DNA from: Marinitenerispora sediminis
Lineage (GTDB): Bacteria; Actinomycetota; Actinomycetes; Streptosporangiales; Streptosporangiaceae
DNA: 53,013 nucleotides
Direction: 5' to 3'
NCBI RefSeq assembly: GCF_003336425.1
Contig: NZ_QEIO01000039.1
Location: 1 to 53,013 of the forward strand
A program made the position numbers and the translations under genes. Shown piece by piece: positions 1 to 53,013 of the stretch. Positions within the stretch are counted from its first letter, which is position 1. The number at the start of each line of letters is the position of its first letter. The notes beneath the pieces were generated by a model, which saw only the letters and a program-made list of their open reading frames with translations, had not been told where the DNA came from and ran no database searches.

Positions 1-225
1 AGGGCGGCGAGCGCGCGTCGGAGCGCGACCGCAGCGCCGGTTGACCCCCGCCCTCGGCCGAGGGATCTTTCGACCGGCACCGGACATAAATGACGGGTGT
101 GCCGGGCACGGCGTTCGTGCCCGGCACACCCGTTGCGTCATGCCGCTGCCGGTCGAAAGATCCCTCGGCCGAGGGCGGGGGTCAACCGGCGCTGCGGTCG
201 CGCTCCGACGCGCGCTCGCCGCCCT
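1..225. repeat. Perfect 79-bp inverted repeat at the window edge
   Basis: Bases 1-79 are the exact reverse complement of 147-225. The arms are concentric with an inner 18-bp hairpin (93-110 with 116-133) and separated from it by 13 unmatched nt on each side. The right arm contains the last codons and stop of the anti-sigma-type gene, so the left arm would encode the same C-terminus on the plus strand. It may be a contig-end fold-back artefact or the edge of a real inverted duplication; the window cannot decide. Confidence 0.9.
93..133 (-). terminator. Hairpin downstream of the bldG operon
   Basis: A perfect 18-bp stem (93-110 with 116-133) with a 5-nt loop lies about 50 nt past the stop of the anti-sigma-type gene. 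On the minus strand the distal side runs into an A/T-rich stretch (80-92). Position and strength fit an intrinsic terminator for the bldG transcript. There is no long U tract, which is usual in high-GC actinobacteria. Confidence 0.6.
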
Positions 226-751
226 TGCCGGCGAGCGGCCAGCTCATGCGGACCACCGTGCCGTCGCCGTGCGGCTCGATGCTGACCTCGTCGGCCAGGC
301 CGACGATCACGGCCAGGCCCACGTCCGGCGAGAGCCCCGACACCCCGCCGGGAGGCGTGGGGATGCCGAGGTACGCGCTGACGCCGCCCGGTACGTAGGG
401 GTCCAGCATGGGGTCGGGCACGGACTCCTTGGCCGGCGCCCGGTCGGTGACGACGACCTCGAACCGGCCGCTGCCGCTGCCGTTGACCTGGGTCGGCACC
501 GTGCCCTCGGGCCGGTCGGCCGAGCGCGCCCGGGGCCCGGCGTCGTCGATCAGTTCGAGCTGGATCGGCTGGTCAGGGCAGTGCGCGCGGTGGGCCTCCA
601 CCGCGCGCGAGCACGCCTCACCAACGGCCAGACGAACCTCGTCGAGGGCCTGTTCCGAGATGCCCGCCCGCCGGGCCACGGCCGTGGCCATGAGCCGCGC
701 GGTGCGCACGTGCGCGGGCAGCGCGCTGATCGTCAGCTGGACGATTGCCAT
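182..751 (-). CDS. Anti-sigma-factor-type ATP-binding protein (RsbW/SpoIIAB fold)
   Basis: The 189-residue protein resembles the HATPase_c anti-sigma regulators encoded directly after bldG in streptomycetes. Such proteins bind a sigma factor or phosphorylate a STAS antagonist. Visible are an N-box helix (EVRLAVGEACSRAVEAH, about residues 38-54) and a late G-box region (SPDVGLAVIVGLADEVSI) leading into the final beta strand. The N-box has Ser-Arg where active kinases carry Asn, so ATP/Mg binding may be altered. A Gly/Ser/Pro-rich insert lies mid-protein. It starts 18 nt after the bldG stop and is presumably cotranscribed. The last 14 codons lie in the edge inverted repeat. The family call is good; the sigma-factor partner is unknown. 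Confidence 0.8.
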   Translation of the reverse strand: MAIVQLTISALPAHVRTARLMATAVARRAGISEQALDEVRLAVGEACSRAVEAHRAHCPDQPIQLELIDDAGPRARSADRPEGTVPTQVNGSGSGRFEVVVTDRAPAKESVPDPMLDPYVPGGVSAYLGIPTPPGGVSGLSPDVGLAVIVGLADEVSIEPHGDGTVVRMSWPLAGKGGERASERDRSAG

Positions 752-769
752 CGCTCGCTCGTTACGTAA

Positions 770-1117
770 CTACTTCGACTTACGCTTGTCGATGGCGTCC
801 TGCACCGACTCGTAGATCCCGAACACCTTGGTCAGGCCGGTGATCCGGAAGATCTTCAGGATCCGCTCCTGGGTGCAGACGAGGTCGAGCGTGCCGTCAT
901 GGGCGCGCACGCGCTTGAGGCCGCCGACGAGCACGCCGAGCCCCGTCGAGTCGAGGAACTCCACCTTCTCCATGTTGACGACAAGGTGGAAGTTCCCCTT
1001 GTTGACCAGGTCGATCAACAGTTCACGCAGCCGAGGCGCGGTATAGACATCGATCTCACCCTCAACGACGACGATCTCGGTGTCGTCTTCGCTGTAGTGA
1101 TCAAGCTTCAGGTCCAC
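770..1117 (-). CDS. bldG: Anti-sigma factor antagonist BldG (STAS domain)
   Basis: A 115-residue single STAS domain. It contains [13 protein letters not shown] near residues 21-33 and the conserved phosphorylation loop [20 protein letters not shown], with Ser57 as the expected phosphoacceptor. Length and sequence closely match BldG, which controls aerial development and antibiotic production in Streptomyces by partner switching with anti-sigma factors. The start is GTG at 1117 with GGAGG 4 nt upstream. The anti-sigma-type ATPase follows 18 nt downstream, and an MrfA-type helicase diverges from it, an arrangement I recall from streptomycetes. The Ser-containing loop is intact, so it should be phosphorylation-competent. 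Confidence 0.93.
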
Positions 1118-1341
1118 TAGTCCTCCAGCGCCGAACCGCGATTGGAAACCGCGAGTGATCTCTGCCGGGCGTTACCCCACAGGGCGGCATTCAACCACGC
1201 CTGGTCGTTGCATCTGTCCGCTACACACAAGAAAACCACGACACCGCGCGTGTGTTCCCCGAGATGCCACACTGAAACCGGTGTCCGCGCAGCCGCCGGT
1301 CCGGAGTGGTCCGGCCGGGGAACCGCCGAGGGGGTGTCGGG

Positions 1342-3639
1342 ATGAGCCGGTGGGAGACGACGCTCCAGCGGTTGTGGCGTGACGACACCCGCCCCTCCCG
1401 GCTGACACACGTGCACCGCGTGCCGGGCGGCCGCGGAGTGACCGAAGACTGGCCAGGCTGGACACCACCCTCCCTGGTGGAACGGCTCGCCGAAGCGGGA
1501 GTCACCGCGCCGTGGGCCCATCAGGTGGCCGCGGCCGATCTGGCCCACGCCGGCAGCAATGTGATCATAGCCACCGGTACCGCGTCCGGAAAGTCGCTGG
1601 CCTTCCTGCTGCCGGCGGCCGCCGCGGTCGAGGCCGGCGGCACCGTGCTCTACGTCTCCCCCACCAAGGCGCTCGCCGCCGACCAGCTGCGTTCGCTGGA
1701 GGAGCTGGCGCTCCCCGGCCTGCGCGCCGCCGGGTACGACGGCGACACCCCCGGAGAGGTGCGCGCGTGGGTGCGCGCGCACGCCGACTACGTGCTCACC
1801 AACCCCGACATGCTGCACCGGGCGATCCTCGGCCGGCACGCCGCCTGGGCGGGCTTCCTGCGGCGGCTGCGCTACGTCGTCGTCGACGAGGCGCACCGGT
1901 ACCGCGGCGTGTTCGGCTCGCACGTCGCGCAGATCCTCCGCCGGCTGCGCAGGGTCTGCGCGCGCTACCGGAGCGAGCCCACGTTCATCCTGGCCTCCGC
2001 CACGGCCGCGGCGCCGGAGGAGAGCGCGCGGCGGCTCATCGGGCTCCCGGTGCGCGCGGTCGTCGAGGACGCCGCCCCGCGGGCGGCCCTCAGCTTCGCG
2101 CTGGTGGAGCCCGAACTCACGGGGCAGACGGGGGAGAACGGCGCGCCGGTCCGGCGGACCGCCACCGCCGAGGCGGCCGAGCTCATGGCGGACCTGGCGC
2201 GCGAGGGCGTGCGCACCCTGGCGTTCGTCCGCTCGCGGCAGGGGGCGGAGATGGTCGCGCTTTCGGCGCAGCGGGCCCTGAACGAGGCCAGGGCGCCCGA
2301 TCTCGCCCGGCGGGTGGCCGCCTACCGCGCGGGCTACCTCGCCGCCGACCGCCGCGATCTGGAGGGCGCGCTGCGGTCCGGTGAGCTCCTCGGGCTGGCG
2401 AGTACCAACGCGCTGGAGCTCGGGGTGGACATCACCGGCCTGGACGCCGTGCTGCTCACCGGATGGCCGGGGACGCTGGCGTCGCTGTGGCAGCAGGCCG
2501 GGCGCGCCGGGCGGCGCGGAGATGACGCGCTGGCCGTGTTCATCGCGCGCGACGACCCGCTGGACACCTACCTCGTGCACCACCCGGAAGCCGTCTTCGG
2601 CCGGCCGGTGGAGTCCACCGTGCTCGATCCGGAGAACCCGTACGTGCTCGGACCGCACCTCTGCGCGGCGGCCGAGGAGATTCCGCTGACCGAGCCGGAC
2701 CTGGAGGTCTTCGGGCCCGCCGCCGAGCCGGTCCTCGCCGACCTCGTGAAGCGCGGCATGCTGCGGCGGCGGCCGCGGGGCTGGTTCTGGACCCGCCGCG
2801 ACCGGGCGTGCGACCTCGCTGACATCCGGGGCGCCGGCGGGCCGCCGGTGCAGATCGTCGACGCCGGCACCGGCCAGCTGCTGGGCACGGTCGACGAGGC
2901 GGCGGCGCACGCGGCGGTGCACGACGGCGCCGTCTACCTGCACCAGGGGCTGACGTACGTGGTGGACCGGCTCGACCTCGACGACCATGTGGCGCTGGTC
3001 CACGCGGAGGACCCCGAGTACAGCACGTGGGCGCGCGACGTCACCGAGATCGAGATCCTCTCGACCCTGCGGGAGCAGAGCTGGGGCGCCGCCGCGGTGT
3101 GCTTCGGCGATGTCCGGGTGGCCCGGCAGGTGGTGGGGTACCTCAAGCGCGACGTCCGGACCGGGACGGTGCTGGGGGAGCAGCCGCTCGACCTCCCGGA
3201 GCGGACCCTGCGCTCGCGGGCGGTGTGGTGGACGGTCTCACCGGAGGCCGAGCGCCGGCTGCGGGCGGAGGGCGTCGACCTGCGCGGCGCCGCCCACGCG
3301 GCCGAACACGCGTCGATCGGCCTGCTGCCGCTGTTCGCCACGTGCGACCGGTGGGACATCGGCGGGGTCTCCACCGCGCTGCACGCCGACACCGGGCTGC
3401 TCACCGTCTTCGTCTACGACGGGCACGAAGGCGGCGCGGGGTTCGCCGAGCGGGGCTTCGCCGCGGCCCGGGACTGGCTCGCCGCGACCCGCGCCGCCAT
3501 CGCCACCTGCGAGTGCGCCGACGGGTGTCCTTCGTGCATCCAGTCGCCGAAGTGCGGGAACGGCAACGATCCGCTGAGCAAGGCCGGCGCCCTCCGGCTG
3601 CTGGACGAGGTGCTCGGAGGGGGCTGCGCGGAGCGCTGA
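1342..3639 (+). CDS. DEAD/DEAH-box helicase with DUF1998-type zinc C-terminus (MrfA-like)
   Basis: A superfamily 2 helicase of about 765 residues. Motif I (ATGTASGKS) is near residue 80, motif II is DEAH (VVVDEAHRY, near 178), and motif VI lies in QQAGRAGRRG. The C-terminus carries a four-Cys cluster (CECADGCPSC followed by PKCGNGND) typical of the DUF1998/MrfA group. The Bacillus member repairs mitomycin-type DNA damage; in actinobacteria the role is inferred to be DNA repair or processing. ATG 1342 is preferred over an in-frame GTG at 1306 because GAGGGGG sits 7 nt before it. It diverges from bldG across about 220 nt. Confidence 0.88.
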   Translation: MSRWETTLQRLWRDDTRPSRLTHVHRVPGGRGVTEDWPGWTPPSLVERLAEAGVTAPWAHQVAAADLAHAGSNVIIATGTASGKSLAFLLPAAAAVEAGGTVLYVSPTKALAADQLRSLEELALPGLRAAGYDGDTPGEVRAWVRAHADYVLTNPDMLHRAILGRHAAWAGFLRRLRYVVVDEAHRYRGVFGSHVAQILRRLRRVCARYRSEPTFILASATAAAPEESARRLIGLPVRAVVEDAAPRAALSFALVEPELTGQTGENGAPVRRTATAEAAELMADLAREGVRTLAFVRSRQGAEMVALSAQRALNEARAPDLARRVAAYRAGYLAADRRDLEGALRSGELLGLASTNALELGVDITGLDAVLLTGWPGTLASLWQQAGRAGRRGDDALAVFIARDDPLDTYLVHHPEAVFGRPVESTVLDPENPYVLGPHLCAAAEEIPLTEPDLEVFGPAAEPVLADLVKRGMLRRRPRGWFWTRRDRACDLADIRGAGGPPVQIVDAGTGQLLGTVDEAAAHAAVHDGAVYLHQGLTYVVDRLDLDDHVALVHAEDPEYSTWARDVTEIEILSTLREQSWGAAAVCFGDVRVARQVVGYLKRDVRTGTVLGEQPLDLPERTLRSRAVWWTVSPEAERRLRAEGVDLRGAAHAAEHASIGLLPLFATCDRWDIGGVSTALHADTGLLTVFVYDGHEGGAGFAERGFAAARDWLAATRAAIATCECADGCPSCIQSPKCGNGNDPLSKAGALRLLDEVLGGGCAER

Positions 3640-4729
3640 CGTGCCGGGGGCAGTGGCGCGGTGCAGCGGCGCGGTGCCCCGGATGCGCGGACCCGAATCG
3701 CGCCGGTGAGTGGCCCGACGGGATTTCCCGGGCCGCGCCGCCGGAGAAAGGCCGCGGGCTCGGCGGTGGCCGCCGATGACCGGGCAACCGGCTGCCGGGA
3801 ACCGGGGCTCCGGTGCGGAGGGCGCTTTGAGCGGTAGGCGCATGCGGCGGAAATCGCCGTGCCGTGGAAAGCGGGACGCGCCGTTCTGCGCGCCGAATAC
3901 CTGGTATTTCTCGTGGTCGGCGGCGGTGCGGTGCGGATACGGCACCCGGGGAATGCGGGCGGGGGCGGCAGGGTGCGGATCAATTCCGCGATCTTGGTGG
4001 ACGCCTTAGCTGTAGCGGTTTTCCGCAAAGGGGTGGCGGCGGAAAAATTCGGTGCATGAATTTCTCCCTCGATGTGATTAGGAGTCGAGTGGGGTGGGAA
4101 TAACCCTGCGACCACGGTAGGAAGGTGCCGATTCTCCCATTCGGCGCTCCGGGATCGAGGTGGAAGCACCTCGGCACCCGGCGCGGCCGGTGATCACCAC
4201 CGGTCACCAATTCGCCGGTCCGGAGTTTCGGGGCCGGCGGCCGCGGCCGGCGCCCGCCCACCGGTCTTCGGACCGGCGGTGCCGAATCCCCGATCGACTC
4301 CACGAGTTCGGTCCGAGGTCGGCCATCGTGCGAAACGCCGCGCTGTCGGGCTCCCACCGTGCGCTTCTCCAACCGTATGTCCGGCGTCATCGGCTCCCGT
4401 CCGGCCGTCGTGGGCGTTTTCGCACCACGTCGACCGCGCGGGGCCGGCGCATCGAATCACCGCCTTTCCGAGATGCGGCCACATCTCCGAACGGCGCTGC
4501 TGCGGGCATTCCCCGTGAATGTCCACGGCCATCACCCATCCCTGCCGTGTTCCCGGATTCGTCGGACGGACACGGTGTTTCCCGCCGCGGGGCCGCTACC
4601 CCCGAAAACGCGACCCCGCGGCCGGCGTCGTCCCCGGAGGACCGGGCCGACAGTTCTCCGAGTGGCGGCGCCGCACGCTCGGTCGTATCCGCGGAGGGGC
4701 GGTGCGACCTCTCCCCCAAGGAAAACGAA
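3640..4729. other. 1.1-kb stretch without a recognisable gene
   Basis: Several open frames cross this region on both strands, but none shows family motifs, a good ribosome-binding site or actinobacterial codon bias. Local composition is less GC-rich than the flanking genes around 4010-4110. It may be decayed coding sequence or a long untranslated region before the small gene at 4730. Confidence 0.5.
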
Positions 4730-4867
4730 ATGGATGGCGCGATCCCGTGTCCGAACGGACCTGGTGGATGTCATGACTACATTCCTGATGGAAGGAGCTG
4801 CCCGAGGCAACGCGAGCGAACAGCGACCTGCCGCTTCTGCGGCGACGTGATCACGGCTCGCCGCTAG
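4730..4867 (+). CDS. Small Cys-rich (zinc-ribbon-like) protein
   Basis: A 45-codon ORF not assigned to any family I know. Six candidate metal ligands are Cys7, Cys14, His15, Cys24, Cys34 and Cys37, the last two in CRFC followed by Gly, like a zinc-ribbon knuckle. The C-terminus ends in ARR. ATG at 4730 is preceded by AAGGAAAA, a plausible ribosome-binding site, and the stop is followed within 10 nt by a perfect 13-bp hairpin. The frame is open further upstream to 4160, but that part looks non-coding. A role in nucleic-acid or protein binding is only a guess. Confidence 0.5.
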   Translation: MDGAIPCPNGPGGCHDYIPDGRSCPRQRERTATCRFCGDVITARR

Positions 4868-4876
4868 CGCGGGTGG

Positions 4877-4907
4877 CCGCCGCCGGCCGGGGTGCGGCCG
4901 GCGGCGG
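4877..4907 (+). terminator. Terminator after the small Cys-rich gene
   Basis: A perfect 13-bp GC-rich stem (4877-4889 with 4895-4907) and a 5-nt loop are followed by TGAATTCGTTCTT. It begins 10 nt after the stop codon. Confidence 0.7.
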
Positions 4908-4988
4908 TGAATTCGTTCTTAAGTTCGTTTCCGTGGCCGCCGGTGCCATTGTCGGCGACCATTTCCCGCCGGGACGGAGATTTCGACG

Positions 4989-5023
4989 CGCCCGGACCCG
5001 ATTCGGAGAATCGGGTCCGGGCG
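4989..5023. terminator. Terminator-like hairpin between convergent genes
   Basis: A perfect 16-bp stem (4989-5004 with 5008-5023) with a 3-nt loop lies between the plus-strand Cys-rich gene and the 3' end of the minus-strand Tad operon. It probably acts for the operon or both ways. The rest of 4868-5190 shows no gene. Confidence 0.7.
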
Positions 5024-5190
5024 TTCTCCATGTCCGGGCCCGGGTCCGCGTGCACCGTCATGGGCAGCGTCCCCCCGCGAGGGGCCGCCGTGGGGCGGAC
5101 CGGCCGGGCGGAGCCGCCCTGTCCGCGAGTAGCTCCCGCCACCGGTACCGCCGGAAGGCGGGGACGGCCGGGCCCGCCTCGGATGCGGTG

Positions 5191-5847
5191 TCATCTGCCT
5201 CGGACCCGCCGCCGCCCGCGGTACCTCGGCGGGAACCGGGGCCAGCCGATGGTCAGCCGGAGGGCCAGGGTGGCCACCGCCAGGAGCGAGAGCAGCCAGG
5301 TCGAGACCGCACCCGCGAAGCGGTGCCGGTCGGCGACCGGGGCGGACGGCGGCGCGTAGCCGTACCGCGCCTGCACCGGCTCGGGCGCCGGGGCCGACCG
5401 GGCCTCGCGTCCGGGCACGGCGGTGTTCGGCGAGCGGGCCGGTGCCGGTTCCGGCGTGGACCGGGCGGCGGCCGGCCGGTGCGCGGCCGGCGTGGCCGCC
5501 GCTGCGGGCGCCGTCGGCTCCCGGCCGAGTGGCCGCGCGGCGCCGTCTCCACCAGATCCGGAGCCGGCGGCCGGTCGGGGGGTGGGAGCCGCCCCGCCTG
5601 TGCCGCGCACCGCGGCATCCCTCGGCGGACCGGGCAGCCAGGGGGCTTCGAGCCGGGCGGAGTCGCGGCCGACCACCATCCGGGTGCCGTCGATCGAGCG
5701 GAGTTCGACACCCTCCGCGCCGAAGGAGACCCGTCCCTCGGGATGGGGGAGGGTGAAGGCCGAGCAGAGCAGCGCCGCGCCGACGGCCAGGGTGACGGGT
5801 ACCGGTCCGCGGCGGCGGAGGGGAGGACATACGGGGGACGCTGTCAT
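5191..5847 (-). CDS. Pro/Ala-rich membrane protein at the end of the Tad-like operon
   Basis: 218 residues, no family recognised. An N-terminal hydrophobic segment (VPVTLAVGAALLCSAFTL, about residues 15-32) precedes a small folded-looking stretch, a long Ala/Pro/Arg-rich linker (about 75-165), and a C-terminal transmembrane segment (WLLSLLAVATLALRLTIGW). The topology suggests an envelope protein spanning the membrane at one or both ends. ATG 5847 is chosen because GGAG precedes it by about 8 nt. It lies 53 nt after the TadE/G-like gene, so a pilus-associated role is inferred from position only. Confidence 0.6.
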   Translation of the reverse strand: MTASPVCPPLRRRGPVPVTLAVGAALLCSAFTLPHPEGRVSFGAEGVELRSIDGTRMVVGRDSARLEAPWLPGPPRDAAVRGTGGAAPTPRPAAGSGSGGDGAARPLGREPTAPAAAATPAAHRPAAARSTPEPAPARSPNTAVPGREARSAPAPEPVQARYGYAPPSAPVADRHRFAGAVSTWLLSLLAVATLALRLTIGWPRFPPRYRGRRRVRGR

Positions 5848-5900
5848 CGCGTTCTCCAACCTCGATCGGGCGTCGTTCGGACAGCGGGCACGGAACCCGG

Positions 5901-6215
5901 CTAGGCGTCGACACGGTGGGCGGCCGGCCCGGCCCGGGCGGCCCCCCTCCCCCGGCCGCCGCGCGTCTCGGTCCGGACGTCGATCACCAGACCGGTCAAC
6001 CGGCACTCGGTGAGGACAGCACCGTTGGCGGCCGCGGCGGCGCTGGCGGCGGCACAGGCGCGCTCGCCGCCGTGGACGGCCTCGCGGGCGCCGGCCAGCG
6101 CCGCGAGGTCGGCGGCCGCCGCCGCCCGGTGCCGCTCGGCACGTGCTCCGCCGACCAGCACGACGGCGACCGTGCCGAACCACAGGAGGACGCACAGCAC
6201 GAGCAGCCAGACCAC
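5901..6215 (-). CDS. TadE/TadG-like pseudopilin (Rv3654c type), possibly frameshifted
   Basis: The reading frame gives one N-terminal transmembrane helix (WLLVLCVLLWFGTVAVVLVGG) followed by RHRAAAAADLAALAGA, the hallmark of the small TadE-like proteins found next to Tad ATPases in actinobacteria. The family's usual RDRGSG lead-in lies just upstream in the same frame but without a start codon. A GTG overlapping the tadE stop by 4 nt (6253) opens a different frame, and a 2-nt change in the run GCGCGC would join them. The coordinates use the only credible in-frame start, GTG 6215, giving 104 residues. The product is probably a minor pilin or envelope protein. Confidence 0.6.
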   Translation of the reverse strand: MVWLLVLCVLLWFGTVAVVLVGGARAERHRAAAAADLAALAGAREAVHGGERACAAASAAAAANGAVLTECRLTGLVIDVRTETRGGRGRGAARAGPAAHRVDA

Positions 6216-6249
6216 TCCCGATCCCCGGTCCCGCCGCGCGCTCCCCGGC

Positions 6250-6645
6250 TCACAGCGGCGCCGCCTTCCGTTCCTCCAGCGGGGTCGCCGCCGTGGCGCG
6301 CACGGGGACGGCGACCGCGGCACCCGGGACGAGCGGCACGGCGACCCGGACGGTGACGCGGGCGAAGACGCCGTCGTCCACGATCTCCACGACGGCCCCG
6401 GCCGGTGCGACGTCACCGGCCAGCCGGCGCACGACGTCGACGGTGTCGCCGCGCGCCGCGGCACGGGCTCCCACCCGGGCGGCGTCCACGCACGCCACAT
6501 GCGCTGCCGCGGCGCCGACCGCCCCGAGCGCCGCCCCGAGCAGCAGGCACAGCCCGGGCAGCGCGACGGCGATCTCGGCGGTGACCATGCCCCGCTCCCC
6601 GCGCCGGGCACGGGCCGGGCAGCTCCCGAGCACGCCACGCCTCAA
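6250..6645 (-). CDS. TadE-family pilus-like protein
   Basis: 131 residues with the TadE signature ERGMVTAEIAVALPGLCLLLGAAL: a charged N-terminus, a Glu inside the hydrophobic helix, then a small beta-rich domain. TadE-type proteins are minor pseudopilins of Flp/Tad systems. The start is uncertain. TTG 6645 overlaps the stop of the DUF4244 gene by 4 nt and would be translationally coupled; GTG 6633 and ATG 6588 are alternatives. Its own stop overlaps a GTG (GTGA) used or formerly used by the next gene. Confidence 0.8.
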   Translation of the reverse strand: MRRGVLGSCPARARRGERGMVTAEIAVALPGLCLLLGAALGAVGAAAAHVACVDAARVGARAAARGDTVDVVRRLAGDVAPAGAVVEIVDDGVFARVTVRVAVPLVPGAAVAVPVRATAATPLEERKAAPL

Positions 6646-6863
6646 CCCCCGACCTGGAGGGCGTCAGTCAACATGCTGGTGAGGGTGTCGCGTACCTGCG
6701 AACTGGTCAGGATGACGTACAGAACAGCGGCGAACGCGCATGCGGCAACGGTTCCGAGTGCGTACTCGGCCGTCGACATGCCGATAGCGCACCGCCCGTG
6801 GGCTGACCGCCGGAGCCGGCCGAGAGTGGTGAAGAGGTACGACATCGGGGACAAGGCGGGCAC
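6642..6863 (-). CDS. Flp pilin-like protein (DUF4244)
   Basis: 73 residues with the DUF4244/Flp pattern: a basic N-terminus, then GMSTAEYALGTVAACAFAAVL, where the Glu near position 5 of the mature helix is typical of pilins, and a short C-terminal tail. It is the likely major pilin-type subunit. GTG 6863 is preferred over ATG 6845 because AGGAGG lies 4 nt before it. It heads the downstream part of the operon and is separated from tadC by 1.3 kb carrying an IS relic. No prepilin peptidase is present in the window. Confidence 0.85.
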   Translation of the reverse strand: MPALSPMSYLFTTLGRLRRSAHGRCAIGMSTAEYALGTVAACAFAAVLYVILTSSQVRDTLTSMLTDALQVGG

Positions 6864-6956
6864 AGTTCCTCCTTCGTGACGCGGCCGGACCAGGGGCAGG
6901 GCGTCCGACCTGCCCCCAGAGTGCGGTCCGGCCGCTATGCGGGGAAGTGGAATCTG

Positions 6957-6995
6957 CTGGCCTGTGGATAACTCGACGGGTTATGCACAGGCCAG
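6957..6995. promoter_or_regulatory. Inverted pair of DnaA-box-like sequences
   Basis: Two 16-nt arms (6957-6972 and 6980-6995) match with one mismatch around a 7-nt spacer. The left arm contains TGTGGATAA, the exact complement of the canonical DnaA box; the right contains TTATGCACA, one base off. It lies about 95 nt upstream of the pilin start. DnaA binding is inferred from sequence only. Confidence 0.55.
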
Positions 6996-7509
6996 TGTGG
7001 AAAATGGCGCGAAATGGGATGGCAAACGGGACGAGAGGCGACGGTCGGGCACGGCGTCCGTGCGGACCGGGACCGCGGCACCGACACGGACGGGCCGGGG
7101 CCAGCGCCCGGTGAGGGGCGCCGGCGGTCCCCGTGCCCGGCGAACAGGGGGGACCGGCGGAGATCACCCGCCTCCGATATCCCGGTCGCGAACGCGGTGC
7201 CCCGGCCGTCCGCCGCGATGGCGGCGATGCCCGAACCGCACCGGGCCCGGCCGGCCTGCGATCCACCGTGTTCCCGCCACCGGGAGAAGGCAGCGGGTCG
7301 CGCATACGCGCGGTTCCGGCAGCGCGTCCACCTGCGCCGTCGGGGCACCCGGGTTCCGACGGGACCGGGGCCGAGGGGGAGCGGCCGAGCGGGTACCGCC
7401 GCACGCGTCTGATGGGCGCACTCAGCAGGGCGCGTCTGATCCGGCCACCGAGGCCGTGCCCACCGCCGCGGCGCGAGGGTCCCGCTGCGGCCGTCGAGCG
7501 GTGTCCGGT

Positions 7510-7952
7510 CGCTACCTCGGGCGGACCTCGGGCACAACGAAACGCGGCCGTCGTGCGGGGCGTCTCGGGACCGTCCGGCCACTCGGGCATGCCCGGGCGA
7601 TCCGCGCAAGCCGCGGAGAAGACCGGCCACCGGCACACCCGTCCGTCAACGGCTTCGATCTCGTCGAACCAGGTTGGCGAACGTACGGACCGCTTGAGCC
7701 GGGCGAAGCAGCGCTCAATCAGATTCCACCGCTGGGACGGCCATCGGGGAGGTCGACGTCTCGGGCGCTGCCAAGCACCGCCACCGGCGGGCCACCGCCC
7801 GCTCCACCCCGGTGCGTCCTGCCGATCAGCCCGCCCCGGGACCGGCCGAGCGTCTGCCAGATCCGCTCGGCCTGATGGCCGCCGGATCGTCCCGCGACCG
7901 GACCACCGCCCACCATAGGCCCCGTCGTCAGACCATCCCTCCGGGCCCACAC
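7510..7952 (-). pseudogene. IS5-family-like transposase remnant
   Basis: Two fragments read on the minus strand. One contains LGRSRGGLIGRTHR (about 7840), resembling the GRSRGGLTTKIH block of IS5-type transposases. The other contains QRWNLIERCFARLKR (about 7690-7737), resembling the C-terminal block around the catalytic Glu. They lie almost adjacent and in different frames, so the centre of the gene is deleted. No terminal inverted repeats were identified. It is a decayed insertion inside the Tad operon. Confidence 0.6.
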
Positions 7953-8190
7953 CGCCGGAGTCCGCCCCGGGGTGCGGTCTCTGGTTTCCGTAGTGTGGCG
8001 CTCTCGGCGAGTGCATCACCGAGCCGCATCCGAGATCCGTCCTCGCGGGAGGCGGCACATGCCCGCGGCTCCGGAGGAACCTGACGGCCGGTGCTCGCGT
8101 CCGCGACCACGTGGTCATCGAACGGGCGCCGGTCGGGCTCCGGGTCGGCAGGCCGGAGGTGCTCCGCGCGGCGGCGGGCGTGTTCCGTGG

Positions 8191-8961
8191 TCACATGAGG
8201 GGGAGGCCGCCGAGGAGGCCCGCCGCCAGGGGGACGACACCGATCAGGACGAAGGCCGGCAGGAAGCACACACCGAGCGGGAGCACCGCCAGCACGCCGG
8301 CGCGCTGGGAGCGGCCGATCGCGTGGGCGCGGATGGCGCGACGGCACTCGGCGGAGTGGCGGTCGAGGACGGCGGCGACGGGGGCGCCGGTGCGTGCGGC
8401 GCGGGACAGGGTGCGAGCCAGTGCGGCCAGTGCCGGCGGCTCGCGGACGTCGCGCCAGGCGGCGGCCGGGTCGGCACCCAGGCGCAGGCGGTCGGCCACG
8501 GCGGCCAGTTCCGCGCCGAGCGGGCCGCCGACCGCCGGGGCCACGGCGTCCAGTGCGCCGGTCATGGTGCCCCCCGCGCGCAGTGCCGCGGTCAGCAGGT
8601 CCACCGCCACGGGCAGCGCGGCGGTGATCCGGGCCTGCCGCAGGCGGGCCGCGGCGGTGTCGCCGTGCCGCAGCCGCCACCACACGGCGGCGCCGGCGGT
8701 CAGGCCGACCAGCGGGCCGAGCACCGGACCGAGGACCAGGAGCGCCGTGCCCACCGGTGCGGCCGCAACCAGGACGGCCGCCGCCGGGCCGACCCGCCGC
8801 GGAGTGCGGGCGCGGAGCGGCCGCGGTACGGACCCCAGTGCGGACCCCAGTGCGGGCCGCAGCGCGGCGAGCCGACGGGCGGCCGGTGAGCGTTCGGCCC
8901 CGGCGAGCAGCCAGCCGGCCGCGCCGGCGCACACCACGGTGAGGGCCGCCAACGCGCCCAT
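8191..8961 (-). CDS. tadC: TadC-like inner-membrane platform protein (T2SSF domain)
   Basis: About 256 residues with hydrophobic helices at the N-terminus (residues 2-17), two central segments (about 60-95) and C-terminal helices (AGVLAVLPLGVCFLPAFVLIGVVPLAAGLL). The cytoplasmic T2SSF-type four-helix region lies between (ALPVAVDLLTAALRAGG...). It is expected to form the assembly platform with TadB. ATG 8961 is used; upstream starts to 9003 are possible and the ribosome-binding site is weak. It follows tadB by about 110 nt. The next Tad gene is 1.3 kb away beyond an IS relic. Confidence 0.8.
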   Translation of the reverse strand: MGALAALTVVCAGAAGWLLAGAERSPAARRLAALRPALGSALGSVPRPLRARTPRRVGPAAAVLVAAAPVGTALLVLGPVLGPLVGLTAGAAVWWRLRHGDTAAARLRQARITAALPVAVDLLTAALRAGGTMTGALDAVAPAVGGPLGAELAAVADRLRLGADPAAAWRDVREPPALAALARTLSRAARTGAPVAAVLDRHSAECRRAIRAHAIGRSQRAGVLAVLPLGVCFLPAFVLIGVVPLAAGLLGGLPLM

Positions 8962-9073
8962 CACGGCAGGCACCCCGCGGACGGGAGTGCCGGGACCGCG
9001 CACAGCGGAAAGCGGGAGACCGAGGTGCTCCGTCCGGTCCGTCGGTGCCCCCCGCCCATTGCCGCCGCGGCCC

Positions 9074-9847
9074 TCACCCCGGCTCCAGGACCGCGTGCAC
9101 GGTGCGGACCATGCGGTGCGTCCACCAGAGGCCGAGGAGGTCCAGCGCCACGCCGCCCGTGAGGCACAGCAGGCCGGCGGGGGTGCCCAGCAGGAAGGCG
9201 AGCGGCCGCCCGCCCAGGGCGGACGCCATGAGGAGGCCGACGACCGGCAGCACGGCGAGGACCAGTGACGTGGTGCGCGGCCCGGCCAGCTGGGCGGAGA
9301 GTTCGCTGCGCAGTGCGGCGTCCTCGGCCAGCGTGTCGGCCAGCCGGGCGACGACGGCGGCCAGCCCGCCGCCGGCGCCGGACGCCACGTGCCAGCAGGC
9401 CGCGAGGGGGCCGAGGCCGGCCGCGCCGGGCTGCCGGGCGGCCCGACGCAGCGCGGGCCCGGGATCGTCGCCGCCGCGTGCCGCCGCGACGGCGTCAGCC
9501 AGCTCGCCGCCGACCGCGGGCGGGAGTTCCGCCGCAGCCGCCGCCAGCGCGTCGCCGGGGGCGCGCCCGGCGTGCAGTTCGGCCGCGAGCACCCGGCAGA
9601 GCTCGATGACAGCGGCCCTCCGGCGCCGTTCGCTCCGGCCGGAGACGGCCGCGAGTCGGTGCGCGAGCCGCTCCCGTAGGGCGGAACGCCCGGGCGCCGG
9701 GCCGGCCGAGGCGCGCCGCAGCGCGCGCAGCCGTACCTCCGCCCGGCCGGGGAGCGCGCACAGCGCGGCCAGGCCGGTCAGACCGGCCAGCAGCGCGACG
9801 AGAGCGGGGAGCTCGATGCCGTGGACCGGCCCCGCGGCCGGTGTCAC
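9074..9847 (-). CDS. tadB: TadB-like inner-membrane platform protein (T2SSF domain)
   Basis: 257 residues with an N-terminal hydrophobic pair (about residues 10-35), a T2SSF cytoplasmic domain (RRRAAVIELCRVLAAELHAG and later GLAAVVARLADTLAED), and two C-terminal helices (TTSLVLAVLPVVGLLMASALGG; FLLGTPAGLLCLTGGVAL). It works with the CpaF ATPase and TadC in pilin assembly. GTG 9847 is chosen because it overlaps the cpaF stop as GTGA; longer in-frame extension to 9883 is unlikely. Part of the cpaE-cpaF-tadB-tadC run. Confidence 0.83.
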   Translation of the reverse strand: MTPAAGPVHGIELPALVALLAGLTGLAALCALPGRAEVRLRALRRASAGPAPGRSALRERLAHRLAAVSGRSERRRRAAVIELCRVLAAELHAGRAPGDALAAAAAELPPAVGGELADAVAAARGGDDPGPALRRAARQPGAAGLGPLAACWHVASGAGGGLAAVVARLADTLAEDAALRSELSAQLAGPRTTSLVLAVLPVVGLLMASALGGRPLAFLLGTPAGLLCLTGGVALDLLGLWWTHRMVRTVHAVLEPG

Positions 9848-11067
9848 GCGGAGGTCCCGGAGCCCGGGTCGGCGGACCGCCACGCGCCACCCACCCGGTC
9901 CGTGAGCTCGCCGAGGCCCTCGTGGGCGGCGACGGATCCGTCACCGGGAAAGGCCACCGCCGGCACCGCGCGGACGAGTCCGGACGCGTCACGCCGCAGC
10001 ACGCACACCTCGGCGACCCGGCGCGGCCCACCGGGGTCGCGCACGACGTGCACGACCAGCGCCCGAGTGGCGGCGAGTTGGCTGTGCACCGCCTCGCGGC
10101 TGAGGCCGGCCGCGCACCCGAGCGCCTCGATGCGCGCGGGGACGTCCACCGCCGCGTTGGCGTGGACGGTCCCGCAGCCTCCCTCGTGACCCGTGTTCAT
10201 GGCGGCCAGCAGGGTGACGATCTCGGTTCCGCGGACCTCACCGACCACGAGCCGGTCTGGGCGCATCCGCAGCGCCTGCCGCACGAGCTGGTGCAGGGTG
10301 ACTCCGCCGGTGCCCTCGATGTTGGGTGGGCGTGCCTGCAGCCGGACGACGTGCGGGTGGTCGGGGCGCAGTTCCGCGGAGTCTTCCACGAGGAGCAGCC
10401 GCTCGCGGCGGTCGGCGAGGGAGAGCAGCGCCGACAGCAGAGTGGTCTTGCCGGTACCGGTGCCGCCGCAGACGACGAACGGTGCCCGCGCCGCCAGCAC
10501 GGCGCGCAGCAGCCGGGCTCCCTCGGCCGGCACACTGCCCGCCGCGACGAGTTCGTCGAGCGAGAACACCCGCCGGCGCGGCAGCCGCAGCGACAGGCAG
10601 GTGCCCTCGGGCGCCACGGGCGCGAGCACCGCGTGCAGCCGGACGCCGCCGGGCAGCGCGGCGTCCACCCAGGGGGCGGCGTCGTCGAGACGGCGGCCGG
10701 CCTGCGCGGCCAGCCGCTGGGCGAGCCGCCGGACCGCGGCGTCGTCCGGGAAGCGCACCCCCTCGGCCGGGTGCAGACCGCGCCCGTCGTCGACCCACAC
10801 CTCCCCGGGCCCGTTGACCAGGACGTCGGTCACGGCTGGGTCGGCCAGCAGGGGCTCCAGCGGGCCCGCGCCGGTGAGGTCGGCACGCAGCAGCCGGGCG
10901 ATGGCGAGGACTTCGGAGTCGCCGAGCACGCCGCCCTCGGCCCGCAGCGCCGCGGCAACCCGGGCGGGCGTGGGGCCGGCGCCCTCGCGGGCCAACCGGG
11001 CGCGCACGGCGTCGAGCAGGGCGGGGTCGGGGGCGGTCCGCCCCGCCGTGGCGGGCAGCGGGGTCAT
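9844..11067 (-). CDS. cpaF: CpaF/TadA-type secretion ATPase
   Basis: 407 residues. The N-terminal domain contains LADPAVTDVLVNGPGEVWVD, typical of CpaF/TadA. The ATPase core has Walker A GGTGTGKTT (about residues 201-209), Asp box ELRPDHPHVVRLQARPPN, Walker B RLVVGEVRG and the His box GHEGGCGTVHANAA. It powers assembly or secretion through the Tad inner-membrane platform. It overlaps both neighbours by 4 nt (ATGA with cpaE, GTGA with tadB), so translation is coupled. All catalytic motifs look intact. Streptomyces homologues have been annotated as differentiation-associated. Confidence 0.92.
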   Translation of the reverse strand: MTPLPATAGRTAPDPALLDAVRARLAREGAGPTPARVAAALRAEGGVLGDSEVLAIARLLRADLTGAGPLEPLLADPAVTDVLVNGPGEVWVDDGRGLHPAEGVRFPDDAAVRRLAQRLAAQAGRRLDDAAPWVDAALPGGVRLHAVLAPVAPEGTCLSLRLPRRRVFSLDELVAAGSVPAEGARLLRAVLAARAPFVVCGGTGTGKTTLLSALLSLADRRERLLLVEDSAELRPDHPHVVRLQARPPNIEGTGGVTLHQLVRQALRMRPDRLVVGEVRGTEIVTLLAAMNTGHEGGCGTVHANAAVDVPARIEALGCAAGLSREAVHSQLAATRALVVHVVRDPGGPRRVAEVCVLRRDASGLVRAVPAVAFPGDGSVAAHEGLGELTDRVGGAWRSADPGSGTSA

Positions 11068-12197
11068 CGGTGGGCCCCCGAGACGGCACCCAGCTGGGCG
11101 ACGAACGCGGTGCCGAACGCGGCGAGCGGTGAGCCCGGCCGGTCGGCAGGAACGTCGCCCCGGTCCAGGAGGCGCGCGAGGCCGGGCTCGTCGGTCAGCT
11201 CGCCGGCCACCGGCAGATCAAGTGTGGCGGCGACGGTGTCGGGCGCCAGCCGACCACGTCCGCCGCGCACCACCAGCCGCACATCGGCCGCGTGCTCCCG
11301 TACTGCCGGGACCAGCCGGGAGGCGGCGATCACCGCGTGCACGTCGGTGGGGAGCACGAGGAGGGCGACGGTGCTGCGCCGGAGCGCCTCCTCGGCGGGT
11401 GCCCCGAGGGCCCGGGGCAGGTCCACCACTACGAGACCGGAACCGCGCGCGGCCGACGCCAGCACGGCGCGCATGGCGTCGACCGGGACGTCGGCCGCCG
11501 GTCCGGGCGCCCAGGTGAGCAGGGTGAGCCCGCGCACGCTGGGCAGCGCTCCGTGCAGTGCGTGATGGCTCATGCGGCCGCGCCGGGCGAGGAACTCGGC
11601 CCAGCGCGCACCTTCGGCGTGCTCGTGGCCGAGCAGCAGGTCGAGCCCACCGCCGAGCGGATCGGCGTCGACCAGCAGGGTGCGGGTCCCGTGCCGCCGG
11701 CCGGCCAGCGCCAGCGCGACGGCGACCAGACTCGCACCCGCGCCGCCCCGGCCGCCGATGACCGCCACGACTGCCGCGCTTCCGGGGCCGCCGTCGGCTG
11801 CCTCGGCGAGCAGGTCCACCAGCCGGGTCTCCGCCTCCGGGAGCGCCAGCACCTCCCGGGCGCCGATCCGCAGCGCGCTCGGCCAGAGCCGGTCGGTACC
11901 GCCCGCGGCCGCGCCGGCACCGCCCTCCCCGGCGTGGTCCACGCCGGCCGAGGCTTCGGCGACCACGACGTTGGGGTGCCGCTCGGGCTCCAGCCGCGCG
12001 AGCGCCGGAGCGAGGTCGGCCCCGACGACCACCAGCGGCGCCCGGCCCCAGTCCCGCCGCGCGTGCGCGACGGCATGCGCCACGGTGACCTCGACATCGG
12101 CCGCCGCGGCGAGCCGCAGCAGCTCGTCGAGCAGGTGCGAATCGGCGGTGACCAGGAGGGGGCGTGCCGGCGCGGCCGGCGGAGCGTGGGCGTCCAT
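11064..12197 (-). CDS. CpaE-like (septum-site/MinD-type) P-loop protein
   Basis: 377 residues. The N-terminal receiver-like region (residues 13-90) is followed by a deviant P-loop GGRGGAGASLVAVALALA near residue 145, then LLVDADPLGGGLDLLLG and a long C-terminal ParA/MinD fold (VVVDLPRAL). The P-loop lacks the usual GKT/GKS lysine, as in many actinobacterial CpaE proteins. It is expected to localise the Tad machinery. ATG 12197 is chosen for GGAAGG about 9 nt upstream. First gene of the operon; the ATGA overlap with cpaF indicates coupling. Confidence 0.82.
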   Translation of the reverse strand: MDAHAPPAAPARPLLVTADSHLLDELLRLAAAADVEVTVAHAVAHARRDWGRAPLVVVGADLAPALARLEPERHPNVVVAEASAGVDHAGEGGAGAAAGGTDRLWPSALRIGAREVLALPEAETRLVDLLAEAADGGPGSAAVVAVIGGRGGAGASLVAVALALAGRRHGTRTLLVDADPLGGGLDLLLGHEHAEGARWAEFLARRGRMSHHALHGALPSVRGLTLLTWAPGPAADVPVDAMRAVLASAARGSGLVVVDLPRALGAPAEEALRRSTVALLVLPTDVHAVIAASRLVPAVREHAADVRLVVRGGRGRLAPDTVAATLDLPVAGELTDEPGLARLLDRGDVPADRPGSPLAAFGTAFVAQLGAVSGAHR

Positions 12198-12269
12198 GCG
12201 GGTGACCTTCCGACGGGGGACGGCTGACATCCCACGGTCACCCGGCGGAGCGGCGCGGTGATAATCCGG

Positions 12270-12284
12270 TCCACAGCCTGTGGA
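12270..12284. promoter_or_regulatory. Short palindrome upstream of the Tad operon
   Basis: TCCACAG-C-CTGTGGA is a 7-bp perfect inverted repeat 73 nt before the cpaE-like start, and CTGTGGATGA resembles the DnaA-like element at 6957-6995. A shared binding site is possible, but chance is not excluded. Confidence 0.3.
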
Positions 12285-12579
12285 TGACGGGTCCTCCGGC
12301 GGCCCGGACAGCGCGGGGTGCCAGGCGGCGTGCGGGCCCGCCGCTCCGGAGCGCCCGAAGGGGACCGGCGGCCAACCACGCCGGGACTGGCGACACCGGG
12401 CGGCTGACTGGCAGGTGGCACGCCCGGGGCGGGGCCCGGCCCGGTTCCACCGCCGACTCCTGGACGAGTGGTTCCGCTGTGGTGGGTGGTCGTCGGCGGT
12501 CAGGGGCCTGGTGACCGGTGCGCCGGTGTGGTGGTGCCGGATCGCCGCTGCCGTGGCCAGGATCCGCTGGCCGACTCCG

Positions 12580-13110
12580 ACCGTGAGACTGTGAGGTCCT
12601 CGAAGGTCCGCCCACCGTGGTGTTCCAGGCCGGGTTGGCCTGTGAGGGGGTCATGGACTGACTCGACCAACTGCCGCACCCCCCCTTGGAGCAGGTGCTC
12701 GCCGGGGCGGGGCCGCTCGCGCGTGGAAGAGGGCCGCGGCAGCGTGCCCCCGCCCGTTCGGCGAGCCGGGCCTCCAACGCCTTGGAGGCGATGCCCCTGG
12801 TCGGCGGTCAGCAGCAGCCCGGGCCGGTCGGCGGCCAGGGCCGGATCCGCGGGGAGGAGCGCGGCCAGCACGTCGCACTCGTCGACCTTCGGGCTGGCCA
12901 GGGCCCAGGTGATGGCAATCCCGGTGGGGGTGCGGAGCAGGAGCAGGCGCCGTCCCCGGGAGAAGCGTGAGTGGGAGCGGCGGTAGCCGCAGGCGGCCCG
13001 TCGCGGCGAGGGCCGCACCCGCCGAGGGCTCCGGGGGGGTAGAGCCGGCGCCGTTATCCAGACAGGTCGATCGGGCGGGAGCATGGGCGGCGTCCTCGTC
13101 ACCGACATGG
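12580..13110 (-). pseudogene. IS982-family-like transposase remnant
   Basis: The minus-strand translation contains CGYRRSHSRFSRGRRLLLL, TPTGIAITWALASPKVDEC, DPALAADRPGLLLTADQG and a terminal part with VRQLVESVHDPLTGQPGLEHHGGRT. This is the order of conserved blocks in IS982-type transposases (SHSRYFWGLRL, ALAGAKADER, IESVNDTFKGQLDLERHGGRT). The middle is short and degraded and no start codon or terminal repeats are evident. A dead insertion just upstream of the Tad operon. Confidence 0.62.
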
Positions 13111-13658
13111 CAGCATTCCGGCCGGGGGCGCCACCGCCGTCGCGGTGGTGGTGTCCGGCATATGCTGCCGTGTCGGGTCGCTCGGGTGCCGGTCGTGCGC
13201 GGTGGGGGCCGGGGCGCAATTCCTCCGGGCCACGCGCTCGACACGCTCGCGCGCAAGTAACAAATCTAATACGCAACGTTACCACGGCGATTTGCGCTCT
13301 CGGCCGGAAAATGCTTCTCCCGGGACTCTTTTCAACGCGGCCGATCCGGCGTAGAAAGGAAGAGTCAGGTGGGGACGCATCCCCACCGGGATACGGCGAC
13401 CGGGTACCCACGCGTCACCAAGCCGCGAGAGGCCCGTCCAGGCCAGGTAGCCCCTGGTCGGACTAAGAACCGTACGCCTGCTAGCCCGGCGCGACGTATC
13501 CGCGGCGGCGCCTTGGCCCCGGACTCGCGTTCGGCGGGGCGCCGTTCGCTGTGCCGGCCGGCGTTCCTTCCGCCGTTCTCGGATTTGCGATGCTATATCG
13601 GTATCCCACCATCCGGACGACAATGGGATTTCCCCTGCCGCGCCGTACAGCGCCCGGG
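13111..13658. other. Gene-free stretch after the Fic-like gene
   Basis: Contains a patch of lower GC (13255-13345), a short perfect hairpin at 13368-13387 (8-bp stem, 4-nt loop) and no frame with recognisable motifs. Together with the IS982 relic it fills the 1.46-kb gap between the Tad operon and the Fic-like gene. Confidence 0.5.
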
Positions 13659-14459
13659 TTATCCCCGCCGCAGCGCCTCGCAGGCTGCCAGGGATTCCCT
13701 CGCGCCCGCCGTCACCGCCTGCGAGCAGTGCACCACCCACGCCGCCACTCCCTCGGGCGTTCCGCCGACGTAGCCGCGCACCGCCGCACCGTACTCCTCG
13801 CGCAGCTCGGCGTGGCCGAGCTCGGTCGGTACCAGCGACTTGGGGTCCAGACCGCGTTCGACGAGAGTGAGCCGCTCCGCCGCGCGCGCCGCGATCCCGT
13901 CCGCCCACCCGAACGGGCGCAGCGCCAGCAGCTCCCCGTGCACGAGGGCGCCCACCACCAGCGCGGGAACGGAGGCGGGGGCGGCCAGCAGCCAGGACAG
14001 GGCGTCCAGGCGCCGCGCGACCTCCGCCGCGCCGGGCGGCGTACCCAGCCCGAGCGGGTCCTCGGCGTCCTCCCCGTCCGCCCGCGGCCGGCCGAGGCGC
14101 TCGGCCGGCACGGCGTCGGCCGCGGCGAGGACGTGCAGCCGCGCCAGCGCCTGGCGCGGCGCCCTGCGCCACGTGGCGACCAGGGTGCCGAGCTCGGCCG
14201 ACACCCGAAGCGCGCCCCTGACCCGGGCGTCGGCCCCGGCGCCGGCCCGCATCTCGTCCAGCGCGACCTCGGCGCCCTCCAGCCGGGCCGAGCCCCACGC
14301 GCCGCGCAGCGCGGCCTCCATGGAGACGTCGGCGCTGTGCCGCCGCAGCACCCGGTGGCCGAGCAGCCGGTCGACGACCGCGCGGGTCTCCCGTACGGCC
14401 GCGTCCACCTCGGGAAGCTCCGAGATCCGGCGCAGCGGGTCAGCTGATACCCCATTCAC
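13659..14459 (-). CDS. Fic-like protein with degenerate active-site motif
   Basis: About 266 residues, all-helical in appearance. The segment VVGALVHGELLALRPFGWADGIAARAAERL aligns with the Fic motif HPFxxGNGRxxR, but the catalytic His is Arg (RPF) and GNGR is replaced (ADGIAAR). Streptomyces relatives next to acetyl-CoA synthetase were historically annotated as oxidoreductases; I see no nucleotide-cofactor motif. Function unknown; AMPylation activity is unlikely from the residues seen. GTG 14459 is chosen over upstream in-frame starts: TAGGGT lies 7 nt before it, which could be a -10 box of a leaderless mRNA or a weak ribosome-binding site. Confidence 0.65.
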   Translation of the reverse strand: MNGVSADPLRRISELPEVDAAVRETRAVVDRLLGHRVLRRHSADVSMEAALRGAWGSARLEGAEVALDEMRAGAGADARVRGALRVSAELGTLVATWRRAPRQALARLHVLAAADAVPAERLGRPRADGEDAEDPLGLGTPPGAAEVARRLDALSWLLAAPASVPALVVGALVHGELLALRPFGWADGIAARAAERLTLVERGLDPKSLVPTELGHAELREEYGAAVRGYVGGTPEGVAAWVVHCSQAVTAGARESLAACEALRRG

Positions 14460-14595
14460 GCTATGCACCCTACGTGCGGGATGCGGCCACCCATTGCCGG
14501 CGTTCCCCTTGTGACCACCGCCACCCGGCTGATGGAGTGGCATCCACCACATGATTTATTGGGGATGGCACCCGCGAAGAGTAAGGAGCACCACA

Positions 14596-16584
14596 GTGGC
14601 TGAGACTCCACCTGCGCCGGGGCAGGAGAACCAGCAGACCCTCTCCAACCTGCTGCAGGAGTCCCGGCGGTTCCCGCCGCCCCCCGAACTGGCCGCCGAG
14701 GCGAACGTCCGCGCCGAGGCCTTCGCCGCCGCCGACGCCGACCGGCTCGGCTTCTGGGCGGAGCAGGCCGGCCGGCTGCGGTGGGAGCGCCCGTGGGACA
14801 CCGTCCTGGACTGGCAGCCCCCGTTCGCCAAGTGGTTCGTCGGCGGGAAGCTCAACGCCGCGGTCAACTGCGTCGACCGGCACGTCGAGGCCGGCCGCGG
14901 TGACAAGGTCGCCTACCACTGGGAGGGCGAGCCCGGCGACACCCGCACCATCACCTACGCCCAGCTCAAGGACCTCGTCTGTCAGGCGGCGAATGCGCTG
15001 GAGGAGCTCGGGGTCACCAAGGGCGACCGCGTCGCCATCTACATGCCGATGATCCCCGAGACTGTCGTCGCCATGCTGGCGTGCGCCCGCATCGGCGCCC
15101 CGCACATGGTGGTCTTCGGCGGCTTCTCGGCCGACGCCCTGGGCAGCCGGCTCGACGACAGCGACGCCAAGCTGGTGATCACCGCCGACGGCGGCTACCG
15201 GCGCGGCAAGCCGAGCGGTCTCAAGCCGGCGGTGGACGAGGCACTGCGGAGCCGGCCCGGCGTCCGCAACGTCCTCGTCGTGCGCCGCACCGGGCAGGAC
15301 GTGGAGTGGACCGAGGGCCGCGACGTGTGGTGGCACGACGTGGTGGAGCGCCAGGGCACGGAGCACGCGGCGCCCGCCCACGACGCCGAGGACCCGCTGT
15401 ACATCATGTACACCAGCGGGACCACCGCGAAGCCCAAGGGCATCCTGCACACCACCGGCGGCTACCTCACCCAGGTCTCGTACACGCACTGGGCCGTCTT
15501 CGACCTCAAGCCCGAGACCGACGTGTTCTGGACCGCCGCCGACATCGGCTGGGTCACCGGCCACTCCTACATCGTGTACGGCCCCCTCTCCAACGGCGCG
15601 ACCTCGGTGATGTACGAGGGCACGCCGGACACCCCGCACCGCGGCCGGTTCTGGGAGATCGTGCAGAAGTACGGGGTCACGATCGCCTACATGGCGCCCA
15701 CGGCCATCCGCACGTTCATGAAGTGGGGCGAGGACATCCCCGCCCAGTACGACCTGTCCAGCCTCCGCGTGCTCGGCTCGGTGGGCGAGCCGATCAACCC
15801 CGAGGCCTACGTCTGGTACCGCAAGAACATCGGCGGCGACCGCGTGCCGGTCGTGGACACCTGGTGGCAGACCGAGACCGGGGCGATCATGGTCTCGCCG
15901 CTGCCCGGGGTGACCGAGGCCAAACCGGGCGCCGCGATGCGCCCGCTGCCGGGCATCAGCGTCGACGTGGTGGACGACGAGGCCAAGTCGGTGCCCGACG
16001 GCGGCGGCGGGTTCATCGTCGTCCGCGAGCCCTGGCCGTCGATGCTGCGCGGCATCTGGGGCGACCCCAAGCGCTACGAGGAGACCTACTGGTCCCGCTT
16101 CGAGGGCCTGTACTTCCCCGGCGACGGCGCCAAGCGGGACGAGGACGGCGACATCTGGCTGCTCGGCCGGGTCGACGACGTCATGCTGGTCTCCGGCCAC
16201 AACATCTCCACCACGGAGGTGGAATCGGCCCTGGTGGCGCACGCCAAGGTCGCCGAGGCGGCCGTCGTGGGCGCCACCGACCCGGTCACCGGCCAGGCGA
16301 TCGTCGCCTTCGTGATCCTGCGCGGCGAGGCCGGCGAGGGCGGCGAGGAGCTGGTCAGGGAGCTGCGGGACCACGTCGGTTCCTCCCTCGGCCCGATCGC
16401 CAAGCCGCGGCAGATCCTGGTGGTGCCGGAGCTGCCGAAGACCAGGTCGGGCAAGATCATGCGCCGGCTCCTCCGCGACGTCGCGGAGAACCGGACGCTC
16501 GGCGACGTCTCCACCCTCACCGACGCGAAGTCCATCGAGACGCTGCGCGACGTGTTCCAGGGCGCGAGCGGCTCCGACGACTGA
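14596..16584 (+). CDS. acsA: Acetyl-coenzyme A synthetase
   Basis: 662 residues, the normal length for Acs. It activates acetate to acetyl-CoA through acetyl-AMP. Motifs: [21 protein letters not shown] (P-loop-like A3), [10 protein letters not shown] (A5), the hinge [23 protein letters not shown] (A8) and the C-terminal TRSGKIMRR, whose Lys is the residue acetylated in regulated Acs enzymes. GTG 14596 is preferred because TAAGGAG sits 7 nt upstream; the longer frame from 14551 lacks such a site. It diverges from the Fic-like gene and ends at a strong hairpin. Confidence 0.95.
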
Positions 16585-16614
16585 CCCGGGCCGCCCCCGG
16601 CCACGCTCCGGATC

Positions 16615-16653
16615 CGATGGCGCCCGCACCGCTGCCAGGTGCGGGCGCCATCG
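16615..16653 (+). terminator. Terminator after acsA
   Basis: A perfect 16-bp stem (16615-16630 with 16638-16653) with a 7-nt loop lies 30 nt after the acsA stop. Confidence 0.8.
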
Positions 16654-16774
16654 CCGTTCCCGCGCCGCGTCACCGGGCCGCGCGACCGCGGTGCGCCCGT
16701 GGTGGGTGAGGTGCCCGTGGCGGGATATGTGCGAGACTTCCAAGGACGTTCTCCGAATGAAGGGAGCCACCTCG

Positions 16775-17227
16775 ATGTCCGAGACCCGGTCGGGTGGCCG
16801 CGAGCCGGCGGACGGCACCACCGACGATCGCTCGCTCCGCGAACTCGTCTCCGACGTCAGCGGCGACCTCTCCCAGCTCGTGCGCCTGGAGATGGAGCTC
16901 GCCCGGCTGGAGCTGGCCCAGGAGGCGCAGAAGGTCGCCAGGGGCACCGGGCTCTTCGTCGGCGCCGCGCTGCTCGGCCACCTCGTGCTCATCCTCGCCT
17001 CGGTCACCGTCGCCCTCGGCCTGTACGCGCTCGGCCTGGCGCCCTGGCTGGCCTTCCTGATCGTCACGGTCGTGTACGTGCTGCTCGCCGCCGGCCTCGT
17101 CCTGGTCGGTCAGCGCTACTTCAAGCGGCTGCAGGGCATGCCGCGCACGAACGCCACGATGACGTCCTCGATGGCCGTGCTGCGTCGGGAGCGGCCCGCC
17201 GGGTCCGCCGGCCCGGCCGAGTCCTGA
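16775..17227 (+). CDS. DUF1469 (phage-holin-superfamily 3_6) membrane protein
   Basis: 150 residues. An amphipathic N-terminal helix (SLRELVSDVSGDLSQLVRLEMELARLELAQ split over residues 18-47) is followed by two transmembrane segments (GTGLFVGAALLGHLVLILAS; WLAFLIVTVVYVLLAAGLVLV) and a basic C-terminal tail. This is the usual layout of actinobacterial DUF1469 proteins, which are chromosomal despite the holin name; their role is not established. ATG 16775 has AGGGAG upstream. It may be cotranscribed with the hydrolase 30 nt downstream. Confidence 0.82.
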   Translation: MSETRSGGREPADGTTDDRSLRELVSDVSGDLSQLVRLEMELARLELAQEAQKVARGTGLFVGAALLGHLVLILASVTVALGLYALGLAPWLAFLIVTVVYVLLAAGLVLVGQRYFKRLQGMPRTNATMTSSMAVLRRERPAGSAGPAES

Positions 17228-17256
17228 CGGCGGCGCGCCGCGGCGGACGGGCGGGC

Positions 17257-18168
17257 ATGCGTGACGAATCAGCCGTCATGGTCGACGGGCCGTGGACGCA
17301 CCGCACGGTCAGCGCCGCCGGTACCCGGTTCCACCTGGTCGAGGCGGGCGACGGTCCGCTGGTGCTGCTGCTGCACGGCTTCCCGCAGTTCTGGTGGTCC
17401 TGGCACCGGCAGCTGACCCCGCTCGCCGAGGCAGGCTACCGGGCGGTGGCGGTCGACCTGCGCGGATACGGGGCGAGTGACAAGCCGCCGCGCGGATACG
17501 ACCTGGTGACGCTGGCCGCCGACGCCGCCGGTCTGGTCCGCGCACTCGGGGAGGCCGAGGCCGTCGTGGTCGGGCACTCCACCGGGGCCATGCTCGGATG
17601 GACGATGGGCCGCTACTTCCCGAAGATGGTGCGGCGCCTGGCGGTGCTGTCGATGCCGCACCCGCTGCGGCTACGCGCCGGCATGCTCTCGCTGGGGCAG
17701 GGGTGGTCGAGCCGGCACTTCTTCGGGTACCAACTCCCCATGCTGCCCGAGCGCCGACTGCTCGCCGACGACGCCGCACTGGTCGGCCGCATGCTGCGCG
17801 GCTGGTCGCGGCCGGGGTGGCCGGACGCGGCGACCGAGCGGCGGTTCCGCGACGCGTTCCAGATCCCCGGGGTGGCGCACTGCTCGCTGGAGTACTACCG
17901 CTGGTTGTTCCGCTCGCAGGTCCGGCCGGACGGGCAGCGCTACATGGCCCGGATGCGCCGGCCGGCGACCGTCCCGACCCTCCAGATGCACGGGTCGGCC
18001 GATCCGGTCCTGCTGCCCATGACCGCGCGCGGATCAGGGCGCTACGTCGAGGCGCCGTATCGGTGGCGGCTGATCGAGGGCGCGGGCCACTTCCCGCACC
18101 TGGAGCGGCCGGAGCGGGTGAACGCGCTGCTGACTGGCTGGCTCGGTGACACCGAGCCCGACGCCTGA
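17257..18168 (+). CDS. Alpha/beta-hydrolase (epoxide-hydrolase-like fold, Ser nucleophile)
   Basis: 303 residues. The oxyanion motif LLHGFPQFWWSW (about residues 40-51) and DLRGYGASDKPP resemble epoxide hydrolases, but the nucleophile elbow is VVGHSTGAM with Ser rather than the Asp of true epoxide hydrolases. A lipase/esterase or haloperoxidase-type activity is therefore more likely. The acid is probably in HGSADPVLL and the catalytic His in GAGHFPHLERP. ATG 17257 is used; ATG 17278 is possible. The gene follows the DUF1469 gene by 29 nt. Confidence 0.85.
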   Translation: MRDESAVMVDGPWTHRTVSAAGTRFHLVEAGDGPLVLLLHGFPQFWWSWHRQLTPLAEAGYRAVAVDLRGYGASDKPPRGYDLVTLAADAAGLVRALGEAEAVVVGHSTGAMLGWTMGRYFPKMVRRLAVLSMPHPLRLRAGMLSLGQGWSSRHFFGYQLPMLPERRLLADDAALVGRMLRGWSRPGWPDAATERRFRDAFQIPGVAHCSLEYYRWLFRSQVRPDGQRYMARMRRPATVPTLQMHGSADPVLLPMTARGSGRYVEAPYRWRLIEGAGHFPHLERPERVNALLTGWLGDTEPDA

Positions 18169-18220
18169 CCCGCCCCGCCTCCCGACCGGCCCGAACGGCC
18201 CGACCGCATCGGACGACACC

Positions 18221-18724
18221 ATGAGCCCATCGCCCCGAGACCGCGACTCCGCCGGCCGTGCGCAGAACCAGCGCCCCCGCGACCGCTACGGACGCCCGCT
18301 GCCCTACGGGTCGCCGGGGGTGCCCCGCGTCCCCGACGACGCCGTGTTCACCCCGCGCGACGGCCTGCGCGAGGCGCAGCGGCTGCTGGACGGCGGATAC
18401 GCCTTCCACGCCCACGAGGTTCTGGAGGCGGTGTGGAAGGCCGCTCCCCAGGACGAGCGCGAGCTCTGGCGCGGGCTGGCCCAGGTGGCCGTGGGGCTGA
18501 CGCACGCCCAGCGGGGCAACACCACCGGCGCCGCGCGGCTGCTCCGCCGCGGCGCGGACCGGGTGGCCGGCCACACCGGCTCCGCGGCGGCCGGTCGGCA
18601 CGGGGTGGACGCGGCCGGGGTCGCCGCGTACGCCCGCGAGGTCGCCCTCCGGATCGAGGCGGACCCCGGGAGCCGGGTCGACCCGGCCGGGCTGCGGCTG
18701 ACCGGCTCCGGCGGCGTGGCGTAG
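18221..18724 (+). CDS. DUF309 domain protein
   Basis: 167 residues. The DUF309 core is seen as FHAHEVLEAVW (about residues 58-68) and ELWRGLAQVAVGLTHAQRGN (about 77-96), a small helical domain whose role is unknown. The N-terminus is Arg/Pro-rich and probably disordered. ATG 18221 is chosen; there is no strong ribosome-binding site. It follows the hydrolase by 52 nt on the same strand. Confidence 0.82.
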   Translation: MSPSPRDRDSAGRAQNQRPRDRYGRPLPYGSPGVPRVPDDAVFTPRDGLREAQRLLDGGYAFHAHEVLEAVWKAAPQDERELWRGLAQVAVGLTHAQRGNTTGAARLLRRGADRVAGHTGSAAAGRHGVDAAGVAAYAREVALRIEADPGSRVDPAGLRLTGSGGVA

Positions 18725-19344
18725 TCCACATTCCGCCAGATCGGGTGGCCGGGTGCTTCCGGTCCTGGTTTGCTGGTGCGGCGGGGGCGCGCCGGTCGGC
18801 CGCGCCTCTCCCGAGTACCCGCCACGGCGTCCCCCAGCGACGCGCACGCGTGCCCTCCCCCGGGCCGACGCGTCCGACCGCGGCTCCGGAACGACGTCCG
18901 TGCCGCACGGCGGGGAGCGTCCGCCAGGGGCGCCGCCTCTGCCTCCGCCCGCCGGCGGGCGGCCTCGCGTCGTTGGCAGCGACTTATGCGATCTTTATCC
19001 TTAATGTGTGGTTAATATATGTTTTGCGAAAAATATTAACTGCCTGGCGTTATACGGGGCGATGTCGTAATTCTCAGATCACCGTGTGATCACAGGTCTC
19101 CCGTGTCGCAGGGAAAACCGGCCCCGCCCGTCTCTTTTCGCGACGCCGATGCGTAGAATCCCCGGCACGGCTTTGCCACCTACGTCGAATCCGGTCGGAC
19201 GAAACGAGGGTGGTAAACCGGTTACGTCGGTGGTGGCACCGCGACCTGCTCAGCGTGCCGTCGGGCTACCGGTCCGGGGCCGTCCCGGACGGCGGCGCGC
19301 CACAGCGCGGGGCGCGGCGTGCCGCCCGTCGCAAGGAGGACGGT
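18725..19344. promoter_or_regulatory. hppA upstream region with an AT-rich patch
   Basis: The first 240 nt are GC-rich without a gene. Bases 18980-19080 are strikingly AT-rich for this genome (TTAATATATG, AAATATTAAC, TTATAC), suggesting the hppA promoter region, and are followed by a near-perfect palindrome at 19081-19097. The remaining 250 nt to the TTG start would be an untranslated leader or an N-terminal extension from GTG 19210. Confidence 0.6.
19081..19097. promoter_or_regulatory. Candidate operator, TGTGATCACA core
   Basis: ACCGTGTGATCACAGGT is a 17-bp palindrome broken at one symmetric position, with a perfect 10-bp core. The TGTGA/TCACA halves resemble CRP/FNR-type sites, but the spacing is shorter than the classical CRP site. 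It sits at the downstream edge of the AT-rich patch before hppA. Confidence 0.4.
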
Positions 19345-21735
19345 TTGTCTGGGCTCAACGTCGCCGCCGAAGGCGGAACGGCTCTGGCCCTCGACGGCAT
19401 GAACCTCACGCTGGTCATCGTGGTCCTGGCGGTCGCGCTCCTCGCGCTCGCCGTGGCCGGTGCACTGGTCCGCGAGGTTCTGGCCGCAGGCCAGGGAACG
19501 GAGCGCATGCAGCACATCGCGCTCGCGGTTCAGGAGGGTGCGGCGGCGTATCTCAAACGCCAGTTCCGCACCTTGATCATTTTCGTTATCGCCATTCCCC
19601 TGCTGCTTCTGCTGCTTCCGGCGGATTCCGAAGCGGTGCGGATCGGCAGGTCGCTGTTCTTCGCGCTCGGCGCGGTGTTTTCCGCGCTGACCGGATTCAT
19701 CGGAATGTGGCTTGCCGTCCGCGGAAATGTCCGCGTGGCCGCGGCCGCCCGCGAGGGCGGCGAGCACGCGGCCATGCGGATCGCGTTCCGCACCGGTGGA
19801 GTGGCCGGGATGTTCACCGTCGGCCTCGGCCTGCTGGGCGCGGCCATCGTGGTGCTGGTGTACCGCGGTGACGCCCCCATCGTGCTGGAGGGCTTCGGGT
19901 TCGGGGCGGCGCTGCTCGCCATGTTCATGCGTGTCGGCGGCGGCATCTTCACCAAGGCCGCCGACGTCGGCGCCGACCTGGTCGGCAAGGTGGAGCAGGG
20001 GATCCCCGAGGACGATCCGCGCAACGCGGCCACCATCGCCGACAACGTGGGCGACAACGTCGGCGACTGCGCGGGTATGGCGGCCGACCTGTTCGAGTCC
20101 TACGCGGTGGTGCTGGTCGCCTCGCTCGTCCTGGGCCGGGTGGCCTTCGGCGTCGAGGGCCTGGTGTTCCCGCTGCTCGTGCCCATGATCGGGGTCATCA
20201 CCGCGGTCATCGGGATCTTCGTGGTCGCCCCGCGCGCCCGCGACAAGAACGCCATGGCCGCCATCAACCGCGGCTTCTTCGTCTCCGCGGTCGTCTCCGC
20301 CGTGCTCGTCGTCGGCACGGCGCTCGCCTACCTGCCGGGCAGCTTCGCCGAGCTCAGCGGGGTCGGTCCCGACATCGCCGCCCTCGACGGCGACCCGCGG
20401 CTCATCGCCATCGGCGCGGTGCTGATCGGCCTGGTCCTGGCGGCGGCGATCCAGTTGCTCACCGGCTACTTCACCGAGACGAACCGCCGCCCGGTCCGGG
20501 AGATCGGCGAGAGCTCGGAGACCGGCGCGGCCACCGTGATCCTCTCGGGCATCTCGGTCGGGCTGGAGTCCGCGGTGTACTCCGCGCTGCTCATCGCCGG
20601 AGCCGTCTACGGCGCCTTCCTGCTGGGCGCCGGCAACATCACCATCAGCCTGTTCGCGGTGGCGCTCGCCGGCACCGGGCTGCTGACCACGGTCGGCGTC
20701 ATCGTCGCCATGGACACCTTCGGCCCGGTCGCCGACAACGCCCAGGGCATCGCCGAGATGTCCGGCGACGTGGAGGGCGCCGGCGCGGAGGTGCTGACGA
20801 GCCTGGACGCGGTGGGCAACACCACCAAGGCCATCACCAAGGGCATCGCCATCGCCACCGCGGTGCTCGCGGCGACCGCGCTGTTCGGGGCCTTCCGGAC
20901 CTCGGTGGAGGGCGCGCTCGGTCCGGCGGCCGACACCTTCAGCCTCTCCATCGACCGGCCCAACGTGCTGGTCGGCGTGATCGTCGGCGCCGCGGTGGTC
21001 TTCCTGTTCTCCGGCCTGGCCGTCATGGCCGTGGGCCGGGCCGCCGGGCGGGTCGTGCAGGAGGTCCGCGAGCAGTTCCGCACCCGTCCCGGGATCATGG
21101 ACGGCACCGAGCAGCCCGAGTACGGGCGGGTGGTCGACATCTGCACTCGCGACTCGCTGCGGGAGCTGATCACGCCCGGGCTGCTCGCGGTGCTCACCCC
21201 GATCGCGGTCGGGTTCGCCCTCGGCTACGCGTCCCTGGGCGCGTTCCTCGGCGGCGCCATCGCGGCCGGCGCGCTCATGGCGGTGTTCCTTGCCAACTCC
21301 GGCGGAGCCTGGGACAACGCCAAGAAGCTGGTCGAGGACGGCCACCACGGGGGCAAGGGCTCCGAGGCGCACGCCGCCACCGTCATCGGCGACACGGTCG
21401 GCGACCCGTTCAAGGACACCGCCGGCCCGGCGATCAACCCGCTGCTGAAGGTCATGAACCTGGTGGCGCTGATCATCGCGCCGAGCGTGGTGATCTACGC
21501 GGACCAGGTGGGGCTGCGCGTCGCCGTCACGGCGGTCGCGGTGCTGCTCATCGTGGGCGCCATCGTGTGGTCCAAGCGCCGTTCGAGCGGGGAGCGCCCG
21601 GCTCCCGAGGCCGCCGGTACGTCGGCGCGGACCCCGGAGGTGCAGGCGCCGGCCGCCCAGGCCGATCCGCTCACCACCGACGGTGCCGGCGTCAACGGCG
21701 CCAAGCCGGAGGAGCGCGTGCGCGGCGGCGACTGA
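19345..21735 (+). CDS. hppA: Membrane-bound proton-translocating pyrophosphatase
   Basis: About 796 residues with some sixteen membrane helices. It hydrolyses pyrophosphate to pump protons across the plasma membrane. Catalytic-loop motifs: DVGADLVGKVEQGIPEDDPR, DNVGDNVGDCAGMAADLFE, and near the C-terminus GDTVGDPFKDTAGPAINPL. The motif GNTTKAITKG has Lys where potassium-dependent enzymes have Ala, so it should be potassium-independent. TTG 19345 is chosen because AAGGAGG lies 5 nt before it and the product then begins like actinobacterial HppA; an in-frame GTG at 19210 would add 45 residues. The C-terminus carries a low-complexity tail after the last helix. Confidence 0.95.
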   Translation: MSGLNVAAEGGTALALDGMNLTLVIVVLAVALLALAVAGALVREVLAAGQGTERMQHIALAVQEGAAAYLKRQFRTLIIFVIAIPLLLLLLPADSEAVRIGRSLFFALGAVFSALTGFIGMWLAVRGNVRVAAAAREGGEHAAMRIAFRTGGVAGMFTVGLGLLGAAIVVLVYRGDAPIVLEGFGFGAALLAMFMRVGGGIFTKAADVGADLVGKVEQGIPEDDPRNAATIADNVGDNVGDCAGMAADLFESYAVVLVASLVLGRVAFGVEGLVFPLLVPMIGVITAVIGIFVVAPRARDKNAMAAINRGFFVSAVVSAVLVVGTALAYLPGSFAELSGVGPDIAALDGDPRLIAIGAVLIGLVLAAAIQLLTGYFTETNRRPVREIGESSETGAATVILSGISVGLESAVYSALLIAGAVYGAFLLGAGNITISLFAVALAGTGLLTTVGVIVAMDTFGPVADNAQGIAEMSGDVEGAGAEVLTSLDAVGNTTKAITKGIAIATAVLAATALFGAFRTSVEGALGPAADTFSLSIDRPNVLVGVIVGAAVVFLFSGLAVMAVGRAAGRVVQEVREQFRTRPGIMDGTEQPEYGRVVDICTRDSLRELITPGLLAVLTPIAVGFALGYASLGAFLGGAIAAGALMAVFLANSGGAWDNAKKLVEDGHHGGKGSEAHAATVIGDTVGDPFKDTAGPAINPLLKVMNLVALIIAPSVVIYADQVGLRVAVTAVAVLLIVGAIVWSKRRSSGERPAPEAAGTSARTPEVQAPAAQADPLTTDGAGVNGAKPEERVRGGD

Positions 21736-21756
21736 GCGGCCGCCCGCCCGGCTGAG

Positions 21757-21802
21757 CCGGCGGCGGTACCGGGGCCCGCACAGGGCCCGGTACCGCCGCC
21801 GG
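21757..21802 (+). terminator. Terminator after hppA
   Basis: A 20-bp GC-rich stem (21757-21777 with 21783-21802, one bulged G) and a 5-nt loop lie 22 nt after the hppA stop. Confidence 0.75.
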
Positions 21803-21833
21803 TCATGTCCGGCGACGTGGCAGACTGACAGGC

Positions 21834-21926
21834 ATGTCCGGAACGAAACAGTTGCTGCTCTCCCTCGCCGCCATGGCCGCGCTCTTCGTGGTCCTCGCGG
21901 TCGTCGCCACGGTGCTCTCGCCGTGA
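21834..21926 (+). CDS. 30-aa single-pass membrane peptide
   Basis: A tiny ORF: a short polar start (MSGTKQ), one uninterrupted hydrophobic helix (LLLSLAAMAALFVVLAVVAT) and a VLSP tail. Its stop TGA overlaps the GTG start of the sixA-like gene by 4 nt, the coupling seen between real actinobacterial genes. CAGACT ends 7 nt before the ATG and could be a -10 box for a leaderless mRNA. It lies directly after the hppA terminator. Function unknown; it could simply drive translation of sixA or be a small membrane regulator. Confidence 0.5.
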   Translation: MSGTKQLLLSLAAMAALFVVLAVVATVLSP

Positions 21927-22411
21927 GCGGGCGGCTGGTCATCCTGCGGCACGCCGACGCCGAGCACATCGGGACCACCGCGGACATGGACCGGGAGCTG
22001 ACCGACGAGGGACGCGCGCGGGCGGCGGCGGCCGGAGAGCTCCTGACGCGCGAGGGCGTGCTGCCGGACCACGTCATCTGCTCGCCGGCCCGGCGCACCC
22101 GCCAGACGCTGGACCTCGTCGCGGCGCGGCTGCCGACCCGGCCCACGGTCGAGTACGAGCCGGCCGCCTACACCGCGGACCCGGACGAGATGCTCGAACT
22201 CATCAGCAGGGTCGACACCGGCGTCCGCACGCTCCTGGTGGTCGGGCACAACCCGACGATGGCCCAGCTCGCGCTGGCCTTCACCGACTCGGCCGCCGCC
22301 GTCTCCTTCCCGCCGGCCAGCATCGCCGTGGTCGACCTGGAGGTCGGCTGGCTGTACGCCGCCCCGGGCACCGGCACCGGGCGGATCCTGCCCCGGCCCC
22401 CGATCGACTAG
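21923..22411 (+). CDS. SixA-type histidine phosphatase
   Basis: 162 residues of the histidine-phosphatase (phosphoglycerate-mutase-like) superfamily. The N-terminal catalytic motif is VILRHADAEH (RH motif at residues 8-9), followed by the second Arg region ICSPARRTRQT and the later catalytic His in LVVGHNPTMAQL. SixA-type enzymes dephosphorylate phosphohistidine or related substrates. GTG 21923 overlaps the stop of the 30-aa membrane peptide. It is convergent with serB. Confidence 0.85.
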   Translation: MSGRLVILRHADAEHIGTTADMDRELTDEGRARAAAAGELLTREGVLPDHVICSPARRTRQTLDLVAARLPTRPTVEYEPAAYTADPDEMLELISRVDTGVRTLLVVGHNPTMAQLALAFTDSAAAVSFPPASIAVVDLEVGWLYAAPGTGTGRILPRPPID

Positions 22412-22448
22412 TCCGGCGACGACGCCTCCGGCGGCCGCCGCTCGTCCG

Positions 22449-22467
22449 CCGGACGGCCGCCGTCCGG
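22449..22467. terminator. Hairpin between convergent sixA-like and serB genes
   Basis: A 6-bp stem (22449-22454 with 22462-22467) with a 7-nt loop lies within a GC-rich 58-nt intergenic gap. It may serve both transcripts. Confidence 0.4.
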
Positions 22468-22469
22468 GA

Positions 22470-23696
22470 TCACTCGGCGGAGCCGGAATCCTCGTCGGCG
22501 GCCTCGACCTCCTCGCGGGAGACGCCGAGCAGGAACACGATGGTGTCCAGATAGGGCACGCTCACGGAGGTGTCGGCCTGCTGGCGGACCACCGGCTTGG
22601 CGTTGAACGCCACACCCAGGCCCGCGGTGCGCAGCATGTCGAGGTCGTTCGCGCCGTCGCCGATCGCCACCGTCTGGCTGAGCGGCACGCCGGCGTCCGC
22701 GGCGAACCGCCGGAGCGCGTCGGCCTTCCCGCGGCGGTCGATGACCGGGCCGACCAGGCCGCCGGTGAGCTTGCCGTCGACGATCTCCAGCGTGTTGGCG
22801 GCGGAGTGGTCGATGCCGAGCCGCTCCACCAGCGTGTCGGTGACCTGGGTGAAGCCGCCGCTGACGATGGCGCACTCGTATCCGAGCCGCTTCAGGGTGC
22901 GTACCAGCGTGCGCGCCCCGGGCGTGAGCACCAGGCGCTCGCGGACGGCGTCCAGGGCTCCGGCGTCCAAGCCCTTGAGCAGCGCCACCCGGCGCCGCAG
23001 CGACTCCTCGAAGTCCAGTTCGCCGCGCATGGCCTCCGCGGTGACCCGCGCGACCTCGTCGGCGCACCCCGCGTACTCCGCGAGCAGCTCGATGACCTCG
23101 CCCTGGATGAGGGTGGAGTCGACGTCCATCACCACGAGGTGCTTGGCCCGGCGGTGCAGGCCGGCCGGCTGCACCGCGACGTCGATCGCCTGGGTCGCGG
23201 CCTCCATGGCGAGGTCGGCGCGCAGGCGGTCGGGGTCGGCGCCCGAGACGACGAGCTCGATCGAGGTGACCGGGTAGCTCGCCAGCCGCTCGATCCGGTC
23301 GATGTTGGCCCCGGCGCGCGCCACGCACGAGGTGATGGCGCCCAGCGCTCCGGGGCGCAGCGGGTTCGCCAGGATGGTGACGTGCAGCCGGTCGGGCGCC
23401 GCCGCGCCGACCCGTCCGCCGCCGGGTGCGAACTCGACGTCCATGTCGAGGTCCACGGCGGTCTTCTCCACCGCACCGCGGACCTCCTCGAACACCCGCT
23501 CCCGGCTGACCCCGGGCGCGACGCGCTCGTCGACCGCCAGCAGCGCGCCGAGCACGAGGCGGCCGCCGATCACGACCTGTTCGAGATCGGCGATGGTGAC
23601 GGGATAGACCGACAGCGTGCTCAGCAGCCGGGCGCTGACGCCGGGCCGGTCGCGTCCGGTCACGGTGACCAGGAGTGTGGTATGCGCGTGTGTCAT
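22470..23696 (-). CDS. serB: Phosphoserine phosphatase with N-terminal ACT region
   Basis: 408 residues. Two ACT-like regulatory modules (about residues 5-80 and 100-180) precede a HAD-type catalytic domain: VVMDVDSTLIQGE (nucleophile Asp, near residue 190), IVSGGFTQVTD (motif II), and AIGDGANDLDML (motif IV). The reaction is the last step of serine synthesis. ATG 23696 has GGAG 6 nt upstream; an in-frame TTG at 23708 is less likely. The C-terminus is acidic. Confidence 0.94.
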   Translation of the reverse strand: MTHAHTTLLVTVTGRDRPGVSARLLSTLSVYPVTIADLEQVVIGGRLVLGALLAVDERVAPGVSRERVFEEVRGAVEKTAVDLDMDVEFAPGGGRVGAAAPDRLHVTILANPLRPGALGAITSCVARAGANIDRIERLASYPVTSIELVVSGADPDRLRADLAMEAATQAIDVAVQPAGLHRRAKHLVVMDVDSTLIQGEVIELLAEYAGCADEVARVTAEAMRGELDFEESLRRRVALLKGLDAGALDAVRERLVLTPGARTLVRTLKRLGYECAIVSGGFTQVTDTLVERLGIDHSAANTLEIVDGKLTGGLVGPVIDRRGKADALRRFAADAGVPLSQTVAIGDGANDLDMLRTAGLGVAFNAKPVVRQQADTSVSVPYLDTIVFLLGVSREEVEAADEDSGSAE

Positions 23697-23816
23697 GACG
23701 TGCTCCAAGGTACTCGGACACGTCTCGCGGCCCGGCAGCAGGTGGCGGATAACGCCTGATGTTCACCTGCCGGTCATCGACGGCCGCGCGGGCCGGCGGG
23801 CGGTCCTGTCAGGAAC

Positions 23817-24452
23817 TCACCGGCCCTTGCGCTTCCTGCCCTTCTTGGGCCCCTTGGCCCGGACCTCGATGCCGCCGAACAGGCAGGTGCCGGTGAGCCG
23901 GATGGTCGGCGCGTTGGGGTCGGTCACCGCCTCGGTGCCGCGGGTGCTGGTCCCGCCGAAGATCGCGGTGGTGCCGTTCACCACCCGCACGCCGTGCGGC
24001 ACGGTGATCTCCAGGCCGCCGAAGACGACCGCGCACTGCACGATCACCTCGCGCTGGGTCAGCACCGCCTCGCGGAAGTCGAGTTCGATGCCGCCGAACA
24101 GCACGGAGACGTTGGTGCGGGGCTCGACCAGCCAGCGGCCGCCGCGCTCGGCGCCGCCGAACACGGCCACGATGTTCTCCCGTCCCTGGCTGCTCTCGGC
24201 GAGCCGCCGGGCCTCCGCCGTGGCGACGGTCATGCCCACCGCCTGGTCCGGGCCGCCCGCCCCGGCGGAGTCCGGGGCGGGGAGGTCGCGGGTGATGGGA
24301 ACGAGTTCGCCGAGCGTCTTCGCGCGGTAGACCGCGTCCAGGCGGTCCTCGTGCTCGTCCTGGGTGAGCCGGCCCTCGGCGAGTGCGTCGCGGAGCCGGT
24401 CCGCCACACGGTCGCGGTCCGCGTCCGAAGCGCGGACGTGGTCGGGCTCCAT
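23817..24452 (-). CDS. DUF1707 plus LiaF-C-type protein, copy 1
   Basis: About 211 residues. The N-terminal DUF1707 domain reads VRASDADRDRVADRLRDALAEGRLT with a downstream LDAVYRAKTLGEL (residues 6-50). The C-terminal half (ENIVAVFGGAERGGRW onward) has repeated FGG turns typical of the LiaF-like cell-wall-stress domain, and a Lys/Arg-rich tail. There are no membrane segments. ATG 24452 is used; GTG 24458 is possible, as AAGGAGG lies just upstream. It follows its paralogue by 51 nt. Function unproven; a transcription- or envelope-related role is inferred. Confidence 0.82.
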   Translation of the reverse strand: MEPDHVRASDADRDRVADRLRDALAEGRLTQDEHEDRLDAVYRAKTLGELVPITRDLPAPDSAGAGGPDQAVGMTVATAEARRLAESSQGRENIVAVFGGAERGGRWLVEPRTNVSVLFGGIELDFREAVLTQREVIVQCAVVFGGLEITVPHGVRVVNGTTAIFGGTSTRGTEAVTDPNAPTIRLTGTCLFGGIEVRAKGPKKGRKRKGR

Positions 24453-24503
24453 GGGCACCGCTCCTCCTTGCTCTCGACTCTCACCGCCGCGGCGGCGGCC
24501 AGA

Positions 24504-25145
24504 CTACTTCTCCGCGCCGACCTCGCGGGTCCGCACATCGATCCCGCCGAGGAAGAGCAGTCCGCTGAGGACGACCGTCGGCGCGTCCGGCGACGTGGGC
24601 GCGGCGAACCCGCCGGCGTCCACCTTCACCCCGCCGAGTATCCCCGAGGTGCGGTTCAGCACCCGCACGCCGGGCGGCACGATGATCGTCAGACCGCTGA
24701 GCAGCATGGCGCACTGCAGCACGACCTCCCGCTGCGACAGGACGGCGTGGCGCAGGTCCAGCTCCACACCGCCCAGCACCCCCGAGACGTTGGTGCGCGG
24801 CTCGACCAGCCAGCGGTCGCGCCGCTCGGCGGCGCTGAGGACGGCGATGATGTTCTCGTGCCCGGTCCCCGTCCCGGCCGGTGCGACTTCGGGCCCCGGG
24901 GGCTCCGGATGCTCGACGGTGCCGGCGGGGGCGGTGGCCGGCACCGTGGCGGGCAGGTCGCGGGTGAGGGGTTCGAGCTCGCCCAGCGTCTTCGCGGCGT
25001 AAACCGCGTCGAGGCGCTCGGAGTGCTCGTCGTGGGTCAGCCGCCCCTCGGCCAGCGCGTCGGCGAGCCGCTGGGCGACGTGGTCGCGGTCGGCGTCGGA
25101 GGCGCGCACGGAGTCAGGCGGTCGGGTCTGCGCGGAATCGGCCAT
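24504..25145 (-). CDS. DUF1707 plus LiaF-C-type protein, copy 2
   Basis: 213 residues, clearly paralogous to the next gene downstream: VRASDADRDHVAQRLADALAEGRLT at the N-terminus and ENIIAVLSAAERRDRW at the start of the C-terminal domain, with an Ala/Pro/Gly-rich linker between. The FGG motifs of copy 1 have become LSA, LGG and LSG, so the two have diverged. No ribosome-binding site precedes ATG 25145; GATACT ends 7 nt upstream, suggesting a leaderless transcript that continues into copy 1. Confidence 0.82.
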   Translation of the reverse strand: MADSAQTRPPDSVRASDADRDHVAQRLADALAEGRLTHDEHSERLDAVYAAKTLGELEPLTRDLPATVPATAPAGTVEHPEPPGPEVAPAGTGTGHENIIAVLSAAERRDRWLVEPRTNVSGVLGGVELDLRHAVLSQREVVLQCAMLLSGLTIIVPPGVRVLNRTSGILGGVKVDAGGFAAPTSPDAPTVVLSGLLFLGGIDVRTREVGAEK

Positions 25146-25267
25146 GGCCCCAAGTATCCTGGCGGGCCCACCGGGCCGGATCCGGAGCCGACCCTGGGGT
25201 TTCCCTGATACCGGCCCGGGCGGGGCTCCGGTGCCGGTGCACCGCGGAGCCGCCGGCCCCTGCGTGC

Positions 25268-26044
25268 TCAGCCGGGAACGGCGGCGGTGTAGGCGGCGAC
25301 GCGGGCGCGGCGGACGGCCCGGTCCAGCAGCCGCACCGCCGCGCGGCGCGACTCCATCTGGCTCGCGCTGAGGCCGCGCCCGTCCGCCTCCTCGGCCAGC
25401 CGCACCACCACGGCGAGCCGGTCGGCCATGGCCGCCACCCGGTGGGCGCGCTGCGGGGAGCCCGGTGCCAGTCCGTCGGTGGGAGCCCGTCCGGCGTCCC
25501 GGAGGCCGGCCAGGGCGCGGGTGACCTCGGGGCCCCACGAGCCGATGTCGTCCACGCGGCCGAACAGCGCCGTGCACTCGCGGATAGCCAGGTTCAGCCG
25601 GTACTCGGCATCGTCGAGCGGGATGTACTCCGGCACCGTGTCGGCGGCGGGGTAGGGCGTCCAGGAGACTCCCACGTAGGATGAGCCACGCCGGTCCTCC
25701 CGGGGGACCAGCCCCAGCTGCCGGTCCGCCAGCCGCACCAGTACCGCCTCACGAGCCTCGATCGCCGCCATGTTGAGTTCCGCCGTCCCCACCAGCCCCA
25801 ACGGATCACCCGGGACCGGAAGGCACAGCCGGAAGGCGCTGAGGCCCGCCGTACGCAGTCCGGCGAGCGCCGCGCGCAACGGGGCTCCGGGCTCGAACGG
25901 CAGGTCGGCGCCGGCCAGGGCGCCGACGACGTGGGGACCGGTGCGCCGCTCCACCGCGTCGACGGCGTCGTCCAGCCCGACCTGGCCGGACAGCCACGCG
26001 TTGCCCCACGCGGCCAGGGGGGCGGAAGACAGTTCTCGAAGCAT
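25268..26044 (-). CDS. Conserved hypothetical protein
   Basis: 258 residues, no domain recognised. Soluble and mixed alpha/beta, with no signal peptide and a conserved-looking core (GDPLGLVGTAELNMAAIEAR, about residues 78-97; VSWTPYPAADTVPEYIPLDD, about 125-144). Codon use is normal and the frame is intact, so it is a real gene. ATG 26044 has no ribosome-binding site, but TACGCT ends 6 nt upstream, compatible with a leaderless mRNA. It diverges from an ABC-type ATPase across 74 nt, a pairing that may be functional. Confidence 0.75.
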   Translation of the reverse strand: MLRELSSAPLAAWGNAWLSGQVGLDDAVDAVERRTGPHVVGALAGADLPFEPGAPLRAALAGLRTAGLSAFRLCLPVPGDPLGLVGTAELNMAAIEAREAVLVRLADRQLGLVPREDRRGSSYVGVSWTPYPAADTVPEYIPLDDAEYRLNLAIRECTALFGRVDDIGSWGPEVTRALAGLRDAGRAPTDGLAPGSPQRAHRVAAMADRLAVVVRLAEEADGRGLSASQMESRRAAVRLLDRAVRRARVAAYTAAVPG

Positions 26045-26118
26045 CGATTCAGCGTAGATCGACCACCAGACCAGTGGGGGCGGCCGAGCGGCCGTCCCCG
26101 GCGCGACGAAGGAGAGCG

Positions 26119-26904
26119 ATGAACGGGCATGTGCTGCGCATGAGCGGCGTGGGCGTACGCCGGGGCGACGCGGAGCTGCTGCACGGGATCGACTGGGCGG
26201 TCGAGGAGGACGACCGCTGGGTCGTCCTCGGGCCGAACGGCGCGGGCAAGACCACGCTGCTGCGGGTCGCCGCCACCCAGCTGTTCCCGACCGAGGGCGC
26301 GGTCGAGGTGCTGGACGAGCGGCTCGGCTCCGGTGACGTCTTCGAGCTGCGTCCGCTCATCGGGTTCGCCAGCGCGGCCGTGGCCGGCCAGGTTCCCGAC
26401 GCCACCCGGGCGGTGGACCTGGTCATCAGCGCCGCCTACGGCTACCTGGGCACGTGGGGCGAGGAGTACGGGACCCCGGACCACCAGCGCGCCGGCGCGC
26501 TGCTCGACCAGTGGGGCGCCGCGCACCTCGCCGACCGCGAGTTCGGCACGCTGTCCGAAGGGGAGCGCAAGCGCGTGCAGATCGCCCGCGCGCTGATGGC
26601 CGACCCGGAGCTGCTGCTGCTGGACGAGCCGGCCGCCGGCCTGGACCTCGGCGGCAGGGAGGACCTGGTGCGCAGGCTCAGCGCGCTGGCCGGCGACATC
26701 GACGCCCCCGCGCTGGCCGTGGTGACCCACCACGTGGAGGAGATCCCGCCGGGGTTCACGCACGGACTGCTGCTGCGCGCCGGCCGGGTGGTGGCCGCCG
26801 GTCCGCTGGAGAGCGTCATGACCCCCGACACCCTCAGCGAGACCTTCGGGCTGCCGCTCAAGGTGGAGCGCGACGGCGACCGCTGGACCGCCCGGGCGGT
26901 GTGA
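26119..26904 (+). CDS. ABC-type ATPase, stand-alone
   Basis: 261 residues with one nucleotide-binding domain: Walker A LGPNGAGKTTLL (about residues 39-50), signature LSEGERKRVQIARAL (about 152-166), Walker B LLLLDEPAAGLD and switch His in VVTHHVEEI. No permease or binding-protein gene lies nearby. Its resemblance to ModF/YlmA-like soluble ATPases suggests a cytosolic or regulatory role, or a permease encoded elsewhere. ATG 26119 has GAAGGAG 5 nt upstream. Confidence 0.88.
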   Translation: MNGHVLRMSGVGVRRGDAELLHGIDWAVEEDDRWVVLGPNGAGKTTLLRVAATQLFPTEGAVEVLDERLGSGDVFELRPLIGFASAAVAGQVPDATRAVDLVISAAYGYLGTWGEEYGTPDHQRAGALLDQWGAAHLADREFGTLSEGERKRVQIARALMADPELLLLDEPAAGLDLGGREDLVRRLSALAGDIDAPALAVVTHHVEEIPPGFTHGLLLRAGRVVAAGPLESVMTPDTLSETFGLPLKVERDGDRWTARAV

Positions 26905-27236
26905 CGCGGCGGCGCGTCCGACGTCCGGGCCGCCGGGCCGCCTGGCCGCCTGGGCAGGGGGGCGGACGGCGGCACGGAGCGGGGGAAAGGGCCGCCGTAA
27001 CCTGGGGATTCAGTCAGCCAGAACCAGGGATATTGTCCGCATTCGGCCAGCGTCGGGGAGTTTGTCGCGAGGTCGCGGGTCCCAGCCGGACAGAGCGCCC
27101 CGGCAGGCGCCTATGATCGCGGCGTGGACGTCTGGTCTCCGCACGCGGAGCCAGTCCCTCCACCCGCCGTTCCGGCCGTCCGCGCCGGCGCGGCGGGACG
27201 GCCCCACCCCCGATCGGAGAGCCGGAGCCGCCCCCG
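26905..27236. promoter_or_regulatory. Upstream region of the SPFH gene
   Basis: No gene seen. TATGAT at 27112-27117 is a good -10 hexamer for a transcript reaching the SPFH start at 27237; a matching -35 is weak. The NfeD-type partner that often precedes SPFH genes is absent. Confidence 0.45.
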
Positions 27237-28271
27237 ATGCTGACCGTCATCATCATCCTCGTCTTCGTGGCGATCCTGGTGGCCATCGCCGTGCGCAGTA
27301 TCCGCATCGTGCCGCAGGCCGAGCAGGACGTCGTGGAGCGGTTCGGCCGTTACCACCGCACCCTCAAGTCGGGTCTGAACATCGTCATCCCGTTCGTCGA
27401 CCAGATCCGCGAGCGCATCGACATGCGCGACCAGGTCGTCAGCTTCCCCCCGCAGTCCGCGATCACCCAGGACAACCTGTCGGTCGAGGTCGACACCGTC
27501 GTCTACTACCGCGTCACCAACGTCTACGACGCCACCTACAAGGTCGCGAACTTCATCACCGCGGTCGAGCAGCTCTCCTCGGCGACGCTGCGCAACGTCA
27601 TCGGCGGCATGGACCTGGAGCAGACGCTCACCTCCCGCGACCAGATCAACCGGGAGCTGCGCTCGGTGCTCGACGAGGCCACGGAGGACTGGGGCATCCG
27701 GGTCAGCCGGGTCGAGCTGAAGGCCATCGACCCCTCGGAGTCCATCCGGGAGGCCATGGAGAAGCAGATGCGCGCCGACCGGGACAAGCGCGCGGAGATC
27801 CTGGAGGCCGAGGGCGAGAAGCAGTCGGCGATCCTGCGCGCCGAGGGTGAGCAGTCGTCGGCCGTGCTCCGCGCCCGCGGTGCCGCCGAGGCCGAGACCG
27901 TGCGGGCCCGGGCCGAGGCCGAGGCCATGAAGCTGCGCGCCCAGGGCGAGTCCGACGCCATCGCGAAGGTCTTCCGCGCGCTGCACGACGGCGGGATCAG
28001 CAACGAGCTGCTCGCCTACCAGTACCTCCAGAAGCTCCCGCAGATCGCCAAGGGCGACGCCAACAAGCTGTGGATCCTGCCGTCGGAGATGGGCAGCAAC
28101 GCCCCGTGGTGGCCCACCGTCCAGGAGGGCATGCAGAACATCGCGGACGCCGTGAAGGAGACCCGCCCGGCTCCGGGCCCGGCCGTGGACGACGCCGACG
28201 ACGAACGTGTCATCGACGCCGAGCACCTCGCCCGCCTGCGGCGCACCTCCCCCGACGACGCGGACCGCTGA
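27237..28271 (+). CDS. SPFH/band-7 (stomatin-prohibitin) family membrane protein
   Basis: 344 residues. A single N-terminal membrane segment (LTVIIILVFVAILVAIAV, residues 2-19) leads into the SPFH domain (RIVPQAEQDVVERFGRYHRT to about residue 180), followed by a long Glu/Ala/Arg coiled coil (about 175-245, EAEGEKQSAILRAEGEQ and similar) and an acidic tail. Such proteins oligomerise at membranes and scaffold microdomains or proteases. A strong terminator follows the stop. Confidence 0.9.
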   Translation: MLTVIIILVFVAILVAIAVRSIRIVPQAEQDVVERFGRYHRTLKSGLNIVIPFVDQIRERIDMRDQVVSFPPQSAITQDNLSVEVDTVVYYRVTNVYDATYKVANFITAVEQLSSATLRNVIGGMDLEQTLTSRDQINRELRSVLDEATEDWGIRVSRVELKAIDPSESIREAMEKQMRADRDKRAEILEAEGEKQSAILRAEGEQSSAVLRARGAAEAETVRARAEAEAMKLRAQGESDAIAKVFRALHDGGISNELLAYQYLQKLPQIAKGDANKLWILPSEMGSNAPWWPTVQEGMQNIADAVKETRPAPGPAVDDADDERVIDAEHLARLRRTSPDDADR

Positions 28272-28290
28272 CCGCCCACCGCCGACGTCG

Positions 28291-28318
28291 GGGCCCTCGC
28301 TCGTGGGAGCGGGGGCCC
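28291..28318 (+). terminator. Terminator after the SPFH gene
   Basis: A 12-bp stem (28291-28302 with 28307-28318, one G-T wobble) with a 4-nt loop, followed by TTCGGCTGT. Confidence 0.75.
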
Positions 28319-28480
28319 TTCGGCTGTCCGCCGCCCGCGGATGTGGCCCCTCTAACAGGGGCCGCACGCGTCACAGCAGCACCAGGTTCGTACACTGTAT
28401 GCATACGTCGGCCCAGGTGAGTGGCCGAGTCGTGGGCGGGCGGTGCCCAGAGCGGCGCGCCGGTTGGGCAAGGGTTGCGG

Positions 28481-29245
28481 ATGAATGTGTGGGAGGCGCT
28501 CGCCGTGCTGGCGGCGGGAGTCGGGGCGGGCGCCATCAACGCGGTGGTCGGGTCCGGGACGCTGTTCACGTTCCCGGTGCTGCTGGCGCTGGGGTTCGCA
28601 CCGATCACCGCCACGGTCTCCAACAGCATCGGCCTGGCCCCCGGCTCGCTCACCGGGGCGATCGGCTACCGGCGGGAACTGAGGGGGCAGCGCTCCCGGG
28701 TGCTCCGGTTCGGCTTCATGTCGCTTCTCGGCGCGGTGACCGGCGGCGTGCTGCTGCTGAACCTGCCGGAGGACGTCTTCCGGCTCGTCGTCCCGGTGCT
28801 CATCCTGCTCGCCTGCACGCTCATCGTGGTCCAGCCGCGGCTCAACGCCTGGCTGCGCCGGCGGCGGCCAGCCCGGCCGAACGGCGGGCCGCTGCTGCCG
28901 GTGGGGGTGTACGGCGCGGGCGTCTACGGCGGCTACTTCGCCGCGGCGCAGGGCATCATCCTCGTCGGCCTCATGGGCCTCTCACTCGACGAGGAGCTGC
29001 AGCGCCTCAACGCGCTCAAGAACGCGCTGACCTTCATCGTCAACGCGACGGCGGCGGTGTTCTACATCGCCTTCGCCACTCCCGACTGGCGGGTGGTCGG
29101 CCTCATCGCCGGTGGATCGGTGGTCGGCGGATACCTCGGGGCGCGGTTCGGCCGCAGGCTCAGGCCCGCGGCGCTGCGCGTCCTGGTCGTGGTGATCGGC
29201 CTGACCGCCGCCGTCCAGCTGCTCTCCGACGCGTTCACCGGCTGA
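28481..29245 (+). CDS. TauE/SafE-family sulfite/anion exporter
   Basis: 254 residues, about eight hydrophobic segments in two pseudo-symmetrical halves. The N-terminal motif GAGAINAVVGSGTLFTFPVLL (split by the loop) and the second-half GGYFAAAQGIILVGLM are typical of TauE/SafE permeases, which export sulfite, sulfoacetate or related anions. The true substrate is not shown by the sequence. ATG 28481 is preceded by AAGGG. It is convergent with the HD phosphohydrolase. Confidence 0.88.
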   Translation: MNVWEALAVLAAGVGAGAINAVVGSGTLFTFPVLLALGFAPITATVSNSIGLAPGSLTGAIGYRRELRGQRSRVLRFGFMSLLGAVTGGVLLLNLPEDVFRLVVPVLILLACTLIVVQPRLNAWLRRRRPARPNGGPLLPVGVYGAGVYGGYFAAAQGIILVGLMGLSLDEELQRLNALKNALTFIVNATAAVFYIAFATPDWRVVGLIAGGSVVGGYLGARFGRRLRPAALRVLVVVIGLTAAVQLLSDAFTG

Positions 29246-29313
29246 CCACCGGCGTCCGCCGCGGCCGGTGCCGCCGCTCGGACGCGGACCCGAGCGGCGT
29301 GGACACCGGCGGC

Positions 29314-29331
29314 CCGGGCGTACGCGCCCGG
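29314..29331. terminator. Short hairpin between convergent genes
   Basis: A 7-bp perfect stem (29314-29320 with 29325-29331) with a TACG loop lies between the TauE and HD genes, near both stops. Confidence 0.4.
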
Positions 29332-29339
29332 ACGCGCGC

Positions 29340-29963
29340 TCAGCCCGCGAAGTAGCCGCGCCGGTCGGCGTCCTCGATCAGCGCCGCCGCGTAGGAGCCC
29401 AGCGCCTCAGAGCCCTCCGCGATGATGCGCACCTTCTCCATCACCTGCTCCTTGGAGACGCCGTACTGGACCCAGGTGCCGCCGTCGGTGTGCCAGTTGG
29501 CCAGCATGGGCGAGAGCCGGTCCACGGCCTTGGCGAAGCGGGCCTCCGGGGTCTTGGCGGCCTCGAACTCCTCCCACAGCTCCCGGAGGCGCGCGCCCTG
29601 CTCCTCGGGCAGCAGGGCGTAGATGCGGTCCGCCGCGACGCACTCCCGCTCCCGCTGCGAGCGCGATGCGTGCGCGTCGTAGACGAAGGTGTCGCCGGCG
29701 TCGATCTCGACGATGTCGTGGATGAGCAGCAGCTCCACGACCCGGTCGATGTCGGTCCCGGCCGGCGCGTACTCGGCGAACACCCGGGCGGTCAGGGCGA
29801 GGTGCCAGGAGTGCTCGGCGTCGTTCTCCCGCCGGGAGCCGTCGACGAGCAGGTTGCGGCGCAGGATGCGCTTGAGCTTGTCGACTTCGAGGATGAACCG
29901 GAGCTGGGCCGTGAGTCGTTCGTGATCAACCCCACTGGCGTAGACCGGTGCCGGTTCCGTCAC
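29340..29963 (-). CDS. HD-domain phosphohydrolase (YfbR/HDDC2-like)
   Basis: 207 residues. Metal ligands typical of HD hydrolases: RRENDAEHSWHLALTARVF (His, about residue 50) and LLIHDIVEIDAGD (His-Asp pair, about 81-82), then a later Asp in KAVDRLSPML. Relatives act as 5'-nucleotidases on deoxynucleotides. GTG 29963 is chosen because AGGAGG sits 9 nt upstream; the longer frame to 30017 is less likely. Confidence 0.86.
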   Translation of the reverse strand: MTEPAPVYASGVDHERLTAQLRFILEVDKLKRILRRNLLVDGSRRENDAEHSWHLALTARVFAEYAPAGTDIDRVVELLLIHDIVEIDAGDTFVYDAHASRSQRERECVAADRIYALLPEEQGARLRELWEEFEAAKTPEARFAKAVDRLSPMLANWHTDGGTWVQYGVSKEQVMEKVRIIAEGSEALGSYAAALIEDADRRGYFAG

Positions 29964-30190
29964 GTAGGTCGCCCTCCTAGAGAAACTAGTCGCACGCGAG
30001 GCCCGCCGGAGGGGCACCTGTCCTCGGGAGCGGCGGAAGCGGGAGGCGCTCCGGCCGCCGGGAAGCGAGGAGACACGCGTGATCCGTCATCACGTTAACC
30101 AAAAGCGGGGAGAGATGCTCGGCTCGCCATGGGGATGATCCCATGCAACGTGGGCAGTCTGACAGGGGAGCGTCCACCAGGGGAGGCGGT

Positions 30191-31561
30191 ATGGAGCGGC
30201 GCGTGAACGACCGGCCACGACTGGTCGTGGTCGGTGGTGACGCGGGCGGCATGAGCGCGGCGTCTCAGGCGCGCCGCCGGCTCGGGCCCGAGGATCTGCG
30301 GATCCTCTCCCTGGAACGTGGACCCTACACCTCCTACTCGGCGTGCGGCATCCCGTACCTTGTCGGAAGAACCGTATCGAGTCCGGAGGAGTTGATCGTC
30401 CGGGACCCCGCCACGTTCGAACGTGAGCACGGGATCGAGGTGCGCACCCGCACCGAGGCCACCGACATCGATCTGGACCGCCGGGTCGTGCGGGCGGTCG
30501 GGCCGGACGGGCGCGTCGAGGAGCCCTACGACCTCCTGGTGATCGCGACCGGAGCGGTGCCCCAGCGGCCGGATCTCCCCGGGGCGACCTCCACCGGGAT
30601 CTTCGGCGTGCAGACCCTCGGCGACGGCGTGGCGGTGCGCCGCTACGTCGACGAGCGGTCGCCGTCGGCCGCCGTGGTCGTGGGCGCCGGCTACATCGGG
30701 CTGGAGATGGCCGAGGCGCTGCTGCGGCGGGGGATCCACGTGACCGTCCTGGAGGCGGGCCCCGAGCCCATGGGGACGCTGGACCCGGACATGGGGCGCC
30801 TGGTCGCCGACGCGCTGCGGGAGGCGGGGGCGGAGTTCCATCCGTCCCGGCGGGTCACCGGGTTCGAGAGCGCGGAGGGCCGGGTGACCGCGGTGGTCAC
30901 CGACGAGAAGACGCACCCCTGCGACATGGTCGTCCTCGGCCTCGGCGTCCGGCCGAACAGCGACCTCGCCCGGCGGGCGGGGCTGGAGATCGGCCCCACC
31001 GGTGGGATCGCGGTCGACCGCCGGATGCGCACGTCCGCGGAGAACGTCTGGGCGGCCGGCGACTGCGTCGAGGTGTTCCACCGCGTCTCGCGCGCCCCCG
31101 CCGCGATCGCCCTGGGGACGCACGCCAACAAGCAGGGCCGGGTGGCCGGCACCAACCTCAGCGGCGGCTACGCCGCGTTCGGGGGCGTGGTCGGCACCGC
31201 CCTCACCCGTGTCTGCGACGTGGAGGTCGCGCGCACCGGACTGAACGAGGAGGAGGCGACGCGGGCCGGCTTCGAGTTCGCGACCGCGACCACGGAGTCG
31301 ACCACCCGGGCCGGCTACTTCCCCGGTGCCGCCGCGCTGACCATCAAGCTGCTGGCGGAGCGGCGCACCGGGCGGCTGCTCGGCGGCCAGATCGTCGGGC
31401 GGGAGAACGCCGGCAAGCGGGTGGACGTCCTCGCCACCGCGCTGTGGAACGGGATGGCCGTGGACGAGATGGCCGAGATGGACCTCGGCTACGCTCCGCC
31501 GTTCTCCCCGGTCTGGGACCCGGTGCTGATCGCGGCCCGGCGGCTGGCCGAGCGCGTCTGA
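30191..31561 (+). CDS. FAD-dependent NAD(P)-disulfide oxidoreductase, CoA-disulfide-reductase type
   Basis: 456 residues. The FAD-binding GGDAGGMSAASQARRR lies at the N-terminus; SYSACGIPY (Cys near residue 50) matches the single-Cys active site of CoA-disulfide reductases and NADH oxidases. The second Rossmann motif is VVVGAGYIGLEMAEALLRRG, and the dimerisation domain covers the last 120 residues. Likely substrates are CoA disulfide, polysulfide or oxygen; the precise one is unknown. ATG 30191 is preceded by GGGGAGG. Confidence 0.88.
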   Translation: MERRVNDRPRLVVVGGDAGGMSAASQARRRLGPEDLRILSLERGPYTSYSACGIPYLVGRTVSSPEELIVRDPATFEREHGIEVRTRTEATDIDLDRRVVRAVGPDGRVEEPYDLLVIATGAVPQRPDLPGATSTGIFGVQTLGDGVAVRRYVDERSPSAAVVVGAGYIGLEMAEALLRRGIHVTVLEAGPEPMGTLDPDMGRLVADALREAGAEFHPSRRVTGFESAEGRVTAVVTDEKTHPCDMVVLGLGVRPNSDLARRAGLEIGPTGGIAVDRRMRTSAENVWAAGDCVEVFHRVSRAPAAIALGTHANKQGRVAGTNLSGGYAAFGGVVGTALTRVCDVEVARTGLNEEEATRAGFEFATATTESTTRAGYFPGAAALTIKLLAERRTGRLLGGQIVGRENAGKRVDVLATALWNGMAVDEMAEMDLGYAPPFSPVWDPVLIAARRLAERV

Positions 31562-31590
31562 CCCCCGCGCCCCCGGCCGGGCGGCGGCGC

Positions 31591-32466
31591 TCAGCCGAAG
31601 CGGAACGTGGTCTCGGCGCCCGAGGTCAGGTGCAGGTGGAACCACTCGGTCAGCGCGCGGTCCGCGAGCACGCCGCCCGGGGTGGGCGGTCCCGGCTCCA
31701 GCCCGGGCTCCGGGCCCATGGTGTGCGCCAGATCCGGGATGACGATGTGGCGCAGCGTGTGCGGATGGTAGTGGGGAGCCAGCGCCCGGTACAGCGCCTC
31801 GCCGCGGTCGGGCCGGATCACCTCGTCCTGCCCACCGGTGACGATGAGCAGCGGCGGGCTCGGTGTCTGCCGGGTGAGATCGCCCGAGCGTGCCGTGAAG
31901 TCCAGCCACGTGGCGATGTCGCGCGACTGCGCGGTCCAGCGGTAGGACACCCCGAGCCGGCGCTCCCGTGCCGCGAGCACCGGCGCGGGGTCGACGATGG
32001 GGTTGACCACGCCCATGGCTCCGATCGGCAGCCGGTTCTCGGCCAGGGCGAGCAGGGCGGCCGCGCCGCCGGCGCCCACCCCCATCAGTCCGATCGGGCC
32101 GTCGGCCACCGGGAACGCGGCGCGGAGCTCCGCCACCGCGCGTGCCAGTTCCGCCGCGGCCTGCTCGATCACCGGCCCGTACAGTTCGATGAGGTAGTCG
32201 TTCTGGCCGAGCTGGTTGACCTCGGCCACCCCGCCCTGGGGCAGCCGGGCGCCGAACAGCGGGAGTCCGAGGTAGAACCGCCAGGCCGGCAGCGCCGCCA
32301 TGGAGAGTGTTCCGGCGAGCGCGGCCTCGCTGCGCGGTGGTTCGAAGGCGTGCAGCCCGACGATCATCGGTGCCGACTCCGCGCGGTGGGCCGGCGGGAC
32401 CGCCAGGTACGGGACTCCGGCGGCCGTGCCGGCGAGCGGCCGGGTGAGTGTGCTGTCTGCTACCAC
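31591..32466 (-). CDS. Alpha/beta-hydrolase-fold protein lacking the nucleophile Ser
   Basis: 291 residues. The fold is recognisable ([36 protein letters not shown]). The elbow that should read GxSxG reads GVGAG, a single-base change from AGC to GGC. The acid (TGGQDEVIRPD) and His (DLAHTMGP) positions are retained. It is therefore either inactive, reassigned to binding, or uses another nucleophile. GTG 32466 is used, with AGGA 8 nt upstream. The frame is otherwise intact. Confidence 0.75.
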   Translation of the reverse strand: MVADSTLTRPLAGTAAGVPYLAVPPAHRAESAPMIVGLHAFEPPRSEAALAGTLSMAALPAWRFYLGLPLFGARLPQGGVAEVNQLGQNDYLIELYGPVIEQAAAELARAVAELRAAFPVADGPIGLMGVGAGGAAALLALAENRLPIGAMGVVNPIVDPAPVLAARERRLGVSYRWTAQSRDIATWLDFTARSGDLTRQTPSPPLLIVTGGQDEVIRPDRGEALYRALAPHYHPHTLRHIVIPDLAHTMGPEPGLEPGPPTPGGVLADRALTEWFHLHLTSGAETTFRFG

Positions 32467-32906
32467 TGAGGGTTTCCTCCCGTGTCGGCACGCGCCGAGC
32501 CGGATGCTCTTCGGCGTCCGGCTGCGTGCTGTGTACCTCGTGGTGTGGAGCGGGCGAGAAATGTGCGGAGGACCGGGGGCCGGCGGCGAGCCGGGCGGAT
32601 CGCCGAGTCGTTGAGAGGTCCGGGGACACGTCGCAGGCCGCCGGCACGTCACTCCCCCGTGGCGCGCGTGCGTCGACCTGCAGAAACCGCGCGCCCCGAG
32701 CCGGGGCGCCGGGCCCGCGTCTCCATACTGCCAGCATGGACGGCGGCGTCCACACGGCGCGGTGAAGATACCCTATCGTCCCGGTTTTCGAGTGTCGCGG
32801 AGCCTCAAGGCCGTCTGGTGGGGCTCGTCCGTGCCTGACGCGCGAAGCGCCGAATGCGCCGCCCGCCGGGGCGACGCGGTGCGGGCTCGCGGGCCGGGCG
32901 CCGCTG
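32467..32906. other. 440-nt intergenic region
   Basis: Upstream region of the minus-strand hydrolase and the 3' flank of the tetR-like gene. Open frames here give Arg-rich translations without motifs. No clear regulatory element identified. Confidence 0.5.
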
Positions 32907-33638
32907 TCACTCCGCGGCGAAGTGCCGCCCCAGGTAGCTGCGTACCAGCAGCTTGGCCTCCGCGATGAGGTCGGCGTCCCCGTCGGCGTCGTGGCGGAAG
33001 GCCAGCTTCAGCACCGCGTCGGCGGCCTCCACCGCGACCGCGGCCGCGCGGTCCAGTTGTCCGCCGTCGGGTGCACCGGGGACCCCGGCGACGATGTCGC
33101 GCAGGCGGTCGGCGATCACCCGGTTGTTGTCGGCGCCGCCGTCGAGGAGCTGGACGTCGACCACGTCGCCGAAGTGCAGGCTGCGGAAGCCGGGCACCGT
33201 GCGGTGCATGTCGATGTACTCGTCGATGATGGCGTCCACGCCGTCGGTCCAGTGGTCGAACGCCTCCCCGGACAGGCGGGCGCTCACCCGGGCGCTGAAG
33301 ATGTCCAGGTAGCGCAGACCGAGTGCCTGGGTGATGGCCTTCTTGTCGGGGAAGAACTGGTAGACCGAACCGATCGCGACCCCGGCGCGCTCGGCGATGC
33401 GCGTGGTGGACAGCGCGGCGTAGCCCCCCTCGTCGAGGAGTTCGGCGCAGGCGTCGAGCATCCGCCGCACCCGCGCCATGCTGCGCTGCTGGGCGGGAAG
33501 CCGGCGCAGCGGGGCACGCGCGAGCGCGGGCGTGGCGACACTGCCGGCGACGCCGGAGCCCTCCGTACGGCCGGCGCCGGCGGCGTCGGGACGCGGATCC
33601 GGGGTGGCGGACGCGGAGCTACGGGAAGTCGTCGTCAC
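32907..33638 (-). CDS. TetR-family transcriptional regulator
   Basis: 243 residues. A helix-turn-helix typical of TetR (ALSTTRIAERAGVAIGSVYQFFPDKKAIT, about residues 75-103) follows an unusually long low-complexity N-terminus (about 50 residues). The C-terminal ligand-binding helices are divergent; ligand unknown. GTG 33638 is chosen; a TTG at 33665 is also in frame. It diverges from the aldehyde dehydrogenase gene, the most likely target. Confidence 0.86.
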   Translation of the reverse strand: MTTTSRSSASATPDPRPDAAGAGRTEGSGVAGSVATPALARAPLRRLPAQQRSMARVRRMLDACAELLDEGGYAALSTTRIAERAGVAIGSVYQFFPDKKAITQALGLRYLDIFSARVSARLSGEAFDHWTDGVDAIIDEYIDMHRTVPGFRSLHFGDVVDVQLLDGGADNNRVIADRLRDIVAGVPGAPDGGQLDRAAAVAVEAADAVLKLAFRHDADGDADLIAEAKLLVRSYLGRHFAAE

Positions 33639-34078
33639 GTCTCTATGATGCCTTTCCGAATTCAAATGGTTCCCGTACTATTCCGGTTTTGGGCTCGTGA
33701 TCCGGTTCGGGCGTTGAATTGGCCACTTCTGGCCGTCCTGGGCGGCTCGCTGGACGGCGGATGCGCCGGAAAGGCCGCCGGGGCCGCCGCGCCGCGGCTC
33801 CGCCCGCAGGGCCCCACCCCCGCCCGTTCGCCGGGTGTGCCGTCGGCCCAGGCGCGGTCCCGGCGCCGCTGCCGGCTTGTGGCCATGATGGCGGACCGGG
33901 CCGCGTCACAACGGCGTTTCACCAGATGACGGCGGTGTCCGAGGGGCCGTGGACGCCGACCGGGCCCCGCCCGCCTCGCCGATGGCGGGATCGCGGAGGA
34001 GTGGCAAACGCTTTCCGTGGCAGGCTGCGCAATGGTTGGCTGGAGAGAACGGATCCACCGATGCTGGGAGACCCGGAC
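33639..34078. promoter_or_regulatory. Divergent tetR/aldehyde dehydrogenase region
   Basis: A 440-nt divergent region with lower GC near 33650-33720; it should carry both promoters and a TetR operator, but I could not identify a convincing palindrome. Confidence 0.4.
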
Positions 34079-35554
34079 GTGACCGACAGTACCGCCATTC
34101 CCGACACCACCGAGGCCGAGCTCGACCGCGTGCTCACCGCCGCGGCCGCGGCCGCTCCCGCCTTCGGCGCCCTGCGACCGGGGGAGCGGGGGGCCATGTT
34201 GCGCGCGGTCGCCGACGCGCTGGACGCCGCGGCCGACGACCTCGTGCCGATCGCCCGCGCGGAGAGCCGGCTGCCCGAGGCGAGGTGTCGCGGCGAGCTG
34301 GCCCGCACCACCTTCCAGCTGCGGCTGTTCGCCGACGTGCTCGACGAGGGGAGCTACCTGGAGGTCGCGGTGGACACCGCCGACCCCGGCTGGGGCATGG
34401 GGCCCCGGCCGGACGTGCGCCGCATGCTGGTGCCGCTCGGCCCCGTCGTGGTGTTCGGAGCGAGCAACTTCCCGTTCGCCTTCAGCACGGCCGGCGGCGA
34501 CACCGCGTCGGCGCTCGCGGCGGGCTGCCCGGTGGTCGTCAAGGGGCACCCGGGGCACCCGCGGCTGGCCGAGCGGACCGGTGCCGTCGTGGCCCGGGCG
34601 CTGCGGGCGGCCGGCGCGCCGGACGGGGTGTTCGCGGTGGTGTTCGGCGAGGAGACCGGCCGGCGCGCGGTGCTGCACCCGCGTACGGCGGCGGTCGGCT
34701 TCACCGGCTCCATCCCCGGTGGGCGCGCGCTGCACGACCTCGCCGCCTCCCGGGCGGAGCCGATCCCGTTCTACGGCGAACTGGGCAGTGTGAACCCGGT
34801 CTTCGTGACGCGTGCCGCCGCGGCGGCACGGGCCGCGGAGATCCTCGGCGGCTACCTGGACTCCTTCACCCTGGGGGCCGGCCAGTTCTGCACCAAGCCG
34901 GGCGTGCTGCTGGTCCCCGAGGGCACCCGGCTGGACGGCCTCGTGGCGCAGACCGCGGAGCGCGCCGCCGCGCCCCTGCTCAACGACCGGGTGACCACCG
35001 GCCACGCCGCCCGGCTGGCCGAGCTGGCGGACCACCCGGCGACGGAGGTGCTGGTGCGCGGCGGCGCGGGAGCCGACGGCTGGACGCCCGCGCTGCTGCG
35101 GACCGACGCCGCGGCGCTGCTGGCCCACGGCGAGGCGCTGCTGGGGGAGTGCTTCGGCCCGACCTCGCTCGTGGCCGGGTACTCCGACGAGGAGCAGCTG
35201 GTGGCGGTCGCGCAGCGCCTCCAGGGGCAATTGACGGCGACGGTGCACGCCGAGCCGGGGGATCCGGTCGCGGCGCGGCTGCTGGCGGTGCTGACCGAGC
35301 GGGCCGGCCGGGTCCTGTGGAACGGATGGCCGACCGGGGTCTCGGTGACCCACGCGATGACGCACGGCGGGCCCTACCCGGCTACCACCTCGGTGCTGCA
35401 CACCTCGGTCGGGACCACGGCGATCCGGCGCTTCCTGCGCCCGGTGAGCTACCAGTCCGTGCCCCAGGAGCTGCTGCCGGAGGCGGTGCGGGACGGCAAC
35501 CCGCTCAACCTGCCGCGCCGCGTGAACGGAGTCCTGGACCCGCCGCGCTCCTGA
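34079..35554 (+). CDS. NADP-type aldehyde dehydrogenase (2-oxoglutarate-semialdehyde-like)
   Basis: About 491 residues. The substrate side resembles the alpha-ketoglutaric-semialdehyde dehydrogenase group: GPVVVFGASNFPFAFS, VVVKGHPGHPRL, the catalytic Glu in FYGELGSVNPVF and the catalytic Cys in GAGQFCTKPG. Such enzymes oxidise 2,5-dioxopentanoate to 2-oxoglutarate in sugar-acid or hydroxyproline breakdown. GTG 34079 is favoured (GGGAG 8 nt upstream); ATG 34061 is an alternative. It diverges from tetR. Confidence 0.86.
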   Translation: MTDSTAIPDTTEAELDRVLTAAAAAAPAFGALRPGERGAMLRAVADALDAAADDLVPIARAESRLPEARCRGELARTTFQLRLFADVLDEGSYLEVAVDTADPGWGMGPRPDVRRMLVPLGPVVVFGASNFPFAFSTAGGDTASALAAGCPVVVKGHPGHPRLAERTGAVVARALRAAGAPDGVFAVVFGEETGRRAVLHPRTAAVGFTGSIPGGRALHDLAASRAEPIPFYGELGSVNPVFVTRAAAAARAAEILGGYLDSFTLGAGQFCTKPGVLLVPEGTRLDGLVAQTAERAAAPLLNDRVTTGHAARLAELADHPATEVLVRGGAGADGWTPALLRTDAAALLAHGEALLGECFGPTSLVAGYSDEEQLVAVAQRLQGQLTATVHAEPGDPVAARLLAVLTERAGRVLWNGWPTGVSVTHAMTHGGPYPATTSVLHTSVGTTAIRRFLRPVSYQSVPQELLPEAVRDGNPLNLPRRVNGVLDPPRS

Positions 35555-35656
35555 CCCGCCGCGCTCCTGACGCGCAGCCCCGCCGCGTCCGGCGCGTGTG
35601 ATCCGGCGGCAGAGAGCTGCATTTGACAATTCAGTGTCAGAAACGTCCAGGAACTC

Positions 35657-35686
35657 TTGGCGTCCCCGGCCCGTGGTCACTAGCGT
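35657..35686 (+). promoter_or_regulatory. Promoter of the adenosine deaminase gene, leaderless
   Basis: TTGGCG (35657-35662), 18-nt spacer, TAGCGT (35681-35686). The expected start point coincides with the ATG at 35693 and there is no ribosome-binding site. An inverted repeat TGACA-N6-TGTCA lies just upstream at 35624-35639. Confidence 0.5.
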
Positions 35687-35692
35687 CGCCGC

Positions 35693-36763
35693 ATGACCCA
35701 AGCCACTACCAGAGGGGAGGCGGCGGACGGCTCCGCCGCCTCCCCCGTCGAGAGCCTGATCCGCGACCTGCCCAAGGTGGAACTTCACGTCCACCTGGAA
35801 GGTTCGCTGCCCCCGGAGACGCTCTTGGAGCTCGCTGCCAAGCACCGCGTCGCCGACATCCCCGGCACGCTGGCCGAGATCCGCGACTGGTACGCGTTCC
35901 GCGACTTCCCGCACTTCATCGACGTCTACCTGACCTCCGTCCGCGCCCTGCGGGACGAGGAGGACTTCGCCCGGCTGGCCCGCGACGTCGCGCGCCGGCT
36001 CGCCGAGCAGAACGTGCGCTACGCCGAGGTGCACGTGAGTTTGTACGCCCACCTGATGCGCGGGGTTCCGGCGCACGTGGTCTTCGCGGGGATCGAGGAG
36101 GCGCGCCGCGAGGCCGAGCGGCTGCACGGCCTCCAGCTGCGCTGGATTCCCGACTTCCCGGGCGACTTCGGCGTGGAGGCGGCCGAGCAGACCCTCGACG
36201 CGGTGCTGCGCGACGGCCCCGGCAGCGTCGTCGGCTTCGGGGTCGGCGGGATCGAGGTGGACCGCGCGCCGTTCGCCGACGTGTTCGGGCGGGCGGTGGC
36301 GGCCGGGCTGCACAGCCTGCCGCACGCGGGCGAGAACGGCGGGCCGGAACGCGTGTGGTCGGCGCTGCGGGACCTGCGGGCCGAGCGGATCGGCCACGGG
36401 ATCGACAGCATGCGCGATCCGCGGCTGGTCGAGCACCTGGCGCAGACCCGGATCCCGGTGGACGTCTCGCCCACCTCCAACGTCTGCACGGGCGCGGTCG
36501 CGACCCTGGAGGAGCACCCGCTGCCCGCCATGCTGGCCGCCGGCCTCCTGGTCACCCTCAACACCGACGACCCGCCGATGTTCGGGACCGACCTCCTCGG
36601 CGAGTACCGCGCGGCGCACCGGCTCGGCCTCTCGGGCGCCGACCTGGCCGGGCTCGCCCGCAACGGAGTGTCCGCGTCCTTCCTGCCGCCCGAGGAGAAG
36701 CGGGCGCTCGCCGCGGAGATCGACGCGGTGCTCGCGGCATGGTCCGCGGGCCGGGCGGACTGA
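35693..36763 (+). CDS. add: Adenosine deaminase family protein
   Basis: 356 residues, the usual length for adenosine deaminase. It converts adenosine or deoxyadenosine to inosine. Zinc and catalytic motifs: ELHVHLEGS (His pair), SLPHAGENGGP (His and Glu), RIGHGIDSM (His) and NTDDPPMFGTDLL (Asp pair). Aminodeoxyfutalosine or adenine deaminases share these, so the substrate is not certain. ATG 35693 is the only good start and is probably leaderless. It is followed by furA on the same strand after about 190 nt, with its own operator. Confidence 0.88.
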   Translation: MTQATTRGEAADGSAASPVESLIRDLPKVELHVHLEGSLPPETLLELAAKHRVADIPGTLAEIRDWYAFRDFPHFIDVYLTSVRALRDEEDFARLARDVARRLAEQNVRYAEVHVSLYAHLMRGVPAHVVFAGIEEARREAERLHGLQLRWIPDFPGDFGVEAAEQTLDAVLRDGPGSVVGFGVGGIEVDRAPFADVFGRAVAAGLHSLPHAGENGGPERVWSALRDLRAERIGHGIDSMRDPRLVEHLAQTRIPVDVSPTSNVCTGAVATLEEHPLPAMLAAGLLVTLNTDDPPMFGTDLLGEYRAAHRLGLSGADLAGLARNGVSASFLPPEEKRALAAEIDAVLAAWSAGRAD

Positions 36764-36898
36764 CGCACCGGAGCCGGTGACCGGGCCGCCGCGCCCCGCG
36801 CGGCACCCGGGGCCGGGCGGCCGGAACCGCGCCGGTCCGGGAGGATTGCCGGGCCGCTCACCAGGGGATTCATCCGTCGACACCCGTCCGTCGCCGAA

Positions 36899-36949
36899 CA
36901 GACTGGACTTGTTCATTTTCTTGAACGAGTCCAGTCTGTGCTCTAGGGT
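36899..36949 (+). promoter_or_regulatory. furA promoter with overlapping FurA operator
   Basis: A 17-nt inverted repeat (36899-36915 with 36922-36938, one mismatch, 6-nt spacer TTTTCT) overlaps a -35 TTGAAC (36921-36926), followed after 17 nt by -10 TAGGGT (36944-36949). The start point would be the ATG of furA at 36957. FurA autoregulation of the furA-katA unit is established in actinobacteria; the site here is inferred. Confidence 0.75.
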
Positions 36950-36956
36950 GGAGGGC

Positions 36957-37421
36957 ATGGACGACGCCGCGAACCTCCGTTCGGCCGGGCTGCGGGTCAC
37001 CGCCGCGCGGCTGGCGATCCTGGAGGCCGTCCGAGCGGGCGACCACCTGGACACCGAGCACATCACCCGCGACGTGCGGGCCAGGGTCGGCCACGTCTCC
37101 ACGCAGGCCGTGTACGACGCCCTGCACGCGCTCACGGACGCCGGGCTGGTGCGCCGCATCGAGCCCGCCGGATCACCGGCGCGCTACGAGGCCCGGGTGG
37201 GGGACAACCACCACCACCTCGCCTGCCGGCGCTGCGACGCCATCATCGACGTTGACTGCGTCGTGGGGCGGGCGCCGTGCCTGGAGCCGTCGGACCGGCA
37301 CGGGTTCGTCATCGACGAGGCCGAAGTGGTGTTCTGGGGCGTCTGTCCAGCCTGCCAGGCGAGGGGTGCGGGGCCGTCGGCGTCCGACGGATCCGCCGCG
37401 CCAGCGGCCGACCGGGCCTGA
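36957..37421 (+). CDS. furA: FurA/CatR-type Fur-family regulator
   Basis: 154 residues. The winged-helix N-terminus (RVTAARLAILEAVRAGDHLD) precedes a dimerisation and metal domain containing DNHHHLACRRCDAIIDVDC and CPACQ, giving two CXXC pairs for structural zinc. In actinobacteria FurA represses itself and the adjacent catalase gene and is inactivated by peroxide. ATG 36957 lies 7 nt after the -10 box with no spaced ribosome-binding site, so the mRNA is probably leaderless. The catalase gene follows after 102 nt. Confidence 0.92.
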   Translation: MDDAANLRSAGLRVTAARLAILEAVRAGDHLDTEHITRDVRARVGHVSTQAVYDALHALTDAGLVRRIEPAGSPARYEARVGDNHHHLACRRCDAIIDVDCVVGRAPCLEPSDRHGFVIDEAEVVFWGVCPACQARGAGPSASDGSAAPAADRA

Positions 37422-37523
37422 CGAGGGCCTGGCCCCGCCCACCCGCCGGGCGCACCGGGCCGACCGGTGACCCGCGGTTCTTCCAGAGGCCGGCTTCACG
37501 CCGATTGCGAAAGGTACGAGCAG

Positions 37524-38978
37524 TTGACTGAACGCGTTCCCCAGACCACCGACGACGCCGGTATCCCGGCGCCGAGTGACCAGTTCTCCCAGTCAGTGGG
37601 CCCCAACGGCCCCCTGCTGCTGCAGGACCACTACCTGATCCAGAAGATGGCGCACTTCAACCGCGAGCGGGTGCCCGAGCGCGTGGTGCACGCCAAGGGC
37701 GGCGGCGCCTACGGTGTCCTGGAGATCACGGAGGACGTCAGCCAGTACACGAAGGCGGACCTGTTCCAGAAGGGCAAGCGGACCGACCTGCTGCTGCGCT
37801 TCTCCACGGTGGCCGGCGAGCTGGGCAGCGCCGACACCGCGCGCGACCCGCGCGGGTTCGCGCTGAAGTTCTACACCGAGCAGGGCAACTACGACATCGT
37901 CGGCAACAACACGCCGATCTTCTTCATCCGGGACCCCTCGAAGTTCTCCGACTTCATCCACTCCCAGAAGCGCCGCGCCGACAACCAGCTGCGCGACCAC
38001 AACATGCAGTGGGACTTCTGGACGCTGCAGCCGGAGTCCGCGCACCAGGTCTCGTTCCTCATGACCGACCGCGGGACCCCGAAGAGCTGGCGGCACATGC
38101 ACGGCTTCGGCAGTCACACCTTCCTGTGGTACAACGCGGCCGGCGAGAAGTTCTGGGTGAAGTACCACTTCAAGACCGAGCAGGGGGTGGAGAACTTCAC
38201 CGCCGCCGAGGCCAAGGCGCTGGAGGCGCAGGACCCGGACCTGCACCGCCGGGACCTGTGGAACGCCATCAAGAACGGCGACCACCCCTCCTGGACGGTG
38301 AACGTGCAGATCATGCCGTTCGAGGACGCCGCCGACTACCGGTTCAACCCGTTCGACCTCACCAAGGTGTGGCCGCACGCGGACTACCCGGAGATCACCA
38401 TCGGCCGGTTCACGCTCAACCGCAACCCGGAGAACTACTTCGCCGAGATCGAGCAGGCGGGCTTCGAGCCGTCCAACCTGGTGCCCGGCATCGGCATGAG
38501 CCCGGACAAGATGCTCCAGGGCCGGCTGTTCTCCTACCCGGACGCGCACCGCTACCGGATCGGGCCGAACTACCTGCAGCTGCCGGTGAACAGGCCCAAG
38601 TCGCCGGTGCACAGCTACAACCGCGACGGCGCCATGGCCTACGTCAACGGCGGCGACCCGGTGTACGCCCCGAACACCGTCGGCGGCCCGGCCGCCGACC
38701 CGGACCTGTACAAGGGGTCCGGTTACCACGTGGCCGGTGAGATCGTGCGCTCCGCCTACCAGCTGCACAAGGAGGACGACGACTTCTCGCAGCCGCGCGC
38801 GCTGTGGGAGAAGGTGCTGTCCCACACCGACCGCGCCAACATGGTGAGCAACATCGTCGGGCACGCCTCCGCGCCCGAGGTCACCGACGACATGAAGAAG
38901 CGCGTGGTGGAGTACTGGACGAACATCCACCCGGACCTCGGCGGCGGCGTCGCCAAGGGCCTGGGCGTCCAGAGCTAG
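37524..38978 (+). CDS. katA: Monofunctional haem catalase
   Basis: 484 residues, the length of small-subunit (clade 3) catalases. It decomposes hydrogen peroxide. The active-site His is in RVVHAKGGGAYG (near residue 56), Asn in IVGNNTPIFFIRDP, and the proximal haem Tyr in RLFSYPDAHRYRIG. TTG 37524 is chosen because GAAAGG lies 9 nt upstream and the product then starts where catalases normally do. It sits directly after furA and is expected to be controlled by it. Confidence 0.95.
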   Translation: MTERVPQTTDDAGIPAPSDQFSQSVGPNGPLLLQDHYLIQKMAHFNRERVPERVVHAKGGGAYGVLEITEDVSQYTKADLFQKGKRTDLLLRFSTVAGELGSADTARDPRGFALKFYTEQGNYDIVGNNTPIFFIRDPSKFSDFIHSQKRRADNQLRDHNMQWDFWTLQPESAHQVSFLMTDRGTPKSWRHMHGFGSHTFLWYNAAGEKFWVKYHFKTEQGVENFTAAEAKALEAQDPDLHRRDLWNAIKNGDHPSWTVNVQIMPFEDAADYRFNPFDLTKVWPHADYPEITIGRFTLNRNPENYFAEIEQAGFEPSNLVPGIGMSPDKMLQGRLFSYPDAHRYRIGPNYLQLPVNRPKSPVHSYNRDGAMAYVNGGDPVYAPNTVGGPAADPDLYKGSGYHVAGEIVRSAYQLHKEDDDFSQPRALWEKVLSHTDRANMVSNIVGHASAPEVTDDMKKRVVEYWTNIHPDLGGGVAKGLGVQS

Positions 38979-38984
38979 CGTGCG

Positions 38985-39007
38985 GGCGGCGGCCGACGGC
39001 CGCCGCC
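38985..39007 (+). terminator. Terminator-like hairpin after katA
   Basis: A perfect 10-bp stem (38985-38994 with 38998-39007) with a 3-nt loop begins 7 nt after the katA stop. No T tract follows. Confidence 0.6.
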
Positions 39008-39190
39008 GAACCACTCCGCGTGCTCGCCGCGGAGGACCACCGGGCCGGCCCCCTGGCATGACTTCGCCCAGTTGAGGGGCGCAAACAACGCCTATTCGGG
39101 CGTTTCGGGTGGCATTCTGTGGTTGACGTGAAAACTGTCGCTGAAAATCAGGCGCGAGATCGGAAAGCTGCTAACGTAGCGGTCCGTCGG

Positions 39191-39246
39191 CAGCCGATGC
39201 GATTCGCCGCCCGTTTCCCCGGGCGTGCTGTGCCCTGCATCGGCTG
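39191..39246 (+). promoter_or_regulatory. Structured element in the chaplin upstream region
   Basis: Outer arms CAGCCGATGC (39191-39200) and GCATCGGCTG (39237-39246) are perfectly complementary; an inner 6-bp stem (39208-39213 with 39220-39225) nests inside. It lies about 140 nt before the chaplin start, and no T tract follows. It may be a folded leader or a binding site. The rest of 39008-39387 shows no gene. Confidence 0.4.
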
Positions 39247-39387
39247 AGGCGGTCTTCGCTGCCAGTGGAAGGCTGCAATTCCCCCGCTCTCGACATGGCC
39301 CGCGAATCACTGAACCCGCTCGTGGTGGCGCTACGGCCTCAAGTTGTTACATCGCGTCATGCAGTCAGCGAAAGGTCATGCCTGAAC

Positions 39388-40428
39388 ATGCGTAAGAAGC
39401 TCTACTCCTCCGCCTCTGTCACCCTGCTCGCGGCGGGGCTCGTCGGCGGCTTCACCCCCTTCGCCTTCGCCGACCAGGACACGAGCGGCAACGGCAGCGT
39501 GCTGGGCGGCAACCAGATCAACGTCCCGGTGGACATCGAGGCCGACCTCTGCGGGAACGCCCTGGGCGTCCTCGGGATCTCCGGCGCCCAGTGCAGCGAG
39601 ATCGCGAAGGTGCTCTACGCCGCGAGCGACGAGGGCCAGGCGAGCCAGTCCACGAGCGGGAACGGCTCGATCGCGGGCGGCAACCAGATCAACGTGCCGG
39701 TGAACGTCGCGCTCGACCTGTGCGGCAACTCCGTGGGGATCGCCGGACTCGCCGGGGCCGACTGCTCCAAGGTGGTCGAGGAGATCGCCGAGAGCGAGGA
39801 GAACCAGCAGTCCACGAGCGGGAACGGCTCGATCGCCGGCGGCAACCAGATCAACATCCCCGTCAACGTCGCGCTCGACGTGTGCGGAAACGCGATCTCG
39901 GTCCTCGGTAACAGCGGCGCGGACTGCGACAAGATCATCGAGGCCCTCCAGAGCGCCGGCGGCGGCGAGGGCGGCGAGCAGTCCACGAGCGGGAACGGCT
40001 CGATCGCCGGCGGCAACCAGATCTCGGTGCCGGCCGACGTGGCCGCCGACATCTGCGGCAACGCCGTCTCCGTCCTCGGCCTGTCCGCCGCCGAGTGCAT
40101 GGAGAAGATCTCCGAGACCCGTCCCGAGGACCCGGAGCAGCCCGGTGAGCGCGAGGAGGAGCCGCCGCAGAACCCGCGTGAGCCCGAGCGGGACCCCGCG
40201 CCCTCGCCCACCCCGGGTGGCGAGCAGGACGAGGACACCCCCGGTGAGGACGAGCGGGCGGGCGGAGCGCCCGCCGACGAGCGGCCTGGAGGCGCCCTGC
40301 CGGTGACCGGTGCGGCGCTGGGCGGCCTGGTCGCCGCCGCGGTCGCGGCCCTGGGCGGTGGCGCCGCCGCGATGTACTTCGCCCGCCGGAAGAAGGCCGC
40401 GGCCGCGGTCGGCGACGGCGAGTCCTGA
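39388..40428 (+). CDS. Long chaplin with four chaplin domains and a sortase signal
   Basis: 346 residues. Signal peptide (MRKKLYSSASVTLLAAGLVG..., cleavage near FADQ), then four chaplin-like repeats, each with TSGNGS-x-x-GGNQI, a short hydrophobic stretch and two Cys (CGN... and a second Cys 14 to 15 residues later), at about residues 31-72, 89-130, 143-184 and 200-241. A long Pro/Glu/Arg-rich spacer leads to the sorting signal LPVTG, a hydrophobic helix and a basic tail. It should be anchored to the wall by sortase and form amyloid-type surface layers on aerial structures. Confidence 0.85.
   Translation: MRKKLYSSASVTLLAAGLVGGFTPFAFADQDTSGNGSVLGGNQINVPVDIEADLCGNALGVLGISGAQCSEIAKVLYAASDEGQASQSTSGNGSIAGGNQINVPVNVALDLCGNSVGIAGLAGADCSKVVEEIAESEENQQSTSGNGSIAGGNQINIPVNVALDVCGNAISVLGNSGADCDKIIEALQSAGGGEGGEQSTSGNGSIAGGNQISVPADVAADICGNAVSVLGLSAAECMEKISETRPEDPEQPGEREEEPPQNPREPERDPAPSPTPGGEQDEDTPGEDERAGGAPADERPGGALPVTGAALGGLVAAAVAALGGGAAAMYFARRKKAAAAVGDGES
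39646..40023 (+). repeat. Near-identical DNA repeats inside the chaplin gene
   Basis: Three copies of a 45-nt unit beginning CAGTCCACGAGCGGGAACGG occur at 39646, 39808 and 39979. Copies 2 and 3 are identical and copy 1 differs at one base. The first chaplin repeat (about 39478) is more diverged. Likely site of recombinational gain or loss of chaplin domains. Confidence 0.85.
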
Positions 40429-40495
40429 CGAGGCGCCTACGTCCCGGCGACGACGGCCGGCCGGCGGTTCCGACCGGCTGATCCCACCGGCTGAT

Positions 40496-40526
40496 CCGGC
40501 CCCCGGCGAACCCCGCCGGGGGCCGG
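40496..40526 (+). terminator. Terminator after the chaplin gene
   Basis: A perfect 13-bp stem (40496-40508 with 40514-40526) with a 5-nt loop lies 68 nt after the chaplin stop. Confidence 0.7.
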
Positions 40527-40627
40527 TCGCGCGTCCGGCCCGGACAGCGCACGGAGCCGGTGACCAGGGGGCCCGCTAACCGCGGGCCGGTGCCGGGAGC
40601 GCGTCGGCATCTCGTAGCCTCGAAGAC

Positions 40628-41458
40628 GTGCTTCGGGTCCTGCTCTCCCGCCGGATGCTGGCGTTCCACGCGCTGGTGCTCGTCGTCGTGCCCTCGTTCG
40701 TCTGGCTGGGCTTCTGGCAGTACGGGCGGTGGGAGGACAAGGCGGCCGCCGCGGCGCTGCAGGAGGCGAACATCGAGGCCGACCCCGTCCCGATCGGCGA
40801 GCTGGCCTCGGTGGGAACCGACGTCCCGCGCGCCGACCGCTGGCGGACGGTCACCGCGACCGGGCGCTACGACACCGCCCACGAGCTTCTGGTGCGCAAC
40901 CGCGGCGGTTCCGCCGGGGTCGGCTTCCACGTCCTCACCCCCCTGGTCACCGACGACGGCGCCGCCGTCCTGGTCAACCGGGGCTGGGTCGGCCTGCCGC
41001 CCACCGCCCGTGAGCAGCCGGACGTCCCGCCGCCGCCCGAGGGGCGGATCACGGTCACCGGGCGGCTGCAGTACAGCGAGACCCCCGAGAACACCGGGAT
41101 CCGGGACCGGGACGGTCTGCCCGAGCGGCAGATCATGATCATCGAGGTGGCCGACATCGCCGCCGGACTGCCGTACCCGGTCTACGGCGGCTTCGTCGAG
41201 CTCGCCGGGCAGGACCCCGCCGCCGACCCGGCGCCCGAGCCGGTCCCGGTACCCGACACCAACATGGGGATGAACCTCTCCTACGCCGTGCAGTGGTGGG
41301 TGTTCGCGGTCATCGCCGTCGGCGGATGGTTCTTCCTGGTCCGCCGCGAGGTGCGCGACGCCGCGGCCGAGGCCGGCGGTGGCTCCGCCGGGGAGGCGGG
41401 GCCGCCGGCCCCCGCGGAGTCCGCCGGCCGCCCGGCTCCCGGGGCCGGGCCGGCGTGA
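40628..41458 (+). CDS. SURF1-family protein
   Basis: 276 residues. Two membrane segments flank an extracytoplasmic domain: LAFHALVLVVVPSFVWLGFW (about residues 11-30) and VQWWVFAVIAVGGWFFLV (about 220-237). The SURF1 signature includes GFWQYGRWEDK and LVNRGWVGLP. SURF1 assists assembly of cytochrome c oxidase, perhaps in haem a insertion. The C-terminus has an Ala/Pro/Gly tail. GTG 40628 has no ribosome-binding site, but TAGCCT ends 7 nt upstream, suggesting a leaderless mRNA. Confidence 0.9.
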   Translation: MLRVLLSRRMLAFHALVLVVVPSFVWLGFWQYGRWEDKAAAAALQEANIEADPVPIGELASVGTDVPRADRWRTVTATGRYDTAHELLVRNRGGSAGVGFHVLTPLVTDDGAAVLVNRGWVGLPPTAREQPDVPPPPEGRITVTGRLQYSETPENTGIRDRDGLPERQIMIIEVADIAAGLPYPVYGGFVELAGQDPAADPAPEPVPVPDTNMGMNLSYAVQWWVFAVIAVGGWFFLVRREVRDAAAEAGGGSAGEAGPPAPAESAGRPAPGAGPA

Positions 41459-41498
41459 GACCGCCCGCTGCCTGCGGCGGCGCGGTGGTGCACCGGCG

Positions 41499-41891
41499 TC
41501 AGGCGGCCGTCCCGAACGGGTTGTCGACCGCGTAGCGCCAGTACCCGTCGCCGCCGCGGCGGACCACGTCGGTGGCGGTGCCCGCGAGTTCCACCGGGCT
41601 CCCGTCGGCGGCCTCGCCCCGGATCCGCCAGTCGACGACCAGCAGGGCCACGTCGCCGGCCCGGTAGACGTGCCGGGGCCGCACGTCGATGGGCAGCCCC
41701 AGCGCCAGATGCCGCAGCAGGCCGGTGCGCAGCTCCTCCCCGGTCGCCGCGGTTCCGGGCTCGGGAACGAGCACCGCGCCCGGCTCGTACACTTCCAGCA
41801 CGTCGGCGATGCCACCCCGGTTGAACCGCTCGGCGAACGCGGCGGGCACGTCGTCCGGTCGGCTCGGCAGTTCCCCTGGTCCGTGCGGCAT
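41499..41891 (-). CDS. NTF2-like (SnoaL/ketosteroid-isomerase fold) protein
   Basis: 130 residues. The fold is recognised from FAERFNRGGIADVLEVYEPGAVLVPEPG and the following strand pattern (VALLVVDWRIRG, TDVVRRGGDGYWRYAVDNP). Such small proteins act as isomerases, hydrolases or binding proteins. No catalytic residues can be assigned with confidence. ATG 41891 has GAGGAG 8 nt upstream. It diverges from an HxlR regulator across 61 nt. Confidence 0.8.
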   Translation of the reverse strand: MPHGPGELPSRPDDVPAAFAERFNRGGIADVLEVYEPGAVLVPEPGTAATGEELRTGLLRHLALGLPIDVRPRHVYRAGDVALLVVDWRIRGEAADGSPVELAGTATDVVRRGGDGYWRYAVDNPFGTAA

Positions 41892-41952
41892 GGCGCTGCT
41901 CCTCGTCGTCTCCGACTCACTGATCACCGCCCCGACGCTAGGAGGCGACCTC

Positions 41953-42327
41953 GTGGCTCACCAAACGGTTGGTCACCTGCCGCGGCCCGGCCTTCCGGAC
42001 GATCCGTTGACCAGTGCCGCCCGGCCGGACCCGCGCTGCCCGGTGGAGGTGGCGCTCGCCGCGCTGCGCGGCAGATGGACCACCCTGGTGCTCCGGGAGC
42101 TGCTGCGCGGCCGGGAGAGCTTCTCGGACCTCGCCGCCGCGCTGCCGGACCTCTCCGCCAAGGTGCTCGCGGACCGGCTGGCGCAGTTGACCGCGGCCGG
42201 CGTGCTGGAGCGGCACCGCGAGCCCGGCTGGCCGCCGCGGGTGCGCTACCGGCTCACCGAGCGCGGGCGCGAGCTCGGTCCGGTGCTCCAAGCCCTCTGG
42301 GACTGGGGCGAGCGCGCCGTCCGCTGA
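41953..42327 (+). CDS. HxlR-family winged-helix regulator
   Basis: 124 residues with CPVEVALAALRGRWTTLVLREL, typical of HxlR, and the wing region RYRLTERGRELGPVL. GTG 41953 has AGGAGG 7 nt upstream. It diverges from the NTF2-like gene and probably controls it or itself. The effector is unknown. Confidence 0.88.
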   Translation: MAHQTVGHLPRPGLPDDPLTSAARPDPRCPVEVALAALRGRWTTLVLRELLRGRESFSDLAAALPDLSAKVLADRLAQLTAAGVLERHREPGWPPRVRYRLTERGRELGPVLQALWDWGERAVR

Positions 42328-42366
42328 CCGGTGCGGGCCGTCCCCGGGCGCTGCGAGGATGAGGGG

Positions 42367-43209
42367 ATGAGCGATGATCTTCCGTCTGCCGAGGTCGCAC
42401 GGGTCGCGCGGCGCGCCGCCGGACCCGACGAGAGCGCGCGGGCGAGCCGGACCTGGTGGGAGGGCCAGGCCGACGAGTACCAGCGCGAGCACGGCGCGTT
42501 CCTGCGGGACGCCGGATTCGTCTGGGGCCCCGAGGGGCTGGACGAGGCGGCGGCCCGGCTGCTGGGCGATCCGGCCGCCCTGGCCGGCGGGCGCGTCCTG
42601 GAGGTCGGCTGCGGAGCCGGCCAGTGCGGCCGCTGGCTGCGGTCCCAGGGGGTGGCCGAGGTCGTGGGCATCGACGTCTCGCACCGCCAGCTGCTGCACT
42701 CGCTGCGGATCGACGACGCCGCCGGCGCCCGGCCGCTCGACGTCGTGCAGGCCGACGCGCAGCGGCTCCCCTTCGCCGACGCGGCGTTCGACGCCGTCTG
42801 CTCCGCCTACGGAGCCCTTCCCTTCGTGCCGGACGCGGCCGCCGCGCTGCGCGAGATCGCGCGCGTGCTGCGACCGGGCGGCCGGCTGGCCTTCTCGGTC
42901 TCCCATCCCATCCGCTGGTGCTTCCCGGACGATCCAGGCGAGGCGGGGCTGACGGCCCGCGACTCCTACTTCGACCGGCGCGGCTACGTGGAGGAGGACG
43001 CCGGCGGGGCCGCGGTGTACGTCGAGCACCACCACACCGTGGGCGACTGGGTGCGCGCCGTCGCCGGCGCCGGGCTGCGCCTCGTGGACCTGGTCGAACC
43101 GGAGTGGCCGCCCGGCCACGACCGCACCTGGGGCGGCTGGAGCCCGCTGCGCGGCCGGATCATCCCGGGGACGGCGGTGTTCGTGGCGGACCGGCCGTCA
43201 GCTGGCTGA
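42367..43209 (+). CDS. Class I SAM-dependent methyltransferase
   Basis: 280 residues. The SAM-binding motif I is [15 protein letters not shown] (about residues 78-92), followed by the acidic loop VVGIDVS, motif [13 protein letters not shown] and [13 protein letters not shown]. The [13 protein letters not shown] C-terminus and HHHTVGDW segment resemble ubiquinone/menaquinone-type and small-molecule methyltransferases. The substrate is unknown. ATG 42367 follows GAGGATGAGGGG. It lies 39 nt after the HxlR gene and might be in its transcript. Confidence 0.86.
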
Positions 43210-43611
43210 GTCCGGTCGAAGCGCCGCCTCGGGGCGGTCCGGCCGCTGCGGCAACGCCGGGTGGGGCGTGTCCGCCGCACTCTCCGGGACGGAGGTCAGA
43301 GCTCCAGCCACCGGTGCTGTGGCCGAGTCGGGTTTCCGGCTGCGGGACCCGGTCCAGGCCCGCCTCCGCAGCCGGGACGCACGTACCGCGGACCCCCGGG
43401 CGGAGCGCGTCGTCCGGAGGCGGTGCCAGCCGGTTCGGGTGCCGGCCGGCGCGTGTGCCACCGGGCACCGCGGCGCTGCCGCCCGTTCGGTCCCCGGTCG
43501 GGGCTGCTCCGGTCGGTCGGCGAGCACGCCATGCCGCCCTCCAACGGAGTGTGGGCCGTGCGGTCCCGTCCTGCGCCGGTACCGCACGGCGAGCGGCGGC
43601 GAGCGCCCGCG
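43210..43611. other. 400-nt gap without a gene
   Basis: Between the methyltransferase stop and the Clp-N gene stop. Open frames have Arg/Ala/Pro-rich shadow translations without motifs. No repeats or regulatory elements recognised. Confidence 0.5.
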
Positions 43612-44082
43612 CTAGCGCGCTGTGCCGAGTCGGCCCTCAGCCGCCGTTCGCAGCGCCTGCACGTCCACCCCCGCGTCGGCGAGGACGCGCCGGGCCCCGC
43701 CGTCCTCGGTGTCCAGCAGGGCGACCAGCACGTGGCAGCCGCCGATCGACCGGTCGCGGCGGCGGGCCGCGGCGCGCAGGGCGCCCTCAAGCGAGCGCTT
43801 GGCGGCCCGGGTGAACGGGCGGTGGTCGGAGCGGCGCGGCAGCCGGAGGACGCCCCGGCGCGGCGGTGCCGCGGCCGGAACGGAAAGGCCGTGGACCCGG
43901 GTGCGCAGGTCGTCGAGGGAGGCGCCGTGGTCGTGCAGCACCTTGGCGGCCGGGCCGGCCGCCTCGGTCAGCAGGCCGAGCAGCAGGTGCACGTCGTCGA
44001 CGACACCGTGCGCCGCGCGTTCGGACTCCCCGGAGGCGTTGATGACGGCCTGGCGGGCGTCGGAGTTGAAGCGTTCGAACAT
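43612..44082 (-). CDS. Stand-alone Clp N-terminal-domain protein
   Basis: 156 residues containing two Clp repeat modules: FERFNSDARQAVINASGESE (residues 2-21) with VDDVHLLLGLL, and RAAKRSLEGALRAAARR with SIGGCHVLVALLD. These match the N-terminal adaptor and substrate-binding region of ClpC/ClpA, but no AAA module is present. It may be an adaptor or decoy for a Clp ATPase. ATG 44082 is preceded by GAGGTGGG. The promoter carries a palindrome overlapping the -10 box. Confidence 0.85.
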   Translation of the reverse strand: MFERFNSDARQAVINASGESERAAHGVVDDVHLLLGLLTEAAGPAAKVLHDHGASLDDLRTRVHGLSVPAAAPPRRGVLRLPRRSDHRPFTRAAKRSLEGALRAAARRRDRSIGGCHVLVALLDTEDGGARRVLADAGVDVQALRTAAEGRLGTAR

Positions 44083-44119
44083 GGGGTCCCACCTCGTGTG
44101 AGTGCGAAGAACCGATGTC

Positions 44120-44151
44120 GTCAACTTATGTTGACCCCCCGCGCTTATCAA
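44120..44151 (-). promoter_or_regulatory. Clp-N gene promoter with palindromic operator on the -10
   Basis: On the minus strand -35 TTGATA (44151-44146), 17-nt spacer, -10 TAAGTT (44128-44123). The perfect palindrome GTCAAC-TTAT-GTTGAC (44120-44135) covers the -10 box. A further GTTGAC occurs at 44157-44162. This suggests repression by an unidentified regulator. Confidence 0.6.
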
Positions 44152-44280
44152 TAAAGGTTGACAGCACTGTCCGTGAGGGGCTCCCGGCCGGTCGCGATGG
44201 ACCGGCCCGCGAGCACACCCGCCCGCGGTAGTCCGCGGTGGCGGTGGTGGGCGTCCGCGGTCGCCTGCGCAGTAGCAGAA

Positions 44281-44308
44281 GCCCCGCCGTCCGGGCGGAC
44301 GGCGGGGC
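44281..44308 (-). terminator. Terminator after the minus-strand methyltransferase
   Basis: A perfect 13-bp stem (44281-44293 with 44296-44308), 2-nt loop, followed on the minus strand by TTCTGCT. It lies 24 nt after the methyltransferase stop. Confidence 0.75.
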
Positions 44309-44331
44309 CGGCGGGCGACAGGCGGGCCGGA

Positions 44332-45039
44332 TCAGGACCCGCCGCCGTCCTCCAGGGGCTTGCGCAAGTGGAAGATCCACGCCGGCGGGACGTTGGCGAA
44401 CACGCGCTCCCGGCCGACCCCGTAGCGCTTCACCCAGTCGTCGACCACCCAGCCGGACCGCACCTGCCGCAGGTAGTCGGCCCGGGGGGCGATGATCGCC
44501 TTGACCTGCTTGGTGTACAGGTAGCCGAAGAACGAGAGGTGCCCGCCCGGCCGGAGCACGGTGAAGTAGTAGTCCAGGATCTCCTGGACCTCCTCGGCCG
44601 TGAAGTTCGCGAACGGCAGGCCGGAGATGATGACGTCGAAGCGCCGGTCGACGCCGAGGTCGGTGACGAGGCTCTCGTGCACCGTGACCCGGTCGGCGAC
44701 CGCGGAGAGGCCGGGGTCCGTCGTGAGCAGACCGCGCAGGTGCTCCGCGAAGCGCGGGTTGGGGTCCACCAGGTCCAGGGTGTCGCCGGGGCGCATGTGC
44801 GCCGCGATGGCGCGGGACACCGGGCCGGTGCCGGACCCCGACTCCAGGATGCTGAGCGGCGCGGCGGGGTCCGGGCGCTCGTCGACGTACCGGTTGAGCG
44901 CGTGCGCGAGCGCCGGGCTGCTCGGCACGACCGAGCCCGTGGCACGGAAGGTCTGGAGGGCCTGCGTGAGGAAGAGCCGCGCGTCCCGCAGACGGCTGTC
45001 CGGACCCGCGGGGTTGTCAGGGGACTGTGTGACTGCCAT
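44332..45039 (-). CDS. Class I SAM-dependent methyltransferase (PmtA/rRNA-dimethylase-like)
   Basis: 235 residues. Motif I is SILESGSGTGPVSRAIAAH (about residues 63-81), motif II LDLVDPNP and motif IV VIISGLPFANF, the latter resembling the NxPF/GLPF motif of phospholipid N-methyltransferases and KsgA-like enzymes. A phospholipid or small-molecule substrate is more likely than DNA. ATG 45039 lacks a ribosome-binding site; TAACGT ends 6 nt upstream. It diverges from the SDR gene. Confidence 0.82.
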   Translation of the reverse strand: MAVTQSPDNPAGPDSRLRDARLFLTQALQTFRATGSVVPSSPALAHALNRYVDERPDPAAPLSILESGSGTGPVSRAIAAHMRPGDTLDLVDPNPRFAEHLRGLLTTDPGLSAVADRVTVHESLVTDLGVDRRFDVIISGLPFANFTAEEVQEILDYYFTVLRPGGHLSFFGYLYTKQVKAIIAPRADYLRQVRSGWVVDDWVKRYGVGRERVFANVPPAWIFHLRKPLEDGGGS

Positions 45040-45164
45040 GCCGCGACGTTACTCGGTATCGGGCTAAGGCCGCTGTCAAGCGAGGTGGCGCCCGGTGGTG
45101 CCACCGGGCGGCGGCCCGGAACCGCCCCTGGGGCGGCCAGCTCCCGGGGGGTAGCCTTCTGGCC

Positions 45165-45986
45165 ATGAGCGGTAGCCAGCGTCACCCCCGAACGGCCATG
45201 GTCACCGGCGCCTCCGTCGGCATCGGCGCGGAGTACGCCCGCCGGCTCGCCGAGCGCGGGTTCGCGCTCGTCCTCGTGGCCCGCCGGGCCGACCTCATCG
45301 AGGAACTCGCGGCCGAACTGCGCGCCTCCCACGGCGTCGACGTCGCCGTCCTGCCGGCCGACCTCGCCGACGCTTCCGCCCTCGCCGCGGTCGAGGAGCG
45401 GCTGCGGGACGACACGTCCCCGGTCGACCTACTGGTCAACAACGCCGGCGTCGGCCACGGCGGTGAGCTGGCCCGCCAGGACCCGGACCTGCTCGACGCG
45501 ATGGTCGACCTCAACGTGCGCGCACTGGTCCGGCTGACCCGGGCGGTGCTGCCCGGCCAGATCCGGCGCCGCGCGGCCGGCGGAACCGGCCCGGTCGGAG
45601 TGCTCAACGTCGCCTCGGTGGCCGGGCTGCTCCCGGCGTCGCCCGGAGGCGCCGTCTACGCCGCCAGCAAGGCGTTCGTCCGCAGCTTCACCCACAGCGT
45701 CGCGGTCGAGGCCGCGCCGCACGGGGTGGCCGTCACCGTCGTGCTGCCGGGCTACGTGCGTACCGACATGACCCGCGACGTCCAGGAGGCGGGCCTCCCG
45801 GACGTCGTCTTCGTCGCCAAGGAGCGCGTCGTCGTGGAGTCACTGCGGGCGTGGGCCGCCGGGGCCGCCGAGGTCATCCCGGGCGTCCAGTACAAGGCCG
45901 CCAGCGGGCTGCTGCGGATCGTCCCCGGCGGGCTGTTCCGGGGGGCCGCCCGCCGCCTCGGCAGCCGGCGGCCGGCGGGGGAGTAA
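45165..45986 (+). CDS. Short-chain dehydrogenase/reductase
   Basis: 273 residues. The nucleotide-binding motif is VTGASVGIGAEYARRL, followed by NNAGVGHGG, and the catalytic YAASKAFV (Tyr-x-x-x-Lys) with the Ser in LNVASVAG. Classical SDR type; the substrate is unknown. TAGCCT ends 7 nt before ATG 45165, again suggesting a leaderless transcript; GGGGGTAG could instead serve as a weak ribosome-binding site. Confidence 0.88.
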   Translation: MSGSQRHPRTAMVTGASVGIGAEYARRLAERGFALVLVARRADLIEELAAELRASHGVDVAVLPADLADASALAAVEERLRDDTSPVDLLVNNAGVGHGGELARQDPDLLDAMVDLNVRALVRLTRAVLPGQIRRRAAGGTGPVGVLNVASVAGLLPASPGGAVYAASKAFVRSFTHSVAVEAAPHGVAVTVVLPGYVRTDMTRDVQEAGLPDVVFVAKERVVVESLRAWAAGAAEVIPGVQYKAASGLLRIVPGGLFRGAARRLGSRRPAGE

Positions 45987-46091
45987 CCGCAGGCGGCCGG
46001 CGGCGCGGCGGCGTGGCGACCCCGTGTCCCGGGCGTACTCTGGTCCGGGGTGCGCCTACCCTAGGAGGGCACCTCGTCAAGGAAAGTGATC

Positions 46092-46355
46092 ATGAAGACC
46101 TTCGAAGAGCTGTTCGTCGAGCTGTCCGAGAAGGCCCGAACGCGCCCCGAGGGATCGGGGACCGTCGTGGCCCTCGACGCCGGTGTGCACGCGATCGGTA
46201 AGAAGGTCGTCGAGGAGGCCGCCGAGGTCTGGATGGCCGCCGAGTACGAGTCCGACGAGCGCGCGGCGGAAGAGATCTCGCAGCTCCTCTACCACCTCCA
46301 GGTTCTGATGCTGGCCCGCGGCCTGCGTCTGGAGGACGTCTACCAGCATCTGTAG
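46092..46355 (+). CDS. hisE: Phosphoribosyl-ATP pyrophosphatase
   Basis: 87 residues, the normal length for HisE. It catalyses the second step of histidine synthesis. The MazG-like metal-binding motif is [16 protein letters not shown] followed by [18 protein letters not shown] 46092 has GGAAA upstream; TACCCT near 46057 may be the -10 box. hisG follows after 82 nt and the two are probably one transcript. Confidence 0.94.
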
Positions 46356-46437
46356 GTCGATCCCGGCTGCAGCCCGGGACCGACCGCGCCGTGGACGTCC
46401 GACCAGCGCAAGCCGACGAGTGGGGGAACCGCCTCCG

Positions 46438-47292
46438 ATGCCTGACCAACTCCGTATCGCCGTGCCCAACAAGGGCCAGCTCGCCGAACCCGCCAGCGCC
46501 ATGCTGCGCGAGGCCGGCTACCGCCAGCGCAAGGACTCCCGGGACCTGGTCCTGGTGGATCCGGAGAACCAGACCGAGTTCTTCTTCCTGCGTCCCCGCG
46601 ACATCGCCGTCTACGTCGGCGAGGGGATCCTGCAGGCCGGTATCACCGGCCGCGACATGCTGCTCGACTCCGGGGCGCCGGCCGACGAGGTGCTGCCGCT
46701 CGGGTTCGGCGGCTCCACCTTCCGGTTCGCCGCGCGCGGGGGCGCCGGCCTCAAGGTCGAGGACCTCGCCGGGAAGCGGGTGGCCACGTCGTTCGCCGGC
46801 CTGCTGACCGCCTACCTGGAGGAGCGCGGGGTCGACGCCCGGGTCATCCACCTCGACGGCGCCGTGGAGAGCGCCATCCAGCTCGGGGTCGCCGACGCCG
46901 TGGCCGACGTCGTCTCCACGGGGACCACGCTGCGCAACGCCGGGCTGGAGGTCTTCGGGGACCCGATCCTGGAGTCCGAGGCCGTGGTCATCCGGCAGCG
47001 GGGCGCGGACGACGACCCCAAGATCGAGCAGCTGCTCCGCCGGCTGCGCGGCGTCCTCGTCGCGCGGGACTACGTGATGATGGACTACGACGTGCACGCC
47101 GAACGGCTGGACGAGGCGGTCGCGCTGACGCCCGGCATGGAGGGGCCGACCGTCTCGCCGCTGCACCGCGAGGGCTGGGTGGCGGTGCGCGCGATGGTCC
47201 CGCGGCGCTCGGCGCAGCAGATCATGGACGACCTCTGGGACCTGGGGGCGCGGGCCATCCTGGTCACCGACATATACGCCTGCCGCCTGTAG
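46438..47292 (+). CDS. hisG: ATP phosphoribosyltransferase, long form
   Basis: 284 residues, the long HisG type with a C-terminal regulatory ACT-like domain (about 210-284: DYDVHAERLDEAVALTPGM..., VAVRAMVPRRSAQQIMDDLWDLGARAILV). Catalytic-side motifs: RIAVPNKGQL near the start and GIADV/STGTTLRNAGL (ADVVSTGTTL). It performs the first, histidine-inhibited step of histidine synthesis. ATG 46438 is used. A very strong terminator follows. Confidence 0.94.
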   Translation: MPDQLRIAVPNKGQLAEPASAMLREAGYRQRKDSRDLVLVDPENQTEFFFLRPRDIAVYVGEGILQAGITGRDMLLDSGAPADEVLPLGFGGSTFRFAARGGAGLKVEDLAGKRVATSFAGLLTAYLEERGVDARVIHLDGAVESAIQLGVADAVADVVSTGTTLRNAGLEVFGDPILESEAVVIRQRGADDDPKIEQLLRRLRGVLVARDYVMMDYDVHAERLDEAVALTPGMEGPTVSPLHREGWVAVRAMVPRRSAQQIMDDLWDLGARAILVTDIYACRL

Positions 47293-47310
47293 CGGCGGTA
47301 CCGCGGCCCG

Positions 47311-47348
47311 AACGGCCCGGTGGCGGGGTACCCCGCCACCGGGCCGTT
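47311..47348 (+). terminator. Strong terminator after hisG
   Basis: Bases 47311-47348 form a perfect 38-nt palindrome centred on GGGGTACCCC, 19 nt after the hisG stop. Confidence 0.8.
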
Positions 47349-47480
47349 CGCGTGCGGGCCGCCACGCCGGTGGGCGCGAGCCCGGGCCGCCGGTGCGTCC
47401 GGCCCGTCCCGCAGGCCGCGAGTGACGGGCCGGTCAGCGGGAGGCCGGCGAGGCCGCGAGAATCGGCCGTGTGAACCTGT

Positions 47481-47528
47481 GTCAAGTGGAGGGAAGATCT
47501 TGACAATATTGCGCAACTTGATCCACTC
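47481..47528 (+). promoter_or_regulatory. Operator-like region before the LacI-type gene
   Basis: Contains GTCAAG-N12-CTTGAC (47481-47504), the palindromes AAGATCTT (47494-47501) and TTGCGCAA (47509-47516), and AGTGGA/TCCACT halves at its ends. TTGACA at 47500-47505 is a good -35. The TTGCGCAA core resembles the CG-centred LacI-family operators. Likely the autoregulatory site of the downstream regulator. Confidence 0.5.
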
Positions 47529-47588
47529 TCTTGGTGTGGCGGCGATCACTTCCGCCGCACGTGTGGCTGCGGCGAGGGAGGAGGCGAG

Positions 47589-48614
47589 GTGACGGTCACG
47601 CTCACCGACGTGGCGAAATCCGCCGGCGTCGCCCTCTCGACCGCATCCCGTGCCTTCACGGAACCGGAGCGCCTGGCGCCGACAACTTTGCGCAAGGTCC
47701 TGGCGGCGGCGCAGGAGCTCGGGTACCACTCCCCGGCGGGCGCCCCGGGGGGCGGCCGCCCGGCCGACACCGGCGGCATCACCGTGGCGGTGGTGGTACC
47801 CGACATCGCCAACCCGGTCTTCGGGGCGTTCGTCAAGGCGGCGCAGGGCCAGGGCTGGCACCGCCGGCAGACCGTGGTGGTCGCCGACACCGACGGCGGC
47901 GTGGAGCGCGAGCACGACGTCATCGAGCACCTCCGGACGCGGGTCGACGGCATCGTCGTGTGCTCGCCCCGGCAGCGGGCCGACCAGGTCGTGGAGCTGT
48001 GCGGCCCGGTCCCCGTGGTGCTGGTCAACCGCGAGCTCGCGGGCGGCGACTGCGTGCTGAACGACGCCTCGGACGGCCTGCGCCAGACGCTGGACCACCT
48101 GGAGGCGCTCGGGCACCGCCGGCTCGCCTACATCCAGGGCTCGCCGCACTCCTGGTCGAACCAGCACCGCGTGGAGATCATGCGCGCCCTGACCGGCGAG
48201 CGGGGGCTCGAACTCGCGGTCCTCGGGTCGCAGGCGGAGACGGTCGACGGCGGGGTCGCCGCGGCGGCGAGCGTCGCGGCCAGCGGCGCCACCGCGGTGG
48301 TCGCCCACAACGACCTGGTGGCCCTCGGTGTCATCCGCGGGGCACGCGCCCTCGGGCTGGAGGTGCCCGCCGACCTCAGTGTCGTCGGCATCGACGACGT
48401 CCCGGTGGCGGGCATCGGCTCCCCGCCGCTCACCAGCATCCGCACGCAGATGGCGCGGGCCGGTGCGCTCAGCCTCGACCTCGTGCACCGGGCGCTGGCC
48501 GGCGAGCGCCGGACACCGCGCACCGTGCGCCTCGCCACCCAACTCGTCGTGCGCGGTTCCACTGGCCGCGTCCGCGCGCCCGAGGGCGCCCGACCCGCGA
48601 TCCCGACCCACTGA
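47589..48614 (+). CDS. LacI/GalR-family transcriptional regulator
   Basis: 341 residues. The helix-turn-helix is VTLTDVAKSAGVALSTASRAF at the N-terminus, followed by the hinge LAAAQELGYHSP and a periplasmic-binding-like effector domain (VAVVVPDIANPVFGAFV to GIDDVPVAG). The ligand is probably a sugar acid or intermediate of the adjacent operon. GTG 47589 has GGAGGAGG-type sequence upstream. The 2-hydroxyacid dehydrogenase gene starts 7 nt after the stop, so it leads the operon. Confidence 0.9.
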   Translation: MTVTLTDVAKSAGVALSTASRAFTEPERLAPTTLRKVLAAAQELGYHSPAGAPGGGRPADTGGITVAVVVPDIANPVFGAFVKAAQGQGWHRRQTVVVADTDGGVEREHDVIEHLRTRVDGIVVCSPRQRADQVVELCGPVPVVLVNRELAGGDCVLNDASDGLRQTLDHLEALGHRRLAYIQGSPHSWSNQHRVEIMRALTGERGLELAVLGSQAETVDGGVAAAASVAASGATAVVAHNDLVALGVIRGARALGLEVPADLSVVGIDDVPVAGIGSPPLTSIRTQMARAGALSLDLVHRALAGERRTPRTVRLATQLVVRGSTGRVRAPEGARPAIPTH

Positions 48615-48621
48615 GGACCCG

Positions 48622-49611
48622 ATGAAGATCGTCATAGCCGACCCCAACCTGCTCGCGGTGCGTCCCGAGCTCGAACGGGCCCTGCCGAGCGGGGCACGGG
48701 CCTCCTGGCACGTCCCCGCCGACCCGGCCGCCGTCACCGCGGACCTCGCCGACGCGGAGGTGTTCGTGGGCTCCCGGTTCACCGCCGCCATGGCCGGCGC
48801 CGCCCCGCGGCTGCGGCTCGTGCAGGTGGCCGGGGCCGGTGTGGACGGTGTCGACACGGCGGCGCTGCCCGCCGGCGTGCGGGTGGCCAACACCTTCCAC
48901 CACGAGGACTCGATCGCCGAGTACGTGGTCGCGACGGCGGTCACCCTGCGCCGCGGGCTGGCCCGCCAGGACGCCGCGCTGCGCACCGGGCGCTGGGCGT
49001 CCCCGGTGTACGACCGCTCGCTGCCGCAGCCGCGGGCCCTCGTCGGAGCCCGGGTCGGCTTCCTCGGATTCGGGCACATCGGTGCCCGGACGTGGGAACT
49101 GCTGCGGGCGTTCCGCGCCGCCGGGGCCGCCGTCACCCGCACCGGCTCGGTGGACGCCGCCGCGTGCGGACTCGACTGGGCCGGCGGCCTGGACGACCTG
49201 GACCGGCTGCTCGCCGAGTCCGAGCTGCTGGTCGTCTCGGTGCCGCTGGGCGAGCGCACCCGCGGGATGATCTCGGCGCGGGAGCTGGCGCTGCTCGGTC
49301 CGGAGGCCGTGCTGGTGAACGTCGGCCGGGGCCCGGTCGTCGACGAGCAGGCCCTCTACGCCGCGCTGCGCGACCGGCGGCTGGCCGGAGCCGCCCTCGA
49401 CGTCTGGTACCGCTATCCGGGGCCGGACGGGGGCGCGGACGCGGTCCCGCCCGCCTCCGCGCCGTTCCACGAACTGGACACCGTCGTGATGACCCCGCAC
49501 GTCTCCGGCGTCACCCGCGACACCTTCCTCGGGCGCGCCGCCGACGTCGCCGCCAACATCGCCCGCCTCGCGGCGGGCCAGCCGCTCAGCAACGTCGTGG
49601 AGGCCCGATGA
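48622..49611 (+). CDS. D-isomer-specific 2-hydroxyacid dehydrogenase
   Basis: 329 residues. NAD-binding motif [16 protein letters not shown] (about residues 140-155), then [11 protein letters not shown] with the catalytic Arg region, and the C-terminal His in MTPHVSGVT. It would reduce or oxidise a 2-oxo/2-hydroxyacid. Within a mannonate-type operon a glyoxylate, hydroxypyruvate or 2-ketogluconate role is plausible, but the substrate is not shown. Its stop overlaps the next ATG (ATGA). Confidence 0.85.
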
Positions 49612-50825
49612 GCGACCGCATCGTGGGCGCCGAGGTCATCGTCACCAGCCCCACCCGCAACTTCGTCACCCTGAAGGTCACCACCGACGACGGTGTCGTC
49701 GGATACGGCGACGCCACCCTGAACGGGCGCGAGCTCGCCGTCGCCTCGTACCTGCGCGACCACGTCGCGCCGCTGCTCCTCGGCCGCGACGCCCGCCGTG
49801 TCGAGGACACCTGGCAGTACCTCTACCGGGGCGCCTACTGGCGGCGCGGACCCGTGACCATGGCCGCGATCGGCGCGGTCGACGTCGCACTGTGGGACAT
49901 CAAGGGCAAGACCCTCGGCCAGCCCGTCTACCAGCTGCTCGGCGGCCCGGTCCGGGACCGGGTCCTCGGCTACACGCACGCGACCGGCTGGGAGCTGCCC
50001 GAGCTGCTCGACTCGGTGCGGGAGAAGACGGAGCAGGGGTTCCAGGCGGTCCGCGCCCAGATGGGCGTGCCCGGGCTGGACACCGTCTACGGGGTGGACC
50101 GCGAGGCGCGGGCGTACGAGCCCGCCGGCCGGGGCGCCGCTCCCGTGGAGGAGGTCTGGGACACCGACGCCTACCTGCGTAGCGCCCCGGACGTCCTCAG
50201 CGGGCTGCGCGCGGAGGTCGGTCCCGAGCTCAGACTGCTGCACGACGCCCACCACCGGCTCACCCCGCAGCAGGCCGCCCGCCTCGGCCGGGCCCTGGAG
50301 CCGGCCGACCTGTTCTGGCTGGAGGACGTCACGCCCGCCGAGAACCAGGAGGCCCTGCGGCTGGTGCGCCGGCACACCACCGTGCCGCTCGCCGTCGGCG
50401 AGGTGTTCAACACGGTCTGGGACTGCCAGCAGCTGATCACCGAGCAGCTCATCGACTTCGTGCGCACCTGCGTCTCGCACGCGGGCGGCATCAGCCACGT
50501 GCGGCGTATCTTCCAGCTCGCCGAGCTCTACCAGGTCCGGGGCGCCCCGCACGGACCCTCCGACGTCTCGCCCGTGGCGCTCGGCGCCTCCCTGCACGTG
50601 GGCCTGTCCACCCCGAACTTCGCCATCCAGGAGTACATGGGCTACGACCCCCTGGTGCACGAGGTGTTCCCGCACGCGTGGTCCTACGCCGACGGCCACC
50701 TGACCCCCGGGGACGCTCCCGGGATCGGCGTCGGGCTCGACGAGGCGCTCGCCGCCCGCTTCCCGTACGAGGGCGCCTACCTGCCCGTCGCGCGCCGCCG
50801 CGACGGTTCGATGACGGATTGGTGA
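49608..50825 (+). CDS. Mannonate-dehydratase-family enolase (ManD-like)
   Basis: 405 residues of the enolase superfamily. Capping-domain features [19 protein letters not shown] and [18 protein letters not shown] precede metal-ligand regions [10 protein letters not shown] (Asp), [15 protein letters not shown] (Glu) and [11 protein letters not shown] (Glu), and the [11 protein letters not shown] loop typical of ManD. Family members dehydrate D-mannonate or D-gluconate to 2-keto-3-deoxygluconate; some act on other sugar acids at low rate. ATG 49608 overlaps the previous stop and its own stop overlaps the next GTG, so three genes are translationally coupled. Confidence 0.9.
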
Positions 50826-52336
50826 CGACCGTGCAGCAGCCGATCAGCGCCGCGACCCTGCCGCCGGGTGTCCGCGGCCACCACCGCACCGGCCTCGGTA
50901 CCGGCCAGGTCCACCTCGGGCTGGGCAACTTCCACCGCGCCCACCAGGCCGTGTACACGGCGGCGGCGCTGGCGGAGGAGGACGGGCCATGGGGTGTGCA
51001 CGCCTTCGCCAGCCGCTCGCGCGCGGTCGTGGCCGCACTGCGGGAGCAGGACCTGCTCAGCGCCGTCCTGGAGATCTCCCCGGGCGGCACCGCCGTCACC
51101 GTCCCCGCGGTGCACACCCGCGCGGACGTCGCCGCCGACGACCCCGCGGCGGTCGTCGCGGCGATCGGGGCGGAGGCCACCCGCGTCGTCACGCTGACCG
51201 TGACCGAGAACGGCTACACCTACTCGCCCGCCACGCAGCGGCTCGACCTCGACGACCCGGGGGTGCGCCACGACCTCCGGGACGGCCGCGCGCCGACCAC
51301 GGTGGTCGGGCAGCTGGTGCGCGGACTCCAGCACCGGCTCCGCAGCCACGCCGCGCCGGTCACCATCCTGAGCTGCGACAACCTGTCCGCCAACGGCGAG
51401 CGTACCGCGAGCCTCGTGCGCGAGTTCGCCGCGGAGCTCCCCGCGGCGGAGCAGGCGGAGCTGCTGCCCTGGCTCGACCGGGCGGTGGCCTTCCCGTCGT
51501 CCATGGTGGACCGCATCGTCCCCGCCACCACCGGCGCCCACCGCGAGGCGGTCGGCCGCCGACTCGGCCTGCGCGACCTCGTGCCGGTGCCGGCCGAACC
51601 CTTCAGCATGTGGGTGCTGGAGGACGCGTTCGCGGCCGGCCGGCCCCGCTGGGAGGCGGGCGGCGCGCTCTTCACCGACCACGTCGAACCGTACGAACTG
51701 CTGAAACTCCGGCTGCTGAACGGGACGCACTCCCTCATCGCCTACCTCGGGGCCCTGGCCGGCGCGGCCACGATCCCCGACGCTGTCGCCCGCCCGTTCG
51801 TGGAGCAGGCGGCCCGCGCCGTCCTCCTCGACGAGTACGCACCCACGCTCACCGTTCCGGACGGCGTGGACCTCGACTCCTACGTCGCCCAGCTGTTCGG
51901 CCGCTGGGCCAACACCGCCCTCGGGCACCGGACCAGCCAGGTGGGCGGCGACGGCTCGGTGAAACTCGCCCAGCGGGTCCCCGAACCGGCCCTCTTCCAC
52001 CTCGCGAACGGCGGGGTGCCGCAGCACCTCGCGCTGACCGTCGCCGCCTACCTCTGCTGCGTCGCACCGCGGCCCGGAGCCGACCCGGGCCCGCACGCCG
52101 CCGCCATGCGCGACCCGGCCCGCGAGCGGCTCGCCGAACGCTCCGCCCGCACCGGATCCACCCGCGCTTTCGTCGAGGGCGTCCTCGCCGAGGACCATCT
52201 GCTCACCCCGGACGTGGGCGCCGAACGCGCCTTCGTCGAGCGCGTCGCCGAACTCGTCGACGTCATCACCGCACACGGCCCCGAAGCCGCCGCCGCCGAG
52301 GCGTCCGCGGCCACCGCCACCGCTACCGGCGCCTGA
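50822..52336 (+). CDS. Mannitol dehydrogenase/fructuronate reductase family protein
   Basis: 504 residues. The N-terminal dinucleotide-binding motif [18 protein letters not shown] (about residues 25-42), then [10 protein letters not shown] and the catalytic region [16 protein letters not shown] (Lys, Asn, His) are diagnostic of the UxuB/mannitol dehydrogenase family. With the neighbouring ManD-type enzyme the best guess is interconversion of fructuronate and mannonate. GTG 50822 overlaps the upstream stop (GTGA). The C-terminus has an Ala/Glu/Thr-rich tail. Confidence 0.9.
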
Positions 52337-52425
52337 GCGCCACCGCCGGGGCCCCTCCCGGGCCCCGGCCCCCTCCGGCCGGCCTCACACCGGCCGTCCC
52401 ACCAGGAAGAACGAGGACGAACGCC

Positions 52426-53013
52426 ATGTCCTTGGCACCCCATGCCCGAAACCAGACCCGCGCGGCCGTCCTGCACGCCGCCGGCGACATCCGCGTCGAG
52501 GACGTGGAGCTGCCGCCGCTGACCGGGGACGCGGTCCGCGTGGCCGTCGACGCGGTCGGCGTCTGCGGCTCCGACCTGCACTACTTCGCCTCCGGCCGCA
52601 ACGGCGCGAACGTCCTGCGCCGGCCCACCGTCCTCGGCCACGAGGCCGCGGGCACCGTGGTGGCGGCCGGCCCGCAGGCGGCCACCCCGGTCGGTACCCG
52701 GGTGGCCGTCGAGCCCGCGGTCGGCTGCGGCGGATGCGCCTACTGCCGGGCGGGCGACTACAACGTCTGCCCGGACGGCACCTGCCTGGGGTCGCCGCCC
52801 ACCCACGGCGCCTTCGCCGAGCACGTGGTCGTCCCCGACCGGGCCGTCCATCCGCTGCCCGACAGCATCGACACCGAGCTCGGGGCCCTGGTCGAACCGC
52901 TCGCCGTCGCCGTGTGGGCGGTCCGCCGGGCGGACGTGCGCCCGGGGCACCGGGTGCTCGTCACCGGAGCCGGCCCCATCGGCCTGCTGGTCGCCCAGGT
53001 CGCCGCCGCGGCG
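52426..53013 (+). CDS. Zinc-dependent sugar-alcohol/idonate-type dehydrogenase (5' part)
   Basis: 196 codons are visible and the gene runs off the window. Medium-chain dehydrogenase features: catalytic zinc Cys in GVCGSDLHYF, GHEAAGTVV, the structural zinc cluster CGGCAYCRAGDYNVC, and the start of the NAD-binding VLVTGAGPIGLLVAQVAAA. Closest to L-idonate-5-dehydrogenase/sorbitol dehydrogenases. ATG 52426 has GAGGA 9 nt upstream. It is the fifth gene of the LacI-led operon, 89 nt after the previous stop. Confidence 0.88.
   Translation, partial: MSLAPHARNQTRAAVLHAAGDIRVEDVELPPLTGDAVRVAVDAVGVCGSDLHYFASGRNGANVLRRPTVLGHEAAGTVVAAGPQAATPVGTRVAVEPAVGCGGCAYCRAGDYNVCPDGTCLGSPPTHGAFAEHVVVPDRAVHPLPDSIDTELGALVEPLAVAVWAVRRADVRPGHRVLVTGAGPIGLLVAQVAAAA

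Follow-up and report, generated by a model that had tools for sequence, protein, structure and literature searches.

The contig end and its genes

The window, 53,013 bp in length, is the entire contig C312 (1-53013) of assembly G000, a 6.01-Mb draft in 441 contigs, and base 1 is therefore a contig terminus. Near this terminus lie a bldG-like gene and its anti-sigma partner, a pair which adjoins a divergent DEAD-box helicase gene. The features of this end of the contig are as follows.

1-79, minus strand: left arm, very likely an artefactual reverse-complement copy of 147-225 (perfect complement, contig terminus, recurrence at 14 of 138 ends)
80-92, minus strand: 13-nt flank, CATTTATGTCCGG as read on the minus strand, which differs from the other flank and shows pairing in the fold centroid; probably genuine sequence just beyond the terminator
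93-133, minus strand: likely terminator hairpin of the bldG/anti-sigma operon, rho-independent type (18-bp stem and 5-nt loop; hairpins of relatives)
134-181, minus strand: genuine 3' untranslated stretch from the anti-sigma stop codon to the terminator (147-181 is the coding-free part of the right arm)
147-225, minus strand: right arm, genuine locus sequence with the last 44 nt of the anti-sigma gene
182-751, minus strand: anti-sigma factor / serine-kinase-like gene, HATPase_c_2, partner of bldG (Pfam PF13581, E 1.9e-28; orthologues in Nocardiopsaceae)
770-1117, minus strand: bldG-like anti-sigma factor antagonist, STAS domain (Pfam PF01740, E 4.4e-22)

The hairpin at 93-133 is a GC-rich stem-loop located soon after a stop codon, as in intrinsic terminators. 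A T run following the 18-bp stem was not found, the stem being followed by CATTTATGTCCGG. In high-GC actinomycetes the T runs after terminators are often weak or missing, so that a terminator is the likely reading of this hairpin, though not a strict assignment to the class. GC-rich hairpins were found at the matching place, just past the anti-sigma stop, in most of the relatives, where the terminators have hairpins of approximately 12-21 bp and carry no long flanking arms. The C312 hairpin resembles these Nocardiopsaceae bldG/anti-sigma intrinsic terminators in having a GC-rich stem shortly past the anti-sigma stop, but its 18-bp stem has its own sequence and no T run, and is bordered on one side by an apparently chimeric arm. 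It is likely an ordinary GC-rich terminator following the conserved bldG/anti-sigma pair.

Two further palindromic sequences were observed. In Actinorugispora endophytica (L044) a second long, near-perfect hairpin lies past the operon terminator, approximately 80-150 bp after the anti-sigma stop. The interior of the window contains a perfect 42-bp palindrome at 47309-47350 (20-mers around 47320-47339 match their own complements), which is possibly a strong terminator or a protein-binding site.

The inverted repeat and the downstream neighbour

Comparison of the window with itself showed that bases 1-79 and 147-225 are exact reverse complements of each other, and that these arms can be extended inward to position 143 as an 83-nt match of 99%. 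The arms have their centre in common with the hairpin, which consists of a perfect 18-bp stem (93-110/116-133) and a 5-nt loop. Between hairpin and arms are two flanks of 13 nt each (80-92 and 134-146), which share CCG near the arm and a single further base but otherwise differ. Within the right arm lie the final 44 nt, stop codon included, of the anti-sigma gene (182-751, minus strand). Read on the strand of that gene, the order is gene end, flank GCGGCATGACGCA, hairpin, flank CATTTATGTCCGG, and the copied complement of the gene end. The original prediction had described a perfect 79-bp inverted repeat ending at the window edge, a concentric 18-bp hairpin, two unlike 13-nt flanks and an anti-sigma gene end within the right arm; all of this was reproduced here, and the window edge proved to be the terminus of contig C312. 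A perfect inverted repeat of at least 30 bp within 600 bp was found in 0 of 306,616 interior tests, and a 79-base repeat is far beyond chance. Its position exactly at the contig terminus (G000:C312:1) is what would be expected of an artefact.

In five relatives (G023, Marinactinospora thermotolerans L041, Allosalinactinospora L042, Thermobifida cellulosilytica L046, and L053), a convergent gene for a trypsin-like serine protease is located past an intergenic gap after the anti-sigma gene. The orthologue in G000 is found at C20:25003-26049, with a product 87% identical to the G023 protein, and it stops after 349 of 396 residues, four bases short of the end of C20 (26053). Since this conserved downstream gene is truncated at the right end of C20, C20 is the expected neighbour of C312. 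When mapped on the five relatives, the left end of C312 (from approximately window position 216-237) and the right end of C20 are approximately 270-540 bp apart. Judging from this gene order, the C312 hairpin is most likely followed on the chromosome directly by the rest of the protease gene, namely the 3' end that C20 lacks; the assembly itself does not contain the true sequence that links the hairpin to C20.

That the neighbour lies elsewhere in the assembly, at the right end of C20 and without a second arm, also points to an artefact. When G000 was searched with the arm, the gene end and the hairpin, C312 gave the only matches. No convergent copy of the locus was found in the compared relatives, which have a single anti-sigma gene, then a terminator and a protease or other gene.

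Inverted repeats at other contig ends

A total of 138 contig ends of the G000 assembly were surveyed, a sample which left out contigs of approximately 360-435 bases that apparently read as N. An end was scored as a fold-back if, from its first base on, at least 18 bp were perfectly repeated in inverted orientation less than 600 bp inward. Such repeats were found at 14 of the 138 ends, compared with 0.015 expected from the interior rate, and those of at least 30 bp at seven ends, compared with none in the 306,616 interior tests. The left end of C312 is among the 14 by construction; with both C312 ends removed, the count is 13 of 136. A fifteenth case is the left end of C63, where an arm of about 50 bp (49) starts at base 2.

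The other fold-back ends include C67 left (79 bp), C45 right (77 bp), C19 left (77 bp), C24 left (42 bp) and C61 left (36 bp); their sequences are unrelated, and their inner loops range from 11 to 256 nt. The left ends of C66 and C49 and further ends are also terminal fold-backs, the whole range being 19-79 bp. When the left ends of C67 and C19 were compared with the complete relative G023, no alignable orthologue was found for their terminal parts. Recurrence at unrelated ends of the same assembly, with no counterpart in contig interiors, is a further mark of an artefact, and because the same pattern occurs at unrelated ends, it is a property of the DNA preparation or the assembly and not of the bldG locus.

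Origin of the left arm

We consider it highly likely that the left arm arose as a fold-back (snap-back) chimera, a sequencing or assembly artefact formed at a strong terminator hairpin, and that the inverted repeat is very probably present in the sequence file but not in the organism. Bases 1-79 can accordingly be expected, with high confidence, to be missing from the chromosome. The original prediction had left two possibilities, an artefact of the contig end and a bldG locus duplicated in inverted orientation. The first of these has gained from the recurrent terminal fold-backs, an arm shorter than k, and the neighbour on C20; the second has lost ground, no second copy having been found in the assembly or the relatives and the arm measuring 79 rather than 99 bp.

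The significance of these two lengths comes from the assembly itself. Seven ends have exactly 99 bp in common with another contig end or a contig interior, and such exact overlaps suggest a de Bruijn assembly with k of approximately 99. If the 3' part of the bldG/anti-sigma locus were truly duplicated in inverted orientation, with both copies converging on a common terminator, assembler collapse could have reduced it to one arm. De Bruijn assembly would indeed merge exact copies, so that the missing second copy alone does not exclude a duplication. A collapsed repeat longer than k should, however, leave an arm of 99 bp, as at the seven other ends, and not one of 79. The single anti-sigma gene of the relatives, followed by a terminator and then a convergent protease or other gene, the protease orthologue at the end of C20, and the identical pattern at contig ends with unrelated sequences also argue against a duplication, which we regard as very unlikely. 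Equally slim is the chance that a convergent duplicate of the bldG/anti-sigma end, with one terminator, has been inserted between the anti-sigma and protease genes.

Less probable again is that the assembly broke at a short genuine inverted repeat with arms of approximately 79 bp around the terminator, such as an extended terminator or a large cruciform. Its arms would be concentric with a real terminator hairpin, as observed, but a true 79-bp repeat is shorter than k = 99 and should not stop the assembly, the hairpins of approximately 12-21 bp in the relatives have no long flanking arms, and descent is unlikely to yield perfect arms, with coding sequence in them, around flanks that have diverged. 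A linear replicon with a covalently closed hairpin telomere, if sequenced through that end, would also put an inverted repeat at a contig end, but the probability of such a telomere is negligible given that at least 14 sampled contig ends have such repeats with unrelated sequences and that the locus lies within a conserved gene order that carries on in C20. Hairpin telomere, cruciform and locus duplication were each rejected on the evidence listed against them.

A fold-back chimera at this locus could have formed during library preparation or amplification from a single strand ending just past the terminator, with a 3' tail of ...CATTTATGTCCGG. The strand would fold on the 18-bp terminator stem and bring its 13-nt 3' tail to face the upstream flank, likewise of 13 nt. 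Pairing could then occur between CCG in the tail and CGG in that flank, giving three matches and then a G:G mismatch, a microhomology that may have served for priming, and a polymerase extending from CCG would produce a reversed copy of the 3' UTR and gene end that lie upstream. A 3' tail that folds along its own terminator stem and primes itself would account for both the concentric geometry and the equality of the flank lengths. In the DNA-fold centroid of the tail-bearing strand, part of the tail is paired with the upstream flank, while the minimum-energy structure leaves the tail free. Counting against a fold-back, the last base of the tail forms the G:G mismatch at the junction, a poor substrate for polymerase extension, and the sequence missing between the hairpin and C20 leaves a small chance of an insertion there. 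Real coverage was apparently lost just beyond the hairpin, so the assembler would have retained the chimeric extension and ended the contig with it. A 79-bp arm at a dead end is consistent with chimeric reads running out.

Inverted-repeat chimeric reads are known to arise in NGS library preparation, as described by the PDSM model (PMC10908179). The C312 arm is similar to those reads in that a strand is joined to its own inverted complement, the join lying beside an inverted repeat of natural origin and containing a mismatch; the PDSM chimeras are low-frequency soft-clipped human reads, whereas C312 is a bacterial contig with the arm at its assembled terminus. A perfect inverted repeat that terminates a draft contig can mimic a duplication, a telomere or a giant hairpin and should be treated with caution. 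Roughly one in ten of the sampled G000 ends has a fold-back, whose chimeric bases need to be trimmed prior to annotation or scaffolding.

Two other observations were made on contig ends in this assembly. Terminal overlaps of 65-86 bp between contigs (C48 right/C64, C4 left/C65, C33 left/C57 and C52 right/C73) are shorter than k = 99 and are likely joins missed by the assembler. The ends of the 17,200-bp contig C23 (L082), 1-99 and 17102-17200, are identical direct repeats of exactly 99 bp, so that this contig is probably a closed circle of approximately 17.1 kb, and probably represents a small plasmid or phage-like replicon.
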